Assembly (NCBI RefSeq): GCF_001189965.1
Contig: NZ_LFLU01000011.1
Span: 62,001-126,000, forward strand
Length of the DNA: 64,000 bases
Source: Herbaspirillum rhizosphaerae
GTDB lineage: Bacteria; Pseudomonadota; Gammaproteobacteria; Burkholderiales; Burkholderiaceae_D
Direction of reading: 5' to 3'
In this document: one piece after another, positions 1-64,000 of the stretch
How the letters are laid out: the number at the start of each line of letters is the position of its first letter
Position numbering within the stretch: the first letter of the stretch is position 1
Position numbers and translations under genes: made by a program
Notes under the pieces: model-generated
What the model saw: only the letters and a program-made list of their open reading frames with translations
Databases searched by the model: none
What the model was told of the DNA's origin: nothing

Positions 1-86
1 ACGCGTTTCGCCTCCTCCGGAAAAGCGATCCGGAAAGAGAAAAACGTCTGTTCAGCCTAGCTGGAGAGGAAAAGTCGAACGAAAAA

Positions 87-2174
87 TCAGAGCGGCTGCA
101 CGATTTTATTTTGGAGGTCGGAAGTCGCCTCCAGGAATTTTTCCGGCGTCATGGGGCGTCCCATCAAATAACCTTGCAAGGCGTCGCAACCGACCGAGGT
201 CAGGAAATCCTGTTGTTTGGTCGTCTCCACGCCTTCGGCGACGATGCGCAGATTCAGCGTACGGCCCAGCGCCACGATGGCCGCGATGATCGCCGCGTCG
301 TCGTTGCCGTCGGCGAGATCGCGCACGAAGCCGCGATCGATCTTCAATTCATTGGCCGGCAAACGCTTGAGATACAACAGGCTCGAATAGCCGGTGCCGA
401 AATCGTCGATGGAAATATCCACGCCCAGATCGGAAATCTGCTGCAAGGTCTTGAGGCTGTTTTCGGCGTCGTGCATGGCGGTCGATTCGGTCACCTCAAG
501 CGTCAGGCAACGCGCCGGCAAGTTGTGACGCGTCAGCGTGTTCTTGACCAGATCGATCAGGTCCGCATGAGCGAATTGCAGTGCCGACAAATTGACCGCG
601 ATGGTCCAATCGGTGTGGCCGAGGTCGAACCATTCCCTCATTTGGCGGCAGGCTTCATTAAGCACCCATTCGCCGATCGGCACGATCAGGCCCGAACGCT
701 CCGCCAGGCCGATGAATTCGTCCGGGCCGACCAGTCCGTGCGTCGGATGCTGCCAGCGCAGCAGCGCTTCGGCGCCCAGCACCGGGCCGTCCGGCGAATT
801 GTATTTGGGCTGGTAATGCAAGATGAATTCTTTGCGCTCCAGCGCCAGGCGCAGGTCCTGCAGCCATTGCAACTGGTTGTGGGCGTTGACGTTCATCGAT
901 GCTTCGAAGAAGTGGTAACCGTTCCGGCCGGCGCGCTTGGTGTGATACATCGCGGCGTCGGCATTGATCACCAGATCGTGGCGATTGCTGCCGTCTTCCG
1001 GGTAGATGGCGATGCCGATGCTGGCCGACACGCGCAGCTCATGCTTCTGGACGTGGAAGGTTTCGTTGACGATGTTGACCAGCTTTTCTGCAATCGCCAT
1101 CGCATCGTTGGGTTCTTTCAGTTCCACCAGCATAACAAACTCGTCCCCGCCCAGACGGGCCACCGTGTCCTGCGCGCGCATGACGGAACAGATGCGCTGG
1201 GCGACTTCGACCAGCAGCAAATCGCCGATGTGATGCCCGAGCGAATCGTTGATCGCCTTGAAGCCGTCCAGGTCGCAAAACATCAGCGCAAAATGTCCCT
1301 GCTCGCGCGACGCCTTGTGGATGGCCTGATTCAGGCGATCTTCCAGCAAGGTGCGATTGGGCAGCTTGGTCAGATTGTCGTGCAGCACCAGATGCGTCAG
1401 TTCTTCATTGGCTTCGGCCAGCGAGCGCGCCAGTTTGGCGGTACGCGATTCAAGGCGCGCATCGAGCAGCGATGTCAGCAAGGCAATCGTGAGCACGGCC
1501 AGCGTCACGACAATGATGAGGATGGACAGCCAGCCCGGGCTCACGCCGTCCCTGACTGCCAGACAGATGCTGCCGTCCGGGAAATTGGCCGCGGCCATGC
1601 CGCTGTAGTGCATGCCGACGATGGCGATGCCCATGACGACAGCTGCGCCGGCGCGCGCGAATTTGACGTGGGGCGTATTCTTGCGCAGCCGGAAGGCGAT
1701 CCACAGCGCCGCACCAGACGCCGCAACGGCGATGAATATCGATGCCGCAAACCACCAGGGGTCATAGCGAATGCCGGGATTCATCAACATCGCCGCCATG
1801 CCGGTGTAATGCATGGCCGCGATGCCCAGGCCCATCGCCAGCGCGCTGTTGAACAGACGGCGCAGCGGCAGCTCGGGCCGGCTCACGATCCAGAGCGCAA
1901 AACCGGAGACCGCGACGGCGATCAATAAAGAGAGGAAGGTGATCCAAGGGTCGTACCCGAGATCGATAGGCAGGCGGAACGCCAGCATGCCGACGAAGTG
2001 CATCGACCAGATGCCGATGCCCATCGCCACCGCACCGCCGATCAGCCAGGAGCGACCGGCATAGTCGCGCGTCGAGTTGATCCGCTCGGTCATGTCCAGG
2101 GCTGTATAAGAAGCCAGAACTGCGACCAGAAGGGACAATGCAACGAGCAAACTATCGTAAGAAGCGGATAACAT
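87..2174 (-). CDS. MHYT-GGDEF-EAL cyclic-di-GMP signalling protein
   Basis: A 695-residue inner-membrane protein that probably makes and/or degrades cyclic di-GMP. The first 235 residues are hydrophobic and hold three MHYT-type motifs (MHFVGM near 58, MHYTGM near 121, MHYSGM near 188), a membrane sensor unit thought to bind a metal or diatomic gas. A GGDEF domain follows with an intact GGDEF at 342-346 and an RAQD inhibitory I-site five residues upstream. The C-terminal EAL domain has EAL at 469-471 and the DDFGTGYSS region. Both catalytic signatures are intact, so the sequence does not show which activity dominates. It is divergent from the phospholipase gene at 2405. The 86 bases before it at the window edge show nothing I can name. 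Confidence 0.95.
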   Translation of the reverse strand: MLSASYDSLLVALSLLVAVLASYTALDMTERINSTRDYAGRSWLIGGAVAMGIGIWSMHFVGMLAFRLPIDLGYDPWITFLSLLIAVAVSGFALWIVSRPELPLRRLFNSALAMGLGIAAMHYTGMAAMLMNPGIRYDPWWFAASIFIAVAASGAALWIAFRLRKNTPHVKFARAGAAVVMGIAIVGMHYSGMAAANFPDGSICLAVRDGVSPGWLSILIIVVTLAVLTIALLTSLLDARLESRTAKLARSLAEANEELTHLVLHDNLTKLPNRTLLEDRLNQAIHKASREQGHFALMFCDLDGFKAINDSLGHHIGDLLLVEVAQRICSVMRAQDTVARLGGDEFVMLVELKEPNDAMAIAEKLVNIVNETFHVQKHELRVSASIGIAIYPEDGSNRHDLVINADAAMYHTKRAGRNGYHFFEASMNVNAHNQLQWLQDLRLALERKEFILHYQPKYNSPDGPVLGAEALLRWQHPTHGLVGPDEFIGLAERSGLIVPIGEWVLNEACRQMREWFDLGHTDWTIAVNLSALQFAHADLIDLVKNTLTRHNLPARCLTLEVTESTAMHDAENSLKTLQQISDLGVDISIDDFGTGYSSLLYLKRLPANELKIDRGFVRDLADGNDDAAIIAAIVALGRTLNLRIVAEGVETTKQQDFLTSVGCDALQGYLMGRPMTPEKFLEATSDLQNKIVQPL

Positions 2175-2404
2175 GATGTGATGAAGTACTAACTAAAAAA
2201 CAACTTTTTGCGTGACTATTTGTATAGCTTATCCACATTATCCCGCAGAACGACCGTTCTAATTTGAAGAACACCGCAAAACGGCGACCTTTACATACTT
2301 CGACGTATGAATCGTCGGATTCGAGCAACTTTCCTTGACGAAATTACTCCATATGGCGGATGTTCGCTCATCAATCCATATTAAATCGACAAAAAAGACA
2401 AACA

Positions 2405-3724
2405 ATGATCAAGACACCCTCCGCCTCAGCTTTGCCGTTATGGAAAGACATTTTGCCAAGCAAATTGCGCACATTACAACGCGCCCTGTTCGCCGCAGGC
2501 GCGTTGACGCTCACCCACGGCGCCGTTGCGGGCATCTCCGTATTACAACCGCCTAAAGTCATCGACGGCAACAAGCCGTTTGTCCTGACGCTCATGGTCA
2601 GTGAAGATGAACACGCATCGCAGGCCTATGCGCTGCCCGACGATCTGGTGATTGCCGCCTCGGCCGACATGACGCCGCCGGTACAGGTTCATCTCAGGCG
2701 CGATGGCGCGGGGCCGGGACAATTCACCCTGCAACGCGGCGAGTTCCGCAAAGTCACCTACAGCGCGGAACTGCCCAGATACTTGCGCGGCGTGATACGC
2801 ATTGAAACTGTCGGCGTCGACGCTTCGCCGGTGCTGGTCGCAGTTGTCCGCGCCAAACCCGGACAAGAACAGGTTGCCGATGCCAGTGTCGCGGCGGCAG
2901 CCACCAGCGTCGAAGGCGGCGCGGCCACGCCGTCGGCTTCCGCCATCACGCCAGGTGCCAGCAGCAGCCCGATCGGCATCGCGCCGGCAGCCGCAGACCT
3001 GATCAACACGCCGCGCCTGTCGTTCAACGAACCGATGTATTTTGCGGCGGGCAACAGCGGCGGCAACCGCAACGCCAAGTTCCAGCTGAGTTTCAAATTC
3101 CGCATCTTCCAGCCTGACGACATGCGCTCGCGCGGGCTGATCGACAATCTGTATTTCGGCTACACCCAGTTCTCGCTGTGGGATCTGCAAAGCCCGTCGT
3201 CGCCCTTCCGCGACACCAACTACCGGCCCAGCCTGTACTACTACCTGCCGGACGTCGGCATCCACAACAGCGTGCTGAGCCGCGTCTCCATTGCGAGCGG
3301 TCTGGAACATGAATCGAACGGCCGCGATGGTCCGCAATCGCGCGGCTTGAATATTTTCTTCGTACAGCCGACGCTGACCTTCGGCAATCTCAACGACTAC
3401 CAATTCCGCATCTCGCCGAAGATCTATACCTACCTCGGCCCGCTGTCGGATAACCCCGACATCGGCCAGTATCGTGGCCATACCGATCTGAAACTGGCAT
3501 TCGGCAAACCGGATGGCGTGGAGTTCTCGACGACGCTGCGCAAGGGCACGCGCAGCAATACCGGCAGCGCGGATTCGATGCTGTCGTATCCGCTGGCCAG
3601 GCTGATTCCCGGCACGGCGGGTTATCTGATGGCGAGTTATTTTTACGGCTATGGCGAGAGTCTGCTGACTTATAACCAGAAGTCGACGCCGCAGTTCAGG
3701 ATCGGTTACAGCCTGTCTCGTTAA
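2405..3724 (+). CDS. pldA: Outer-membrane phospholipase A (PldA family)
   Basis: A 439-residue precursor of an OMPLA-type phospholipase A1/A2, a beta-barrel that hydrolyses outer-membrane phospholipids. The catalytic set is visible as H302, S304 and N316; the spacing (2 and 12 residues) matches His142/Ser144/Asn156 of the E. coli enzyme. The motif reads LEHESNG with SRGLN after it. A signal-like hydrophobic stretch lies near residues 25-40, then an extra beta-rich N-terminal region of about 150 residues with an Ala/Ser-rich linker, then the barrel. E. coli PldA is about 290 residues, so this is a long form. An upstream in-frame ATG at 2360 is possible; 2405 gives a more normal signal peptide. 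Neither has a strong Shine-Dalgarno sequence. Confidence 0.88.
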   Translation: MIKTPSASALPLWKDILPSKLRTLQRALFAAGALTLTHGAVAGISVLQPPKVIDGNKPFVLTLMVSEDEHASQAYALPDDLVIAASADMTPPVQVHLRRDGAGPGQFTLQRGEFRKVTYSAELPRYLRGVIRIETVGVDASPVLVAVVRAKPGQEQVADASVAAAATSVEGGAATPSASAITPGASSSPIGIAPAAADLINTPRLSFNEPMYFAAGNSGGNRNAKFQLSFKFRIFQPDDMRSRGLIDNLYFGYTQFSLWDLQSPSSPFRDTNYRPSLYYYLPDVGIHNSVLSRVSIASGLEHESNGRDGPQSRGLNIFFVQPTLTFGNLNDYQFRISPKIYTYLGPLSDNPDIGQYRGHTDLKLAFGKPDGVEFSTTLRKGTRSNTGSADSMLSYPLARLIPGTAGYLMASYFYGYGESLLTYNQKSTPQFRIGYSLSR

Positions 3725-3729
3725 ACGCG

Positions 3730-3753
3730 TGCAGAGGCTCATCGGCCTCTGCA
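3730..3753. terminator. Hairpin between convergent pldA and gorA
   Basis: A 9-bp perfect stem (TGCAGAGGC with GCCTCTGCA) and a 6-base loop fill the 44-base gap between the convergent pldA and gorA genes. There is no U-run on either side, so termination is plausible only from position. Confidence 0.4.
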
Positions 3754-3768
3754 GCGCTCCCCGGATGC

Positions 3769-5121
3769 TTACGCCGCCGGCGTACGCATCGTGACGAACT
3801 CTTCCGCCGAGGTCGGGTGAATCCCGATGGTTGCATCGAACTGCGCCTTGGTGGCGCCGCATTGCAAGGCCACCGCAAAGCCCTGCACGATCTCGCCGGC
3901 ATCCGCGCCGACCATGTGTACGCCAAGCACGCGGTCGCTTTTCGCATCCACCACCAGCTTCATGAAAGTGCGTTCACTGTTGCCGCTGAGCGTGTGCTTG
4001 AGCGCCTTGAATTCCGATTTGAAGATACGCAGCTCGCCGGCCTGCTTGCGCGCATCTTCTTCGCTCAGGCCGACCGTGCCGACGTTCGGATGGCTGAACA
4101 CCGCCGTCGGAATATTCGCGTAAGACATTTCCCTGCCGCCCTTGTTGAACAGGCGCGCGGCCATCACCATCCCCTCCGCCAAGGCAACCGGCGTCAAGGC
4201 AACGCGGTCGATCACGTCGCCGATGGCATGGATGGACGGCACGCTGGAAACGAAGTTGTCGTCGACCTTGACCGCGCCTTTATCGGTCAGCACGACGCCC
4301 GCTTTCTCCAGGCCGATGCCGGCCGTGTTGGCATGACGGCCGGTGGCGAACAGCACGCAATCGGCGTCGATAGTGGCGCCGTCGCTCAGCGTGACCTGCC
4401 TGGCGTCGCCCACTGCCTTGAGCGCCTCGATATTGTTTTCAAACAGAATCTTCATGCCCTTCTTGCGCATCTCTTCGGCCAGGAAAACGCCCAGCTCGCT
4501 GTCCATGCCGCGCAGCAGATGCTTGCCGCGATACACCAGCGTGACGTCGCTGCCCAGTCCGTTGAGGATCGAGGCCAGCTCGACGGCGATATAGCCGCCG
4601 CCCAGCACCACCGCGCGCTTCGGCAACGCGCCCAGGTGGAAGAAGTCGTCGGAGACGATGCCGAGTTCCTTGCCCGGGATGTCCGGCACGGTCGGATGGC
4701 CGCCGGTGGCGACCAGAATATGCGCAGCGGTGTAGCGCTTGCCGTTGACGACGACGGTGTGGGCGTCTTCAACGGTGGCGTAGCCTTCGACGATGTCGAC
4801 TTTGGCGCCGTCGAGTATCTTGCGATAGATGCCGTTGAGGCGGGCGATTTCCTTGTCTTTGCTGGCGATCAGCGCCTGCCAGTCGAAGCGGCTCTCGCCC
4901 ACGGTCCAGCCGAAGCCGGCGGCATCGGCAAAGTCTTCATGAAAATGCGCGCTGTAAGACATCAGTTTTTTCGGAATGCAGCCGACGTTGACGCAGGTGC
5001 CGCCAAGATCCTTGCTCTCGGCAATCGCCACGCGCGCGCCGTATTGCGACGCAAACCGGCTGGCGCGCACGCCGCCGGAACCGCCGCCTATCGTGAACAG
5101 ATCGTAATCGTATTGGCTCAT
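3769..5121 (-). CDS. gorA: Glutathione-disulfide reductase
   Basis: A 450-residue FAD- and NADPH-dependent class I disulfide oxidoreductase that regenerates reduced glutathione in the cytoplasm. The N-terminal FAD site reads IGGGSGGVRA. The redox-active pair is C43 and C48 in GGTCVNVGCIPKK. An NAD(P)-binding GGGYIAVE lies near residue 175, and the C-terminal dimer motif GIHPTSAEE supplies the catalytic His-Glu pair. Length and motifs match glutathione reductase rather than lipoamide dehydrogenase, which is present separately at 60663. It starts 18 bases after the iron permease gene on the same strand, so the two may be cotranscribed; I see no functional link other than oxidative stress. Confidence 0.93.
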   Translation of the reverse strand: MSQYDYDLFTIGGGSGGVRASRFASQYGARVAIAESKDLGGTCVNVGCIPKKLMSYSAHFHEDFADAAGFGWTVGESRFDWQALIASKDKEIARLNGIYRKILDGAKVDIVEGYATVEDAHTVVVNGKRYTAAHILVATGGHPTVPDIPGKELGIVSDDFFHLGALPKRAVVLGGGYIAVELASILNGLGSDVTLVYRGKHLLRGMDSELGVFLAEEMRKKGMKILFENNIEALKAVGDARQVTLSDGATIDADCVLFATGRHANTAGIGLEKAGVVLTDKGAVKVDDNFVSSVPSIHAIGDVIDRVALTPVALAEGMVMAARLFNKGGREMSYANIPTAVFSHPNVGTVGLSEEDARKQAGELRIFKSEFKALKHTLSGNSERTFMKLVVDAKSDRVLGVHMVGADAGEIVQGFAVALQCGATKAQFDATIGIHPTSAEEFVTMRTPAA

Positions 5122-5139
5122 GTTTTCCTCTATCTTCTG

Positions 5140-6744
5140 CTATCTTCTATTTAATGCCCGCGTGACCAGCAACACCGGGATCAAGCCAACCGCGACAATA
5201 CTCAATGCCGGCAGCGCAGCCTCTCCGAGACGCTCGTCGCGCGCCAGGTTATGCGCAATGACCGCCAGCGTGTCGGTGTTGAAAGGACGCAGCAACAGCG
5301 TCGCCGGCAACTCCTTCACCACATCGACAAACACCATCAGCGCGGCCGTCGCCAGCGAACGCCACAGCAAAGGCATGTGGAGCTTTTGCACGATGCGGCT
5401 GCGCGATGTTCCCATGGTGCGCGCCGCTTCGTCGAAACTCGTCGGGATGCGGGTATAGCCGGCTTCCACCGACTGCACCGCAACGGCCGTAAAGCGTACC
5501 AGATACGCGTAGATCACGCCGAGCGAGGTCGCCGTCAGCCAGACGCCCGCCATGCTGCCGGGAAACACCGCCTGCAGCCAGGCGATAGGCAGCAGAATGC
5601 CGATGGCGATGACCGAGCCGGGAATCGCATAGCCCATGCCGGCGATACGCGCGACCACGCGCAAGAACGCGTATTGGAAGCGCGGTAAATCGCTGGCACG
5701 CTGGGCGAAACACAAGGCCAGCGCCAGCGCGACCGCAATCGCCGCCGCCATGCCGCCGAAGCGGAAACTGTTCCAGGTCCAGCCCGCGTAACGCGCCAGA
5801 TCGGTCGCCAGCGACATCTCGCTCTCGCGCCACATCAATTGCAGCAGGATCTGCACCGGCAAGACGAAACCCAGAGCTATCGGCGTCGCGCACACCATCC
5901 ACGCCGCCATCGCTTTGACGCCGTGCAATTGCGGCAGGCGCGACTCTGCGTCATCGTCGCGATTGCCGCGCACTGAAGAAAACCGCATGCGCTGCTGCTC
6001 GCGACGCTCCAGCCACAGCAGCACGGCGACGAACAGCAACAGCAAGGACGCGTACTGCGCCGCGGCGATACGATCGTCCATCACCATCCACGCCTTATAG
6101 ATACCGGTGGTGAACGTCGTCAACCCGAAGTAGGCGCTGACGCCGTAATCCGCCAGGGTTTCCATCAGGGCCAGTGCAGCGCCCGCCATCAGCGCCGGCC
6201 GCGCCAGCGGCAACGCGACTCTATAGATGCGTTCATGCAGCGGCGTACCGAGCAGGCGCGCGGCTTCCATCAGATGCACGCCGCGCTCGCTCAAGGCATT
6301 GCGCGCCAGCAGATACGCGTAGGGATACAAGGTAAAGACGAACAGGAAGATCGCCCCCGACAAACTGCGCACGTCGATGCGGAAGCCCGGAAAGATATCG
6401 CGCAAGCTGCTTTGCACCATGCCGGCGTATTGCAGGAAATCGGTATAGGCATAAGCGGAGACGTAGGCCGGCATCGCCATCGGCAAGAGCAAAGCCCACG
6501 ACAGGAATCGCTTGCCGCGAAACTCGAACAGACTGATCGCCACCGCCGTCGCGGCGCCGACCACGATCACGCCGGCCGTCACGAACAATGCCAGCCAGCC
6601 CGACGTCGCCAGATAACCCGGCAACACGGTCTGCGCCTGCTGCCGGATGGCGTCGATGCCGGCCGCATCCAGATGCAGCCAGGCGCCGGCGATGCCGAGG
6701 ATGGGCAAGGAAATGAGGAAGGCAATCAGGCCGATGAAATACAT
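5140..6744 (-). CDS. fbpB: Ferric iron ABC transporter permease (FbpB/SfuB type)
   Basis: A 534-residue inner-membrane permease of the binding-protein-dependent family, a fusion of two permease units with about twelve membrane segments. EAA-type cytoplasmic loops are visible: LMEAARLLGTP in the first half and FDEAARTMGTSRS in the second. The double-length arrangement is typical of FbpB, SfuB and HitB, which bring Fe3+ from the periplasm into the cytoplasm. The matching ATPase (7035, opposite strand) and binding protein (8221) are close by but not in the same operon. Substrate is inferred from the neighbouring binding protein and its Fur-like box. Confidence 0.87.
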   Translation of the reverse strand: MYFIGLIAFLISLPILGIAGAWLHLDAAGIDAIRQQAQTVLPGYLATSGWLALFVTAGVIVVGAATAVAISLFEFRGKRFLSWALLLPMAMPAYVSAYAYTDFLQYAGMVQSSLRDIFPGFRIDVRSLSGAIFLFVFTLYPYAYLLARNALSERGVHLMEAARLLGTPLHERIYRVALPLARPALMAGAALALMETLADYGVSAYFGLTTFTTGIYKAWMVMDDRIAAAQYASLLLLFVAVLLWLERREQQRMRFSSVRGNRDDDAESRLPQLHGVKAMAAWMVCATPIALGFVLPVQILLQLMWRESEMSLATDLARYAGWTWNSFRFGGMAAAIAVALALALCFAQRASDLPRFQYAFLRVVARIAGMGYAIPGSVIAIGILLPIAWLQAVFPGSMAGVWLTATSLGVIYAYLVRFTAVAVQSVEAGYTRIPTSFDEAARTMGTSRSRIVQKLHMPLLWRSLATAALMVFVDVVKELPATLLLRPFNTDTLAVIAHNLARDERLGEAALPALSIVAVGLIPVLLVTRALNRR

Positions 6745-6820
6745 GGATGCGTCGATGGAAAGATAAGTAAATAGAAATAAATTCTGCAGCTGCTCAGTCG
6801 CGTCTGGTCCTGCTTTTTAC

Positions 6821-6901
6821 CGTCATCCCAGCGAACGCTGGGATCCAGTGTCCTAACGACTGTCGACACGACACTGGACCCTGACTTTCGTCAGGACGAC
6901 G
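6821..6901. repeat. Dispersed two-hairpin repeat, copy A
   Basis: About 80 bases bounded by CGTC and GACG. The left end is the hairpin CCCAGCGAACGCTGGG (6827-6842), the right end CCTGACTTTCGTCAGG (6880-6895). A second inner inverted pair, CCAGTGTC (6845-6852) and GACACTGG (6870-6877), would zip the middle. Related copies lie at 23486-23583 (inverted) and 62493-62590, all intergenic. No coding capacity. Confidence 0.8.
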
Positions 6902-7034
6902 GCGGAACAAACTTTGCATGTTCAACTGAAGCGCATCGGAGCAAAAGATTGGAGGATGTTCGCAAGCGCGAGTGACGATACGCTACACTTGCAAACGTTC
7001 CACGACCCGTGAATTGTAACGACAAAGGCCCCCG

Positions 7035-8123
<1,089 letters not shown>

Positions 8124-8138
8124 TTAATTTTTCTCGTA

Positions 8139-8175
8139 AAAAAGCACCGGAGGTCTTAAGCTTCCGGTGCTTTTT
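8139..8175. terminator. Bidirectional terminator between fbpC and fbpA
   Basis: A 13-bp perfect stem (AAAAAGCACCGGA with TCCGGTGCTTTTT), 11-base loop, A-tract on one side and T-tract on the other. It lies between the convergent fbpC and fbpA genes and can serve both. Confidence 0.9.
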
Positions 8176-8220
8176 CATTTCAGCGCAGCGCAACCAGCCC
8201 CGCCTTGCTCTTCATTGCGA

Positions 8221-9255
8221 TTACTTGTAACCGACGCGATCCAGAATCTGCAATACCTTTTGCTGATTGCGTCCGGTCGCAGCGACGTCGATCACTTCCG
8301 CCTTGAACGGTCCCAGCGTATCGAGCGCGGCATTGCCGGTCTTCACGCTCTTGACTGCCGGCCATTCATTATTGCCTTCGGCGAAATAGCGCTGCGCATC
8401 GTCGCTCGCCAGATATTCCAGGAATTTCACGGCCTCAGCCTTGTGCGGAGCGTTCTTCGCCACGCCTGCGCCGGCGATATTGACGTGCGCGCCAAAGCTC
8501 TTCTGATTCGGCCAGACCACGCCGAATTTGCTGACGACGGCAATGTCTTCCGGCTTGGTGGACTTCATCAGGCGCGCGACATAGTAGGAGTTGGAAATCG
8601 CCACGCCGCATTCGCCGGAAGCGACCGCCTTGATCTGGTCGGTATCGCCGCCCACTGGCGTGCGCGCCATGTTGGCGACCATGCCTTTGAGGATGGCTTC
8701 GGTTTTGGCTTCGCCGACGTGTTCATACAACGCGCCGAACAAGGACACGTTGTAAGGATGCGAACCGGAACGGGTGCACAGTTTGCCCTTGTTCTTCGGA
8801 TCGGCCAGGGACTCGTAGGTGTCGACGTCTTCCGGCTTCACGTTTTGCTTGTTGTAGACGATCACGCGGGCGCGTGTCGAGAAACCGAACCATTGCGAAC
8901 CCTGGCCGTCATCCTTGCCGCGCAGGTTGGCGGGGATGCGCGACTCCAGCACGCTGGATTTCACCGGCTGAAACAGGCCGTCGTTCTCGCCGCGCCACAG
9001 GCGGGCAGCGTCGACCAACAGGATCACGTCGGCCGGGCTGGCCGTACCTTCGCTTTTGAGACGCGCCAGAATACCGGCGTCATCGGCGTCGACACGGTTG
9101 ATCTTGATGCCGGTCGCCTTGGTGAAATTGCCGTACAAGGCTTCGTCAGTCTGATAGTGGCGCGCGGAGTAAAGGTTGATGACCTTTTCCTGGGCGAACG
9201 CGCCGACCGAGCTTGTCGCCAACACCATTCCTGCAACAAAAGTACGTAAAAACAT
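8221..9255 (-). CDS. fbpA: Ferric iron ABC transporter substrate-binding protein (FbpA/FutA type)
   Basis: A 344-residue periplasmic binding protein with a signal peptide cleaved near residue 21 (ending GAFAQE). The N-terminal NLYSARHYQTDEALY and the later NSYYVARL carry the tyrosines that bind Fe3+ in FbpA/FutA proteins. It delivers iron to the permease at 5140 and the ATPase at 7035. A Fur-like box lies 116 bases upstream of the start, in agreement with iron repression. It stands alone in its transcription unit, an unusual arrangement because these genes are normally in the order fbpABC. Confidence 0.9.
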   Translation of the reverse strand: MFLRTFVAGMVLATSSVGAFAQEKVINLYSARHYQTDEALYGNFTKATGIKINRVDADDAGILARLKSEGTASPADVILLVDAARLWRGENDGLFQPVKSSVLESRIPANLRGKDDGQGSQWFGFSTRARVIVYNKQNVKPEDVDTYESLADPKNKGKLCTRSGSHPYNVSLFGALYEHVGEAKTEAILKGMVANMARTPVGGDTDQIKAVASGECGVAISNSYYVARLMKSTKPEDIAVVSKFGVVWPNQKSFGAHVNIAGAGVAKNAPHKAEAVKFLEYLASDDAQRYFAEGNNEWPAVKSVKTGNAALDTLGPFKAEVIDVAATGRNQQKVLQILDRVGYK

Positions 9256-9370
9256 GAACTTATCCCTTTCTGCTGGTTGATCAGTCTATCTATCAGCCGA
9301 CGGCGTTTTCCGGAAAACTTATCGAAAAACACATGCCGAGCGACCGCAAAGAAAGACGGAATATAGCACA

Positions 9371-9389
9371 AATGAGAATAATTCCCGTT
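9371..9389. promoter_or_regulatory. Fur-like box upstream of fbpA
   Basis: AATGAGAAT-A-ATTCCCGTT is a 9-1-9 dyad with 7 of 9 arm positions symmetric and resembles the Fur consensus GATAATGATAATCATTATC. It lies in the 299-base gap upstream of the ferric-iron binding protein gene. Direct Fur binding is inferred, not shown. Confidence 0.65.
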
Positions 9390-9554
9390 TTAAATTCAGC
9401 TTATTGTCAGGATTTGAAAAATGAAAATTTATCACCAGCAATATCCAGCCGACACCCCTGCTCGCATTTTAAACATGCCGGGAGATCGACGGATGAGACG
9501 CGTACGCCGGGTCAAAAACATAAAATATGCATCAGCGAGAGCGAACAGCGTTTA

Positions 9555-9785
9555 TCAGGCACGCGCCTTCGACAGCACGACCAGCCAGCGGCGGAACAAC
9601 AAGACTTCCAAATGGCCAGGTTCGATGCCGGCGCTGCATTCGATCACGGGATTGACGCGATAACGGCGCACGTAGGAATCGCGGCAGACGAACATTTCAC
9701 GACGACCGAAGCGCAGGCTGAAAGATGAAGGGGAAGAAGATTCCAGACCAAAGCGAGCGCCTGAAGTGAGATCCAAGTGAGTCAT
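9555..9785 (-). CDS. Small hypothetical protein, putative SOS-regulated gene
   Basis: A 76-residue protein I do not recognise. It is basic, has no signal peptide, and ends with a hydrophobic stretch (HLEVLLFRRWLVVLS). An AGGA Shine-Dalgarno lies about 9 bases before the ATG at 9785. A strong LexA-like operator lies about 50 bases upstream of the start, which suggests DNA-damage induction and supports the gene being real. Small LexA-controlled proteins are often division inhibitors or toxins, but nothing here proves either. An overlapping opposite-strand frame (9421-9663) has less support. Confidence 0.6.
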   Translation of the reverse strand: MTHLDLTSGARFGLESSSPSSFSLRFGRREMFVCRDSYVRRYRVNPVIECSAGIEPGHLEVLLFRRWLVVLSKARA

Positions 9786-9832
9786 GGCAGTGGTTCCTAT
9801 CTCTGTTGAAGAGATTCCACTGTATCACAAAC

Positions 9833-9850
9833 ACTGTATAAATAAACAGT
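9833..9850. promoter_or_regulatory. LexA-like SOS box
   Basis: ACTGTATAAATAAACAGT contains the LexA signature CTGT-N8-ACAG with an A/T-only spacer (ATAAATAA), close to the enterobacterial consensus TACTGTATATATATACAGTA. It sits in the promoter region of the 76-residue gene ending its start at 9785. Confidence 0.7.
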
Positions 9851-9963
9851 AGTTTTTGATCTCGTTGTTTTTTGAGCGATTTTGGGATTTTTTCGATTTT
9901 CGCCCGAATTTGCCTGATTCTACCCCGTTTCAGGGGAGATCAGTCAAATCCGGTCCGACATCG

Positions 9964-11310
9964 CTAAGCCCCGCTCTCCAGCCGGCTGCGCACAAAGCCG
10001 ATGTGTTCGCGCAGGACATAGAATTGATCCGCAAAAGCCAGTGGCATCTTCATGCGATTGACCGAGGCCTCAATCTCATCGAGCTGCTTGAGCATCTGCA
10101 CCTGTTCTTCCTTGGTGCCGGTAGTCACCGCGCGCTCCAGCGAAATCAAGGCGCCATACCATTTGTAGATGCGCGAACGGATGCGCCAGCCATACAGCAG
10201 AGGCACCAGTTTGATGCCGGGAATCAGCAGCAGGATGATAGGCAGCACGATCACCATGGTGCGATCCACCAGGCTCGCCAGCCAGAACGGCAGCGTGCGG
10301 TAGAAGAAGCTCTTGCCCGACTTGTAATAGCGCGCGGCATCGTCGCTGATCGGATACTCATGCGCCAGCGGCGCCGGGAACTCCCCCGCTTTCTGCAACA
10401 CGCTGGCCTTGCCGTGCACCTCGCGCGCGGCCTCGATCAGCAGGTCGGACAAGGCCGGATGCAAATCGTCGCGGGCGATCAGCTCCGCGGTCGGCGCAAT
10501 CAATCGGATCGTGTGGTCAGGCAGATTGCGGCGGAAGTCGAACACGCCCGGAGGCAACGTCAACTCATTGAGATAACTGAAACGGCGCGTGTACGCCGAC
10601 GCCTGCGAAAAATCGAGCAGGCGGATACCGGACGTACGCAGCAACTTGCCCATGGTGGCCGGCGCCGCCGACTCGCCCATCAGGAAGGCGACATCGATCT
10701 TGCCCTTGCTCAGCGCGTCCGCCGCCTCGTCGCCGCCCATATCGAGCAGTTTGGTGGCGCCGCCCGGTTCAATGCCGCTGGCCTTGAGCAAGGTCAGCGC
10801 CAGCACGCGCGAACCGCTGCCCTGCAAGCCGATGGCGATACTTTTGCCGCTCAGCTCGGACAGGCGCGACACGGCCTTGTCGTTGCGATAAAACACCGAC
10901 ACCGGCGAATACGACACGCTGCCCAGCGACACCAGGTCTTCAATATTGACGCTGTCGGCGATGCCGCCCTGCACGAAGGCGACGTCGACGCCGCTGTCGG
11001 GATCGGCCAGCTTGCGCAGGTTGTCGAGCGAACCTTCTGACGCCACGATCTTCACCGTCACGCCGTCGCGCGCGAGAATCTTTTTGTAGCGCTCGGCGAC
11101 GTTCCAGAAATTGCTGTGTTCAGGCCCGGTCGCGATGGTGATGGTTTTCGGCGGGGCCGGATGGATCAGCCAGATCGCCAGCCAGACGCCGACGATGATC
11201 AGCAGCACCATCGGCCCGAAACTGACGGCCAAGTCGCGCCAGGAGATGGCGACGAAACGCGCCTTCATGGCGCTGACGGAATGTTTTCGAGGGGCGGTAG
11301 TTTTATCCAT
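9964..11310 (-). CDS. TAXI-family TRAP transporter solute-binding protein, membrane-anchored
   Basis: A 448-residue protein of the TAXI (TRAP-associated extracytoplasmic immunogenic) binding-protein family. An N-terminal membrane segment (VLLIIVGVWLAIWLIHP, near 37-53) is followed by the periplasmic binding domain, beginning ITIATGPEHSNFWNVAERY. A C-terminal hydrophobic hairpin (near 335-375) and a cytoplasmic tail follow. No TRAP membrane subunits (DctQ/DctM) are adjacent, so it is an orphan and the ligand is unknown. The start codon at 11310 lies in the loop of a perfect 8-bp inverted repeat (GGCGGTAG at 11293-11300 and CTACCGCC at 11320-11327). Confidence 0.82.
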   Translation of the reverse strand: MDKTTAPRKHSVSAMKARFVAISWRDLAVSFGPMVLLIIVGVWLAIWLIHPAPPKTITIATGPEHSNFWNVAERYKKILARDGVTVKIVASEGSLDNLRKLADPDSGVDVAFVQGGIADSVNIEDLVSLGSVSYSPVSVFYRNDKAVSRLSELSGKSIAIGLQGSGSRVLALTLLKASGIEPGGATKLLDMGGDEAADALSKGKIDVAFLMGESAAPATMGKLLRTSGIRLLDFSQASAYTRRFSYLNELTLPPGVFDFRRNLPDHTIRLIAPTAELIARDDLHPALSDLLIEAAREVHGKASVLQKAGEFPAPLAHEYPISDDAARYYKSGKSFFYRTLPFWLASLVDRTMVIVLPIILLLIPGIKLVPLLYGWRIRSRIYKWYGALISLERAVTTGTKEEQVQMLKQLDEIEASVNRMKMPLAFADQFYVLREHIGFVRSRLESGA

Positions 11311-11327
11311 CTAGGCATTCTACCGCC

Positions 11328-11471
11328 AGAACTTGTTCACGATCCTACTGCGAGTCCATGATCCGGCGTCGGGCGGTGCTCGGAATCCTCATGTACTGAA
11401 GTACATTCCGGTTCCTCCGCTCCGGCCGCCACCGGCTGATGGCCTCTCGCTACGGATCGAGAACAAGTTCT
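11328..11471. repeat. 144-bp long-hairpin (cruciform) element
   Basis: An 18-base end (11328-11345, starting AGAACTTGTTC) matches the reverse complement of the other end (11454-11471, ending GAACAAGTTCT) at 17 of 18 positions. The interior is also largely self-complementary around the centre ATGTACT-GA-AGTACAT (11391-11406). It fills the gap between the end of cynS and the start of the TAXI gene and may terminate the cyn operon. Confidence 0.75.
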
Positions 11472-11490
11472 CTACTTCGGCGAAAACCGA

Positions 11491-11934
11491 TCAATACGTC
11501 TTGTACGGCAAAAACTTCCCGCTCAACATGACATTCACGCGATCGCCGTTGGGATCGGCCTGGCGCTGGATGTCCATCTTGAAATCGATCGCGCTCATGA
11601 TGCCATCGCCGAATTCTTCGTGGATCAGTTCCTTGATGGTCGAACCGTAGACGCTGACGATTTCGTACCAACGGTAGATCAACGGATCGGTCGGCACCGC
11701 CGTCGGCAGCGAACCCTTGTACGGCACGATCTGCAGCCACAGGGTTTCTTCATCGCTCAGGCCGAACAGTTCCTGCGTGACAGCCGCCTGTTTGGCGGTC
11801 AGCGTCATCTGGCCGAGCATGGCGGCGGTTGTCCATTCCTTGCTTTGGCCGATGCTTTCGGCAATCTTGGACCAGGACATTTTGTTCCTGACCTTGGCTT
11901 CGATGATTTTTTGGGTAACGAGATTGCGATCCAT
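11491..11934 (-). CDS. cynS: Cyanate hydratase (cyanase)
   Basis: A 147-residue enzyme that converts cyanate and bicarbonate to ammonia and CO2, giving nitrogen and detoxifying cyanate. An N-terminal helical DNA-binding-like fold (SWSKIAESIGQSKEW) is followed by the conserved catalytic domain. R88, E91 and S114 correspond to the catalytic Arg96, Glu99 and Ser122 of the E. coli enzyme (constant offset of 8). It is the last gene of an ABC transporter operon (cynA-cynB-cynD-cynS), 82 bases after cynD, which links uptake directly to breakdown. The full-length enzyme forms a decamer. Confidence 0.97.
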   Translation of the reverse strand: MDRNLVTQKIIEAKVRNKMSWSKIAESIGQSKEWTTAAMLGQMTLTAKQAAVTQELFGLSDEETLWLQIVPYKGSLPTAVPTDPLIYRWYEIVSVYGSTIKELIHEEFGDGIMSAIDFKMDIQRQADPNGDRVNVMLSGKFLPYKTY

Positions 11935-12016
11935 GAGCTTCTCCTTGCTGTAAATATTGAAATTGCGATTTAAACTGCGATTGAAATAATAAAAACCGGA
12001 CGACCAGATAGTCTTG

Positions 12017-12877
12017 CTAAGCCACCGCCTGCGGAAACTTGTCTTCCTCCAGCCCCGGCGTCACCACGCGCGTCACCGCATCTTCCGTCCCCGCCTCCTG
12101 AATGCGGCGCGAGCGATGCACCAGGAAGTCGACCAGATGATTGCGGATGCGGTAGAACTGCGGATCGTGATGCATGCTTTCACGCGTACGCGTCTTGGGC
12201 ATGGTGTTGACCACCACTTCGGCGATGCGCGCATGCGGGCCGTTGGACATCAGGAAGATCTTGTCGGCCAGCAGGATCGCCTCATCCACATCGTGCGTGA
12301 TCATGAACACGGTCTGGTGCGTGGCGCTGCAAATCTTCAGCAGCTCGTCCTGCACCACACCGCGCGTCAACGCATCGAGCGCGCCGAAAGGCTCGTCCAT
12401 CAGCAGCATCTTGGGCTCGATGGAAAATGCCCGCGCAATGCCGACGCGCTGCTTCATGCCGCCCGACAGTTCGGACGGTTTCTTGTGTTCCGCGCCCTTC
12501 AGGCCGACCATCTCAATGAAGCGGCGCGCATGCTGCTCGGCCTTGTCGCGCGACCAGTCCGGCCAACGCGAACGCACCGCAAACACGACGTTGCCCAGCA
12601 CGCTGAACCACGGCATCAGCGCATGGCTCTGGAACACCACGCCGCGATCCAGGCTAGGCCCTTTGACTTCGCGCTGATCCATGATGACCACGCCGCCCGA
12701 TGGCGCCTCCAGCCCTGCCAGCACGTTCAGGATGGTGGTCTTGCCGCAGCCCGAGTGGCCGATGATGCAGACGAATTCGCCTTTGTCTATGCTGAACGAC
12801 ACCTTGTCGAACACCGGCGGCGCGTCGTCGGTGTAGCGTTTGTTGAGGTTTTCAACGGTAAGAAATGCTTTATCCAT
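12017..12877 (-). CDS. cynD: Cyanate/nitrate-type ABC transporter ATP-binding protein
   Basis: A 286-residue ATPase of the NrtD/CynD/SsuB group. Walker A is GHSGCGKTT, the signature is [10 protein letters not shown], Walker B is [11 protein letters not shown] and the switch region is ITHDVDEA. The stretch around [19 protein letters not shown] is typical of the nitrate/cyanate subgroup. It lies 18 bases after the permease gene and before cyanase, so it energises import of cyanate or a related anion. The cyanate assignment rests on the adjoining cynS; nitrate remains an alternative. Confidence 0.88.
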
Positions 12878-12895
12878 TTTGCTGCCCTATTCTGC

Positions 12896-13768
12896 TTATT
12901 CCGTGTAGGTAACCAGTTTTTGCAGACGCGCAAACACCAGGTCCAGCACCATGCCCGTCACGCCGATCACCAGGATCGCGAAGATCACGCTGGTCAGCGA
13001 CAGGTTGTTCCATTCATTCCAGACGAAGTAGCCGATGCCGGTGCCGCCGACCAGCATCTCGGCTGCCACGATCACCAGCCAGGCGATACCCATCGAGATG
13101 CGCATGCCGGTGAGAATCGTCGGCGCCGCCGCCGGCAGGATCACGAGAAAAGCCTTGCGCAGCGGCGTGACCTCCAGCGTCTTGGCGACATTGAGCCAGT
13201 CGCGCCGCACCGACGCCACGCCGAACGCGGTATTCATCAGCATCGGCCAGACCGAGCAGATGAAGATCACGAAAATGCCCGACACCGACGAATCCTTGAT
13301 CGTGTACAAGGCCAGCGGCATCCACGCCAGCGGTGAAATCGGCTTGAGGATCTGGATGAAGGGATTCAAGGCCCGCTGCATCAGCGGCGACATGCCCAGC
13401 AAGAAACCCAACGGAATCGCCACCAGCGCCGCAATCGCAAACCCCAGCCCGACCCGCGCCAGCGAATAGCCGAGCTGGATGCCGATGCCCTTGTCATTGG
13501 GGCCGTTGTCGTAGAAAGGATTGGCCAGCTCCTTGCGCATGGTCTCGCCCATCTGCGCCAGCCCGGGGAAACCGCTGGTCTTGACAGGCGAACTGCTGCT
13601 CTTGCCCATCAGCTTGGCGTATTCATCCTGCGCGGCGGACGAGGCGCCGGACCCGATACGCGCACTCTCCTTCGGCGCCGTCGCCAGATGCCACACCAGC
13701 AGCAGGCACGCGAAGATCGCCAGCGAAATCAGCGCCGCGCGCCAGCCGATTTGCGAAGCCGGCTTCAT
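12896..13768 (-). CDS. cynB: Cyanate/nitrate-type ABC transporter permease
   Basis: A 290-residue inner-membrane permease of the NrtB/CynB family. It has one membrane segment near residues 12-28 and a cluster of five or so after residue 90, with the permease loop near LNVAKTLEVTPLRKAF. The start at 13768 is chosen because a good AAGAGGA Shine-Dalgarno sits 7 bases upstream and the ATG shares one base with the stop of cynA (TGATG), which implies translational coupling. The reading frame stays open upstream to 14014, but that part overlaps cynA and is not coding. Confidence 0.88.
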   Translation of the reverse strand: MKPASQIGWRAALISLAIFACLLLVWHLATAPKESARIGSGASSAAQDEYAKLMGKSSSSPVKTSGFPGLAQMGETMRKELANPFYDNGPNDKGIGIQLGYSLARVGLGFAIAALVAIPLGFLLGMSPLMQRALNPFIQILKPISPLAWMPLALYTIKDSSVSGIFVIFICSVWPMLMNTAFGVASVRRDWLNVAKTLEVTPLRKAFLVILPAAAPTILTGMRISMGIAWLVIVAAEMLVGGTGIGYFVWNEWNNLSLTSVIFAILVIGVTGMVLDLVFARLQKLVTYTE

Positions 13769-15177
13769 CAGGTGATCCTCTTGATGGCGAAGCTGTTGAC
13801 ATAGGCGTCGGCCTTGGCGGGATCGAACTCCTTGCCCATGATCTTGTACTTGCGGTACGCGCCGTCCGGCACCGGCTGGCCGAGTTCCTTCATGTATTTC
13901 TTGGCGTCGGTCAGCAACAGCACGCGCTCCGCGATGCCCTTGTAGTCGACCTCGCCCTTCACATAGCCCCAGCGCTTCATCTGGCTCAGGATCCACACCG
14001 CCATCGAATCCCACGGCACCGGATCGAAATCAGCGCGTCCCGGCACATTCTTGACGTTGCCCAGGCCGTCGGCGAAGCGGCCGGTGAGCACCTGCTCGAC
14101 CACTGTCTCCGGCTGGTTGAGGTAAGCCGCCGGTGAAATCACCTTGGCCACCAGCGAACGGTTGGCCGGGTCGCGCGCCATCGCGGCGGCCGTCAGCACG
14201 GCGCGGAACAAGGCGGCGAAGGTGTTCGGATTCTGCTTGACGAAGTCTTCCGACATGCCGAAGGCGCAGCAGGGATGACCATCCCAGATTTCCTTCGACA
14301 GGATATGGATGAAACCGACCTCGTCGTACACCGCGCGCTGGTTGAACGGATCCGGGCCGAGGAAGCCGTCGATGTTGCCGGCGCGCAGATTGGCCACCAT
14401 TTCCGGCGGCGGCGTGACGCGGATCTGTACGTCGCGGTCAGGGTCGATGCCGTTCTCGGCGAGGTAATAGCGCAGCAGGAAGTTGTGCATCGAATACTCG
14501 AACGGCACCGCCAGCTTGAAGCCCTTCCACTGCTTGGGATCGCGCTTGTCCTTATGCTTCACGTGCAGCGTGATGGCCTGGCCGTTGATGTTCTGGATGG
14601 TGGCCACGCGCATCTGCACCGGGTTGCTGCCCACGCCCATCGACATCGCCAGCGGCATCGGCGACAGGAAGTGCGAAGCGTCGTGCTCCTTGTTGATCAT
14701 CTTGTCGCGGATCAGCGCCCAGCCGGCGGTCTTGTTGAGCGACACGTTCAGGCCCTGCTTGCGATAAAAACCGAGCGGATCGGCCATGATCAACGGCGCC
14801 GCGCAGGTGATGGCGATGAAGCCGATCTTGAGATCCTTCTTTTCAATCGCGCCGTTCTTCTCCTGCGCCATGGCTTGCAGAGCGCCCAGCGGGAACATGC
14901 TGGCAATCGCCGCGCGTGCCGTGTTGACGCCGACCGCGCGCAGGAAGTCGCGACGCTGCGCCGCCTGCGGAAACAGCGCGCGCATCACCGATTCTTCCAC
15001 CACGTCGTTGCTCAGTTGCTCGGCATCCTGAGAACGCACCTGCGCCTGCGCATCCGCCTTGCGCTGCTGTTCGTCGTCGTGCGCGGTCTGGCTGGCGTGC
15101 TTGCCGCAGGAACAGGTATTGCCTGCGCGCTCGGCGTCGTAGGTATGGAAGATGGTGCTGTCGATTTCTTTTGGCAT
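13768..15177 (-). CDS. cynA: Cyanate/nitrate-type ABC transporter substrate-binding protein
   Basis: A 469-residue NrtA/CynA-family protein. A twin-arginine signal (RRDFLRAVG near 75-83, then a hydrophobic stretch ending near 104) is preceded by about 64 unusual hydrophilic residues with a CSCGKH motif at 22-27 and several His and Gln. The binding domain starts near KIGFIAITCAAPLIMADPLG. A shorter start at Met65 would give a normal Tat signal peptide; the long form is given because the frame is open and the Cys/His head looks ordered. First gene of the cyn operon, preceded by a sigma-54 promoter. Confidence 0.86.
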   Translation of the reverse strand: MPKEIDSTIFHTYDAERAGNTCSCGKHASQTAHDDEQQRKADAQAQVRSQDAEQLSNDVVEESVMRALFPQAAQRRDFLRAVGVNTARAAIASMFPLGALQAMAQEKNGAIEKKDLKIGFIAITCAAPLIMADPLGFYRKQGLNVSLNKTAGWALIRDKMINKEHDASHFLSPMPLAMSMGVGSNPVQMRVATIQNINGQAITLHVKHKDKRDPKQWKGFKLAVPFEYSMHNFLLRYYLAENGIDPDRDVQIRVTPPPEMVANLRAGNIDGFLGPDPFNQRAVYDEVGFIHILSKEIWDGHPCCAFGMSEDFVKQNPNTFAALFRAVLTAAAMARDPANRSLVAKVISPAAYLNQPETVVEQVLTGRFADGLGNVKNVPGRADFDPVPWDSMAVWILSQMKRWGYVKGEVDYKGIAERVLLLTDAKKYMKELGQPVPDGAYRKYKIMGKEFDPAKADAYVNSFAIKRIT

Positions 15178-15229
15178 GGATTCCCCCGATGGATGAGTGA
15201 AGTAACGGCTGCGTTGTTACTCCACCACG

Positions 15230-15245
15230 TGCAAGGGGCTTGCCA
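15230..15245 (-). promoter_or_regulatory. Sigma-54 (RpoN) promoter of the cyn operon
   Basis: On the minus strand the sequence reads TGGCAAG-CCCC-TTGCA. This matches the sigma-54 consensus TGGCACG-N4-TTGCW at all but one position, with the invariant GG and GC exactly 10 bases apart. It predicts a transcript start near 15219 and a leader of about 40 bases before cynA. Fits nitrogen-limitation control of cyanate use. Confidence 0.75.
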
Positions 15246-15277
15246 GTGTACTTTTTGATGTCATCGCCAAACGACGG

Positions 15278-15299
15278 CTTGTAGTGGAACGACTACAAG
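15278..15299. promoter_or_regulatory. 22-bp perfect palindrome upstream of the cyn promoter
   Basis: CTTGTAGT-N6-ACTACAAG is an uninterrupted 8-bp dyad with a 6-base spacer. It lies about 33 bases upstream of the sigma-54 promoter and just after the response-regulator gene. Candidate operator for the adjacent LuxR-type regulator or another dimeric activator. Confidence 0.5.
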
Positions 15300-15329
15300 A
15301 CGCTGTCAGAGCGACAACGAATTATCCAT

Positions 15330-15974
15330 TCAGGCCGGCAATAATTGATGCCGCACCGCATACATGGCGATGCCGACATCGTTGCTGGCGCCGGTCTTTT
15401 CCAGGATGCGGCTGCGGTAGGTGCTGACGGTGTTGGGACTCAGCGTCAGCTGGTCGGCGATTTCCTTGACGCTGCGCCCGGCGGCGATCAGCTGGAACAC
15501 CTGGTATTCGCGATGCGACAGCGTCTCGTGCGCAGCGCGCTGGGCGCTGGCCGAGTGCGCGCTGAGTTCGGCGGCCAGCGTCTCCGCCATGTGCGGGCTG
15601 ACATACACGCCGCCATCCGCCGCCTTGCGAATCGCCGCCACCAGTTGCTCGGTGTCGGCGCTCTTGTTCAGATATCCCGCGGCGCCGAGGCGATAGCAGC
15701 GCGCCGCATATTGCTTCTCGGGATAAGTCGACAGCATCAGCACCGGCAGGCGCGGCATCTCCTGCTTGAGCTGGCGCAATACGTCCAGGCCGTCCTGCAG
15801 CGGGATGGCGATGTCCAGCAAGACCAGGTCGATCGCCTCCACGCGCGCCTTGCGCAGCACTTCCGGACCGTCGGCGCACTCCGCCGCCACCTCGATGTCG
15901 GGCGTGTCGGCCAGGATCTGCTTGAGACCTTCGCGCACGATGCGGTGGTCGTCGCATAGCAGGATACGGATCAT
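15330..15974 (-). CDS. LuxR/NarL-family response regulator
   Basis: A 214-residue two-component response regulator. The receiver domain has the acidic pair CDDH near 8-11, the phospho-acceptor Asp in LVLLDIAIPLQDG (near 54) and the conserved Lys in YLNKSAD. The C-terminal LuxR helix-turn-helix reads LSHREYQVFQLIAAGRSVKE and continues to LSPNTVSTYRSRI. It follows the histidine kinase gene by 51 bases and precedes cynA by 152 bases on the same strand, so the pair probably controls cyn expression, although no sequence proves the target. Confidence 0.9.
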   Translation of the reverse strand: MIRILLCDDHRIVREGLKQILADTPDIEVAAECADGPEVLRKARVEAIDLVLLDIAIPLQDGLDVLRQLKQEMPRLPVLMLSTYPEKQYAARCYRLGAAGYLNKSADTEQLVAAIRKAADGGVYVSPHMAETLAAELSAHSASAQRAAHETLSHREYQVFQLIAAGRSVKEIADQLTLSPNTVSTYRSRILEKTGASNDVGIAMYAVRHQLLPA

Positions 15975-16025
15975 TGTTTTCCTCGTTGCTGCGGTTGTAC
16001 TGATGTGAATGCCGCACGGTCGTGC

Positions 16026-17258
16026 TCAGGCATGGCTGTCGTTCCTCAGCGGCAAGACCAGACGCACGCGGGTGCCGCGATTGGCGGCGGCATTGCCGCT
16101 TTCCGGTGCGCCCGCTGCAGCCGATGCACCATCAACGGCGTTTTCTATGCTCAATGCGCCAGCAAAGTGCAACGCACGCTCGCGCATGCCCATCACGCCG
16201 TAGGACTTCGGATTGGCCAGCGCCGCCGCCGGCACGCCGATGCCGTTGTCTTCCACTTCCATCAGCAGCTCGTCCGGCGTCAGGCGCACCACGATCTTCG
16301 CCTGGGTTGCTTGCGAATGCTGTGCCACGTTGCTCAGCATCTCCTGGAAGATGCGAAACGCCGCCGTCGCCAGCGTCCCTTGCGGCGCAAACGCCTGCGG
16401 CGAAATGTCGAATTCGACGTCGCAAGGCAACTCGGTCGCCTCCGAAAATTCCTGCACCTGCCACTCCAACGCAGCGACCAGCCCCTGATGATCCAGAATG
16501 CTGGGCCGCAAGTCGGTGATGATGCGTCCGACATTGTCCACCGCCGTTTCGATCAGCCGGTTCATGCTGGCGCATTTGCGCGCCACCGGCTCGCGGTCGG
16601 CGACACGGCTCGCCATCCAGTTCACGTCCAGCTTCAGCGCCACCAGCAGGCTGCCCAGCTCGTCATGAATCTCGCGCGCAATGCGGGTGCGCTCATCCTC
16701 GCGCACCGAATGCGCATGCGCCGACAGCTCGCGCACCTGCGTCAGCGCCACCGACAATTCGCGCGTACGCTCCGCCACACGCTGCTCCAGCTCCGCCTTG
16801 GCGCGCTGCAATTGCTCCTCGGCCAGACGGCGTTTGGAAATATCGCTGAAGGTAATCACCGCCCCGCGCACCTCGCCGCCGTCGATGATCTGGTAGGAAG
16901 AATATTCCGTCGCAAAGCAAGTCCCGTTGGCGCGCCAGAACACCTCCTGATCGACCCGGCAGGATTCTCCCTTGCGGAAGGCCTTCAGGATCGGACATTC
17001 CTCTTCGGGATAGTGCTCGCCATGCTCGTGACTGTGATGCACCAGCTCGTGCATGTTCTTGCCCAGCACCTGCTCGACCGTATAACCAAGCATCTGCGCC
17101 CCGGCGCGGTTGATGAAGGTGCAGCGGCCTTCGAGGTCGATGCCGTAGATGCCTTCGCCGGTGGAGTCCAGCAATAGCGTCAGCTTGTCGCGCAGCAATG
17201 TCGAATCGCCTGCAGGGCCGGTAAAGTCGATATGACGTATTTGTTGCAAGGTCTGCAT
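16026..17258 (-). CDS. PAS-domain sensor histidine kinase (HisKA_3 type)
   Basis: A 410-residue cytoplasmic kinase with no membrane segment. A PAS domain covers about residues 25-150 (GEGIYGIDLEGRCTFINRAG). A coiled-coil linker is followed by the HisKA_3 dimerisation domain, with the phospho-accepting His in RIAREIHDELGSLL, and a HATPase domain (DNGIGVP, YGVMGMRERA). Its partner is the LuxR-type regulator immediately downstream. A cytoplasmic PAS sensor suggests an intracellular cue such as redox or nitrogen state; the ligand is not evident. Confidence 0.9.
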   Translation of the reverse strand: MQTLQQIRHIDFTGPAGDSTLLRDKLTLLLDSTGEGIYGIDLEGRCTFINRAGAQMLGYTVEQVLGKNMHELVHHSHEHGEHYPEEECPILKAFRKGESCRVDQEVFWRANGTCFATEYSSYQIIDGGEVRGAVITFSDISKRRLAEEQLQRAKAELEQRVAERTRELSVALTQVRELSAHAHSVREDERTRIAREIHDELGSLLVALKLDVNWMASRVADREPVARKCASMNRLIETAVDNVGRIITDLRPSILDHQGLVAALEWQVQEFSEATELPCDVEFDISPQAFAPQGTLATAAFRIFQEMLSNVAQHSQATQAKIVVRLTPDELLMEVEDNGIGVPAAALANPKSYGVMGMRERALHFAGALSIENAVDGASAAAGAPESGNAAANRGTRVRLVLPLRNDSHA

Positions 17259-17467
17259 GGATTTGCCGTTGTGTAGCGATCAGATATTTCTCAGGCAGCA
17301 AAGCCCGTGCCAATAGCAACTGAATAGCAACTGGCGTGCAGTTCAGCCTTTTTGCACAAAATCGAATTGCGACGAGAAACTCAATCTTTTCCCGCCGATC
17401 TCATGCCTGGTTCCAAGAGGGACTCTCCCTCCCTTGATTATCTTGCCACGACAACCGGTTCCTCACG

Positions 17468-17965
17468 ATGAAAACGATGTACAGGAAATACGCCATAGCA
17501 GCCATCGCCTTCGGCACGCTCTCTTTGACGGCAATGGCGCAAGCAGCGACGAAAACACCCTTGCAGACGGCAAGACAATTTTGCAGTTATTACATGCAGC
17601 GCAATCTCGACCGGCAATATGGCCGCGTCATCAGTGCATCGCTCAACAAGGCAATCAAAGATGCCGACAAGAAAAACGCCATCGTCTCCGATCGCAATCC
17701 GGGAAAGTCTCCGCTCGGCGACGGCTTGCCATTTCAAAGCAGCAACGATTTAGGAACTTGCACCGTCGGTGCCCTCACGAAAACCAATGATCGTACGGAA
17801 GTCACCATTTCTTACGATCTGGGCGATGGTATTCCCGTACCTGATCACTTGGTGATGATCTTTGAAAAGGGCCAATGGCGCATCGACGACATCCTGTTTG
17901 GTCCGGCCTATTCCAACAGCATGCGCAGGCAACTTAAAAGCATATTTTCGACATACAAATTCTGA
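17468..17965 (+). CDS. Exported hypothetical protein, paralogue 1
   Basis: A 165-residue protein with a clear signal peptide ending near AQAAT (residue 27). The mature part shares a domain with the next gene: a QFCxxY element, the block KSPLGDGLPFQSS, a TCTVG element and W-I-D-D-I near the end, followed by a basic tail. The pattern resembles the DUF3828 type of small periplasmic proteins (low-confidence recognition). The function is unknown. It lies 65 bases before its paralogue and they are probably cotranscribed. Confidence 0.75.
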   Translation: MKTMYRKYAIAAIAFGTLSLTAMAQAATKTPLQTARQFCSYYMQRNLDRQYGRVISASLNKAIKDADKKNAIVSDRNPGKSPLGDGLPFQSSNDLGTCTVGALTKTNDRTEVTISYDLGDGIPVPDHLVMIFEKGQWRIDDILFGPAYSNSMRRQLKSIFSTYKF

Positions 17966-18030
17966 AGCTATTGCAGCTTGAGAAACAACCCAGAAAAACA
18001 GCACGCTCTTTTCTCTCAACCCGCAATTTC

Positions 18031-18543
18031 ATGACCAGACTTACCATTCAGAACACCGCGCTGTTCTCCTTCATGCTGATCGGCTCGGCGCTGAGCTCTG
18101 CCGCCGACGCAAAAAACGTCTCGCCTTTGACGATCGCGAAGCAATTCTGCACGCTATACAGCCAGCAGCAACTGGACAGCCAGTATCACGAGCTGGTCAC
18201 CCCATCGCTGGAAAATGCCATTGCGGAAGCCATGAGACGCAACCGCGAATTGCTGAAAAAAGCGCCGCACAAGAAATCCCCGCTCAGCGACGGCATTCCG
18301 TTTCAAAGCTCTTCGGAACGCGGCTCCTGCAAGGTCGGCCGTCTGAGGACGATCGGCGACAATGTCAAGATCACCATCGTCTATCAACTCGACAAGAGGA
18401 GTTTCCGACGCGATCAGTTGCTGATGACGGCAAACGGTGAAGAATGGAAGATAGACGAGATACTCTATGCGCCGCTTTACGCAAACACCATGCGTAAGCA
18501 CCTGAAAACCCTTTTCGAGCCGGCTGTGCCGCCCGCCCGGTAA
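18031..18543 (+). CDS. Exported hypothetical protein, paralogue 2
   Basis: A 170-residue secreted or periplasmic protein, homologous to the preceding gene and evidently a tandem duplicate. Shared features in order: AKQFCTLY, KSPLSDGIPFQSS, a GSCKVG element and WKIDEILYAPLYANTMRK. The signal peptide runs to about SAADA. The ATG at 18031 is preferred over an in-frame ATG at 17971 because only the shorter form starts with a normal signal peptide. The unit ends in a strong terminator. Function unknown. Confidence 0.75.
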   Translation: MTRLTIQNTALFSFMLIGSALSSAADAKNVSPLTIAKQFCTLYSQQQLDSQYHELVTPSLENAIAEAMRRNRELLKKAPHKKSPLSDGIPFQSSSERGSCKVGRLRTIGDNVKITIVYQLDKRSFRRDQLLMTANGEEWKIDEILYAPLYANTMRKHLKTLFEPAVPPAR

Positions 18544-18570
18544 TACCGATAAGAAACCGCCTGAAAAAGA

Positions 18571-18597
18571 AAAACGCCGGCGGCATGCCGGCGTTTT
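18571..18597. terminator. Bidirectional terminator
   Basis: An 11-bp perfect stem, AAAACGCCGGC with GCCGGCGTTTT, and a 5-base loop. It lies between the tandem paralogues and the convergent SDR gene. Confidence 0.88.
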
Positions 18598-18620
18598 CAG
18601 ACCGAATTAAGATGCGCTAA

Positions 18621-19391
18621 TCAAGGCATGTATTGCCCACCATTCACCTCAATGATCTGCCCCGTCACATACCCCGACAACTGATCCGACGCCAGGTACA
18701 GGAACGCGCCGCTGCATTCGTCCGGATCGCCGATGCGACCCATCGGGATAGTCTTGCGGAAAGCTTCCAGCTGATCCGGCGTAGTGAAGCGTTCCTGGAA
18801 CGGCGTCATGATCACGCCGGGCGACACGGCATTGACGCGGATCTTGTCGGCCAGCAGTTCCTTGGCCATGCCGCGCGTGATGGTGCTGACAAAGCCTTTG
18901 GACGCGGCATAGACCAGCGCGCCCGGACCGCCGCCGTGGCGTGCCGCGACCGAGGTCACGTTGATGATATTGCCGCCGCCCTGCTTGCGCATGACCGGAA
19001 TCACGGCACGGGTGAATGCCACGACCGAGCGGGCATTGATCTGCACCACTTCGTCGAACAATTCGTCGGTGATTTTTTCCAGCGCTTCGCGCTTGACCAG
19101 GCTGCCGGCGTTATTGATCAGCACGTCGATGCGGCCGAGCTGTTCGACCGCGCTGGCGATGGCTTTGTCGACAGCCTTGCTGTCGCGCACGTTGGCGCCG
19201 ATGGTGATTGCCTTACTTTCACCCTTGCCGCCTTTGCGAATATCGGCCGCAACTGCCTCGGCCTCTGCTGCCGAGCTGTTGTAGTGGACGACCACGTGCG
19301 CGCCGCGGGCGCCGAAGGCGCGCGCTGCTGCGGCGCCGATACCGGTGCTGGCGCCGCTGATGAAGACGACTTTACCTGCGAGATCTTGCAT
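18621..19391 (-). CDS. SDR-family NAD(P)-dependent oxidoreductase
   Basis: A 256-residue short-chain dehydrogenase/reductase. It has the cofactor motif GASTGIG (near 12-18), the NNAG motif and the catalytic YAASK with an upstream Ser region (NVTSVAARHGG). Length and layout match the classical SDRs, similar to FabG or sugar/alcohol dehydrogenases; the substrate cannot be told. It follows a FadR-type GntR regulator gene by 190 bases on the same strand, so the regulator may control it in response to its substrate. Confidence 0.88.
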   Translation of the reverse strand: MQDLAGKVVFISGASTGIGAAAARAFGARGAHVVVHYNSSAAEAEAVAADIRKGGKGESKAITIGANVRDSKAVDKAIASAVEQLGRIDVLINNAGSLVKREALEKITDELFDEVVQINARSVVAFTRAVIPVMRKQGGGNIINVTSVAARHGGGPGALVYAASKGFVSTITRGMAKELLADKIRVNAVSPGVIMTPFQERFTTPDQLEAFRKTIPMGRIGDPDECSGAFLYLASDQLSGYVTGQIIEVNGGQYMP

Positions 19392-19581
19392 TGCTGTTCT
19401 CCTGAAAATAATCGAAGGGCGTGCTCCCCTGGTTGCATCCAGGGTGAATCACGTTCCGGCTCGTTTCAATGTCTGACGATCTTGAGGGCCGGGCTATTTT
19501 TTCTTCTGAGCAAATCGGTTTCAATTGTGGCGCAATTTCAGGATGTGCGTGCCGACGTGCTGAAAACGCCGGCCGCCCTGT

Positions 19582-20301
19582 TCAGTCGTGCACCGACTCG
19601 TCCTTGTTTTGCGCCGCGCCGCGATAGGCATCGCGCACACGAATCAGGTGCGTGCGCATGGCTTCGGAGGCGCGTTGCGGATCGCGGGCTTTGAGTGCGA
19701 CCAGGATGTCGCGGTGGTCTTGCAGGCTGCGTTCCAGCGTGGCAGGAATGCGCGAGGTGATGGTGCGGCTCTTCTTGCCGAGCATGTAGAGGCTGCCGGC
19801 GATGCTTTGCAGGAAAGGGTTGTCGCAGGCTTCGATGATGGCTTCGTGGAATTCGACGTCGGCGGCGGCAAAGGCGGCCGGATCGCTCAGCAGGCGCGCT
19901 TCGTCTTCGACGTTGCGGCCGAGGCGTTCGAGTTCTTCTTCAGCCATGTGCGTCGCGGCCAGTGCCGCGACGCCGGTTTCGATGATCAGGCGCGCATCGA
20001 ACAATGCTTCCAGTGTGCCGGCGTTGAGGTCGATGATCATTTCCAGCGGCTCAAGCAGTTCACGCGTTTCCAGCTTGCCGACGAAGGTGCCCTCGCCCTG
20101 GCGGATGCGCAGCAAACCCAGCAAGGCCAGACCGCGGATCGCTTCGCGCACGGCCGGGCGGCCGACGCCCAGCATCGCGGCCAGCTCGCGTTCGGGCGGG
20201 AGCTGCTGGCCGGGCTTGAGCAAGCCGCTGCGGATCATGGTGAGCAGACGCTGCGCGACTTGTTCGGAAATGGATTTCTGTACGATGGGATCGAAGGACA
20301 T
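19582..20301 (-). CDS. GntR-family transcriptional regulator (FadR/FCD subfamily)
   Basis: A 239-residue repressor-type regulator. The N-terminal winged helix (QLPPERELAAMLGVGRPAVRE) is followed by an all-helical FCD ligand domain with the metal-binding pattern of the family (an Asp near FDARLIIE and later His residues, for example EFHEAI). Two TGGT-N3-ACCT sites lie in its own upstream region and fit autoregulation. The SDR downstream is the likely target. Confidence 0.88.
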   Translation of the reverse strand: MSFDPIVQKSISEQVAQRLLTMIRSGLLKPGQQLPPERELAAMLGVGRPAVREAIRGLALLGLLRIRQGEGTFVGKLETRELLEPLEMIIDLNAGTLEALFDARLIIETGVAALAATHMAEEELERLGRNVEDEARLLSDPAAFAAADVEFHEAIIEACDNPFLQSIAGSLYMLGKKSRTITSRIPATLERSLQDHRDILVALKARDPQRASEAMRTHLIRVRDAYRGAAQNKDESVHD

Positions 20302-20364
20302 GGAGTCTGCTGGATTTGCCTGAGTTTGCTTGTTATGTTGCCCGGCTGCCCGTATGCGAGCGAC

Positions 20365-20375
20365 TGGTAAGACCT
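20365..20375. promoter_or_regulatory. GntR/FadR-type operator
   Basis: TGGT-AAG-ACCT is a near-palindrome matching the FadR-subfamily core TGGT-N3-ACCA with one mismatch, 64 bases upstream of the GntR gene start. Confidence 0.5.
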
Positions 20376-20433
20376 TTGGGTATGCAGAGAATAGGTGCGG
20401 CCCGAAGGCCTGTCAAGCGAGGACTTTCCGCAA

Positions 20434-20444
20434 TGGTCAAACCT
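20434..20444. promoter_or_regulatory. GntR/FadR-type operator, second copy
   Basis: TGGT-CAA-ACCT repeats the core of the site at 20365 with a different spacer, 133 bases upstream of the GntR gene start. Two copies in one promoter region support an operator role. Confidence 0.5.
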
Positions 20445-20647
20445 TTTTCATGCAGTGTTGGCGCAATGAAAATTCGGCAGCGGCGTTTGTTGACGACAAG
20501 GCAATTTTGCAAGCTGCAAGCGGCCTGCCAAGGAATCCGGGAGGATAAACGTATTGCCCGCAATACCAGGCATGGAGCCTGGATGGGGCGATATGACAGT
20601 GGCCGTCGCGGTTACGCGGCCACCGTCGAAGAACAGGCGATCGCGGC

Positions 20648-21628
20648 TTACTCGGCGCTGGCCTGATCGAGCTGGGCGATGGCTGCGCCGTCCAATGACA
20701 AACGCGTTGCTTCGATCAATGCATCCATCTGCGCCAGCGTGGTCGCACTGGCGATCGGTGCGGTGATGCTGGGCCGGGCGATCAGCCATGCCAGGGCCAC
20801 GCTGGCCGGCGTGCTGGCATAGCGTCCGGCGACGGCGTCGAGCGCATCGAGGATGCGCAGGCCGCGCGGGTTCAGGTAGCTGCGCGTCTTGCCGCCGCGC
20901 GTGCTCTTGCCGAGGTCTTGCTCCGAGCGGTATTTGCCGCTGAGGAAACCGCTGGCCAGCGAGTAGTAATTGATGACGCCGATTTTTTCCGTGAGGCAGT
21001 ACTGCTCGAGATTGTTTTCGAAATCGGCGCGTGAGTAGAGGTTGTATTCCGGCTGCAGCGTCTGGTACAGCGGGTAGCCGTGTTCGCGGCTGAGCTTGCG
21101 CGCCTCTTCCAATCGGCCGGCGCCGAAGTTGGAAGCGCCGATCAGGCGCACCTTGCCTTGCTGGACCAGCTCGCCGTAGGTCTGCAGCGTCTCTTCCTGC
21201 GGCGTGTTCTTGTCGTCGGTATGCGATTGGTAAAGGTCGATGTAGTCGGTCTGCAAGCGTGTCAGCGAGTCTTCGACGGCGCGCCTGATATAGGCCGGCG
21301 ACAAACCGATCTTGCCGTCGCCCATGTCCATGCCGACCTTGGTGGCGATGACCAGCTTGTCGCGCCTGCCGCCTTGCTTGATCCATTTGCCGATGATGGC
21401 TTCGGATTCGCCACCCTTGTTGCCGTTGGCCCAGCGCGAATAAACGTCGGCAGTGTCGACCAGATTGAGGCCGGCGTCGACGAATTTGTCGAGCAAAGAA
21501 AACGAGGTCTGTTCGTCGGCGGTCCAGCCGAAGACGTTGCCGCCAAACGCCAGCGGTGCGACTTCGATAGCGGAGTTGCCCAGTTTGCGATGTTGCAGTT
21601 GATTGCCGTTTTTGTCAGTCGTACCCAT
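20648..21628 (-). CDS. Aldo/keto reductase
   Basis: A 326-residue NADPH-dependent oxidoreductase of the AKR superfamily (YajO/Tas-like size). The catalytic tetrad is visible: Asp and Tyr in VDTADVYSRW, Lys in VIATKVG and His in YQSHTDD. The C-terminal cofactor region reads ITAPIASATTLAQ. The substrate is unknown. The gene stands alone, divergent from the antiporter at 21789. Confidence 0.9.
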   Translation of the reverse strand: MGTTDKNGNQLQHRKLGNSAIEVAPLAFGGNVFGWTADEQTSFSLLDKFVDAGLNLVDTADVYSRWANGNKGGESEAIIGKWIKQGGRRDKLVIATKVGMDMGDGKIGLSPAYIRRAVEDSLTRLQTDYIDLYQSHTDDKNTPQEETLQTYGELVQQGKVRLIGASNFGAGRLEEARKLSREHGYPLYQTLQPEYNLYSRADFENNLEQYCLTEKIGVINYYSLASGFLSGKYRSEQDLGKSTRGGKTRSYLNPRGLRILDALDAVAGRYASTPASVALAWLIARPSITAPIASATTLAQMDALIEATRLSLDGAAIAQLDQASAE

Positions 21629-21788
21629 TGCATGTACTCCATGTCACCGAGGAACGATGATTCTATGCCTGATCCGTTTTTGCTGCCGGAGCCCGCCCAG
21701 GCTCTATACTTACCACTTGTCAGGTCTGCATGAGCCATCGCCATGACCTCCGCATCCACCCCTGCATGATTCTTCTGCTTTCTCTCCG

Positions 21789-23462
21789 ATGGAAATTGTC
21801 TTTACCGTTCTGATCCTGCTGCTGGCCGTTGCCGTCTCCGGCGTGGCGGCGCGTCTGGTCCCTTTCAAACTGCCGCTACCGCTGTTCCAGATCGGCCTGG
21901 GCGCAGTACTGGCGCTGCCGCTGTTCGGCCTGCGCATCAGCTTCGATCCCGAATTGTTCCTGCTGCTGTTCATTCCGCCGCTGCTGTTCACCGACGGCTG
22001 GCGCATGCCCAAGCGCGAATTTTTCCGGTTGGCGCAACCCATCCTGGCGCTGGCGCTGGGACTGGTGCTGTTCACGGTGCTTGGCGTGGGCTACTTCATC
22101 CACTGGATGATTCCGGTGATTTCGCTGCCGTCCGCGTTTGCGCTGGCGGCAGTGCTGTCGCCGACCGATGCGGTGGCCGTGGCGTCCATCATCGGCAAGG
22201 GGCGCCTGCCGCCGACCATGCAGCACGTGCTGGAAGGCGAAGCCTTGATGAACGATGCGTCCGGCCTGGTCGCCTTCAAGTTCGCCATCATCGCCGTATT
22301 GTCGGGCACCTTCTCGCTGCTGGACGCCAGCATCAGCTTCACGCTGATTTCCATCGGCGGCATCGCCGTCGGTCTGATCGTGGCATGGGGTTTCGGCCTG
22401 GTTCGCCGCAAGATCATCGAATGGAGCGGCGACGAACCCGGCATCCAGGTCGTGCTGTTGCTGCTGATCCCCTTCACTGCCTACATCTTCGCCGAACACT
22501 TCGGCTTGTCCGGCATCCTGTCCGCAGTCGCCGCCGGCATGCTGATGCCGTATATCGACACCGCCGGCGCCGAATCGGCCGCCACGCGCATGCAGAGCCA
22601 GAGCATCCTGACCATGCTGGAGTTCGTCTTCAACGGCATGTCGTTCATCCTGCTGGGCCTGCAGTTGCCGGGGATCGTCAGCCTGGCGCATCTCGACGCC
22701 AAGGTGGCCGGCAATGTGCCGGTGTGGCATCTGTTTGCCTACATCGTCGCCATCACGGCGGCGCTGATTACGCTACGCTTCGTCTGGGTGTGGTTCAACC
22801 TGCGTCTGCGCCGCTTCTCTGCCGCCGTACGCGGCCAGCGCGCGAAACAACGCTATTTCGACGTGCGGCTGATCAGCATCACCTCGCTGGCCGGCGTGCG
22901 GGGCGCGATCACACTGGCGGGCGTGATGTCGATCCCGCTGATGATGCCCAACGGCCATGCCTTCCCGGCACGCGACCTGCTGATCTTTCTGGCCACGGGC
23001 GTGATCGTCTGCTCGCTGCTGGGCGGCAGCTTTTTACTGCCATGGCTGCTGAAAGGTCTCAAGCTCGACGCCGACAACGAACGTCGCCGCAACGAAGAAA
23101 TGATGGCCCGCCTGCGCGTCTCCGAGGCGGCGGTGCGCAGCATTGAAGAAGCGCAGGAGCGCATGGGCGCAGGCATGGATCAGGACGACCTGGCCCTGCT
23201 CACCGAAGTCAGCGGCAGCCTGCTGGCGACCTATCGCATGCGCATGGACGCCGAAAGCGGCACCGAAGAAACCCATCGCGTCGCCAATCGCTTCAAACAC
23301 TTCGAGCGCGAACTGCGGTTGGAAGCAATCCGTGCCGAACGCCGTGAAGTACACCACCTGCGTGCCGAACAGCAGATCAATGACGAGACCTTCATCGCGT
23401 TGATCAATCAGATCGACCTGGCGGAAACCTGGCTGATGGGCTCGCTGAATGCGGCGCATTGA
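21789..23462 (+). CDS. Na+/H+ antiporter, CPA1 family
   Basis: A 557-residue monovalent cation/proton antiporter. About twelve membrane segments span residues 1-410. The core motifs are LSPTDAVAVASI and EALMNDASGL, which contain the acidic residues used for ion exchange. The C-terminal 140 residues are cytoplasmic, charged and helical (EERRNEEMMARLRVSEAAVRSIE-like), a regulatory tail also seen in the YjcE/NhaP group. No partner genes. Followed by repeat copy B and a strong terminator. Confidence 0.9.
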   Translation: MEIVFTVLILLLAVAVSGVAARLVPFKLPLPLFQIGLGAVLALPLFGLRISFDPELFLLLFIPPLLFTDGWRMPKREFFRLAQPILALALGLVLFTVLGVGYFIHWMIPVISLPSAFALAAVLSPTDAVAVASIIGKGRLPPTMQHVLEGEALMNDASGLVAFKFAIIAVLSGTFSLLDASISFTLISIGGIAVGLIVAWGFGLVRRKIIEWSGDEPGIQVVLLLLIPFTAYIFAEHFGLSGILSAVAAGMLMPYIDTAGAESAATRMQSQSILTMLEFVFNGMSFILLGLQLPGIVSLAHLDAKVAGNVPVWHLFAYIVAITAALITLRFVWVWFNLRLRRFSAAVRGQRAKQRYFDVRLISITSLAGVRGAITLAGVMSIPLMMPNGHAFPARDLLIFLATGVIVCSLLGGSFLLPWLLKGLKLDADNERRRNEEMMARLRVSEAAVRSIEEAQERMGAGMDQDDLALLTEVSGSLLATYRMRMDAESGTEETHRVANRFKHFERELRLEAIRAERREVHHLRAEQQINDETFIALINQIDLAETWLMGSLNAAH

Positions 23463-23485
23463 TCCTCGTCCAACTGCATCTCTGT

Positions 23486-23583
23486 CGTCCTGACGAAAGT
23501 CAGGACCCAGCGGCGTATAGAGACGGCGGATTGAAACGCGGACTCTGCGCGACGACACCGGGTCCCGCGTTCGCTGGGACGAC
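23486..23583. repeat. Dispersed two-hairpin repeat, copy B (inverted)
   Basis: The same element as at 6821 in the opposite orientation: left hairpin CCTGACGAAAGTCAGG (23489-23504), right hairpin CCCGCGTTCGCTGGG (23564-23578, one arm base changed), bounded by CGTC and GAC. The interior differs from copy A. Confidence 0.8.
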
Positions 23584-23626
23584 ATAGGTTAGAACAAGCG
23601 GCAGAAGATGATAGAACCCGCAAAAC

Positions 23627-23663
23627 AAAAACGGCGTCATGCACATCGCATGACGCCGTTTTT
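23627..23663. terminator. Bidirectional terminator
   Basis: A 16-bp perfect stem, AAAAACGGCGTCATGC with GCATGACGCCGTTTTT, 5-base loop and T-tract. It separates the convergent antiporter and phosphoesterase genes. Confidence 0.93.
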
Positions 23664-23689
23664 ATTTAACGCAGCAAACTCGGCTCAAC

Positions 23690-25318
23690 TCAATTGGCTT
23701 GCGACACCAAAGCATTGCTGAGATCGCCGATCGGCTTGCCGCCGTTGGACTGGATCGCCTTGTCGCGCAGCGTGATGCCGTCGAGCACCGGCAGCGACCA
23801 GCGGCGCGTGATGAAGCGCAGCACCGAGCTGGTGTCATACAGACTGTCGTCGACATAGCCCTTCTTCGCATACGGCGACACGATGATGGCCGGGATACGT
23901 GTGCCCGGGCCCCATTTGTCGGCCTTCGGCGGTGCGGCGTGATCCCAGAAGCCGCCGTTTTCGTCATAGGTCACGACGATCAGCATGTGGCCCCATTGCG
24001 GGCTTTGGCGCAGCTTGTTAACCACGTCGGCGATGTGCGCATCGCCCGATGCAACGTCGGCGTAACCGGCGTGCTGGTTCAGGTTGCCTTGCGGCTTGTA
24101 GAACGACACGGCCGGCAACTTGCCCGCAGCGGCGTCTTGCAGGAAGCTGCTGTCGAAGTCCTTCAGATGCTCGGCGCGGTAGGCGGCGTTCTTCACCGGA
24201 TCCATGTTGGCGAAGTAGTTGAACGGCTGGTGATGGAACTGGAAGTTCGGCGTCGGCGACGGGAATTTGCGGTCGGTCTGCGCTGCCTTCGTCGTCGCAT
24301 TCCATGCGCCGGCGTACCAGGCCCAGCTCACGCCCTTGTCGCTCAGCAGGTCGCCGATGTTCTTTTGCGTTTGCGGCGGCAAGGTCGATGCGCTGTTCGG
24401 ATCGGCATACAGCCTGGCGCTGTCGCTCGCGGCCGATGCGACGTTGCTCGGTTGGTAAGGCGGCTGCATGGTGTTGATGGCATACGACATGCCGTTGGCG
24501 TCAGGCGGCGTCAACGTGCCGTCGTTGGCGTATTTCTGCGCGCCGTCGAGCGTCGACTTCGGCGAACCGGAAGCCGGGGTCAGGCGCACGAAATTGCCGT
24601 TGGCGTCGACGTCGATCTTGGAGATGCCGCCCCTGGCCGGCGACTTCTCGGCGTTCGCATATTGCGGCGTGCAGGCGCAGATCAGGTATTGGTGATTCTG
24701 GAAGGAACCGCCGAAGGAGCCCATGAAAAAGTTGTCGGCCAGCGTGTATTCTTTCGCCAGTTTCCACATCGCCATGCTGCTGCCGTCGTAGTAACCCATG
24801 GACAAACCGCCGGCGTCGGAGTACGTGGCGAACTTGTCGTTCTTGCCGCCGTTGATCTGCATCTGGTTGTTATAGAAACGATGGACCAGGTCGCGCGTGA
24901 CGATGTCGCCGCCGATATTCATGCCATCCTTGCCGTCGATCTGGAACGGCTTGTTCGGCATGCCGGCCGATTGCGCCTGCGTCATCACCTTGGTTTGTCC
25001 CGGCGCAGTCACGCCGCCCCAGGTTGGCGGCAGCACCGGCAACACGGCGCCGTCGACATCGACTTGCGGCACATAAGCGCCTTTGGCAGACGGGTTCACA
25101 CCAGGAATGCCGTTGGCGCCCGGGAACAAGCCGTACAAGGTGTCGAAGCCGCGGTTCTCGGCGTAAATGACAACGACGGTGTCGATGCTGCGGACGGCCG
25201 TATCGTTACCGGCAAGGTTGGCCCCGCCGCTGCAGGCGGAAAGGCCGACGGCGATGGCGGCGGCCATCAGGGAGAGGCGGATTGGCTGTCTGAAAGACTG
25301 GCTACATTGGAGGGGCAT
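23690..25318 (-). CDS. acpA: AcpA/phospholipase C-type phosphoesterase
   Basis: A 542-residue exported enzyme of the phosphoesterase family that includes acid phosphatase AcpA and bacterial phospholipases C (alkaline phosphatase-like fold). The N-terminus is a lipoprotein-like signal peptide (LMAAAIAVGLSACSGG). The family motif VVIYAENRGFDTLYG carries the metal-binding and nucleophile region, and YDENGGFWDHAAPP near the C-terminus supplies metal ligands. The start at 25318 is chosen over an upstream ATG at 25399 because it gives a normal lipoprotein signal. Substrate uncertain: phosphomonoesters or phospholipids. Confidence 0.85.
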   Translation of the reverse strand: MPLQCSQSFRQPIRLSLMAAAIAVGLSACSGGANLAGNDTAVRSIDTVVVIYAENRGFDTLYGLFPGANGIPGVNPSAKGAYVPQVDVDGAVLPVLPPTWGGVTAPGQTKVMTQAQSAGMPNKPFQIDGKDGMNIGGDIVTRDLVHRFYNNQMQINGGKNDKFATYSDAGGLSMGYYDGSSMAMWKLAKEYTLADNFFMGSFGGSFQNHQYLICACTPQYANAEKSPARGGISKIDVDANGNFVRLTPASGSPKSTLDGAQKYANDGTLTPPDANGMSYAINTMQPPYQPSNVASAASDSARLYADPNSASTLPPQTQKNIGDLLSDKGVSWAWYAGAWNATTKAAQTDRKFPSPTPNFQFHHQPFNYFANMDPVKNAAYRAEHLKDFDSSFLQDAAAGKLPAVSFYKPQGNLNQHAGYADVASGDAHIADVVNKLRQSPQWGHMLIVVTYDENGGFWDHAAPPKADKWGPGTRIPAIIVSPYAKKGYVDDSLYDTSSVLRFITRRWSLPVLDGITLRDKAIQSNGGKPIGDLSNALVSQAN

Positions 25319-25397
25319 GGCTATTCTCTTTTTCTTGAACCGCAGGGGACGAATGGGAATGAGGACGGCTACTATGCTAGCCGGTAAATATAACCAC

Positions 25398-25437
25398 AAA
25401 ATGACAAGATCGCTGCATCCAGCGATCTTGTCATTTT
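25398..25437. terminator. Terminator after the porin gene
   Basis: An 18-bp perfect stem, AAAATGACAAGATCGCTG with CAGCGATCTTGTCATTTT, and a 4-base loop, lying between the end of the porin and the start of acpA. T-tracts flank it on both strands, longer on the plus strand. Confidence 0.85.
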
Positions 25438-25544
25438 TTGATTGCTTCCGGCGTCTTCAAGCGCAGGCCCTATTGTACGGGCGACAGGCCGATGAGGGAT
25501 GACGAAAATCGGCTGACCGGCGCTGCGTCCGGTCAGCACCGGTG

Positions 25545-26708
25545 TCAGAAATCGTGCTTGATGCCCAGGGCCAAGGCACGCAAATTGCGTCCTTGCAGGG
25601 CGTCGCCTGAAGTGTAATGCGCCCCGCCAAGATCGTATTGGGCGTTGCGGCCGTTGCGGAGTTGCGCCAGCTGCGACCAAAGTTCGGTACGTTTTGACAA
25701 CGCATAGCGGTATCCCAGAATAAACAGATTGGATTGAGAGCCGTCGCCGGTGCTGATGCCGGAATAAACCGGCGTCTGATCACCCTTGCCCTGCCCGGCG
25801 TGATACCAACCCAGTTCGATGGTATGCGGACCGATGTAGCGACGCCCGACTATGCCGAAGCCGTCCTGTTTCAAATTGCGTTTGCCGGGATTGCTGTAGA
25901 GCAGCGTCTGGTAGTAGGCGCCGATATATCCCTGGGTGCCGATCTTGTAACCGCCCGCCAGCATGACGATATGATCGTTGAGTCCCCTGCCGCGCAAGTT
26001 GTGATGCAGGTTATAGGCCAGCGCGACCTGTACGTCCTCGGTTTTATATTTCAATGCATTCGACCAGGCGTAAGAATTGCACCCCGTCAGTTCCGTCAAG
26101 CCCGCGTGCGTAGCGAAACTGAAGCCGCCCATCGACGGCGTGTCATAACGAATCGAGTTGCCGTAACGGTTATCGAAAGAAAACCGGTTGGAGGCATTCA
26201 GATTGCCGGGAATCGTGCTGGCGCAGTTATCGGTTGGCGAGTCGATGCCGGCATTGTCGGTGAACATGTTGCTGAATCCGTTGGCCCAGAAACCATTGAT
26301 ATTGTCGTTCGTGACATTGGTCAGGTAACCAGGTCCCGCAATGGAATGCAGATCATCCAGTGCGGTCAGCATGAAGCCGATTTTGACGCGCCCGAACGGC
26401 CCCTGCAAACCGATGGTCGTTTCCCGGTTTCCCAGACCGCCGGCGCCGGTATCCGGATTAAAACCGGACTCGATCATGAAGAGTGCATTCAATCCTCCGC
26501 CGAGGTCCTCGGTTCCTTTGAATCCCAGACGGCTCGACAAATTATTCTGTCGCGTGATGGAGCCCTGGCCTGCGCCGTAGCCGCTGTAATTCACCATGCC
26601 GACATTGATGCGGCCATACATCGTCACATTGGATTGGGCATAAACATGGCCGCTACAGACAGCCATGGCGATAGTCATGATTGACGACTGTGCTCTTGTA
26701 AGTTTCAT
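25545..26708 (-). CDS. Gram-negative porin (Burkholderiales OmpC-like)
   Basis: A 387-residue outer-membrane trimeric porin precursor. A signal peptide ends near VYAQSN; mature sequence begins VTMYGRINVGMVNY, the typical first strand of beta-proteobacterial general porins. The barrel signature GSRLGFKG-type (SSRLGFKGTEDLGGG) and the terminal phenylalanine (LGIKHDF) needed for barrel assembly are present. It allows diffusion of small solutes. It stands alone with its own terminator. Confidence 0.93.
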   Translation of the reverse strand: MKLTRAQSSIMTIAMAVCSGHVYAQSNVTMYGRINVGMVNYSGYGAGQGSITRQNNLSSRLGFKGTEDLGGGLNALFMIESGFNPDTGAGGLGNRETTIGLQGPFGRVKIGFMLTALDDLHSIAGPGYLTNVTNDNINGFWANGFSNMFTDNAGIDSPTDNCASTIPGNLNASNRFSFDNRYGNSIRYDTPSMGGFSFATHAGLTELTGCNSYAWSNALKYKTEDVQVALAYNLHHNLRGRGLNDHIVMLAGGYKIGTQGYIGAYYQTLLYSNPGKRNLKQDGFGIVGRRYIGPHTIELGWYHAGQGKGDQTPVYSGISTGDGSQSNLFILGYRYALSKRTELWSQLAQLRNGRNAQYDLGGAHYTSGDALQGRNLRALALGIKHDF

Positions 26709-27149
26709 TGCGCGTTCTCCTCGTTTCGGTAGGGCGATTGCCCGTGGGTGAAACCATGCTCATCAACATGTCGCAACATCGCTGAAACCGGCCAGTTCAG
26801 TGCGAGCGAGAATAGCGAGGAGAAGCGTGCGGAGTCTCTAGCTGAAGTTCGATAAATAGCGACACGTCACGATGTAGTTTTGTAGTTTCGCGAAGCCGAC
26901 GATGCACCAATCACGACGTGCTGAATGCTTCAATTTTTATCACCTAAAAAACTTCTACCTGTGTAGTCGGTTCATCGCTTCTGCGTCTGAAACAAAACGG
27001 ACATTTCATCTCTATTTGATGAGCGCCGCACGGAATCGGCAGCACGCCTCCTACACTCGTCACGTCGCGGATGAGCGCAGGAAAACAAAGCGTGTTGTGC
27101 GATCGTCGCCACATCCGTGATGTGAAAATCAATCAACAGGAGATGAACG
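26709..27149. other. Divergent intergenic region, porin / 2H protein
   Basis: 441 bases between divergent genes. It must hold both promoters. The part from 26880 to 27060 is A/T-richer than its surroundings. I see no convincing small gene, operator or RNA structure. Confidence 0.5.
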
Positions 27150-27932
27150 ATGAAGAAACGCAGCTTTATGAAAATGGCCGCCCTCGGGACATTGGGCGCA
27201 AGCCACTACCTGCCGGGTGTGGCGGCGGAGACCGGCGCCCCTCTCAAGAAATTTGATGAGAACGGCGTCGTCAGACCGTTCGGCGGCAATACCGTCGTCT
27301 ATGACACGGAAAAAACCAGCGCTTTATTCTTGACCATGTTGCGAGTACAGGTCGAATTGCAGCGTCATTTCGGCGGAAGCATCACGTGTTTGCCGCCCGA
27401 TTCTTATCACATGACCTTGTTTGAAATGGCGAACCAGCAAGACAGGACGCCGGGACTCTGGCCCTCCTCCGTTCCTCTCGATGCGTCTGTCGACGAATGC
27501 ACGAAAAAACTGACGGCGATCCTCAAATCGGCGCGCTTGTCTTTCCCCCAGAAGGTGAACATGAAGATCGATCACAATCGTCCTTTGTCGCTGCCCAAAG
27601 AGCACAAGCCGGGATCGCAATCCGCATTCATCATTCCGCTGCTGCCCTATTCCTCCGAAGACGCCGAGATGCTGCGTTCATTCCGCAACCAGCTATCGCA
27701 GGTCAGCGGCATACGGGCGCCGAATCACGACACCTACGTCTTCCATACCTCGATGGGTTATCGGGTAAAACCCATGTCCGCGGATGCTTACGCCATGTTC
27801 GAAAAATACTATAAGAAATGGCTGACAGAGATGGATCAGGCCGCCGGAAAAATCAGCTTCAACACGCCGGCATTCTGCGCCTTTGAAGACATGTATCAAT
27901 TCAATCCCGTCGTTGTTTTCGGCAAGACTTAA
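27150..27932 (+). CDS. Exported 2H-phosphoesterase-like protein
   Basis: A 260-residue protein with an N-terminal signal (KKRSFMKMAALGTLGASHY) that has only a weak Tat character. Two H-x-T/S motifs, H87-M-T89 in SYHMTLFE and H199-T-S201 in YVFHTSMGY, are 112 residues apart, the hallmark of the 2H phosphoesterase superfamily; the pattern resembles the DUF1868 group. These enzymes act on 2',3'-cyclic or linear oligonucleotide bonds, but substrate here is unknown and export is unusual. A clear AGGAG Shine-Dalgarno precedes the ATG. It is monocistronic. Confidence 0.7.
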   Translation: MKKRSFMKMAALGTLGASHYLPGVAAETGAPLKKFDENGVVRPFGGNTVVYDTEKTSALFLTMLRVQVELQRHFGGSITCLPPDSYHMTLFEMANQQDRTPGLWPSSVPLDASVDECTKKLTAILKSARLSFPQKVNMKIDHNRPLSLPKEHKPGSQSAFIIPLLPYSSEDAEMLRSFRNQLSQVSGIRAPNHDTYVFHTSMGYRVKPMSADAYAMFEKYYKKWLTEMDQAAGKISFNTPAFCAFEDMYQFNPVVVFGKT

Positions 27933-28723
27933 ACTCTCCCGGGCGGTCGGCAAGCGCTCACGTCAGTAGCCGAAAATAAAAAACAAATCTGACTGAGCGA
28001 GCCGACGGCCGCAACCATAAACGGGTTGCGATCAGGCGATCGGAGGAAGCGCTTGATCACACACCAAGCTGCGCAACAAACTGGCGGGGACATGTCAGCT
28101 GCCTCCTTCATCCCGAATCGCGGAATTCATCTCTGCAATTAAAAAACAACTAGAACTCATTTCATCAACAGGCTTGAGATGCGTTCTACTATCGCTTGAT
28201 CGATCTTCAACAAAAAAACACTGCCTTGATCGCGACTTATGCAACGGCATCGATGATTGTTACAAGAAAAAAACAGATTGCCATCATCGCAATATGTCGA
28301 GCAGAAGCGGCATCGATTCATCATTAACCCGACCATCGCGATACGCCGCAAAATCCTCACAAAACCCAGTCTGGTGGCCGCTCACAAGCCCCTTCCCCGA
28401 ATCTGAAAACACCGACTATATCGCCTGGTATCGCTTGTGCTGGATTGTCTAATTCGAAAATAGACGAGTACATATTTCGACCATGAATATCGAATTAATT
28501 TTGGTTTTTACGGATTTTTCAAAAGGCATGAATCTAGTTCAAAGAGCGAATCTACAATGAGTTCCTTTTCGAATTTCCGGTAGGTATTAATCGCCGGTGA
28601 TGCAGTAATTTAATTTGGTTTCGGTCTGCTCGCACCTGGCATGTGCGTCTGTTTCTGCTGTTGAAAATGGTCGACGGTGTGTTGCGGGTTTCGTTTTCAG
28701 TTATTCCTTCGGAGGGTATTTAC
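27933..28723. other. A/T-rich gene-free stretch upstream of the urease-like operon
   Basis: 791 bases of clearly lower GC than the flanks, with many A- and T-runs (for example around 28200-28280 and 28440-28620). Short frames exist, such as 28174-28452, but none has a Shine-Dalgarno sequence or convincing composition. It probably contains the promoter of the urease-like operon; I could not pick a good -35/-10 pair. It may mark the edge of an acquired segment. Confidence 0.5.
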
Positions 28724-29026
28724 ATGAGCGATATTGGGTATGGTCAGGCTTTCATGGACACGGCGCTGGCGGCGATCATCGCCAGAAAAAGACTGGAACG
28801 TGGCGTCAAGTTGAACCTGGTGGAAGCGGAAGCGCTCATCCGGGATTTCATTCACGAGGGCGCCAGGGACGGCAGGTCGGTGGCGGAGTTGATGGCCGCC
28901 AGCGCGGGAGTTCTGACGCGTGATCAGGTCATGGAAGGCGTTGCCGACATGCTGACCCCCATCACCACCGTCGGAAGTTTTCCAACGGGTCTGCATCCTG
29001 TCACGGTCTGGAATCCGATTCGATGA
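28724..29026 (+). CDS. ureA: Urease gamma-subunit homologue
   Basis: A 100-residue protein, the exact length of urease gamma (UreA). Conserved blocks are recognisable in order: [47 protein letters not shown] and a terminal VTVWNPI in place of the usual VTVHNPI. The first 20 residues are divergent. A strong GGAGGG Shine-Dalgarno lies 7 bases before the ATG, which fixes the start although the frame is open to 28643. First gene of an operon with alpha- and beta-like subunits. The symbol denotes homology only; the complex is unlikely to be an active urease because of the alpha subunit. Confidence 0.9.
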
Positions 29027-29107
29027 CAGGCAAGCATCCGGTTCGATGGTGTGCAGGGGCGCCCAGCCCTGTTTTTTGAATATTTCGTCAAAAAAAATGG
29101 AGTCAAC

Positions 29108-30745
29108 ATGACAAAGATTACTCGTGACAAGTATCGCAATATGTTTGGTCCGACCACAGGAGATCGTTTCCGCCTGGGCGATACCAACCTGTGGGCGCAA
29201 ATTGAACGCGACTTTACGACCTATGGCGAAGAGCTCACCTTCGGCATGGGAAAAGCGATCCGTGACGGGATGGGGCAATCCCAGCTCTCGCAGGCACAAG
29301 GAGCATGCGACACGGTCATTATCAATGCGGTGGTGATCGACCACACCGGCGTGTTCAAGGCGGATATCGGCATCACCGGCGGCAATATTTCCGGCATCGG
29401 CAAGGCCGGCAATCCGGATATGCAGCCCGGGGTCAGCCTGATTGTCGGCCCCGGCACCCAGATCATCGATGCAAGCGGCAAGGTGGTGACGGCGGGAACG
29501 GTGGCCTCGAATGTACCGATCTCGTCTCCCAACATCCTGGGGGCCATGTCCGCCTCCGGCGTCACAACGGTGATCGGCGGCGGCTCCGGGCCGCTCACGG
29601 CGACCCGCGTCACCAGCTCCACGCCCGGCGCCTGGGCAGGATTGCGGCTGCTCGACTCGCTGGATGCCTGGCCCTTGAATTTCCTTGTCCTCGGCGTCGG
29701 CAACGTGTCGCAGCCTGCGGCGCTCATAGAGCAGATCACGAACGGTATCGCCGCCGGGTTCGTGGTGCACGACAATCGCGGTTCTACACCTGCCGCGATC
29801 GACGCTTGTCTGAGCGTGGCCGACGACTACGGCCTGCCGGTTGTGATCGCTTCGGATACATTGAATGAGTCCGCCTACGTTGATGACACTATCGCAGCGT
29901 TCAAAGGTCGCACGGTCATTGCCGTTGACATTGACGGGGTTGAAGGCGGCCATAGCCCGGACGTGGTGAAACTGGCGGGATTGCCGAATTGCCTCCCCAC
30001 CACCAGTATCGCGGCGCATCCTCACACCAAGGACACTATCGATGGATTGCTCGATGCAGTCGTCAGGGCCAACAATCTCGACAAGGCGATTCCGGAAGAC
30101 GTGGCGGTGGCGGAGTCGATGGTGTTAAGGGATGTGATCACGGCGGCAGATATTTTGCATGATCTGGGCGCTATTTCCATCTTCAGCGCGACGTCCGTCG
30201 TTCCGGAGGCGAACGCGACGATGGCGACCCGGGTATGGCAAACAGCCCACAAGATGAAGGCCCAACGCGGCGCCCTTCCGGGGGACAACCCGCAGTCGGA
30301 TAACGCACGCATCAGGCGCTACATCGCGAAATATACGATCAATCCCGCGATCGCCTATGGCGTCAGCCGGCAGGTCGGGTCGGTGGAAGTCGGCAAGCTG
30401 GCGGATCTGGTGCTATGGGATCGGGCGCGTTTCGGGGTCGCCCCGGAGCTGGTCATCAAGGGCGGAGTCGCCGTGGTGGACCGCGACTCGGCCATCCTTT
30501 CCACGGACCAGAGCCTGATCTTCACCGCCGGCGAGAATCGCCTCCCCTCCGACGCTTTCCGCCACAGACCGACCAGTATCGAGGTGAACAGGGTGCGTGG
30601 CCTGCGCAAGGCGGACATGGTGCACAACGGCACAACTCCCCGGATCGCGGTCGACCCGGAGACGTTTCAGGTCATGGCAGAGGGCGAGCTGCTGACCGGC
30701 GGGCCCGCGGACCTTGTTCCGTTGGCGCAGTTGTATACCCTCTGA
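29108..30745 (+). CDS. ureC: Urease alpha-subunit homologue lacking all nickel ligands
   Basis: A 545-residue amidohydrolase-fold protein clearly homologous to UreC (about 567 residues): [60 protein letters not shown] and [10 protein letters not shown] are all kept. A constant offset of about 1-2 residues to Klebsiella numbering places N135 and P137 at His134 and His136, V219 at the carbamylated Lys217, A248 at His246, D274 at His272 and T362 at Asp360. The flap Cys319-His320 is A321-N322 and Arg336 is M338; only His219 remains (H221). Hence no dinuclear nickel centre can form by the known chemistry. The frame is intact with a GGAG Shine-Dalgarno, so it is maintained, not a pseudogene. The symbol denotes homology only. 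Confidence 0.93.
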
Positions 30746-30785
30746 ACCGACACCCCCATCCACACTTTCAGGAGGACGCAATATC

Positions 30786-31058
30786 ATGATTCCAGGCGAA
30801 TACGACACCACCATCACCGGCGACATCGAACTCAACCAGGGCCGGCAACCCGTCAACCTCACGGTTGTGAACACCGGAGACCGGCCCATCCAGGTGGGCA
30901 GCCACTATCACTTCCTCGAGACAAATCCGGCCCTTTCTTTCAACAGGGATCTCGCCCGCGGCTTCCGCCTGGACATTGCGTCCGGCTCCTCTGTCCGGTT
31001 CGAGCCGGGGCAGAGCCGCGATGTGACGCTGGTTCCTTTCTCAGGCAGGCGCCCTTGA
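30786..31058 (+). CDS. ureB: Urease beta-subunit homologue, C-terminally short
   Basis: A 90-residue protein homologous to urease beta (about 101-106 residues). It starts MIPGEYD and retains [34 protein letters not shown] and FSGRR, then stops where normal UreB continues into the FGFRGEV-type tail. An AGGAGG Shine-Dalgarno lies 10 bases upstream. It comes after the alpha gene (gamma-alpha-beta), whereas urease operons have gamma-beta-alpha. Beta normally packs against alpha and helps to form the trimer, so these proteins may still assemble into a urease-shaped complex. Confidence 0.9.
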
Positions 31059-31158
31059 CAAAGTCTCCCATCGGATGATCGATGGGAGGCAGTCCGCAGC
31101 AGAACAAAGCCGCGCCGAAGGTGGAAACCCCGGCCGGCGCTAACATTGCGAGTTGACG

Positions 31159-32271
31159 ATGCTACTAGTGTTAATGCCGATTCTGGTCGCGGCGGTATTC
31201 GCCACGTCCGGAATACTCAAGTCCGCGGACGGCGCGGAAACCCTGTCCTTTCTCCGCCGCCTGCCGCTGCCCGGATGGCTGAAGAACAAGACGGTCGCAG
31301 GACTGATCCCGCTGGGGGACTTTGTACTCGCTGCAGCGCTTGTGCTTGCCGGCGGCGGCTGGTTTCTCGCCGTCGGCGTCGCCACGCTTGCGGTCACGCT
31401 CGCTTACCTGGCGATCGTGGTGTGGGCGTGGCGCGCGCCGGAAGAGATTGCCTGCAACTGCTTCGGCAGCCTCCGCCGGGAACCTGTCTCGGGGCGCACG
31501 GTGGCACGCAATGGCGTGCTCGTCACGGCGGCTGTCGTGCTGGTCCTCATGGGCGCCTTCGGCTACCCCGGCGTGCCCGCGCAAGTCCTGTCCATGCGCG
31601 CCGATGACCTGGCCTGGTTGCTGCTGGTATTGTGCCTCGCCGCGGCCCTCGGCTGGAGCTGGTTGCGACGGCCAGGATTGACGGCTCCCTCCGCGATCGG
31701 TGCTGCGCCCGTTGCGGAGCATGCGGACCAGGCTTCGCAGTCATGGTCGCCGATACTGCCACCGCCCTCAAGTCTTGAGCATGCGCGCGCCCGCACGGAG
31801 GGCATGCGGCTTCCTCCCATCGAGCTTGTGTCGCGCGCGGGAGACATCGTCTACCTCGACAAGCTGAACAAGAAAGAAGACCGCCTGGTGTTCTTCATTC
31901 AGTCGGGGTGCGACGCCTGCGCAGAAATCATGCCCCTGATGCCGCTGTGGGAAACCCTGCTGCGGGGCAAGATCGAAGTCATGGCCGTCAGCCAGAGCCC
32001 GCGCGCGGAGTTCATGGCGGCGCATCCCGAGGTCGCTCATTTCACCTGTTACGGCGGCCTTTCCGCGGCGGAAAAACTCTCCATTGTGGTGTCGCCCAGC
32101 ATGGTGCTGCTCGGTCACGAAGGCGTCGTTCTGGCCGGCCCCATTGCCGGGCCGGATGAGATCGCCGCATTCATGACCGGACTCATCCGTGCAGCGGTTC
32201 CCACCCCCGACACGCATCGTCGACCGCTTCATCCATCCTACATCTACGCAACGAGCGAAGGAAAATCATGA
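31159..32271 (+). CDS. MauE-like membrane protein fused to a thioredoxin-like domain
   Basis: A 370-residue protein with two parts. Residues 1-170 have about four membrane segments and a CNCFG motif (C99, C101), as in the MauE/DoxX-like redox membrane proteins. After a Pro/Ser linker, residues 210-350 form a periplasmic thioredoxin-like domain with a C251-D-A-C254 pair in FFIQSGCDACAEIMP, similar in order to MauD. In methylamine utilisation MauE and MauD are separate and help disulfide formation in the amine dehydrogenase; here they are one chain. ATG at 31159 is chosen; a TTG lies two codons earlier. The stop overlaps the next start. Confidence 0.82.
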   Translation: MLLVLMPILVAAVFATSGILKSADGAETLSFLRRLPLPGWLKNKTVAGLIPLGDFVLAAALVLAGGGWFLAVGVATLAVTLAYLAIVVWAWRAPEEIACNCFGSLRREPVSGRTVARNGVLVTAAVVLVLMGAFGYPGVPAQVLSMRADDLAWLLLVLCLAAALGWSWLRRPGLTAPSAIGAAPVAEHADQASQSWSPILPPPSSLEHARARTEGMRLPPIELVSRAGDIVYLDKLNKKEDRLVFFIQSGCDACAEIMPLMPLWETLLRGKIEVMAVSQSPRAEFMAAHPEVAHFTCYGGLSAAEKLSIVVSPSMVLLGHEGVVLAGPIAGPDEIAAFMTGLIRAAVPTPDTHRRPLHPSYIYATSEGKS

Positions 32272-34400
32272 GCACTACGCCCGCTTCACATTCCTCACCC
32301 CGCTTAGCCTGCCCATCGTATACGGTGCAACTGCAGCAGCTGCTGCAATTAGGAAACGCCGACAAAGTGATCACTGCGCGACATCGCGGCGATTTCTCCG
32401 CAGCTTTCGGTGAAAACACGCTGGAAGCCTTCCATCGCTCCTACCAGAATTGCCGGGCCGCCATCGAGACCGACGTGCGCTTCGCTCAGGTGCCGTCGGG
32501 AGGCGACCAGAAAGACGCCGCCGTCGTTTTCCACGACACCAACATCGGCAAGATGCTGGTGGACCGCTACGCGCCGCACTTCTGGGATCCGAGCAATATC
32601 GGTCGGGACAACACCCCGCTCACGCAGTTGACGGTGGCGCAACTGCAGGCCTACAAGGTGCTCAACGTCTTTACGCGACAGCCGCTTGGACGAGGCGATC
32701 CCAATTATCCCGGCGTCCATACGCTGAATCAGCTCCTGACCGACTATGTGCGCGGGGGATATCAGTCCCTGATCTATCTCGACATCAAAATGTCGGGGGA
32801 CGATGTCGCCAACCGCAAGTACGTGATCGACACCGCACGGGTGATCAAGGACGTCGACGACGCCAATCCCGGCTCGGACCTGTTTAACCGCGTCATCCTG
32901 AAATACAACTTCCATCTGTTCCCGAGGCCGGTCGATCTCTCCAACGCCCTGGCAGCAGCCGGAGTCATCCCTATCCTCGGCGTCCTCGCCAACCCCTATC
33001 TGGCGCCGTTCGGGATCAAGAGAATCAACGATCTCCCCGCCGGCACCGTGCCTCAGCCGCCTGTGCCGACTGGCGGCGCGCGCCCCTACACGGCCGACTA
33101 CAGCACGCAAGCCGCGAAAGCCGTCGGATGGTGGTCCGCCGCCGTCCGCGACAACGGCACCAGCCGGCCGATCGTGACGCCGGTCGCCGTCGAGATCGTG
33201 ATCAAAGACTCCATCAATTTCCTCAATGTGCGAGATCAGACGCACCCGGTCCTCGGCGATTACCTTGTCCCTGTCAGCGGCACCGCATTCAGTTCCATGC
33301 CGGGCTGCGCAGCGAACATGCCGGCACTGCATCCATGCAACACCCAACCCGGTTCCGTCGCCGAGCTTGCCGCTATCGTCAAATGGTACAAAAAAGCCCT
33401 CGGGATTTTCGCCGCCATCCCTGACTACCTGTTCTGGCGAGACGAGTACACCGAATTCGGCGTCCCCAACCTGACGCCGCCCTCCTCCGGCGGACTCCTC
33501 AAGACCATGCGCGCCGACGTCGGTTACTACAACAACGATTCCCGCTGCTGCTACTGGGCCGATGACCGCCTCTCCAACGACCCGGAGTTCATCGAAGGCG
33601 CCGACTACCGGATGATCCTCGAATGGCACAGTGCCATCGGCGTCAACCTGTTTACCGCAGACGACACCGATTCCATCGATCGCTTCTACGACATCAGAGG
33701 AAATCTCGACAAGATTGCCATGCCGGTGCTCATCGCCCCCGACCGCAGGATGAACTCAGCGCTTGCCTGGGCATACCGATATTATGATCGTCCGGCGCGT
33801 CCCAGCGTGCAAATCAGATCCTGGCAAACCGATGCCGCCGGCAATACGCTCTGCATCTGGGGCAACGCGTCGAGCGCCTGGGTGGGCCGCTGCGACGCCT
33901 CCCTCTGGCCGGCCGAGCAGACAACATTTGTCACACGCCTGGTTACCGCCCCTGCCGTTGCGGCGGAAGGATGGATGCAAATCTGGAACCGGACCATGAG
34001 TCATTGCCTGTATAGCGACTCCGGGAGCGACGCTCGATGGGCTGCCGCTGCGTCGAGCCAATGCCAGCAAACCGCCCTCGCATCGCATTGGGACTGGGAC
34101 AATGGCGGCCACATCCGGACGCGCAACAATCCTGCGCGGGTCCTGTATAGCGATTACGTCAACCCCAATGAATGGGAAACCTTGAAGGTGGGAAGCATTA
34201 GCAGCGGCGACAATGACAAATGGTTCATCGTCGTGAGCCACGTCGGCCCCGGACCTGGGCCTATCCCACCGCTCCCCCCGATACCCGGCAACCGCTTAAG
34301 CTCACCGCCGTCACTCTTGGCGCTGTACTTTAAGAATCCGTTCACCGGTGGGCTTAGAGTGATCAACCGATTGTTAGGAGGCTGGTTCAATCCACGCTAA
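32268..34400 (+). CDS. Glycerophosphodiester phosphodiesterase-like protein with C-terminal extension
   Basis: A 710-residue protein. Residues 35-330 look like a GDPD/PLC TIM barrel with intact catalytic features: H39-R-G41, E49-N-T51, E67 and D69 in AIETDV, H89-D90 in VVFHD and LDIKM. Large insertions lengthen the barrel to about residue 500. The last 180 residues (TLCIWGN, CLYSDSGSD, RVLYSDYVN, each followed by a Trp) look like a ricin-type beta-trefoil or related repeat, with low confidence. No signal peptide or membrane segment is visible, unusual for a barrel with an attached binding domain. The ATG overlaps the previous stop by 4 bases (ATGA), so it is translationally coupled. Substrate unknown. 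Confidence 0.75.
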   Translation: MSTTPASHSSPRLACPSYTVQLQQLLQLGNADKVITARHRGDFSAAFGENTLEAFHRSYQNCRAAIETDVRFAQVPSGGDQKDAAVVFHDTNIGKMLVDRYAPHFWDPSNIGRDNTPLTQLTVAQLQAYKVLNVFTRQPLGRGDPNYPGVHTLNQLLTDYVRGGYQSLIYLDIKMSGDDVANRKYVIDTARVIKDVDDANPGSDLFNRVILKYNFHLFPRPVDLSNALAAAGVIPILGVLANPYLAPFGIKRINDLPAGTVPQPPVPTGGARPYTADYSTQAAKAVGWWSAAVRDNGTSRPIVTPVAVEIVIKDSINFLNVRDQTHPVLGDYLVPVSGTAFSSMPGCAANMPALHPCNTQPGSVAELAAIVKWYKKALGIFAAIPDYLFWRDEYTEFGVPNLTPPSSGGLLKTMRADVGYYNNDSRCCYWADDRLSNDPEFIEGADYRMILEWHSAIGVNLFTADDTDSIDRFYDIRGNLDKIAMPVLIAPDRRMNSALAWAYRYYDRPARPSVQIRSWQTDAAGNTLCIWGNASSAWVGRCDASLWPAEQTTFVTRLVTAPAVAAEGWMQIWNRTMSHCLYSDSGSDARWAAAASSQCQQTALASHWDWDNGGHIRTRNNPARVLYSDYVNPNEWETLKVGSISSGDNDKWFIVVSHVGPGPGPIPPLPPIPGNRLSSPPSLLALYFKNPFTGGLRVINRLLGGWFNPR

Positions 34401-34482
34401 GCGTTCAGTTCACCCTACTGAGGCCTTCGCGACCCGGTTGACGGGGGAAAGCCCAATCAAACCGAAAATGGTCTGGCGTCAG

Positions 34483-34521
34483 AATTGGATGTCGATGGGC
34501 TCATCGACATCCAATTTTTTT
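34483..34521 (+). terminator. Terminator of the urease-like operon
   Basis: A 15-bp perfect stem, AATTGGATGTCGATG with CATCGACATCCAATT, 4-base loop and seven T residues. It ends the 28724-34400 operon and separates it from the cytochrome c peroxidase gene. Confidence 0.93.
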
Positions 34522-34670
34522 GCACCTTTTTTTACGCAAAAAAGGAACAGAGATTCTGATGAGAAGACAATGGACGGCTCATTGGTAAATACAGGTACAA
34601 AACGACGATAATGCAGCATCCGGAACCGCTTCTTCACACTTTAGTCACATTGCCCTGCTAACCTGCGCGC

Positions 34671-35942
34671 ATGAAATCCCTGTACCTTGTCGCCGCCGTC
34701 ACGGCCTCCCTCGCCCTCGCCGCCCTGTATTTCGACAGCCAGTCGCCGGTGGTCGCTGCTTCGGCAGGCACGCCCGCTTACGCCAACGCTGCCTATGCGC
34801 CCCAGCCGGGACGCCGTCCGAGCGTGGAAGAAATGACCGCGCTGGGCCGCACCATGTTTTTCGACCCCTCGCTGTCGGGTTCCGGCAAGCAATCCTGCGC
34901 AACTTGCCATAGCCCGGACCATGCCTTCGGTCCCCCGAACGACCTGTCGGTGCAGCTTGGCGGCAAGGACATGAAAACCGTCGGCACGCGCGCGGTGCCG
35001 TCGCTGCGTTACGGGCAAAACGTGCCGCCGTTCAGCGAACACTTCCACGACGACGACGGCGACGACAGTATCGATGCCGGCCCGACCGGCGGTCGCACCT
35101 GGGACGGCCGCGCCGATTCGGCCCACGACCAGGCGCGCATCCCTTTGTTGTCGGCGCACGAGATGGCCAATGCCGATGCAGCGGAAGTGGTCGCCAAACT
35201 TAAACGCGCACCGTATGTTGCGCAATTCAAGGCGACCTTCGGCGAAACGATTTTCGACAATACCGATCGCGCTTTCCAGGCGGCGCTGATGGCGCTGGAA
35301 GTATTCCAGGAAAGCCCGGTCGATTTCTATCCCTACACCAGCAAGTACGATGCATACCTGCGCAAGCAAACCACCTTGAGTGCCCAGGAATTGCGCGGTC
35401 TGGAATTGTTCAACGAGCCGGCCAAGGGCAATTGCGCTTCTTGCCACCTCAGCGAGATCCTGCCCAACGGCGCGTTCCCGCAGTTCACCGATTACGGCCT
35501 GATCGCCGTGGGCGTGCCGCGCAACAAGAAGATTCCTGCCAACAAGGATCCGCACTATTACGACTTCGGCCTGTGCGGCCCGGAGCGCACCGACTTCAAG
35601 GACAAGCCGGAATACTGCGGCCTGTTCAAGACCCCGACCCTGCGCAACATCGCGCTGCGCCAGACCTTCTTCCACAACGGCGTGTTCCACACGCTGCAGG
35701 AGGTGATGGAGTTCTATGTCCAGCGCGATACCAATCCGGAGAAATGGTATCCGCGCAATCGCGACGGCAGCATCCGCAAGTTCGACGACCTGCTGCCGGA
35801 GCATTTTTCCAATGTGAACATGGAGCCGCCCTTCGATCGCCAGCCGGGCGACAAACCGGCGCTCAACGATGCAGAGATCAAGGACGTGATTGCGTTTTTG
35901 AAGACGCTGACGGATGGTTACAAACCTGAGTCGAAACAGTAA
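34671..35942 (+). CDS. Di-haem cytochrome c peroxidase / MauG-family protein
   Basis: A 423-residue periplasmic di-haem protein. An N-terminal signal or anchor (LYLVAAVTASLALAALYF) precedes two c-type haem sites: C76-A-T-C79-H80 and C255-A-S-C258-H259. Family members are either peroxidases that reduce H2O2 or MauG-type enzymes that make the tryptophan tryptophylquinone cofactor. Regions LFKTPTLRNIALR and FFHNGVFHTLQEVMEFY are typical of the family. It has its own transcription unit, 270 bases after the terminator of the urease-like operon. A possible redox link to the MauE-thioredoxin protein is only positional. Confidence 0.88.
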   Translation: MKSLYLVAAVTASLALAALYFDSQSPVVAASAGTPAYANAAYAPQPGRRPSVEEMTALGRTMFFDPSLSGSGKQSCATCHSPDHAFGPPNDLSVQLGGKDMKTVGTRAVPSLRYGQNVPPFSEHFHDDDGDDSIDAGPTGGRTWDGRADSAHDQARIPLLSAHEMANADAAEVVAKLKRAPYVAQFKATFGETIFDNTDRAFQAALMALEVFQESPVDFYPYTSKYDAYLRKQTTLSAQELRGLELFNEPAKGNCASCHLSEILPNGAFPQFTDYGLIAVGVPRNKKIPANKDPHYYDFGLCGPERTDFKDKPEYCGLFKTPTLRNIALRQTFFHNGVFHTLQEVMEFYVQRDTNPEKWYPRNRDGSIRKFDDLLPEHFSNVNMEPPFDRQPGDKPALNDAEIKDVIAFLKTLTDGYKPESKQ

Positions 35943-36043
35943 GGGACAACTCAGCACTGGACGGTGCAACGAAGTAAAACCAGGCGAAACGAGGCTGAGC
36001 CAAGCGAGACGAACAGTTCTGTTATGAAGCTGTGTTAACGAGA

Positions 36044-36068
36044 AAAACCCGCTGCGAGCGGGTTTTTC
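36044..36068. terminator. Bidirectional terminator
   Basis: An 11-bp perfect stem, AAAAACCCGCT with AGCGGGTTTTT, and a 3-base loop, between the convergent cytochrome c peroxidase gene and the small gene at 36121. Confidence 0.9.
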
Positions 36069-36120
36069 ATTTCATGCTGCGACAAGAGTAACGACCAGCG
36101 CAACGACCAGCAGCAAGGAA

Positions 36121-36357
36121 TCAGGCAGTTGTGCTGATCGTGGTGCCGATGACTTCGCCGTTGGAATTGCGCGAGGACTGCGTGGCTTGCGCCTGGCGTG
36201 CAGCTTCAGCGCGTTGTTCCTCGAGCCGGCGTTGTGCGTTTTCTTGATCCTGACGCGCCTGCAACGCGCGCGCGTTGTCGAGATTGGTTACCGACGGACC
36301 GGAGTTGGGAGAGCTGGATACAGCGCCAGGAGAGCTGGCAGTAATTGCGACGTCCAT
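36121..36357 (-). CDS. Small hydrophilic hypothetical protein
   Basis: A 78-residue protein with a Ser/Pro-rich N-terminus (starts MDVAITASSPG), a central charged helix rich in Gln, Arg, Glu and Ala (near 30-60, coiled-coil-like) and a Ser/Thr-rich tail. An AGGTGA Shine-Dalgarno 6 bases before the ATG and a terminator downstream support a real gene. No family recognised. Confidence 0.65.
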   Translation of the reverse strand: MDVAITASSPGAVSSSPNSGPSVTNLDNARALQARQDQENAQRRLEEQRAEAARQAQATQSSRNSNGEVIGTTISTTA

Positions 36358-36551
36358 AAAATCACCTTTCAGTACCTGAGAACATAGTAGGAGTCCGGCG
36401 TCGAAATGTGCGGACCTGTGAGCATCTTACACCTTTGAGACAGCTTGCCAAGCTACCGAAGCGTTTGCTTACAAAGCCGGGTTGCCGTCACGACAACTTG
36501 GCGAAAACCCGCGCCATGCCTCGTTGACAACGAATATTAGCTGAGCGGCAA

Positions 36552-37361
36552 TCAATGACAATCAGGAATATTCTGATCCAGATACACCTCGAAGGCGACG
36601 TTGTTGACCCACTTCTTTCTGAGCTCGATCCAGAAGCTGCCTGCAACCCAGTCTGCGCTTGCCTGTTTCAGATAGGAAATTGATTTTGCGTCATCGGCGC
36701 GCACCACGAAGACCAAGGTCTGGTGGCTTTGCACCGGCAATCGTGCAGAGAACTTTTTCCATTCCGGCAACTTCAGCAAATCGTTGAGCATGGTGTCGTC
36801 GTGCACGGCGGCATCGCAGGCGCCGATGCGTAAAGACAACAGCGAATCGGCCGGTGCGCGCTGCACTTTTTCGATCGCGCCGTATTTCGCAGCGATCTTG
36901 CCGACATAAGCGCCGCCTTCGGACAGGCACACGGTGCGGCCCTTCAACTGCTCCCAGCTTTTGATATCGGTGTCGCTGCGCATGATCGCCATCGCTCCCG
37001 CGCTGTAACCGGTCGGAATGGCGACGACGCCGGCGTCGCGGCGCAGGGCGTCGTTGTCATCGGTCAGCGCCAGCACGACGTCGGCGCGTCCCGACTTGAC
37101 CCACTGCGCGGCATTGCCGTTGTCTGTTTTAGGTGTCCCGAGTTTGAGTTTGAGGCGCTTGCCGAGATCTTCGATCAGCGTCGACTCGGGGCTCTCGGGC
37201 GTACGGAATTTGGCGCCGGCGACATAGGCCGGCAAAGGATACGACATGCCCGCCACCAGCGTGCCGCGTTGCCGCGCGGCGTCGATGCCGCTGTCGGCGG
37301 CATGCGCCGACGCCAGCAAGGACACGGACACGGACAACAATACTGAGGCGACGGATTTCAT
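36552..37361 (-). CDS. Periplasmic substrate-binding protein (SBP_bac_3 type)
   Basis: A 269-residue periplasmic binding protein. The signal peptide ends at SAHAAD (near 22). The mature part has the type II binding-protein pattern of the amino-acid-binding family (RQRGTLVAGMSYPLPAY, RADVVLAL, GRTVCLSEGG). It lies 19 bases after the permease of a NitT/TauT-type transporter, although that transporter already has its own binding protein of another family (38345). It may broaden specificity or have an independent role; the ligand is unknown. Confidence 0.8.
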   Translation of the reverse strand: MKSVASVLLSVSVSLLASAHAADSGIDAARQRGTLVAGMSYPLPAYVAGAKFRTPESPESTLIEDLGKRLKLKLGTPKTDNGNAAQWVKSGRADVVLALTDDNDALRRDAGVVAIPTGYSAGAMAIMRSDTDIKSWEQLKGRTVCLSEGGAYVGKIAAKYGAIEKVQRAPADSLLSLRIGACDAAVHDDTMLNDLLKLPEWKKFSARLPVQSHQTLVFVVRADDAKSISYLKQASADWVAGSFWIELRKKWVNNVAFEVYLDQNIPDCH

Positions 37362-37380
37362 GACGTGTGTTTTTGTACGA

Positions 37381-38154
37381 TCAGACGTACTGATAACGCA
37401 GCAAACGGTGCTTGAGATTTTCCAGAATCACCTGATCGATCAGCGCCGCCAGAATCGCAATGGCGAGGATATTGGTCATCACGCCGACCATGTCGGCCGT
37501 CTCGCCGGAATACGCCAGCGTGCGGCCCAGGCCTTTGCCGAAACCGACCAGCATCTCCGCCGAAATCAGCGCGCGCCAGGCATTGCCGAAGGCCAGCTGC
37601 GCCCCGGTGATCAGCTCAGGCATCACCGCCGGCAGGTACACGCGACGCAACATGCCCCAGCGCGAGGCACCCATCACGCGCGCAGCGGACACATGCACCT
37701 GCTGCACGCTCTCGGTCGCATTCATCACCGACAAGGCCGCCGGGAAAAACGCTGCAATCGCCACCACCACGATGATCGGCAGATTGCCGAAACCCATCAG
37801 GATCAGGAACAGCGGCACCCACGCAATCGACGGAATCGATTGCAAGATGATGATGGCCGACTTCAGCACTTCACGGAAGAAGAACAGCACCGCACCGATC
37901 AAACCGAAGCCGATGCCGAACAACAGCGCCGCGCCATAGCCGCCGCCCAGACGCGTGAGGCTGCCCCACAGCGCAGTACGAAAAGCCGGCGCCTGAATCT
38001 CTTCCCACAAACGCGCCAATACCGTCGGCACACCCGGCATGAGAAAGTCCGGCAAGCACCACGCAGCGATCTGCCACATCAACAAAATGAAAGCGATCGC
38101 CAACACCATGGCAAGCTTTTTACGATAACCGGTAACGCGACGCTGAGAGCTCAT
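37381..38154 (-). CDS. NitT/TauT-family ABC transporter permease (SsuC/TauC-like)
   Basis: A 257-residue inner-membrane permease with about six membrane segments. The cytoplasmic EAA-like loop reads VSAARVMGASRWGMLRRVYLP in two parts around residue 150. It belongs to the SsuC/TauC/NrtB group that moves sulfonates, taurine, nitrate or pyrimidines. It lies 190 bases after the binding-protein gene in an operon ATPase, binding protein, permease, second binding protein. The substrate cannot be assigned from sequence; no sulfonatase gene is adjacent. Confidence 0.87.
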   Translation of the reverse strand: MSSQRRVTGYRKKLAMVLAIAFILLMWQIAAWCLPDFLMPGVPTVLARLWEEIQAPAFRTALWGSLTRLGGGYGAALLFGIGFGLIGAVLFFFREVLKSAIIILQSIPSIAWVPLFLILMGFGNLPIIVVVAIAAFFPAALSVMNATESVQQVHVSAARVMGASRWGMLRRVYLPAVMPELITGAQLAFGNAWRALISAEMLVGFGKGLGRTLAYSGETADMVGVMTNILAIAILAALIDQVILENLKHRLLRYQYV

Positions 38155-38344
38155 GAATTAAAAACTGAGTAGAAATGCAATGGCCGACGAAGTCGTCGGC
38201 CCGAAAATTAGTGTTTCAGTGGCTGTCCGTAATACGATGGAAAGCGTAGCGAGCGCGTCGAGTTCTGATCGAGAAGCGCAACCGTACGGATGTACGGTGA
38301 GCATCACAGATCGGAAATCGGCGCGCGCAGTAGCTTTACACGGA

Positions 38345-39349
38345 TTACAATTTGCGGTCTTTTTGCCAGGATAGATCTACTATGCTGCGCACCTCAAACG
38401 GCTTGCCGTCCTTGGTCTTCAGCGAACCCTGCGCTTGCAGGATATCGGCGATTTCCTGCATGCGGTTCTGTTCCTTGTCGTTCAGCTTGGCGTTGAAGGT
38501 CTGGCTCTTGATGGCGTCGCGGATCACGTCTTCGCGCAGCATCTCGCCATGCTTCAGCGTCTTCAATGTCGGCTCGGCGATGAAATAGCCGGCAATCAGC
38601 TTGGCGGCATCGGCCGGCTTCTTCTTCAGCAATTCAATCGCATCGCGTTGCGCGTCGAGCGACTTCCACACGGCGGCGCGGCGGTTCTTCAGGGTCTCGC
38701 CGGAAGTGATCACGACCATGCAAGGGAAAGGCCAGACTTCGCCGATTTCATAGATTTGCTTGACCGGTGCGATCAATTGCGCAATGCGCGCCTGCGGTTC
38801 GAACAGGAAAGCAGCATCGACGCGCTTGCCGACCAGCGACTGCACGGCAACCTGCGGGCTCACGCCGAGCACGTTGACGTCGTCCGGCTTCAGGCCGGCA
38901 TCGCGGAACACGACGCCCTTCAGCACCACGTCGGCAGTGCTGCCCTCGGCTTGCGAGGCCAGGTTCTTGCCCTTGAGGTCGGCGACCTTGTTGATGTGCG
39001 CATCTTCGCGCGCGACGATGGCGTGATAGCCGAGCTGCGCGCCGCTGACGACTTTCAGATCCGCCCCCTTGGAGGCCCAGGCCACTGCATTGGTGAAGCC
39101 GAACACACCGCTGTCGAGCTGGCCGCCGACGATGGCCTTGATCAGGTCGGTGCCGGATTTGAATTCGATCAGTTCGACGTCGAGGCCGTACTTCTTGTAC
39201 AGGCCGGCTTCATAGGCCGCCATCGCTTGCGCATCGTCCATGACGCGCAGATAGCCGATCTTGAATTTTTCGAGCGCCATGGCCGGTGCGGAAAACACCA
39301 GCGCGGCCAATGCCGTGGACGCAACAAGCAACAGTCGTTTCAATTTCAT
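38345..39349 (-). CDS. NitT/TauT-family ABC transporter substrate-binding protein
   Basis: A 334-residue periplasmic binding protein of the SsuA/TauA (NMT1-like) family. The signal peptide ends near APAMALEK. Ligand-domain features are KIGYLRVMDDAQAM, SGTDLIKAIVGGQLDSG and DAAFLFEPQARIA. Its start overlaps the stop of the ATPase gene by 4 bases, so the two are translationally coupled. The ligand may be an aliphatic sulfonate, taurine or another small anion; sequence alone does not decide. Confidence 0.87.
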   Translation of the reverse strand: MKLKRLLLVASTALAALVFSAPAMALEKFKIGYLRVMDDAQAMAAYEAGLYKKYGLDVELIEFKSGTDLIKAIVGGQLDSGVFGFTNAVAWASKGADLKVVSGAQLGYHAIVAREDAHINKVADLKGKNLASQAEGSTADVVLKGVVFRDAGLKPDDVNVLGVSPQVAVQSLVGKRVDAAFLFEPQARIAQLIAPVKQIYEIGEVWPFPCMVVITSGETLKNRRAAVWKSLDAQRDAIELLKKKPADAAKLIAGYFIAEPTLKTLKHGEMLREDVIRDAIKSQTFNAKLNDKEQNRMQEIADILQAQGSLKTKDGKPFEVRSIVDLSWQKDRKL

Positions 39350-40131
39350 ATCCCAACCTCTTCTATTGTTTTGGCAAACTCGTCCTGTTCGGCATGGATG
39401 CCGAGCAGGCAGAGAATTTCGCGACGGATCGCCGAGAACTCCGACAGATCGTGTGTCTTTTCGTGATGCACCAGATTGAATTCCTTGAGCACGGTAGCCG
39501 GACGCGCGCTGAACACGAAGATGCGGTCGGCCAGGAACAGCGCTTCGTCGACATCGTGCGTGACCAGCAGCACCGTCGGCGCCTTGCCCTGCACTTCCGA
39601 ACGGATCAGGTTGCGCAGCGCGTCTTGCAGCGTCATGCGCGTCAGGGCGTCGAGTGCGCCGAACGGTTCGTCCAGCAGCAGCGCTTTCGGCTGCGAGATG
39701 AAGGCGCGCGCCAGCGCGGCGCGTTGACGCATGCCGCCGGAGACTTGATGCGGATAGTAGGCTTCAAAGCCGGACAGGTTGACCTTGGCCAGCCAGTCGC
39801 GCGCCTGCGCGGCGGCGGTCTTTTTGTCGACCTTCTGGAATTCCAGCGCCAGCGCAACGTTTTGCTGCAGCGTCAGCCACGGGTAGAGCGCGTTTTCCTG
39901 GAACATCAGCGTGCGTTCCGGATGCGGGCCGGTCACCGGCTTGCCGTCGGCGAGGATGGTGCCGGAGCTGGGCGTTTCCAGCCCGGCCGCGATATGCAGC
40001 AGCGTCGACTTGCCGCAACCGGACGGACCGACCAGAGCGACCAGCTCGCCCTGCTCGATGTCGCGGCTGAAGCCGTCGATGACGTGCAGGCCGGAGAAAC
40101 TCTTTTGTATGTCTTTAAAGGATAGCTTCAT
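39346..40131 (-). CDS. NitT/TauT-family ABC transporter ATP-binding protein (SsuB/TauB-like)
   Basis: A 261-residue ATPase: Walker [11 protein letters not shown], signature VSGGMRQRAAL, Walker [12 protein letters not shown] and switch VTHDVDEALF. First gene of the transporter operon. Start taken at 40131 (MKLSFKDIQ), where homologues begin; an in-frame ATG 12 bases upstream (40143) is equally possible since neither has a clear Shine-Dalgarno sequence. A long palindrome lies about 120 bases upstream. Confidence 0.88.
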   Translation of the reverse strand: MKLSFKDIQKSFSGLHVIDGFSRDIEQGELVALVGPSGCGKSTLLHIAAGLETPSSGTILADGKPVTGPHPERTLMFQENALYPWLTLQQNVALALEFQKVDKKTAAAQARDWLAKVNLSGFEAYYPHQVSGGMRQRAALARAFISQPKALLLDEPFGALDALTRMTLQDALRNLIRSEVQGKAPTVLLVTHDVDEALFLADRIFVFSARPATVLKEFNLVHHEKTHDLSEFSAIRREILCLLGIHAEQDEFAKTIEEVGI

Positions 40132-40253
40132 GGATAGGTACATTGCAGTTGCCTTGCCTATGCGTTGCGATCAAGACAACTTTGCACGGACTTTCAGACG
40201 GTAGATCGCGACTTTACTGACATCGTGCTGACCGGACAACAATTTAAAAGACG

Positions 40254-40282
40254 TATGCTTATACGAAAAACAAATAAGCATA
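40254..40282. promoter_or_regulatory. 29-bp palindrome upstream of the NitT/TauT operon
   Basis: TATGCTTAT-N11-ATAAGCATA is a perfect 9-bp dyad in an A/T-rich setting in the 175-base gap between the epimerase-like gene and the ABC ATPase gene. The T-N11-A spacing is typical of LysR-type regulators such as CysB or Cbl, which control sulfonate genes. Regulator inferred only. Confidence 0.5.
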
Positions 40283-40306
40283 GTCTTCAGTCGTCGACCA
40301 TTTCCT

Positions 40307-41188
40307 TTATGGCAATGTTTTCAGCAGCGCCTCGACCGTCGGGTAACGCAGCCGCACGCCCAGCTCAAGCCGCAAGCGATCGTTACGCAGGCGGCGCGAT
40401 TCCGACATGAAGGACAGCATCATCGGCGACACCTGCTGCTGCAGCTCGCTGCGCGGCAGGCGCGGCGGCGGCGGCAGGCTGAACGTGCGCGCCACGGCGT
40501 CGAAGTAATCGCCCATCTTCATCTCGGAATTGTCGACCGCGTGATACACGCGCAGCGGCCGGGCGCGGTCGATGGCGGCCAGTGCAATCATGGCCAGATC
40601 GTCGGCATGGATGTGATTGGTATAGACGTCGTCCGCGTCGATCAGCGCCGGCGTGCCCTTTTGCAGGCGCTCCAGCGGCAGGCGGTCTTGCGCGTAAATG
40701 CCCGGCACGCGCAGGATCGCCAGCCGGCTGCCGGAACGCCGCGCCCAGGCGCGCAGGACGTTTTCGGCATCGACGCGGCGCTGCGCGCGCGCGTTGGTCG
40801 GCCGGGTGGCGCGGGTCTCGTCGAAGCTGGCGCCGCCGCAGTCGCCGTAGACGCCGGTGGTGCTGATATAAACGAGAGTCGCGCGCTCAGGTAAAATGGC
40901 GGCCAAATTGCGGGTGCGGCGGTCTTTCTGCCCCGAGGATTGCGGCGGAGCAAGATGCACGATGATCTGCGCCAGGCGCGCCAGCCGGCCCAGCATAGCG
41001 GGCCGGTCGAGATCGGCGACGATGGGCAAGGCGCCGGCGGCGCGCAGTTCAGCGCAGCGCTCCGGCTTGCTGGTGACCACGATCACGCGGAAACGCTCGC
41101 GCACCAGCGGCAGCATGCGCATGCCGACATCGCCGCAACCCAGCATCAACAGACGCGGCTTGCCGATTTTTTTTACTTTATTGTTCAT
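40307..41188 (-). CDS. NAD-dependent epimerase/SDR-like protein (YeeZ type)
   Basis: A 293-residue extended-SDR-like protein. The N-terminal dinucleotide site is LMLGCGDVGMRM, a GxGxxG variant. VYISTTGVYGDCGG contains the conserved Ser and Tyr with a family sequence found in YeeZ-like proteins, and LAILRVPGIYAQDRLP follows. The substrate is unknown. Start chosen at 41188 (MNNKVKK), only 12 bases from the start of the divergent reductase gene; the frame stays open upstream but there it overlaps that gene. Confidence 0.83.
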   Translation of the reverse strand: MNNKVKKIGKPRLLMLGCGDVGMRMLPLVRERFRVIVVTSKPERCAELRAAGALPIVADLDRPAMLGRLARLAQIIVHLAPPQSSGQKDRRTRNLAAILPERATLVYISTTGVYGDCGGASFDETRATRPTNARAQRRVDAENVLRAWARRSGSRLAILRVPGIYAQDRLPLERLQKGTPALIDADDVYTNHIHADDLAMIALAAIDRARPLRVYHAVDNSEMKMGDYFDAVARTFSLPPPPRLPRSELQQQVSPMMLSFMSESRRLRNDRLRLELGVRLRYPTVEALLKTLP

Positions 41189-41200
41189 TGTCAGGATTGT

Positions 41201-42232
41201 ATGAGTTTTCAAGTTACCGTTCAGCCCAGCGGCCATCAGTTTACCTGCGACGAAGGCGAAACCATCCTCACCGCTGCAATCCGCGCCGGCGTCGGCCTGC
41301 CCTACGGTTGCAAGAACGGCGCATGCAGCTCTTGCAAGGGCAAGCTGGTCGAAGGCAGCGTGACCCACGGTCCGCATCAGGAACGCGCGCTGTCGGCGCA
41401 GGATGAAAGTCTCGGCTTCTCGCTGTTCTGCTGCGCCAAGCCGAATTCGGATGTCGTGATCGAAGCGCGCGAAGTGGCCGGCATCGGCGATTTCCCGGTC
41501 AAGAAAATGCCGGTGCGCGTGGCCAAGCTGGACAAGGTCGCCGACGACGTCATCATCCTGTCGCTGCAACTGCCGGCCAACGACCGCCTGCAATACAAGG
41601 CCGGCCAGTACGTGGAGTTCATGCTACGCGACGGCAAGCGCCGCAGCTACAGCATGGCCAATGCACCGCACAAGGACGAGCACCTGACGCTGCACATCCG
41701 CCACATGCCGGGCGGCCTGTTCACCGACCAGGTGTTCTCGACGCTGAAGGAACGCGACATCCTGCGCTTCGAAGGCCCGTTGGGCACCTTCTTCCTGCGC
41801 GAAGATTCCGACAAGCCTATCGTGCTGCTGGCTTCCGGCACCGGCTTTGCGCCGATCAAGGCGATTGTCGAACAGCTGGAACACAGCAAGTCGACGCGCC
41901 CGGTCACGCTGTACTGGGGCGGCCGCCGTCCGCAGGATCTGTACATGGACGAGCTGTGCAAGAGCTGGGCGCAAACGCTGCCCGACTTCAAGTACGTGCC
42001 GGTGGTCTCCAACGCCCAGCCGGAAGACAGCTGGGGCGGCCGCAGCGGTTTCGTGCACCAGGCCGTGATCGACGACCATGCCGATCTGTCCGGCTATCAG
42101 GTGTATGCCTGCGGCGCGCCCATCGTGGTGGAATCGGCGCAGCGCGACTTCGTCGCCAGGTGCGGCTTGCCGGATGACGAGTTCTACGCCGACTCCTTCA
42201 CCTCGGAAGCCGATCTGGCGCCGGTGCAGTAA
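41201..42232 (+). CDS. 2Fe-2S ferredoxin-NAD(P)H reductase (AscD-like)
   Basis: A 343-residue flavin and iron-sulfur electron-transfer protein. An N-terminal plant-type 2Fe-2S domain has the Cys cluster CKNGACSSC with a later Cys in FSLFCCAKP. A FAD domain (RSYSMANAP) and an NAD domain (LLASGTGFAPIKAI, then YACGAPIVV) follow. It resembles CDP-6-deoxy-3,4-glucoseen reductase and phenol-hydroxylase-type reductases. No partner oxygenase or dehydratase is nearby, so its electron acceptor is unknown. Starts at 41201, divergent from the epimerase-like gene. Confidence 0.87.
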   Translation: MSFQVTVQPSGHQFTCDEGETILTAAIRAGVGLPYGCKNGACSSCKGKLVEGSVTHGPHQERALSAQDESLGFSLFCCAKPNSDVVIEAREVAGIGDFPVKKMPVRVAKLDKVADDVIILSLQLPANDRLQYKAGQYVEFMLRDGKRRSYSMANAPHKDEHLTLHIRHMPGGLFTDQVFSTLKERDILRFEGPLGTFFLREDSDKPIVLLASGTGFAPIKAIVEQLEHSKSTRPVTLYWGGRRPQDLYMDELCKSWAQTLPDFKYVPVVSNAQPEDSWGGRSGFVHQAVIDDHADLSGYQVYACGAPIVVESAQRDFVARCGLPDDEFYADSFTSEADLAPVQ

Positions 42233-42303
42233 ATCCAGAGGCGGCGCATGTTGCAAAGTGGTGAGCGTTGGAAAAATCAGGACGAATTTGCACCAAATTA
42301 GTT

Positions 42304-42332
42304 TTGACGCATCGCGCAAAACGTCCTAATAT
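42304..42332 (+). promoter_or_regulatory. Sigma-70-type promoter upstream of the argD leader
   Basis: TTGACG (42304-42309), a 17-base spacer and TAATAT (42327-42332). Transcription would start 7-8 bases later, at or beside the A of the ATG at 42340, which makes the first open frame leaderless. Confidence 0.7.
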
Positions 42333-42339
42333 TGACCGC

Positions 42340-42405
42340 ATGAACGCTACCACTATTTCCTTGCGACGCCGCAGCCAACCTCAACGAGGTTTGCCGTGCG
42401 CGTGA
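42340..42405 (+). CDS. Candidate Arg-rich leader peptide of argD
   Basis: A 21-codon frame, MNATTISLRRR then SQPQRGLPCA, with four Arg codons, three in a row (42364-42372), and a fourth at 42385. It starts exactly where the promoter predicts the transcript to begin, with no room for a ribosome-binding site. It is followed by a strong terminator and then an arginine-biosynthetic aminotransferase gene. The layout is that of an amino-acid attenuator; the reading is inferred. Confidence 0.5.
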   Translation: MNATTISLRRRSQPQRGLPCA

Positions 42406-42452
42406 GTTGATCCTGGTCACGAAGCCACAGGCAATCCCTGTGGCTTTTTTTT
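42388..42452 (+). terminator. Intrinsic terminator / attenuator before argD
   Basis: The stem GCCACAGG (42424-42431) with CCTGTGGC (42437-42444), flanked by AA and eight T residues, is a strong terminator. GGTTTGCC (42388-42395) inside the leader frame can pair at 7 of 8 positions with GGCAATCC (42430-42437), the loop and inner stem, and would act as an antiterminator. A hairpin AACCTC-AAC-GAGGTT also lies within the leader. Confidence 0.65.
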
Positions 42453-42528
42453 ATCGTTTTTTTGCGCGCTTCATTTATTACAGTTCGGTTACCACCGCCT
42501 TTTACACATCCTTAGCAGGAGTCATTCA

Positions 42529-43731
42529 ATGGAATTCAACGAGTTCGCCATCAACAAGCTGATGTATGTCACCAACCGCCCTGAAATCGTCTTCACCGAA
42601 GGCAGCGGCATGTGGATGACCGACCATACCGGCAAGCGATACCTGGATTACCTGCAAGGCTGGGCCGTCAACGCGCTGGGACACGCGCCCAAATGCATCG
42701 AAGAAGCGCTGGTTGCACAAAGCAAGAAGCTGATCAACCCGTCGCCGGCGTTCTACAACGCGCCGTCGATCGAGCTGGCCAACCTGCTGACCGAGAATTC
42801 CGTGTTCGACCGCGTGTTCTTCGCCAACAGCGGCGCCGAAGCCAACGAAGGCGCCATCAAGCTGGCCCGCAAATGGGGCAAGGTCAACAAGAACAGCGCC
42901 GGCGAAGACCGTTTTGAAATCATCACCTTCAACCACAGCTTCCACGGCCGCACCATCGCCACCATGTCGGCCAGCGGCAAACCGGGCTGGGACACCATGT
43001 TCGCGCCGCAAGTGCCGGGCTTCCCGAAGGCCGAGCTGAACGACCTGGCCAGCGTCGAACGCCTGATCAGCAAGAAGACCGTCGCCGTCATGCTGGAACC
43101 GGTGCAAGGCGAAGGCGGTGTGATCCCGGCCACGCGCGAATTCATGCAAGGCCTGCGCCGCCTGACCAAGAACGCCAACCTGCTGCTCATCGTCGATGAA
43201 GTGCAAACCGGCGTCGGCCGCACCGGCGAACTGTTTGCTTACCAACTGTCGGGCATCGAGCCGGACATCATGACGCTGGGCAAAGGCATCGGCGGCGGCG
43301 TGCCGCTGGCGGCCCTGCTGGCGCGTGAAGAGATCGCCTGCTTCGAAGCCGGCGAACAAGGCGGCACCTACAACGGCAACCCGCTGATGACCGCCGTCGG
43401 CGCCGCCGTGATCAAGGAATTGCTCAAGCCGGATTTCCTGCCGACCGTCAAGGCCACCGGCGAGTATCTGAGCGCCGAGCTGATCAAGCTGTCGGACAAG
43501 CACGGCTTCGAAGGCGAGCGTGGCGAAGGCTTGCTGCGCGCGCTAAAGCTGGGCAAGGACATCGGCCCGCAAATCGTCGAAGCGGCACGCGACCTGCAAC
43601 CGCTCGGTCTGCTGCTGAACTCGCCGCGTCCGAACCTGCTGCGCTTCATGCCGTCGCTGAACGTGACCAAGGATGAGATCGACCAGATGCTGACCATGCT
43701 GGAAGGCGTGCTGGTCCAACTGGGTCATTGA
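42529..43731 (+). CDS. argD: Acetylornithine aminotransferase family (class III)
   Basis: A 400-residue PLP-dependent transaminase. It has the class-III features [50 protein letters not shown] and [12 protein letters not shown], with the PLP-binding lysine in the last. Sequence and length fit acetylornithine/N-succinyldiaminopimelate transaminase, which makes N-acetylornithine in arginine synthesis; other omega-amino-acid transaminases are possible. An AGGAG Shine-Dalgarno precedes the ATG. It lies 77 bases after a candidate attenuator, which supports the arginine role. Confidence 0.87.
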
Positions 43732-43747
43732 TTCGGGGCCGGTGACG

Positions 43748-44284
43748 ATGCGCAGCATCTGTTCGTCGAACACTGTGCGTGCATTTGCCGCCTGCTGCAT
43801 CGTCGTCCTGTTGACGGCATGCGGCAGCGCGCCCATGCGTACGCCGGACGCTTCGACGCCTGCCCCCACGCCGGCGCCGACCGACGTCCGCTCGGATGCC
43901 GCGACCGAACACGGCAGCGAGGTCGCCATCTACGCACTCGACATGATCGGCACCGGCTACCGTTTCGGCGGCAAGAATCCGGACGCCGGCTTCGATTGCA
44001 GCGGCATGGTGTCGTATATCTTCAATCGCGCCGCCGGTCTCAAGCTTACCGGCAGCGCCGCCGACATGGCGCGCAAGGGGCGCCAGATCGACAAGTCCAA
44101 TTTGCGACCGGGCGATCTGGTGTTCTTCAACACCCTCAACCGGCCGTTCTCGCACGTCGGGATTTACATCGGCGACGGACGTTTCGTCCATGCGCCTTCC
44201 GGCAACGGCAAGGTGCACATCTCGCGCATGGACAACCCTTACTTTGCGCCGCGCTTTGAAATGGCACGCGCTTATTTCAACTGA
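43748..44284 (+). CDS. NlpC/P60-family peptidoglycan hydrolase lipoprotein
   Basis: A 178-residue lipoprotein. The signal peptide ends in the lipobox LLTACG. A Pro/Thr-rich linker is followed by the NlpC/P60 cysteine peptidase domain with catalytic Cys in FDCSGMVSY, His in FSHVGIYIG and the third polar residue in RFVHAPSG. It cleaves peptide cross-links in murein and resembles the Spr/MepS group. ATG at 43748 is used; a GTG two codons upstream is possible. Ten bases separate it from argD, so they may share a transcript. Confidence 0.9.
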   Translation: MRSICSSNTVRAFAACCIVVLLTACGSAPMRTPDASTPAPTPAPTDVRSDAATEHGSEVAIYALDMIGTGYRFGGKNPDAGFDCSGMVSYIFNRAAGLKLTGSAADMARKGRQIDKSNLRPGDLVFFNTLNRPFSHVGIYIGDGRFVHAPSGNGKVHISRMDNPYFAPRFEMARAYFN

Positions 44285-44305
44285 CACTTCACCGGCAGAA
44301 CGCAC

Positions 44306-44680
44306 ATGGACCACCACAAAGGCAGTTGTCATTGCGGCCAGGTCCGCTTCGAAGCCGATGTCGACATCGAACGCATCACCGTCTGCAACTGCTCGATCTG
44401 TACTAAAAAGGGATTTCTGCACCAGCGCGTGCAGCCGGAGAATTTTCGCCTGGTTGCCGGTGCGGACAAACTCGCGACCTATCAGTTCGGCACCATGGCC
44501 GCCAGGCATCATTTCTGCCCGACCTGCGGCGTGCACGTCTTCACGCGCCCGCGCGCGGCGCCGGAGCTGTACACCATCAACGTGCGTTGCCTCGATGATT
44601 TCGACCTGAACAGCGACAAGCTGACGTTCGTCGACTTCGACGGACGCAACTGGGACAAGAACGCCGGCAAGCTGGGCTGA
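44306..44680 (+). CDS. GFA-family (CENP-V/glutathione-dependent formaldehyde-activating) protein
   Basis: A 124-residue zinc-binding protein of the GFA fold. The Cys pattern is GSCHCGQVRFE, CNCSIC and HFCPTCG, which supplies two zinc sites. Family members were linked to the glutathione-formaldehyde adduct, but most have no proven activity. It follows the NlpC/P60 gene by 21 bases and may belong to the same unit. It converges on the GntR gene. Confidence 0.88.
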   Translation: MDHHKGSCHCGQVRFEADVDIERITVCNCSICTKKGFLHQRVQPENFRLVAGADKLATYQFGTMAARHHFCPTCGVHVFTRPRAAPELYTINVRCLDDFDLNSDKLTFVDFDGRNWDKNAGKLG

Positions 44681-44704
44681 TGCCCCGTCTGCGCTCGGTT
44701 GGTT

Positions 44705-45640
44705 TCAGGCGCGGGCGCTGCGGCGTTTGGGTGGCGCAGCAACCGGCGCGCGTTTGGCCGGTGCTTTCAATGCAGCCGTCTTTTTCACCGTCGCCGGTTT
44801 TGCGGATTTCTTGACCGCCGCTTTGACGGCACGCTCTTTCACTGCCGGTTTCTTTGCCACGATTTTAGTCTTGGCAACGTTGACTGCTCCGGCAGCCTTG
44901 ACGGTTTTCTCCGCCACCACCTTTTTGCTGAACAGACCAGCCTGCCCGACCAGGCTGGCGCTATAGCGTTTGAACGCGATATCCATGTGGCGCCGCATCG
45001 CTGCGCGCGCCATCTCGGGATCGCGTGCGCGCAATGCCTTCATCACGCGTGAATGTTCTTCAATCGCATCGTTCCACACTTCAATGGTGTCGAAGTGGCT
45101 GTGCAGGCGATTGAACAGCGGGCCCAGACGGGCATCGAACAATTGCGTCACCAGCCCGACCAGCACGCTGTTGCCGGTCGCTTCCGCCACGCGGATATGG
45201 AACAGGCGGTCGGCTTCCAGCGGATTGGTGCCGGCGCTGGTATGTTCGATCATTTGCTGAAACGCTTCTTCGATGGCGTCGATCTGCGCCTTCTTAGCAT
45301 TTTTGGCGGCGGCATAGGCGACCTCGCCCTCCAGCATGGCGCGCGCCCGGATCAACTCCAGCGGCCCCTCTTCGGTCGACAGATCGATCTCGCCCTCGGG
45401 CGCAGGCGACGGCGGGCAGACGTAAATTCCGGAACCCATGTGCACTTCGATATAACCCTCAACCTCCAGCGCGATCAAGGCTTCGCGCAGCGACGGCCGA
45501 CTGACGCCCAGTTGCACGGACAAATCGCGCTCCGATGGCAACCGCGAACCAACAGGAAACTCGCCTTCGACAATCAGCTTGCGCAGCTGGTCGCTGATCT
45601 GGCGGTACAGTCGTTGCGGCTCGATCGCTTCAATTGGCAT
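44705..45640 (-). CDS. FadR-subfamily GntR regulator with histone H1-like tail
   Basis: A 311-residue regulator. The winged helix (GSRLPSERDLSVQLGVSRPSLRE) and FCD domain (ELIRARAMLEGEVAY, EADRLFHIRVAEATGN) span the first 235 residues, the normal length for the family. The last 70 residues are almost all Lys, Ala, Pro, Val and Arg (for example AKPATVKKTAALKAPAKRAP), like bacterial histone H1-type or AlgP-type tails. Start at 45640 (MPIEAIEPQRLY) is preferred; 45706 is also open. It probably controls the neighbouring sugar-acid genes. Confidence 0.87.
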   Translation of the reverse strand: MPIEAIEPQRLYRQISDQLRKLIVEGEFPVGSRLPSERDLSVQLGVSRPSLREALIALEVEGYIEVHMGSGIYVCPPSPAPEGEIDLSTEEGPLELIRARAMLEGEVAYAAAKNAKKAQIDAIEEAFQQMIEHTSAGTNPLEADRLFHIRVAEATGNSVLVGLVTQLFDARLGPLFNRLHSHFDTIEVWNDAIEEHSRVMKALRARDPEMARAAMRRHMDIAFKRYSASLVGQAGLFSKKVVAEKTVKAAGAVNVAKTKIVAKKPAVKERAVKAAVKKSAKPATVKKTAALKAPAKRAPVAAPPKRRSARA

Positions 45641-45764
45641 AGAGGGTTCCGATGAGAATTCTGTCTTTGTCTTGGCGCCGGATTGTATCTCGTATCTCAC
45701 CTGCAAGCGAATGATCAGCTTGCTGCCGGCGCAGCAATCTGCTGCCGCGCCGGCATCGTCAGGT

Positions 45765-46829
45765 TCAGTCCGCCAGCGCTGCCGGAAAGCTTAAACCGTA
45801 CTGTTGCGCTGCCTCGCGCAGCGTCGGCGCAATCGTCGGATGCAGGGCCACGCCTTGCTCCAGCTGCTGCGCGCGGCGCGCCATGCCGCGGTCGCCCGGC
45901 ATGCGCACCTTTTCCACGCCGGGGCGCGGCGGATTGGTCCGACACGCTTCGGCGATGTGATCCATCTGGCGTTTGAACGCGGCTTCGCCGCCGAAGGCCG
46001 CGGGATCGTACAGACTCATGAACACCGTGGCGCCCCAGCCTGCCGGCGGATCGGCGCGACCGAAACCGGACAGGCCGCCGGTCAGCGCTTCGATCAGCAC
46101 CGCCAGGCCAAATCCTTTGTGCCCCGCCGACAAACCGCCCAGCGGCAGAATCGTGCCCGGTGGATCGGCGGCGAATACGGCAGGATCGCGGCTGGGATTA
46201 CCCTGCGCATCAAGCAACCACTCTTCTTCGAACTGCTTGCCGGCCTTATGCAGGCGATTGCTCATGCCGTTGGTCGTGATCGATGCGGAGATGTCGACCA
46301 GGAAAGGCGTGCCGGACGTAGGAATGCCGGCAGCGATAGGATTCGGCGTGAATACCGCGCGCGTGCCGCCGAACGGCGCCACGCTGTGTACCGCAGGATC
46401 GGAGCTCGACAACACCATCAGGAAACCTTCTTCCGTCGCGCGCAGCAGATACGCAGCGAGGCAGGCAATGTGATGGCTGTGATGAATCGCCAGCGAGGCG
46501 GTGCCGAGTTCGCGGGCGCGCGGGATCAGCGCGTCGATGCCCTTGTGCACCAGCCATGGTCCTGGCAGACGACGCCCGTCCCAGACCAGTGCGGCCGGAC
46601 GATCTGACACCACTTCCGGTTCGCCGGAAGTCGTCATCGCGCCCTTCTCGATCTCTTTGACGTAAGGCGCCAGCAAAGCCAGGCCGTGCGTATCGTGGCC
46701 CAGCAGGTCGCCGTCGACCAGCGTGCCCGCCACCGAAGCGGCAGGCTCTAGCGGCAGGCCGGCTTTCTGCAGCAGTTGCGTGGAGAACTGCTTGAGTTCG
46801 ACAGCGGAAAAACGTTCGGGTGAAGCCAT
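45765..46829 (-). CDS. Ldh-family (malate/L-lactate/ureidoglycolate) oxidoreductase
   Basis: A 354-residue NAD(P)-dependent oxidoreductase of the type 2 malate/L-lactate dehydrogenase family, which oxidises or reduces 2-hydroxy or 2-keto acids. Family features: GHDTHGLALLAPYV, IHHSHHIACLAAYLL, FLVDISASITTNG and GHKGFGLAVLIEALTGGLSG. Start taken at 46829 (MASPERFS). It is divergent from the IlvD/Edd dehydratase, with two GntR-type operators between, so it probably works in the same sugar-acid pathway. Exact substrate is unknown. Confidence 0.87.
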   Translation of the reverse strand: MASPERFSAVELKQFSTQLLQKAGLPLEPAASVAGTLVDGDLLGHDTHGLALLAPYVKEIEKGAMTTSGEPEVVSDRPAALVWDGRRLPGPWLVHKGIDALIPRARELGTASLAIHHSHHIACLAAYLLRATEEGFLMVLSSSDPAVHSVAPFGGTRAVFTPNPIAAGIPTSGTPFLVDISASITTNGMSNRLHKAGKQFEEEWLLDAQGNPSRDPAVFAADPPGTILPLGGLSAGHKGFGLAVLIEALTGGLSGFGRADPPAGWGATVFMSLYDPAAFGGEAAFKRQMDHIAEACRTNPPRPGVEKVRMPGDRGMARRAQQLEQGVALHPTIAPTLREAAQQYGLSFPAALAD

Positions 46830-47003
46830 GGAAAAAAACCATCCTTTCATTGCAGTAATCGGTGGCAGGCAGACGCCCGCGCAAACTTGAATTCATGACA
46901 GCCCCGGCGCAGGCGCAGATCCGCGCACACAGGGACACAGGGCAGAAGCGATATCGTCTCGACTCTTGTATTTTTGCCTGCCGACGCACACAAAGAGGTC
47001 ATG

Positions 47004-47014
47004 TGGTCAGACCA
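47004..47014. promoter_or_regulatory. FadR-type operator, perfect palindrome
   Basis: TGGT-CAG-ACCA matches the FCD/GntR consensus TGGT-N3-ACCA exactly and lies 175 bases upstream of the Ldh-family gene. Probable target of the GntR regulator at 44705. Confidence 0.6.
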
Positions 47015-47165
47015 GATAAGGAAAAGAATTTCATATCACCCCGGCAGTGTCAAGAAAGAAAACGATGCACGAAAATAATTCACCTACGCCGCAGCGCACC
47101 ATTGGGCATCATAGAGTGCAAGGGAAACACGAGTCAGGTATCGGTAAAAAGATGTATGACAAATC

Positions 47166-47176
47166 TGGTATTACCA
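47166..47176. promoter_or_regulatory. FadR-type operator, second perfect palindrome
   Basis: TGGT-ATT-ACCA repeats the same perfect core 152 bases from the first site, in the same divergent promoter region. Confidence 0.6.
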
Positions 47177-47644
47177 CTTGACCAAAGCACAAATGCTGAA
47201 ATAGACTCGCTGGCATCTTTTCGAAGCATGTAGTCCGCGATATATAAAAATACAAGAGCAAAGATTGCCAAATATTGCTCACGGACAGCAACGCAGCACT
47301 GGAGACAGGCATTGAAATTCTTAGCTAGCCGGGGGAGTACGCCAACCGTGCCGTGTGCATGGAAGCAAGTCGTGTCGCAGGCGCGCCTGTGCGATCTTGT
47401 GTCTGCGCGCACTACTTTTGCGGCGAGCGCTTATGCTGCCGCTGCGTCCCGCTATACCTGCCGCCTCGGCCATGCCGGCAACGGCGACGCCATGCTGGCA
47501 TATCACCTGATGGATTTCTCCCGCTACTTTTTCGACCAAAGCGATATTCGCCACTGATTCTTCCGACAGCCATCCGATTCAGACAGCATTCATGGTCCGC
47601 CTCTCGTCGTCGATGAGCGGGCCACAAGGAAAGAAGGAAAGAAC

Positions 47645-49372
47645 ATGAGCGACACCAAAAAGATTACCCGCCGCAGCCAGGCATGGTTCGGCCGGCAAGA
47701 CCGTGACGGCTTCATCTACCGTTCGTGGGTGAAGAACCGCGGCATTCCGCACGATCAGTTCGATGGCCGTCCGGTCATCGGCATTTGCAATACCTATTCC
47801 GAACTGACGCCCTGCAATTCGCATTTCCGCGCACTGGCAGAACAGGTCAAGATCGGCATCTGGGAAGCCGGCGGTTTTCCGCTGGAGTTCCCGGTGATGT
47901 CGCTCGGCGAAACGCTGATGCGCCCGACGGCGATGCTGTTCCGCAATCTGGCCAGCATGGACGTGGAAGAATCGATCCGCGCCAACCCGCTCGACGGCGT
48001 GGTGCTGCTGATGGGCTGCGACAAGACTACGCCTGCCCTGCTGATGGGTGCGTCGTCGGTGGACTTGCCGACCATCGGCATCTCCGGCGGTCCGATGCTG
48101 TCCGGCAAATACCGCGGCGGTGAGCTCGGCTCCGGCACCGGCGTCTGGCAGATGTCGGAAGAAGTGCGCGCAGGCCAGATGTCGCAGGAAGAATTCTTCG
48201 AAGCAGAAAGCTGCATGCACCGCTCGCACGGCCACTGCATGACCATGGGCACGGCATCGACCATGGCCAGCATGGTGGAAGCGCTGGGCATGAGCTTGCC
48301 GGGCAACGCCGCGATCCCTGCCGTCGATGCGCGCCGCAACGTGCTGGCGCGCAACTCCGGGCGCCGTATCGTCGAGATGGTCAAGGAAGATCTGATCATG
48401 TCCAAGATCCTGACCAAGGCGGCATTTGAAAACGCCATCCGCGTCAATGCCGGCATCGGCGGCTCGACCAACGCCGTGATCCACTTGCTGGCGATCGCCG
48501 GCCGCATCGGCGTCGACCTGAAGCTGGAAGATTGGGACACCATCGGCCAGAAGCTGCCCTGCCTGGTCAATTTGCAACCATCGGGCAAATACCTGATGGA
48601 AGATTTCTACTACGCCGGCGGTTTGCCGTCGGTGATCCGCGAACTGGAAAGCGTGATCGACAAGAGCGCCCTGTCCGCCAACGGCCAGACCTTGTGGGAC
48701 AACTGCAAGGACGCGCCGAACTGGAACCGCGACGTCATCCACGCTTTCGATGCGCCGTTCAAGCCGGCCGCCGGGATCGCCATCCTGCATGGCAACCTGT
48801 GCCCGGACGGCGCCGTCATCAAGCCGTCGGCAGCAACGCCTGCGCTGCTCAAACACATCGGCCGCGCCGTGGTGTTTGAAAATAGCGACGACCTGCACAA
48901 GCGCATCGACGACGAAGATCTGGACGTCGATGAAAACTGCGTGCTGGTGCTGAAGAACTGCGGCCCCAAGGGCTATCCCGGCATGGGCGAAGCGGGCAAC
49001 ATGCCGCTGCCGCCGAAGGTGCTGCGCAAGGGCATCACCGACATGGTCCGTGTATCGGACGCGCGCATGAGCGGCACGGCGTATGGCACCGTGGTCCTGC
49101 ACGTCACGCCGGAAGCGGCTGCCGGCGGTCCGCTGGCGCTGGTGCAAAACGGCGACATGGTGGAACTGGATGTGGAAGCGCGCAAGCTGCACCTGCATGT
49201 CAGCGACGAAGAACTGGAACGCCGCCGCGCGTCGTGGCAAGCGCCGAAAGCGCCTGCGGATCGCGGCTGGGTCAAGCTCTACGTCGACCATGTGCAGCAA
49301 GCCAACCTCGGCGCCGATCTGGATTTCCTGGTCGGCAAGAGCGGCTCGGGCATTCCCAAGGACAACCACTGA
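47645..49372 (+). CDS. IlvD/Edd-family sugar-acid dehydratase (L-arabinonate dehydratase type)
   Basis: A 575-residue iron-sulfur dehydratase. The cluster ligands C57 (ELTPCNSH), C125 (LMGCDKTTPA) and C198 (HGHCMTMGTAST) correspond to the 2Fe-2S cysteines of the sugar-acid branch. A start SRAWFG-like element, here SQAWFGRQDRDGF, and the length favour L-arabinonate/pentonate dehydratase over branched-chain IlvD. It removes water from an aldonic acid to give a 2-keto-3-deoxy acid. Followed by a 2-hydroxyacid dehydrogenase and sugar ABC transporter genes. Exact sugar acid not decidable here. Confidence 0.9.
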   Translation: MSDTKKITRRSQAWFGRQDRDGFIYRSWVKNRGIPHDQFDGRPVIGICNTYSELTPCNSHFRALAEQVKIGIWEAGGFPLEFPVMSLGETLMRPTAMLFRNLASMDVEESIRANPLDGVVLLMGCDKTTPALLMGASSVDLPTIGISGGPMLSGKYRGGELGSGTGVWQMSEEVRAGQMSQEEFFEAESCMHRSHGHCMTMGTASTMASMVEALGMSLPGNAAIPAVDARRNVLARNSGRRIVEMVKEDLIMSKILTKAAFENAIRVNAGIGGSTNAVIHLLAIAGRIGVDLKLEDWDTIGQKLPCLVNLQPSGKYLMEDFYYAGGLPSVIRELESVIDKSALSANGQTLWDNCKDAPNWNRDVIHAFDAPFKPAAGIAILHGNLCPDGAVIKPSAATPALLKHIGRAVVFENSDDLHKRIDDEDLDVDENCVLVLKNCGPKGYPGMGEAGNMPLPPKVLRKGITDMVRVSDARMSGTAYGTVVLHVTPEAAAGGPLALVQNGDMVELDVEARKLHLHVSDEELERRRASWQAPKAPADRGWVKLYVDHVQQANLGADLDFLVGKSGSGIPKDNH

Positions 49373-49523
49373 TTGCATGGGTAAATATCTGACTTGATTT
49401 TTCAATCATCAGGCGGCGAAAGATTCAGGCGCGCTCCCCTCTCGGGGAATGACGACCGATAAAGATGAACTTCCGCCCGCCGTGATGGTGCGCTTTGACT
49501 GCAACATACGGAGACATGAAGCA

Positions 49524-50480
49524 ATGAAAGTATTGATTACCGACTACGATTTTCCCGATGTAGAACTTGAACTCGCGCTGTACCGCGAAGCCGGCGTTGA
49601 AGTCGTGACGGCGCAATGCCGCACCGAAGAAGAGGTCATCAAAGCCGCCGAAGGCTGCGAGGGCCTGCTGGTGCAATATGCGCCGGTCAACGCCAAGGTA
49701 TTCGCCGCCCGCCCTGAAATCCGCATCGCCAGCCGTTACGGCGCCGGCTTCGACACCATCAACACCGCCGATGCCGCTCAACATGGCGTCTGGGTCGGCA
49801 ACTCGCCCGACTATGGCGTCGGCGAAGTTGCCACGCATGCGCTGGCGATGGCGCTGGACCTGGTCCGCAACATCACCGGCTACGACCGCGACGTCAAATC
49901 CGGCCAATGGCATTACACTACCGCCGGCAAGATCCAGCGCTGTTCCGAAATGACTATCGGCATCGTCGGTCTCGGCCGCATCGGCAAGCGCATGGCGCAT
50001 ATCAGCCGCAACCTCTTCAAACGCGTGATCGCCTACGATCCGCACATTATCGACGGCGACTTCCCGGCTTATGTGGAACGCGTTAGCAAGGAAGAATTGT
50101 TCAGGCAGGCGCACGTAGTTTCCTTGCACACGCCGCTCAACGATGAGACCCGCGGCATGATCGATGCATCGGTGTTGAAATTGATGCAACAGGACAGCTT
50201 CCTGGTCAATTCCGCGCGCGGCGGCCTGGTCAATATCGACGACCTGCTCAAGGCGCTCGACACCAACCTGAAGGGTGCCGGACTGGACGTTTTGCCGGTC
50301 GAACCGCCGGCCACAAGTTCCGCTATTGTCCAGCACAAACGTGTGCTATTGTCGCCGCACGCCGCCTTCTATTCCGAAGTCGCCGCGAAGGAATTGCGCC
50401 GCAAGGCAGCGCAAAACCTGATCGACTGGGACCGCAACGGGCGCCCGTCGTATGTGGTGGTTGAAGGCAGGAAAAAATAA
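49524..50480 (+). CDS. NAD-dependent D-2-hydroxyacid dehydrogenase (CtBP-like)
   Basis: A 318-residue D-isomer-specific 2-hydroxyacid dehydrogenase, similar to phosphoglycerate, hydroxypyruvate and C-terminal-binding-protein types. It has the NAD site GIVGLGRIGKRM, catalytic Arg in NSARGGLVN, Glu in VLPVEPP and His in LLSPHAAFYSE. The start at 49524 (MKVLITDYD) has a GGAG Shine-Dalgarno; the frame is open to 49449. It lies 151 bases after the dehydratase on the same strand and presumably reduces or oxidises a keto-acid of the same pathway. Confidence 0.88.
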   Translation: MKVLITDYDFPDVELELALYREAGVEVVTAQCRTEEEVIKAAEGCEGLLVQYAPVNAKVFAARPEIRIASRYGAGFDTINTADAAQHGVWVGNSPDYGVGEVATHALAMALDLVRNITGYDRDVKSGQWHYTTAGKIQRCSEMTIGIVGLGRIGKRMAHISRNLFKRVIAYDPHIIDGDFPAYVERVSKEELFRQAHVVSLHTPLNDETRGMIDASVLKLMQQDSFLVNSARGGLVNIDDLLKALDTNLKGAGLDVLPVEPPATSSAIVQHKRVLLSPHAAFYSEVAAKELRRKAAQNLIDWDRNGRPSYVVVEGRKK

Positions 50481-50839
50481 TCAAACGACAAAGATAATTG
50501 TCTGCATCCCAGCCAGTCGCCAGATGCAGGCAAGCATGAACTCAGCAAGCGCAGCAGATTTGACGAAGACAGCAACCGATCTCGCAACAAGCAAAAATAA
50601 GCAACAAGAACAAGCAGCACAAGAGAGGTATGACGCGTTGATGATGTAAGAGTATTCGCTATCGCAAAACGAATGACCGAATAAGTAACGATAGTGCGCT
50701 ATCACCGTTGTATCTCTCAATACCGCCGAAAATCATAAAAATCAAACGGCGCAGGTATCAGAAATAAATGTGCGGAGGCCCTCCAAGAAGGGGCCTGCTG
50801 CAGACACAAAAAACGAGATATTGAGACGAGGAGCAAGGC
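50481..50839. other. Gap upstream of the sugar ABC transporter operon
   Basis: 359 bases. It may hold the transporter promoter. A GC hairpin AGGCCC-N8-GGGGCCT (near 50777-50797) lies shortly before the ATPase gene and has no T-run. The only coding candidate is the short frame listed separately at 50536. Confidence 0.5.
50536..50649 (+). CDS. Possible 37-residue hypothetical protein
   Basis: A short frame starting MNSASAADLTKT with a Gln/Ala/Lys-rich helix and ending YDALMM. An AGG lies 6 bases before the ATG. The composition (Ala, Ser, Thr, Gln) is plausible for the small helical proteins of this family of bacteria, but I recognise no family. An alternative start is 50524. Confidence 0.3.
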   Translation: MNSASAADLTKTATDLATSKNKQQEQAAQERYDALMM

Positions 50840-51928
50840 ATGGCATCAGTTCAGATTCGCGGCATCAAAAAGCAATTCGGCAGCACCCAGGTCATTCGTG
50901 GCGTCGATATCGAGATCGAGGACGGCCAGTTCGCCGTGCTGGTCGGCCCTTCCGGCTGCGGCAAGTCAACACTGCTGCGCATGCTGGCGGGCCTCGAAGA
51001 AATCACCGAAGGCGAGATCTCCATCGGCGGCACAGTGGTCAACAACGTCCAGCCCAAGGACCGCGACATCGCCATGGTGTTTCAGAACTATGCGTTGTAT
51101 CCGCACATGACGGTCAACGACAACATGGCGTTCTCATTGATGCTGGCCAAGAAGGACAAATCCTTCATCCAGCAACAGGTCAAGAAGGCCGCCGAAATTC
51201 TCGGCCTGACCAATCTGCTGGAACGCTATCCGCGCCAGCTCTCCGGCGGCCAGCGCCAGCGTGTGGCGATGGGCCGCGCGATCGTGCGCGATCCGCAGGT
51301 CTTCCTGTTCGACGAACCGTTGTCCAACCTTGACGCCAAGCTGCGCGTGCAGATGCGCACCGAGATCAAGGAACTGCATCAGCGCCTGAAGACGACTTCG
51401 GTCTACGTCACCCATGACCAGATCGAAGCGATGACCATGGCTGATCAGATCGTCGTCATGCGTGACGGCCTGGTGGAACAACGCGGCCGTCCGCTGGAAC
51501 TGTACGACCGCCCCGCCAACATTTTTGTCGCGGGCTTCATCGGTTCGCCGGCGATGAACTTTATCCCCGCCACACTGCGTCGCAATGCCGACAAGGCCGA
51601 AGTCGAATTCGCCGACGGCACGCGCCTGCCTGCGCCGTATGCACACCGCGGTCTGGACGGCGTCGACGGCCAGCGCGTGGTCTACGGCGTGCGTCCGGAA
51701 CACCTGAGCATCGGCCCCGCCGGCAGCGGCATGAGCACCAAGGTGGTGGTGGTCGAACCGACCGGCGCCGACACCGAAGTCTATGCACGCTTCAACGATA
51801 CCAGCCTGACATCGATCTTCCGCGAACGCCATAACTTCGGCGCCGGCGACACGATCAACCTGGTGCCGGAACACGGCAGCACGCATCTGTTCGATGCAGA
51901 CAGCGGCAAGACGCTGGCGCGCGGTTGA
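50840..51928 (+). CDS. Sugar ABC transporter ATP-binding protein (UgpC/MsmK type)
   Basis: A 362-residue CUT1-family ATPase. Walker A is [12 protein letters not shown], the signature is [13 protein letters not shown], Walker B is [11 protein letters not shown] and the switch is [13 protein letters not shown]. The C-terminal 120 residues are the OB-like regulatory domain ([12 protein letters not shown]) of sugar transport ATPases. First gene of a four-gene transporter unit. The adjacent sugar-acid enzymes suggest import of an aldose or aldonic acid. Confidence 0.92.
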
Positions 51929-52052
51929 TCTTGAATTTGATTCATCTTTTTCAAAGCAGTCCCTGTAACACCATCTGTACTACAGCAAGTAAAAATAACA
52001 ACGCAACAGAGCGGACCCATTCACTTTCATCAGAAGAGAAGGAGTAGGAGAC

Positions 52053-53390
52053 ATGACTAAGCTGACCAGACGTGACTTTTTGGCTGCGAGCGCATCCGTC
52101 GCTGCAGCATCGACCGTAGCCACCACCAATGCATTCGCCGCACCGGCAGCGCCAGCCGCCACCGGCGCCGGCCTCAAGTTCGAGATCGAGAAAGGCGCGA
52201 CGCTGCGCGTGCTGCGCTGGAAGCGTTTCGTTCAGGGCGATGAAGACCTGTGGAATGCCAACGTCAAGAAATTCACAGAGAAGACCGGCGTCGCCGTGCG
52301 TACCGACAGCGAAGGCTGGGAAGACCTGCGCCCCAAGGCGGCGGTTGCCGCCAACGTCGGTTCCGGCCCGGACATCGTGATGAGCTGGTTCGACGACCCG
52401 CAACAATACCCGACCAAACTGATCGACCTGACCGACCTGGCGACTTCGCTGGGCAGCCGCCTGGGCGGCTGGTACGACGTCTGCCGCAAATACGGCACCA
52501 AGGACGGCAAGTGGATCGCGCTGCCGGTCGGCGTGGTCGGCAATGCGCTGGTCTATCGCGAAAGCCAGTTGAAAGCTGCCGGCTTCGACGGCGTGCCGAA
52601 GGATACCGCCGGTTTCCTGAAAATGTGCCAGGCGCTCAAAGCCAAGAACACACCGGTCGGTTTCGCCCTCGGCAAGGCCGTCGGCGACGCCAACAACTGG
52701 GCGCACTGGCTGCTGTGGTCGCATGGCGGCAAGCTGGTCGACAAGAAAGGCGCCGTCGCCATCAACTCGGCGGAAACCCGCGCCGCGCTGGAATACGCCA
52801 AGCAACTGTACGCGACCTTCATTCCAGGCACGCTGTCCTGGCAAGATCCGTCGAACAACAAGGCCTACCTGGACGGCCAGATCAGCATGACGGCCAACGG
52901 CATCTCGGTGTACTACGCCGCCAAGAACTCGACCGATCCGAAGATGCAGGAAATGGCGAAGGACACGCAACACGCCCACTTCCCTATCGGCCCTGCCGGC
53001 AAGCCGACCGAGCTGATGCAGATCACGCAGATGATGATCTTCAAGCACACCAAGTTCCCGAACGCGGCCAAGGCTTTCGTCCAGTTCATGTTCGAGCCTG
53101 AGCAATACAACCCATGGATGGAAGCCTCTATCGGTTACGTCAGCCAGTCGCTCAAGGCCTATGAAAAGAACGCCATCTGGACCTCGGATCCGAAGGCCAC
53201 CGTGTATCGCGATTCGGCGGCGCTGATGATCGATCACGGCCACGAAGGCCCGCTGGGACAAGCATCGGCGGCGTGTATGGCCGACTACGTGGTGGTCGAT
53301 ATGGTGGCGGAAGCGGCCAGCGGATCGAAGACCGTGCAGCAGGCCATCGACCGTGCAGCAGAACGCGCCAAGCGTTTCTACAAGGCATAA
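52053..53390 (+). CDS. Sugar ABC transporter substrate-binding protein (Tat-exported)
   Basis: A 445-residue extracellular solute-binding protein family 1 member. A twin-arginine signal peptide, KLTRRDFLAASASVAAAS, ends near AFAAP. Binding-protein landmarks include LRVLRWKRFVQGDEDLWNAN and the GQISMTANGISVYY region. Tat export implies folding in the cytoplasm first. It delivers a sugar or sugar acid to the two permeases downstream. It follows the ATPase by 124 bases. Confidence 0.92.
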   Translation: MTKLTRRDFLAASASVAAASTVATTNAFAAPAAPAATGAGLKFEIEKGATLRVLRWKRFVQGDEDLWNANVKKFTEKTGVAVRTDSEGWEDLRPKAAVAANVGSGPDIVMSWFDDPQQYPTKLIDLTDLATSLGSRLGGWYDVCRKYGTKDGKWIALPVGVVGNALVYRESQLKAAGFDGVPKDTAGFLKMCQALKAKNTPVGFALGKAVGDANNWAHWLLWSHGGKLVDKKGAVAINSAETRAALEYAKQLYATFIPGTLSWQDPSNNKAYLDGQISMTANGISVYYAAKNSTDPKMQEMAKDTQHAHFPIGPAGKPTELMQITQMMIFKHTKFPNAAKAFVQFMFEPEQYNPWMEASIGYVSQSLKAYEKNAIWTSDPKATVYRDSAALMIDHGHEGPLGQASAACMADYVVVDMVAEAASGSKTVQQAIDRAAERAKRFYKA

Positions 53391-53520
53391 CAACCTGCTT
53401 TCGTTTGTATCGGCTTCTTGCAATTTCTGAAGCTGATGCAAGCGATGCATGGAGCAAAACATGCGTTCGCACCGGCTGTCGCCGTGCGAACGCAGTCATC
53501 ACGCTTACCGAGGTCTGCTT

Positions 53521-54420
53521 ATGTTATCCCGCTTGCTGAACAACCGTAATGTGCTGGGCATGCTGTTCATGGCGCCCGCCGTATTACTGCTTGTCGTGTT
53601 TCTTACCTATCCGCTCGGACTGGGAGTCTGGCTTGGCTTTACCGATACCAAGATCGGTGGCGAAGGCAGCTTCATCGGACTGGACAATTATTCCTTCCTG
53701 CTCGGCGATTCGCTGGCGCAGCTGTCGCTGTTCAACACGCTGTTCTACACCATCAGCGCCAGCATCCTGAAGTTCGTGCTCGGTCTGTGGCTGGCGATCC
53801 TGCTCAACAAGAATCTGCCGCTCAAATCCTTCTTCCGCGCCATCGTACTGCTGCCGTGGATCGTACCTACCGCCCTGTCGGCGCTGGCGTTCTGGTGGAT
53901 GTACGATACGCAGTTTTCGGTGATCAGCTGGTCGCTGATGAAGATGGGCCTGATCGATCATTACATCGACTTCCTCGGCGAGCCATGGCTGGCGCGGATT
54001 TCCACCGTGGTCGCCAACGTCTGGCGCGGCATCCCCTTCGTCGCCATCTCGCTGCTGGCCGGCCTGCAAACCATCTCGCCTTCGCTGTATGAAGCGGCGG
54101 CCATCGACGGCGCCAAGCCGTGGCAGCAGTTCCGCTACGTCACGCTGCCCTTGCTGACCCCGATCATCGCGGTGGTGATGACATTTTCGGTACTGTTCAC
54201 CTTCACCGACTTCCAGCTGATCTATGTGCTTACACGCGGCGGTCCGCTGAATGCCACGCACCTGATGGCAACGCTGTCGTTCCAACGCGCAATCCCAGGC
54301 GGCTCCCTCGGCGAAGGCGCAGCACTGGCAACCTACATGATTCCTTTCCTGCTCGCAGCCATCATGTTTTCGTACTTCGGCCTGCAACGTCGCGGCTGGC
54401 AACAAGGAGGTGACAAATGA
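53521..54420 (+). CDS. Sugar ABC transporter permease (MalF/UgpA type)
   Basis: A 299-residue permease with six membrane segments. The EAA loop reads YEAAAIDGAKPWQQFRYVTLP in one stretch near residue 200. Start at 53521 (MLSRLLNNRN) with a GAGG Shine-Dalgarno; the frame is open to 53449. Its stop overlaps the start of the second permease by 4 bases, so the two subunits are coupled in translation. Confidence 0.92.
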   Translation: MLSRLLNNRNVLGMLFMAPAVLLLVVFLTYPLGLGVWLGFTDTKIGGEGSFIGLDNYSFLLGDSLAQLSLFNTLFYTISASILKFVLGLWLAILLNKNLPLKSFFRAIVLLPWIVPTALSALAFWWMYDTQFSVISWSLMKMGLIDHYIDFLGEPWLARISTVVANVWRGIPFVAISLLAGLQTISPSLYEAAAIDGAKPWQQFRYVTLPLLTPIIAVVMTFSVLFTFTDFQLIYVLTRGGPLNATHLMATLSFQRAIPGGSLGEGAALATYMIPFLLAAIMFSYFGLQRRGWQQGGDK

Positions 54421-55301
54421 GCAAGAAGTCAAAAGACCTGCAGCAGGAAACGCAAGGCATGGATTTCCTGCAATCGGTGCCGCGCCGCTGGATCACGACA
54501 TATATTCCTTTGGGCATCTTCGTGTTCGTGCTGCTGTTCCCTTTCTACTGGATGGTGATCACGGCGTTCAAGCCGGACAACGAATTGCTGCGCCAGACCG
54601 GCAATCCGTTCTGGGTGGTGGCGCCGACGCTGGCCCACTTCAAGAAGCTGCTGTTTGAAACCCAGTATCCGGCGTGGCTGCTCAACACGGTGATCGTGTC
54701 GGTGGTGTCGACGTTTGCCTCGCTGGCGGCCAGCGTGTTCGCGGCTTACGCCATCGAACGCCTGCGCTTCCAGGGTTCCAAGCAAGTCGGCCTGGGCATC
54801 TTCCTGGCGTACCTGATCCCGCCGTCGATCCTGTTCATTCCGCTGGCGGCGATCGTGTTCAAGCTGGGCTTGTTCGATACGCGCTGGGCGCTGATCCTGA
54901 CGTATCCGACCTTCCTGATTCCATTCTGCACCTGGCTGCTGATGGGCTACTTCCGCTCGATTCCGTATGAGCTGGAAGAATGTGCGCTGATCGACGGCGC
55001 CACACGTTGGGAAATCCTGGTCAAGATCATCCTGCCGCTGGCAGTACCTGGCCTGATTTCGGCAGGCATCTTCGCCTTCACGCTGTCGTGGAACGAGTTC
55101 ATCTACGCGCTGACTTTCATCTCATCTTCGGAAGTGAAGACGGTGCCGGTGGGCATCGTCACCGAACTGGTCGACGGCGACGTCTACCACTGGGGCGCGC
55201 TGATGGCCGGCGCGCTGTTGGGCTCGCTGCCGGTGGCGGTGGTGTATTCCTTCTTCGTGGAATACTACGTGTCGGGCATGACCGGGGCGGTGAAAGAATA
55301 A
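54417..55301 (+). CDS. Sugar ABC transporter permease (MalG/UgpE type)
   Basis: A 294-residue permease, second half of the CUT1 channel. It has six membrane segments and an EAA loop LEECALIDGATRWEILVKI in its second half. ATGA overlap with the preceding permease. A terminator with a T8 tract follows, closing the transporter operon. Confidence 0.92.
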   Translation: MSKKSKDLQQETQGMDFLQSVPRRWITTYIPLGIFVFVLLFPFYWMVITAFKPDNELLRQTGNPFWVVAPTLAHFKKLLFETQYPAWLLNTVIVSVVSTFASLAASVFAAYAIERLRFQGSKQVGLGIFLAYLIPPSILFIPLAAIVFKLGLFDTRWALILTYPTFLIPFCTWLLMGYFRSIPYELEECALIDGATRWEILVKIILPLAVPGLISAGIFAFTLSWNEFIYALTFISSSEVKTVPVGIVTELVDGDVYHWGALMAGALLGSLPVAVVYSFFVEYYVSGMTGAVKE

Positions 55302-55696
55302 TCAGCAGCTCTTTGCACAAGAAACTTACCGGCGTCGAAAGGCGCCGGTTTTTTTTCGGACTCAGAAAAATCCTCGTCGCACCCCATGCACGCCAATTTT
55401 TCTCCGAACGAGATACGCTTTAGGCATGCAGAGGCTATCGAATTATTGCTATTTGACTGTATCCGCCAAGAAGATGTTATAAAATCAATAACTTAGGTGA
55501 TTTTCTACGCCGCAAGAAGGATTTACGGGCGGTCGCAAAGTCTATTACATGCGACTCAATTGCGAATTGCGAAGCGAAAGTGCCAGTTCTCAATGCGAAC
55601 ACAGGGCTATTCCTGATAAAGTTGCGTGCAAACGAAACGCCGATGTCCGCTATCGATCCGTACATAGTAAAAAACCATAGCATCTCAGGAGCCCGC
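55302..55696. other. Gap between the transporter and the methyltransferase
   Basis: 395 bases: the first 60 hold the transporter terminator; the rest, from about 55430, is A/T-rich and probably carries the methyltransferase promoter. The in-frame extension of the next gene back to 55580 has no Shine-Dalgarno and is not used. Confidence 0.5.
55328..55356 (+). terminator. Terminator of the sugar ABC operon
   Basis: Stem ACCGGCG with CGCCGGT, 8-base loop and eight T residues, 27 bases after the last permease gene. Confidence 0.88.
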
Positions 55697-56599
55697 ATGT
55701 TTATCAAACGTCTTTTCGAACACTTCCGCCGCCTCAATGCATTTGCAATGCCTGACGGCGGCGGGATTTCGATGCTGTTTCCGATAGGGCACTACTATTC
55801 GCCGATCGCCAACACGCCTGACATCCGGGCGCGTCAAGACAAGATTTGGGTAGAGACGGATTCGATGCTTGGCATCGATCTGCAAGTAGAAGCACAAGTT
55901 GCCCTTGCAAGAGAACTTGCTCCCTATACAACAAACATCGACTGGCCAGTAGCGCAACCAAATGACCCTGCTCGCTATTTTTACAATAACGACCAGTTTC
56001 CCTTACCAGATGCTGAGTTCTTATACGCAGCGTTGCAACACTTTCGCCCGAAAAAGCTTATCGAAGTCGGCAGCGGCTTCTCATCACTAGTTACGGCCGA
56101 GGTCAATCGCACTCATTTCAACAACGCGATTGAGTTCAGTTGCATTGAGCCGTATCCACGACAGTTTCTCATTGATGGTGTCGATGGTATCTCTCAGTTG
56201 GTGCGCCAAAGGGTCGAAGAAGTCGAGACAGGCTTTTTTGATCGTTTGGACGCAGGTGACATCCTATTCATTGATTCTTCGCATGTGTCAAAGGTCGGTA
56301 GCGACGTCAATTATCTGTTTTTTGAGATATTGCCACGACTCCGCCCAGGAGTGATTGTGCATATCCACGATATTTTTCTGCCAGATGAATATCCAAAAAA
56401 CTGGATGATTGATCAAGGCCGCAATTGGAATGAACAGTACCTCGTGCGCGCTTTTCTTCAATTCAATGACCACTGGAAAGTGGTATGGTCAAGTCACTTT
56501 ATGGGCACTCGCGAGCCAGCCGTCATGGCTTCGATCTTTCCCCGTATGCCGGAGCGAATCCATCATGGTAGCAGCCTTTGGTTCCGCCGCGTTAGTTGA
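55697..56599 (+). CDS. Class I SAM-dependent methyltransferase-like protein
   Basis: A 300-residue protein with a Rossmann methyltransferase core: motif I LIEVGSGFSSLVT, an acidic IEFSCIEPYPR, ILFIDSSHVSK and GVIVHIHDIFLPDEYP, the pattern of the Methyltransf_24 group. These often modify sugars or cell-surface polymers; substrate unknown. AGGAG with a 5-base spacer fixes the start at 55697. Its base composition is clearly more A/T-rich than its neighbours, with more AT-ending codons, a sign of horizontal transfer. It is monocistronic. Confidence 0.8.
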   Translation: MFIKRLFEHFRRLNAFAMPDGGGISMLFPIGHYYSPIANTPDIRARQDKIWVETDSMLGIDLQVEAQVALARELAPYTTNIDWPVAQPNDPARYFYNNDQFPLPDAEFLYAALQHFRPKKLIEVGSGFSSLVTAEVNRTHFNNAIEFSCIEPYPRQFLIDGVDGISQLVRQRVEEVETGFFDRLDAGDILFIDSSHVSKVGSDVNYLFFEILPRLRPGVIVHIHDIFLPDEYPKNWMIDQGRNWNEQYLVRAFLQFNDHWKVVWSSHFMGTREPAVMASIFPRMPERIHHGSSLWFRRVS

Positions 56600-56692
56600 G
56601 CACATTCGGATTTCTTGCATATCCTTTCGCCAGAAATAGTGAGCGCGAGTGAAAAACAAAATTCCTTGTTAAGGCAGTAGCTTAGCCCAGAA

Positions 56693-56726
56693 AAAAATCC
56701 CAACGATGGATACCGTTGGGATTTTT
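56693..56726 (+). terminator. Terminator of the methyltransferase gene
   Basis: A 13-bp perfect stem, AAAAATCCCAACG with CGTTGGGATTTTT, 8-base loop. Confidence 0.88.
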
Positions 56727-56760
56727 CTCTTACGACTCCACTATGAAACGATTAGATATA

Positions 56761-56792
56761 AAAAAGCTTGCCCCCGAGGCTGCAAGCTTTTT
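56761..56792 (-). terminator. Terminator of the dienelactone hydrolase gene
   Basis: An 11-bp perfect stem, AAAAAGCTTGC with GCAAGCTTTTT, 10-base loop, just downstream of the minus-strand hydrolase. A second terminator beside 56693 gives each convergent gene its own. Confidence 0.85.
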
Positions 56793-56815
56793 TTGCTGGG
56801 ACTGAGCTACATCAA

Positions 56816-57586
56816 TCAGGCAAGTTTTTCCGCAAAGAAATTCTTCAACGCCACTGACGCACGTTCAGCCGTTTGCTTGTGATAGAAGAAGCCGGGGTTG
56901 CTGGCGTCCGGATCGGTGAACGAGTGGCCGGCCTGGCCGTAGTTGACCAGTTGCCAGTCCAGCTTGGCGGCGCTGACTTCGTCGATGAAGGCGTTGACCA
57001 TGTCGCGCGGCACCGATGGATCCTGCACGCCGTGCAACACCAGGATCGCGCCCTTGACGTTTTCCGCATCCTTGGGATTGGGCGTATCCAGTGCGCCATG
57101 CAGCGATACAAAGGCATTCACGGCGGCGCCGGAACGCGCCAGTTCCAGGGCTGCAGTACCGCCGAAGCAGAAGCCGCAAACGCCGAGCTTGCCGCTCAGC
57201 TTGACCTTGTCCTGGCCCTTGAGCGCTTCCAGCACGGCGCTCATGCGCTTGCGCAATTCGGCGCGGTCTTTCTTCAACGGGATGATGGCGGCCATGGCTT
57301 CATCGCCATTGCCCGGACGCACGGTCTTGCCGTAGACGTCGCCGACCAGAATCGCCTGGTTCAGTCCGACGGTGGTGGCGGCGACTTCCAATGCCTTCTG
57401 GCTGACGCCGAAGAAATTGGGAATCGACAGCACGCCGGCGACCGGCACCGTGCTCTTCTTGTTGAACAGCAGGACGCTTTCGTATTCGATGCCGTCCAGC
57501 GTGTGGCTGATCAGTTCGATGCCGAGGTCGGCGGCGGGAATGCCGAATTTTGCGGCGATGGGGGCGGGATCAAATTGGTGACTCAT
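56816..57586 (-). CDS. Dienelactone hydrolase family protein
   Basis: A 256-residue alpha/beta-hydrolase. The nucleophile is a cysteine in GVCGFCFGGTAAL, the dienelactone hydrolase motif; the acid lies in VLHGVQDPSVP and the His in AGHSFTDPDA. Family members open dienelactones in chloroaromatic breakdown, but most chromosomal copies have unknown substrates. No aromatic-degradation genes are adjacent. It is divergent from the MerR gene. Confidence 0.87.
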   Translation of the reverse strand: MSHQFDPAPIAAKFGIPAADLGIELISHTLDGIEYESVLLFNKKSTVPVAGVLSIPNFFGVSQKALEVAATTVGLNQAILVGDVYGKTVRPGNGDEAMAAIIPLKKDRAELRKRMSAVLEALKGQDKVKLSGKLGVCGFCFGGTAALELARSGAAVNAFVSLHGALDTPNPKDAENVKGAILVLHGVQDPSVPRDMVNAFIDEVSAAKLDWQLVNYGQAGHSFTDPDASNPGFFYHKQTAERASVALKNFFAEKLA

Positions 57587-57772
57587 TCACTCTTCTCCTG
57601 AGCATTGCAAACTGAAAAAACCGCATGCGCGACCGGTCGGTGACCGCACGGCTGCGTAGAGGCCTTCTCGCGAAAACCGCTATCTTTGCATAGCTGCCGA
57701 AAGTTTGCTGGCGCGCTCCCGATTAGCGACCGGCATCCTGACAAGCCGTCAGAAAAAAGCGCATAATCCCCC

Positions 57773-57803
57773 TTGACTTAGAGCGCACTCCAACTTCTAG
57801 ACT
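57773..57803 (+). promoter_or_regulatory. MerR-type promoter with 19-base spacer
   Basis: TTGACT (57773-57778), 19-base spacer, TAGACT (57798-57803). The spacer holds the dyad TTAGAG-N4-CTCCAA. A lengthened 19-base spacer with a central dyad is the hallmark of promoters untwisted by MerR-family activators. The start of transcription falls at or beside the ATG at 57811. Confidence 0.65.
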
Positions 57804-58231
57804 GCCCTGCATGACCACTTCCCTGACCATACAACAAGCTGCTGCAAAGACCGGATTGTCGGTGCATACCCTGCGCTACTACGAAAAGATCGGCCTGCTC
57901 GATCCCATCGCGCGCCAGGACAATACGCACCGCCTGTTCCGTGAAGAAGATCTGCTCTGGATCGGATTCTTGCTGAAGCTGCGTTCGACCGGTCTGCCGA
58001 TCCGCGACATGCTGCGCTATGCAGAACTGCGCCGCGCCGGCAATACGGCGGAAAGTGTGTCTGCACGGAAGGCCTTGCTGCAACAGCATGCCCGCACCGT
58101 GGAAGAGACGATCGCCGAACTGCAAAGCAATCTTGCCGTGCTTCATATGAAAGTGAACATGTATGAAGACCTGGAAAAAGGATTGCCGGCTGTCGTCGTC
58201 ACTCACCAGCAATCTATCGAGGACGCTTCCA

Positions 58232-59278
<1,047 letters not shown>

Positions 59279-59321
59279 GCCTTGCGGCTTGCACCGTATT
59301 GAAAGCAGTATCGCGGCAATG

Positions 59322-59357
59322 AAAACGGCTGGCGTCTTGCGACGTCAGCCGTTTTTT
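59322..59357 (+). terminator. Terminator after the MerR-AKR unit
   Basis: A 15-bp stem (one G-T pair), AAAACGGCTGGCGTC with GACGTCAGCCGTTTT, loop TTGC and a T-run. Nearly identical to the terminator at 60589, with a paired base change in the stem. Confidence 0.9.
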
Positions 59358-59464
59358 ATTGCCGCTTCGATGACATAATGCGAATTCCTCAATTATTGTC
59401 TATTCACACACTCGCCTTCGCCCCCTAACATCGTTCCGGTCAATCTATCAGCGAGGGACTGAAT

Positions 59465-60580
59465 ATGCCATCTGCTTCACCATGTTTTTCCGATCAACGC
59501 CAGGCGCTTTCTCAGCGCCGACATTTCCTGCAACGTTGCGGCGCCCTCGGTTCCGCGGCGCTGCTCGGGACGCTCACTGCCTGTGCCAGCAACGGCAACA
59601 ACGCGACCGGATCTTTATCGGCCGATGCGCTCCGGCCTCTGCCTGCGTTACGGCCGGGCGACACCATTGGCGTCATCGCTCCTGCCTCGGCAGCCAATGG
59701 AAAAGCGCAAGACGTCGCTTCGTGGATCGCCTCGCGCGGCTACGTTCCGCACATTTACAGCAGCGCGTCGTCTTCCAGCGACGACTATCTGTCGAGCAGC
59801 GATAGCCAACGTTTGCACGATTTGCACGCGGCCTTTGCAAACCCGGATGTGAAAGCGATCTTTTGCCTGCGCGGCGGCGATGGCAGCGGCCGTTTGCTCG
59901 ACAGCATCGACTACGATTTGCTGAAGACGAATGCCAAGATTTTCGTCGGCTATAGCGACATCACCGCGTTGCACATCGCCATCGCTCGCCGCGCCGGATT
60001 CGTCACCTTCCACGGGCCCATGCTGACCTCGGATTTCCTGAGAAATAAACAGGCCCCCACTGAGTCGTCTTTGTTCGACCTGTTGCGGGGAGACATTCCA
60101 CGTTTCACCTGGCTGTCTCATCCTGACCAATTCCCATTGCAAACAATCCGCACCGGCATCGCGCAAGGCAGGCTGGCCGGCGGCAACCTCGCAATAATAG
60201 GCTCCACGCTGGGCACCCCCTACGAAATCGATTTGCACGATGCGATCTTGTTTATCGAAGACACGGGCGAACCACCCCGGAAGATTGACCGGCTTCTGAC
60301 CCAACTGCGCCTCGCCGGTAAATTCACCGGCCTTCAGGGTGTACTCATCGGTGATTTTTCGGATATCAATGAGCCGGATGATATTGAAGACAAAACACTG
60401 CTCAATCGGCAACGCATCGACACGCTGTGGCGGCAAATGCTGGCGCCACTGAACGTGCCGGTGCTGGCGGGTTGGCAAAGCGGGCACAGCGATCCGAACC
60501 TGACCTTGCCCTTGGGCGCGCAAGTCACGCTGGATGCCGACAACAAACGCCTGCGCCTGGATCAACAAGTCGTATTGTGA
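59465..60580 (+). CDS. ldcA: LD-carboxypeptidase (peptidase S66)
   Basis: A 371-residue murein tetrapeptide carboxypeptidase family protein that removes the terminal D-Ala in cell-wall recycling. The nucleophile is Ser in FVGYSDITALH; RGGDGSGRLLD and FIEDTGEPPRKIDR (Glu of the triad) also match. Unlike cytoplasmic E. coli LdcA (about 304 residues), it has an export signal: a twin-Arg-like QRRHFLQ, a hydrophobic stretch and a lipobox LLGTLTAC near 41, so it is likely a periplasmic lipoprotein. Monocistronic. Confidence 0.87.
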   Translation: MPSASPCFSDQRQALSQRRHFLQRCGALGSAALLGTLTACASNGNNATGSLSADALRPLPALRPGDTIGVIAPASAANGKAQDVASWIASRGYVPHIYSSASSSSDDYLSSSDSQRLHDLHAAFANPDVKAIFCLRGGDGSGRLLDSIDYDLLKTNAKIFVGYSDITALHIAIARRAGFVTFHGPMLTSDFLRNKQAPTESSLFDLLRGDIPRFTWLSHPDQFPLQTIRTGIAQGRLAGGNLAIIGSTLGTPYEIDLHDAILFIEDTGEPPRKIDRLLTQLRLAGKFTGLQGVLIGDFSDINEPDDIEDKTLLNRQRIDTLWRQMLAPLNVPVLAGWQSGHSDPNLTLPLGAQVTLDADNKRLRLDQQVVL

Positions 60581-60588
60581 GCGACAAA

Positions 60589-60626
60589 AAAAAACGGCTG
60601 GCATCTTGCGATGTCAGCCGTTTTTT
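60589..60626. terminator. Bidirectional terminator between ldcA and lpdA
   Basis: A 17-bp stem (AAAAAACGGCTGGCATC with GATGTCAGCCGTTTTTT, one G-T), loop TTGC. Convergent genes on both sides. Confidence 0.9.
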
Positions 60627-60662
60627 CTTTTCAGCGGAATGATTCTGCGCTGATGACTTCTC

Positions 60663-62444
60663 TTACTTCTTGCGCATCGGCGGCAAGTCGGTGCAGACGC
60701 CCTTGTAGACTTCCGCTGCCATGCCGATCGATTCACCCAGCGTCGGGTGAGGATGGATGGTCTTGCCGATGTCGACGGCGTCCGCGCCCATTTCAATGGC
60801 CAGTGCGATTTCACCGATCATGTCGCCGGCGTGCGTGCCGACGATGCCGCCGCCGACGATGCGATGCGTCTCAGCATCGAACAGCAGCTTGGTGAACCCT
60901 TCCGAGCGGCCATTGGCGACGGCGCGGCCGGATGCGGCCCACGGGAAGTGGCCCTTCTCCAGCTTGATGCCCTTGGCCTTGGCTTCGTCTTCGGTGATGC
61001 CGACCCACGCCACTTCCGGATCGGTGTACGCCACCGAAGGAATGACGCTGGCGTCGAAGTGGCTCTTCTCGCCGGCTGCGGCTTCCGCGGCAACGTGCGC
61101 TTCGTGCACGGCCTTGTGCGCCAGCATCGGCTGGCCGACCAGATCACCGATGGCGAAGATGTGCGGCACGTTGGTGCGCATCTGGCTGTCGACCGGAATG
61201 AAGCCGCGATCGGTCACGGTCACGCCGGCCTTGTCGGCGGCGATCTTCTTGCCGTTCGGGCTGCGACCGACCGCCACCAGCACCAGATCGTAGAGTTGCG
61301 GCTCAGGCGCCTTGGCGCCGGCTTCGGCGGCTTCAAAGGTGACCTTGATGCCTTCCTTCAATGCTTCGACCGCGACCGTCTTGGTCTTCAACATGACGTT
61401 GTCGAAACGCTTTTCGTTGAACTTTTGCCAGACCTTGACCATGTCGCGATCCGCGCCTTGCATCAGGCCGTCCATCATTTCGACGACGTCGATGCGTGCG
61501 CCCAGCGTGGAGTACACCGTCGCCATTTCCAGACCGATGATACCGCCGCCGATGACCAGCATGCGCTTCGGCACCTGGCGTAGTTCCAGCGCACCGGTCG
61601 AATCGACGATGCGCGGATCTTGCGGCACGAAAGGCAGATTCACCACCGACGAACCGGCGGCGATGATGGCTTGCTTGAACTTGACGGTCTTCTTGCTGCC
61701 GTCGGCTGCGGTCACTTCGATGTGATTGGCGCCGACGAACTGGCCCACGCCCTGCACCACGTTGACCTTGCGCGCCTTGGCCATGCCGGCCAGACCACCG
61801 GTCATGGTGCCGATGACTTTTTCCTTGTAAGCGCGCAGCTTGTCGATGTCGATTTCAGGCTTGGCGAATGTCACGCCGTGCGACGCCATCGCGGCAGTTT
61901 CATCGATGACGGCGGCAACGTGCAGCAGCGCCTTCGATGGAATACAACCGACGTTCAGACAGACGCCGCCGAGGGTCGAATAACGCTCGACCAGCACGGT
62001 GTTCATGCCCAGGTCGGCGGCGCGGAACGCAGCGGAATAACCGCCGGGACCGGCGCCGAGGACCATCATGTCGCATTCGATGTCGGCCGAACCGCCGAAG
62101 CTGGCGGCGACCGGCGCCGGCGCTGCTGCAGGAGCAGCGGCCGGTGCAGGGGCTGCCGCAGCAGGTGCGGGTGCAGCAGCAGGCGCCGGCGCAGCGGCTG
62201 CGTCGCCGCTGGCTTCCACCAGCAACAGGACAGAACCTTCGGCAACCTTGTCGCCTACCTTGACTTTCAATTCTTTCACCACGCCAGCCGTGCTGGACGG
62301 GATTTCCATGCTGGCCTTGTCGGATTCGACGGTGATCAGCGATTGTTCGACCTTGATGGTGTCGCCAACCTTGACCAGCAATTCGATCACTTCCACTTCT
62401 TTGAAATCGCCGATATCGGGGACTTTGACTTCGCTCAGACTCAT
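60663..62444 (-). CDS. lpdA: Dihydrolipoyl dehydrogenase (E3) with N-terminal lipoyl domain
   Basis: A 593-residue pyruvate dehydrogenase E3. Residues 1-80 form a lipoyl domain with the lipoylated Lys in [13 protein letters not shown]. An Ala/Pro linker (about residues 86-118) leads to the FAD domain ([15 protein letters not shown]), the redox pair in [13 protein letters not shown] and the C-terminal His motif [10 protein letters not shown] lipoyl-E3 fusion is usual for the pyruvate-dehydrogenase E3 of beta-proteobacteria. It follows aceF by 153 bases, which contain repeat copy C. Confidence 0.95.
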
Positions 62445-62492
62445 GTCTTTACTCCGTTATGTTCTGTTATTCGTTCAACGCCATCAGACTGT

Positions 62493-62590
62493 CGTCCCAG
62501 CGAACGCTGGGACCCAGTGACGTTGCGTTGTCAGGCGAGACGCACTGCCACTCGTCGCGCCGCAGGGCTCCGGCTTACGCCGGAGCGACG
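62493..62590. repeat. Dispersed two-hairpin repeat, copy C
   Basis: Left hairpin CCCAGCGAACGCTGGG (62496-62511), the same as copy A; the right hairpin is a different sequence, GCTCCGGC-TTAC-GCCGGAGC (62567-62586); bounded by CGTC and GACG. It lies between aceF and lpdA within one likely operon. Confidence 0.78.
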
Positions 62591-62597
62591 AAATGAC

Positions 62598-64000
62598 TTA
62601 CAACAGCGACTTGCGCAGATCGCCCAGCACTTCGGCCAGATACGCCGAGAAGCGCGCGCCCATCGCGCCGTCGACCACGCGGTGGTCGTAGGACAGCGAG
62701 GTCGGCAGCATCAGGCGCGGCACGAATTGCTTGCCGTCCCAGACCGGTTTGGTGATCGACTTGGACAAGCCCAGGATCGCCACTTCAGGTGCATTGATGA
62801 TAGGCGTGAAGGCCGTGCCGCCAATGCCGCCCAGCGACGAAATGGTGAAGGTCGCGCCTTGCATGTCGGCAGGCTTGAGCTTGCCGTCGCGCGCTTGCGC
62901 CGACAGGTCGCCCATTTCGGTGGCAATCTGGCCGATGGTCTTCTGATCGGCGTTCTTGATCACAGGCACCACCAGGCCGTTCGGCGTGTCGGCTGCAAAA
63001 CCGATGTTGTAGTACTGCTTCAGGATCAGGTTTTCGCCGTTGGCGTCGAGCGAAGAATTGAAGGCCGGGAATTTCTTCAGCGCCGCAACGCTGGCCTTGA
63101 TCACGAACGCCAGCATGGTCAGCTTGACCGGCGACTTGGCCTTGGCGTAAGCAGCGTTGGAGCTGACGCGGAATTCTTCCAGCTCGGTGACGTCGGCTTC
63201 GTCGAATTGCGTGACGTGCGGGATCATGACCCAGTTGCGATGCAGGTTGGGGCCGCTGATCTTCTTGATGCGCGACAACGGCAGCAATTCGGTAGCACCG
63301 AACTTGCTGAAATCCAGCGACGGCCATGGCAACAGATCCAGACCTGCGCCGCTGCCGTTCTTGGTAGGTGCAGCAGCTGCCGTGCCTGCGCCGCCGGCCA
63401 GTGCCGCCTTGACGAACTTCTGGATGTCTTCTTGCAGGATGCGGTTCTTCGGGCCGGTGCCGACCACGCGGGTCAGATCGACGCCCAGTTCACGGGCAAA
63501 CTTGCGCACCGATGGCGAAGCGTGGGACTTGTTCACCGAACCGGGCGTGACGGCAGCGACTGCCATTGCAGGCGCAGCGGCGGCGGCAGCAGGAGCCGGT
63601 GCAGGCGCTGCGGCAACGGTAGAAGCAGCGGCCGGAGCAGCAGCAGGTGCGGGAGCTGCACCGCCGCTGGCTTCCACCACGGCAACCAGCGAACCCTTGG
63701 CAACCTTGTCGCCGATCTTGACTTTCAGTTCCTTGATCACGCCGGCATGGCTCGACGGGATTTCCATGCTGGCCTTGTCGGATTCGACGGTCAGCAGCGA
63801 TTGTTCGACCTTGACGGTGTCGCCAACCTTGACCAGCAACTCGATCACTTCGACTTCGGCGAAATCGCCGATATCGGGAACCAGGATATCTTGCAGGCCA
63901 CCCGAAGCCGCAGGGGCAGCAGCAGGTGCGGCCGGCGCCGGAGCGGACGCCGTTGCGGCAGCGGGTGCAACAGCGGCAGCCGCCGGAGCTGCTGCCGGTG
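62598..64000 (-). CDS. aceF: Dihydrolipoamide acetyltransferase (PDH E2), 5' part off the window
   Basis: At least 467 residues of the pyruvate dehydrogenase E2 core; the start lies beyond base 64000. Visible in order: an Ala/Pro-rich linker, [21 protein letters not shown] opening a lipoyl domain (given in part) with lipoyl Lys in [13 protein letters not shown], a second Ala/Pro linker, the E1/E3-binding domain (ASPSVRKFARELGVDLTRV) and the catalytic domain with the terminal motif LSYDHRVVDG. The upstream linker implies at least one more lipoyl domain outside the window. It transfers acetyl groups to CoA. aceE is expected upstream. Confidence 0.95.
   Translation of the reverse strand, partial: PAAAPAAAAVAPAAATASAPAPAAPAAAPAASGGLQDILVPDIGDFAEVEVIELLVKVGDTVKVEQSLLTVESDKASMEIPSSHAGVIKELKVKIGDKVAKGSLVAVVEASGGAAPAPAAAPAAASTVAAAPAPAPAAAAAAPAMAVAAVTPGSVNKSHASPSVRKFARELGVDLTRVVGTGPKNRILQEDIQKFVKAALAGGAGTAAAAPTKNGSGAGLDLLPWPSLDFSKFGATELLPLSRIKKISGPNLHRNWVMIPHVTQFDEADVTELEEFRVSSNAAYAKAKSPVKLTMLAFVIKASVAALKKFPAFNSSLDANGENLILKQYYNIGFAADTPNGLVVPVIKNADQKTIGQIATEMGDLSAQARDGKLKPADMQGATFTISSLGGIGGTAFTPIINAPEVAILGLSKSITKPVWDGKQFVPRLMLPTSLSYDHRVVDGAMGARFSAYLAEVLGDLRKSLL

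Follow-up and report, generated by a model that had tools for sequence, protein, structure and literature searches.

A urease-like operon in the 64,000-nucleotide stretch of Herbaspirillum rhizosphaerae DNA analysed here (the window) encodes homologues of all three urease subunits, and its alpha subunit has lost every one of the six classical nickel ligands. A second ligand-less copy occurs in one other species of the genus, the alpha subunit is under purifying selection, and in both genomes the operon lies together with genes for a GDPD-domain protein and a MauE-thioredoxin (MauE-Trx) membrane protein. We tentatively propose that UreABC' is a maintained, non-ureolytic pseudo-urease that may work with these partners as a binding subunit or scaffold without catalytic function.

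A urease-like operon and its lost nickel site

The six metal ligands of urease are essential for its dinuclear nickel site. The three genes of the operon are as follows.

28724..29026, + strand: ureA', UreA-like gamma subunit of 100 aa (ORF and Pfam PF00547)
29108..30745, + strand: ureC', UreC-like alpha subunit of 545 aa, six nickel ligands gone (ORF and Pfam)
30786..31058, + strand: ureB', UreB-like beta subunit of 90 aa with a shortened C-terminus (ORF and Pfam PF00699)

The original prediction of three intact UreA-, UreC- and UreB-like genes with good Shine-Dalgarno sites was borne out by the reading frames and by Pfam: there is no internal stop in any of the three, and each is preceded by a GGAG-type site. 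All Pfam matches were above the cut-offs (UreA', PF00547, E-value 1e-25; UreC', PF00449, 1e-50, and PF01979, 4e-35; UreB', PF00699, 5e-38), identifying the products as urease subunit homologues. With the NCBIfam models, UreA' passes TIGR00193 (93.2 vs 82.3) and UreB' passes TIGR00192 (125.2 vs 90.3), while UreC' misses the 680-bit cut-off of the urease alpha equivalog TIGR01792, at 578.3 bits, and passes the broader subfamily model NF009686 (629 vs 354).

The active site of UreC' was read in alignments to the canonical UreC of the same genome, to 167 canonical UreC and to the Klebsiella aerogenes chain 1eju_C. None of the six ligands (four histidines, a carbamylated lysine and an aspartate) is kept: N135, P137, V219, A248, D274 and T362 stand at urease H134, H136, K217, H246, H272 and D360. 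The flap residues C319 and H320 are replaced by A321 and N322, and R336 by M338, leaving His219 (window H221) as the sole position retained out of ten; the statement that every ligand is lost refers to the classical six, outside which His219 stands. The equivalent of His219 is listed as a ligand in one passage of PMC7547064, which nevertheless counts four histidines. This realignment returned the very residues that had been named from the sequence at the outset. All ten active-site columns are unvarying in 167/167 canonical UreC, and because none of these rows changes any of the ten, the replacements in UreC' are far beyond chance.

A conserved C-terminal loop found in ureases is absent from UreC'. 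No hydrophobic membrane segment was found in this protein, and no secretion signal is visible by eye on UreA', UreC' or UreB'. A Pfam scan of 18 proteins from the island and its flanks showed no ureD/E/F/G accessory gene. The genome also carries a separate canonical urease, with UreC on another contig together with its own ureA and ureB. Its subunits are 45-62% identical to those of UreABC' (UreC 50%, UreA 45%), and its operon has the gene order A-B-C, as does the cassette of the relative described below, whereas the order in the window is A-C-B.

Ligand loss was compared with divergence among other ureases. From 164 matching plasmid records (one at 60-80% identity was left out), six ureases at 35-42% identity to the query were examined, and 6/6 keep the six ligands. 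Cys319 is not strict, being V or S in 3/6. The actinobacterial plasmid ureases L206-L209, homologues at 35-41% identity, likewise differ from UreC' in that all four keep the six nickel ligands. By sequence UreC' resembles ordinary canonical ureases more closely than it does these divergent ones, yet it has lost the site. Because the more distant ureases (35-42% identity) keep all six ligands, divergence alone, as judged from these alignments, does not explain the loss in UreC'.

Second UreC copies in other Burkholderiales families, considered as further ligand-less cases, were rejected, as ligands are kept in 5/5 examined. A very divergent second UreC (L167:3777-5546 and L168-L171; 42-44% identical to the query, ligands intact) has a stem branch of 2.36 in the tree, is spread over at least two other families of the order, and in several of these genomes occurs in addition to an ordinary-scoring urease. 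A divergent gamma/alpha pair lies on a plasmid of Streptomyces sp. NBC_00637 (L206:3282-6507, NZ_CP109047.1), beside biosynthetic genes; its UreC is 37.8% identical to the window UreC', keeps the six nickel ligands and has Val at Cys319. This pair sits between a run of condensation-domain, phosphotransferase and hypothetical genes and a 2OG-Fe(II) oxygenase. The stretch carries no annotated accessory gene, and the urease homologue was possibly recruited for natural-product biosynthesis.

A second species, purifying selection and descent

Among 34 genomes of the genus, a second ligand-less UreC' was found in one other species (G006, a single-contig assembly). It is 59% identical to that of the window (UreA' 65%, UreB' 61%) and reads D P N H T D A N I S at the ten active-site positions. 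The C-terminal loop is again absent from this UreC', a single cysteine (C234) is common to the two alpha subunits, and both UreB' end at the same place, 17-18 residues short of the window genome's own canonical UreB. Across 211 columns that are at least 98% conserved among the 167 canonical UreC, 132 are kept by both UreC', 55 are lost by both and 24 by one; at 28 of the 55 jointly lost columns both carry the same new residue. Loss is concentrated in the active site, where 1/10 columns are kept compared with 131/201 elsewhere (Fisher p 7e-4).

The original prediction had called for other UreC with the same loss, forming a separate clade with its own conserved residues in the old pocket. Beyond the second species itself, both copies share replacements there: in urease numbering, E220>D, W222>R, H272>D, G277>E, C319>A, H320>N, H321>N, Q362>V, M364>P, G365>E and R366>A, with His219 kept. 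The shared new pocket residues in window numbering are D222, R224, D274, E279, N322, N323, E367 and A368. Only 5/10 active-site positions are identical between the two proteins, against 59% overall, the differing ones being 134, 217, 246, 336 and 360. As the pocket is no more conserved than the rest of UreC', the two sequences lean slightly towards a structural or binding role.

The two UreC' grouped together with 100/100 support in a 66-row tree, on long branches of 1.63 and 1.18; the canonical UreC of most rows from the window's family nest with Massilia, Duganella and Undibacterium, which places the genome in or close to the Oxalobacteraceae. The tree had been expected to exclude a duplication from the organism's own urease, but AU tests do not reject it: p-AU was 0.459 when UreC' was constrained with the family's canonical UreC and 0.302 with that of its own genus. 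The grouping of the pair is thus firm, whereas a sister place to family or genus ureases is not rejected.

No third ligand-less UreC' was found, by score, in 34 genus, 392 family, 399 order and 359 phylum genomes, which are overlapping samples with ligands read in up to 30, 30, 20 and 10 returned loci respectively; the large searches scored three to four candidates per genome, and a more distant ligand-less copy could be missed. Among the matches listed, the family search with profile P0001 gave 696 bits for the relative and 518 for the next match, and profile A2 gave 1131 bits for the window with a next best of 675 (order) or 691 (phylum), in samples that left out G006. A genome-contig search confirmed 590 loci, of which 80 were read and all 80 were canonical. 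When 182 of 197 loci were aligned to P0001, 171 proved canonical and 11 were the two UreC' genes themselves, in full-length or partial copies.

Comparison of the window UreC' with that of the relative gave pN 0.28 and pS 0.64 (NG86 dN 0.355, dS 1.43, ratio 0.25), where synonymous sites are near saturation and the ratio is an upper figure; for UreA', UreB' and MauE-Trx the synonymous distance is beyond saturation and a ratio is not computable. UreC' is therefore under purifying selection, with dN/dS at most about 0.25. A lone decaying copy with dN/dS near 1, which the original prediction had named as the contrary outcome, is not what these two species contain. On clade, shared residues and dN/dS alike, the sequences agree with the earlier proposal of a maintained non-ureolytic protein built on the urease scaffold.

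A mobile-looking island and its partner genes

The operon lies within an island, which together with its co-inherited partner genes goes beyond what had been seen from the operon itself. The island, its other members and its flanks are as follows.

23690..25399, - strand: phosphoesterase PF04185, left flank, older neighbourhood, 88% identical to the relative's
25414..34627, no strand assigned: the island, 9.2 kb, with no counterpart at this spot in four other genomes of the genus
25545..26708, - strand: porin (Porin_4), island member (Pfam)
27150..27932, + strand: 2H-phosphodiesterase (DUF1868), island member with an export-like N-terminal signal by eye (Pfam)
31153..32271, + strand: MauE-like membrane domain, then a thioredoxin-like part containing CxxC (Pfam; start possibly ATG 31159)
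32268..34400, + strand: GDPD-domain protein of 710 aa with an extra C-terminal part; its start overlaps the MauE-Trx stop
34671..35942, + strand: di-haem cytochrome c peroxidase/MauG family (CCP/MauG), right flank, older neighbourhood, 90% identical to the relative's

In those four genomes of the genus the phosphoesterase gene and the CCP/MauG gene stand head to head with nothing encoded between them, and in the window the 9.2 kb (25414-34627) replaces 14-33 bases at this junction. The relative has the head-to-head pair intact and carries the same seven genes in an 8.65 kb segment across the phosphoesterase from this junction, ahead of the sodium/proton antiporter. The co-directional run is ordered A' C' B' MauE-Trx GDPD in the window and GDPD A' B' C' MauE-Trx in the relative. 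Window 25414-34627 and L117:4565-13215 of the relative hold the same seven-gene cargo, inverted and in permuted order, and the two sites are some 1.7 kb apart.

Within the genus, each of the four island genes searched (UreC', MauE-Trx, GDPD and 2H-phosphodiesterase, the porin being left out) occurs in the same 2/34 genomes, compared with 14/34 for the CCP/MauG flank gene. The GDPD gene was found in 2/373 family genomes and in 1/299 genomes of a phylum sample, the one being the window itself. No GDPD relative was found in plasmids or in phage records, and viral contigs gave three short GDPD matches, all partial and none longer than 65 residues; MauE-Trx relatives were found neither in plasmids nor in viral contigs.

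Synonymous divergence differs along the region. The two flank genes, like the canonical UreC of both genomes, have dS of 0.41-0.58 and four-fold differences of 0.24-0.30. Intermediate values were obtained for the porin (dS 1.15, four-fold 0.50) and the 2H-phosphodiesterase (dS 1.96, four-fold 0.59), and the ure' genes, MauE-Trx and GDPD reach four-fold differences of 0.64-0.75. Because the synonymous divergence of the cassette exceeds that of its flanks, it most simply did not descend with them, and at least one copy would have been acquired from outside. Horizontal movement of the cassette is the simplest reading.

Pfam identified no integrase or transposase among the named island genes. The window contains no tRNA, positions 23000-37000 gave no Rfam match, and none of the repeats found in 25300-34800 borders the island as a direct repeat. 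Defence models (PADLOC) matched none of the eight proteins scanned. The left edge of the island falls within a hairpin (25392-25443) that has 24-base arms, 92% complementary, and a 4-base loop. Another palindrome is found around 23627-23663, past the phosphoesterase, on the same side as the relative's insertion.

The partner proteins have diverged further than UreC' between the two genomes (identity 42% for GDPD and 35% for MauE-Trx, vs 59% for UreC'). The GDPD proteins of the window and the relative (681-710 aa) have eight cysteines in common, and what we take to be the GDPD catalytic set (HR, E-N, E-x-D and H) is kept in their aligned N-terminal part; no signal peptide is visible by eye. The C-terminal half of these proteins (32268-34400; L117:5161-7206) is unclassified; they also have a linker rich in proline and share a short tail (INR...G..N.R). 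In the MauE-thioredoxin fusion (window 31153-32271; L117:9657-10709) only the CNC and CxxC cysteines are common to both species, and there is a strongly conserved YGGLSAAEKLSI stretch.

Possible roles and significance

How might such a cassette work? Because all three subunits and most framework residues are retained together, UreA', UreC' and UreB' would still assemble in the cytoplasm as a urease-type alpha-beta-gamma complex. With the ligands and flap residues lost, the dinuclear nickel site and flap chemistry would be gone and with them urea hydrolysis by the urease mechanism, going by the established urease chemistry set out in passages of PMC7547064. Purifying selection keeps UreABC' as part of a cassette with the MauE-Trx membrane protein and the GDPD-type phosphodiesterase, for which the UreABC' oligomer may act as a non-catalytic scaffold or ligand-binding subunit. 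The MauE-thioredoxin protein may in turn make or repair disulfides of the cysteine-rich GDPD protein; this mechanism leaves unexplained how the signal-less GDPD protein would get to the oxidising compartment. UreC' has the marks of an amidohydrolase-superfamily pseudoenzyme, with catalytic and metal residues lost and the gene and, by sequence, the fold kept. Against the scaffold reading, GDPD and MauE-Trx diverge faster than UreC', unlike what is expected of a tight co-evolving complex; the carriers are two species, in which the tie between UreABC' and GDPD is one of gene linkage; and the shared pocket residues could equally mark a new active site.

The last point leads to a rival that we judge rather unlikely, though not negligible: a new enzyme on the urease scaffold, with a rebuilt pocket, a metal-free or differently metallated site and a different substrate, which may be a phosphodiester or nucleotide connected with its GDPD and 2H-phosphodiesterase partners. 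The new residues shared by both copies at the old site, the retained His219 and the membership of the partners in phosphodiesterase families all speak for it. However, only the H272 position, an Asp in both copies, is still a possible metal ligand, the D360 position is Thr or Ser, positions 134, 217, 246, 336 and 360 differ between the copies, and the active site as a whole is no better conserved (5/10) than the protein (59%). A bolder version, of a nickel-free three-subunit device in a horizontally moving island, whose rebuilt pocket would bind or convert a phosphodiester-type ligand for the GDPD and 2H phosphodiesterases, is a shade less probable still; if it is true, the pocket (His219 with the shared Asp, Arg, Glu and Asn) would found a new functional class built upon the scaffold of urease.

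The remaining explanations carry far less weight. The subunits might act as a regulatory decoy, mixing with canonical urease or sequestering its accessory proteins and so tuning urease; a canonical urease with subunits 45-62% identical is indeed present in the genome, but we consider this improbable, since a strong canonical UreC match occurs in 32/34 genus genomes and the cassette in 2/34, the cassette is tied to GDPD and MauE-Trx rather than to urease genes, and the changes that both copies share in the alpha loop and at the C-terminus of the beta subunit may stand in the way of mixing. Ureases are reported to have antifungal or insecticidal effects that need no catalysis, and UreABC' could similarly be a non-catalytic 'moonlighting' effector delivered with the GDPD protein. 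The island does carry a porin and the GDPD protein, and the relative's GDPD weakly matches the NCBIfam model of the plant-pathogen effector AvrBs2 (E 0.0096); at 13.9 bits against a cut-off of 1000, this match is far under the cut-off, three plain GDPD/phospholipase models score better, the ure' proteins show no secretion signal by eye, and PADLOC, which holds defence models only, matched none of the eight proteins, so that an effector is also improbable. Decay of a urease copy under relaxed selection would fit the long branches and the 41% amino-acid difference within one genus, but is already disfavoured and very improbable: all three subunits are open in both copies, pN is well below pS, and the losses and 28 identical replacements are common to two species, whose canonical UreC are 99.5% identical (563/566), indicating that the divergence is not recent drift after their split. 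An assembly or sequence error was rejected and can practically be dismissed, given an intact, independent relative in a single-contig genome and many separate substitutions without a frameshift.

The nearest known system is Klebsiella aerogenes urease (1eju/1fwa), with which UreABC' shares three homologous subunits and the framework motifs; UreC' aligns over nearly the whole alpha chain of 1eju_C (phmmer E 1e-157). It differs from that enzyme in the replaced ligands, flap Cys/His and Arg336, in the missing alpha loop and beta C-terminus, in the A-C-B order and in an island where no accessory genes were seen. For the proposed role, the closest likeness is the pseudo-dihydroorotase of Pseudomonas aspartate transcarbamoylase, described in passages of PMC7053772 as an inactive amidohydrolase homologue that is nonetheless needed for its partner enzyme to be active; a related pseudo-domain is described there as being without zinc ligands and substrate residues. 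The family member and the partner differ in that case, and a partner role for UreABC' would follow from gene linkage. The animal CRMP/dihydropyrimidinase-related proteins use a non-enzymatic amidohydrolase fold as a binding or structural protein, but unlike UreABC' they are cytoskeletal and of a single-subunit type.

A search of open-licence papers found no ligand-less urease, and UreABC' would, to our knowledge and within that literature, be the first pseudo-urease described. Urease is a textbook metalloenzyme, and its ligands are kept in 167 canonical and six very distant alpha subunits. Automatic annotation as 'urease alpha subunit' should consequently not be equated with ureolysis. The co-inherited partners open the function of the cassette to simple deletion tests, and a maintained, ligand-less UreABC would reveal what the urease assembly can do without nickel.
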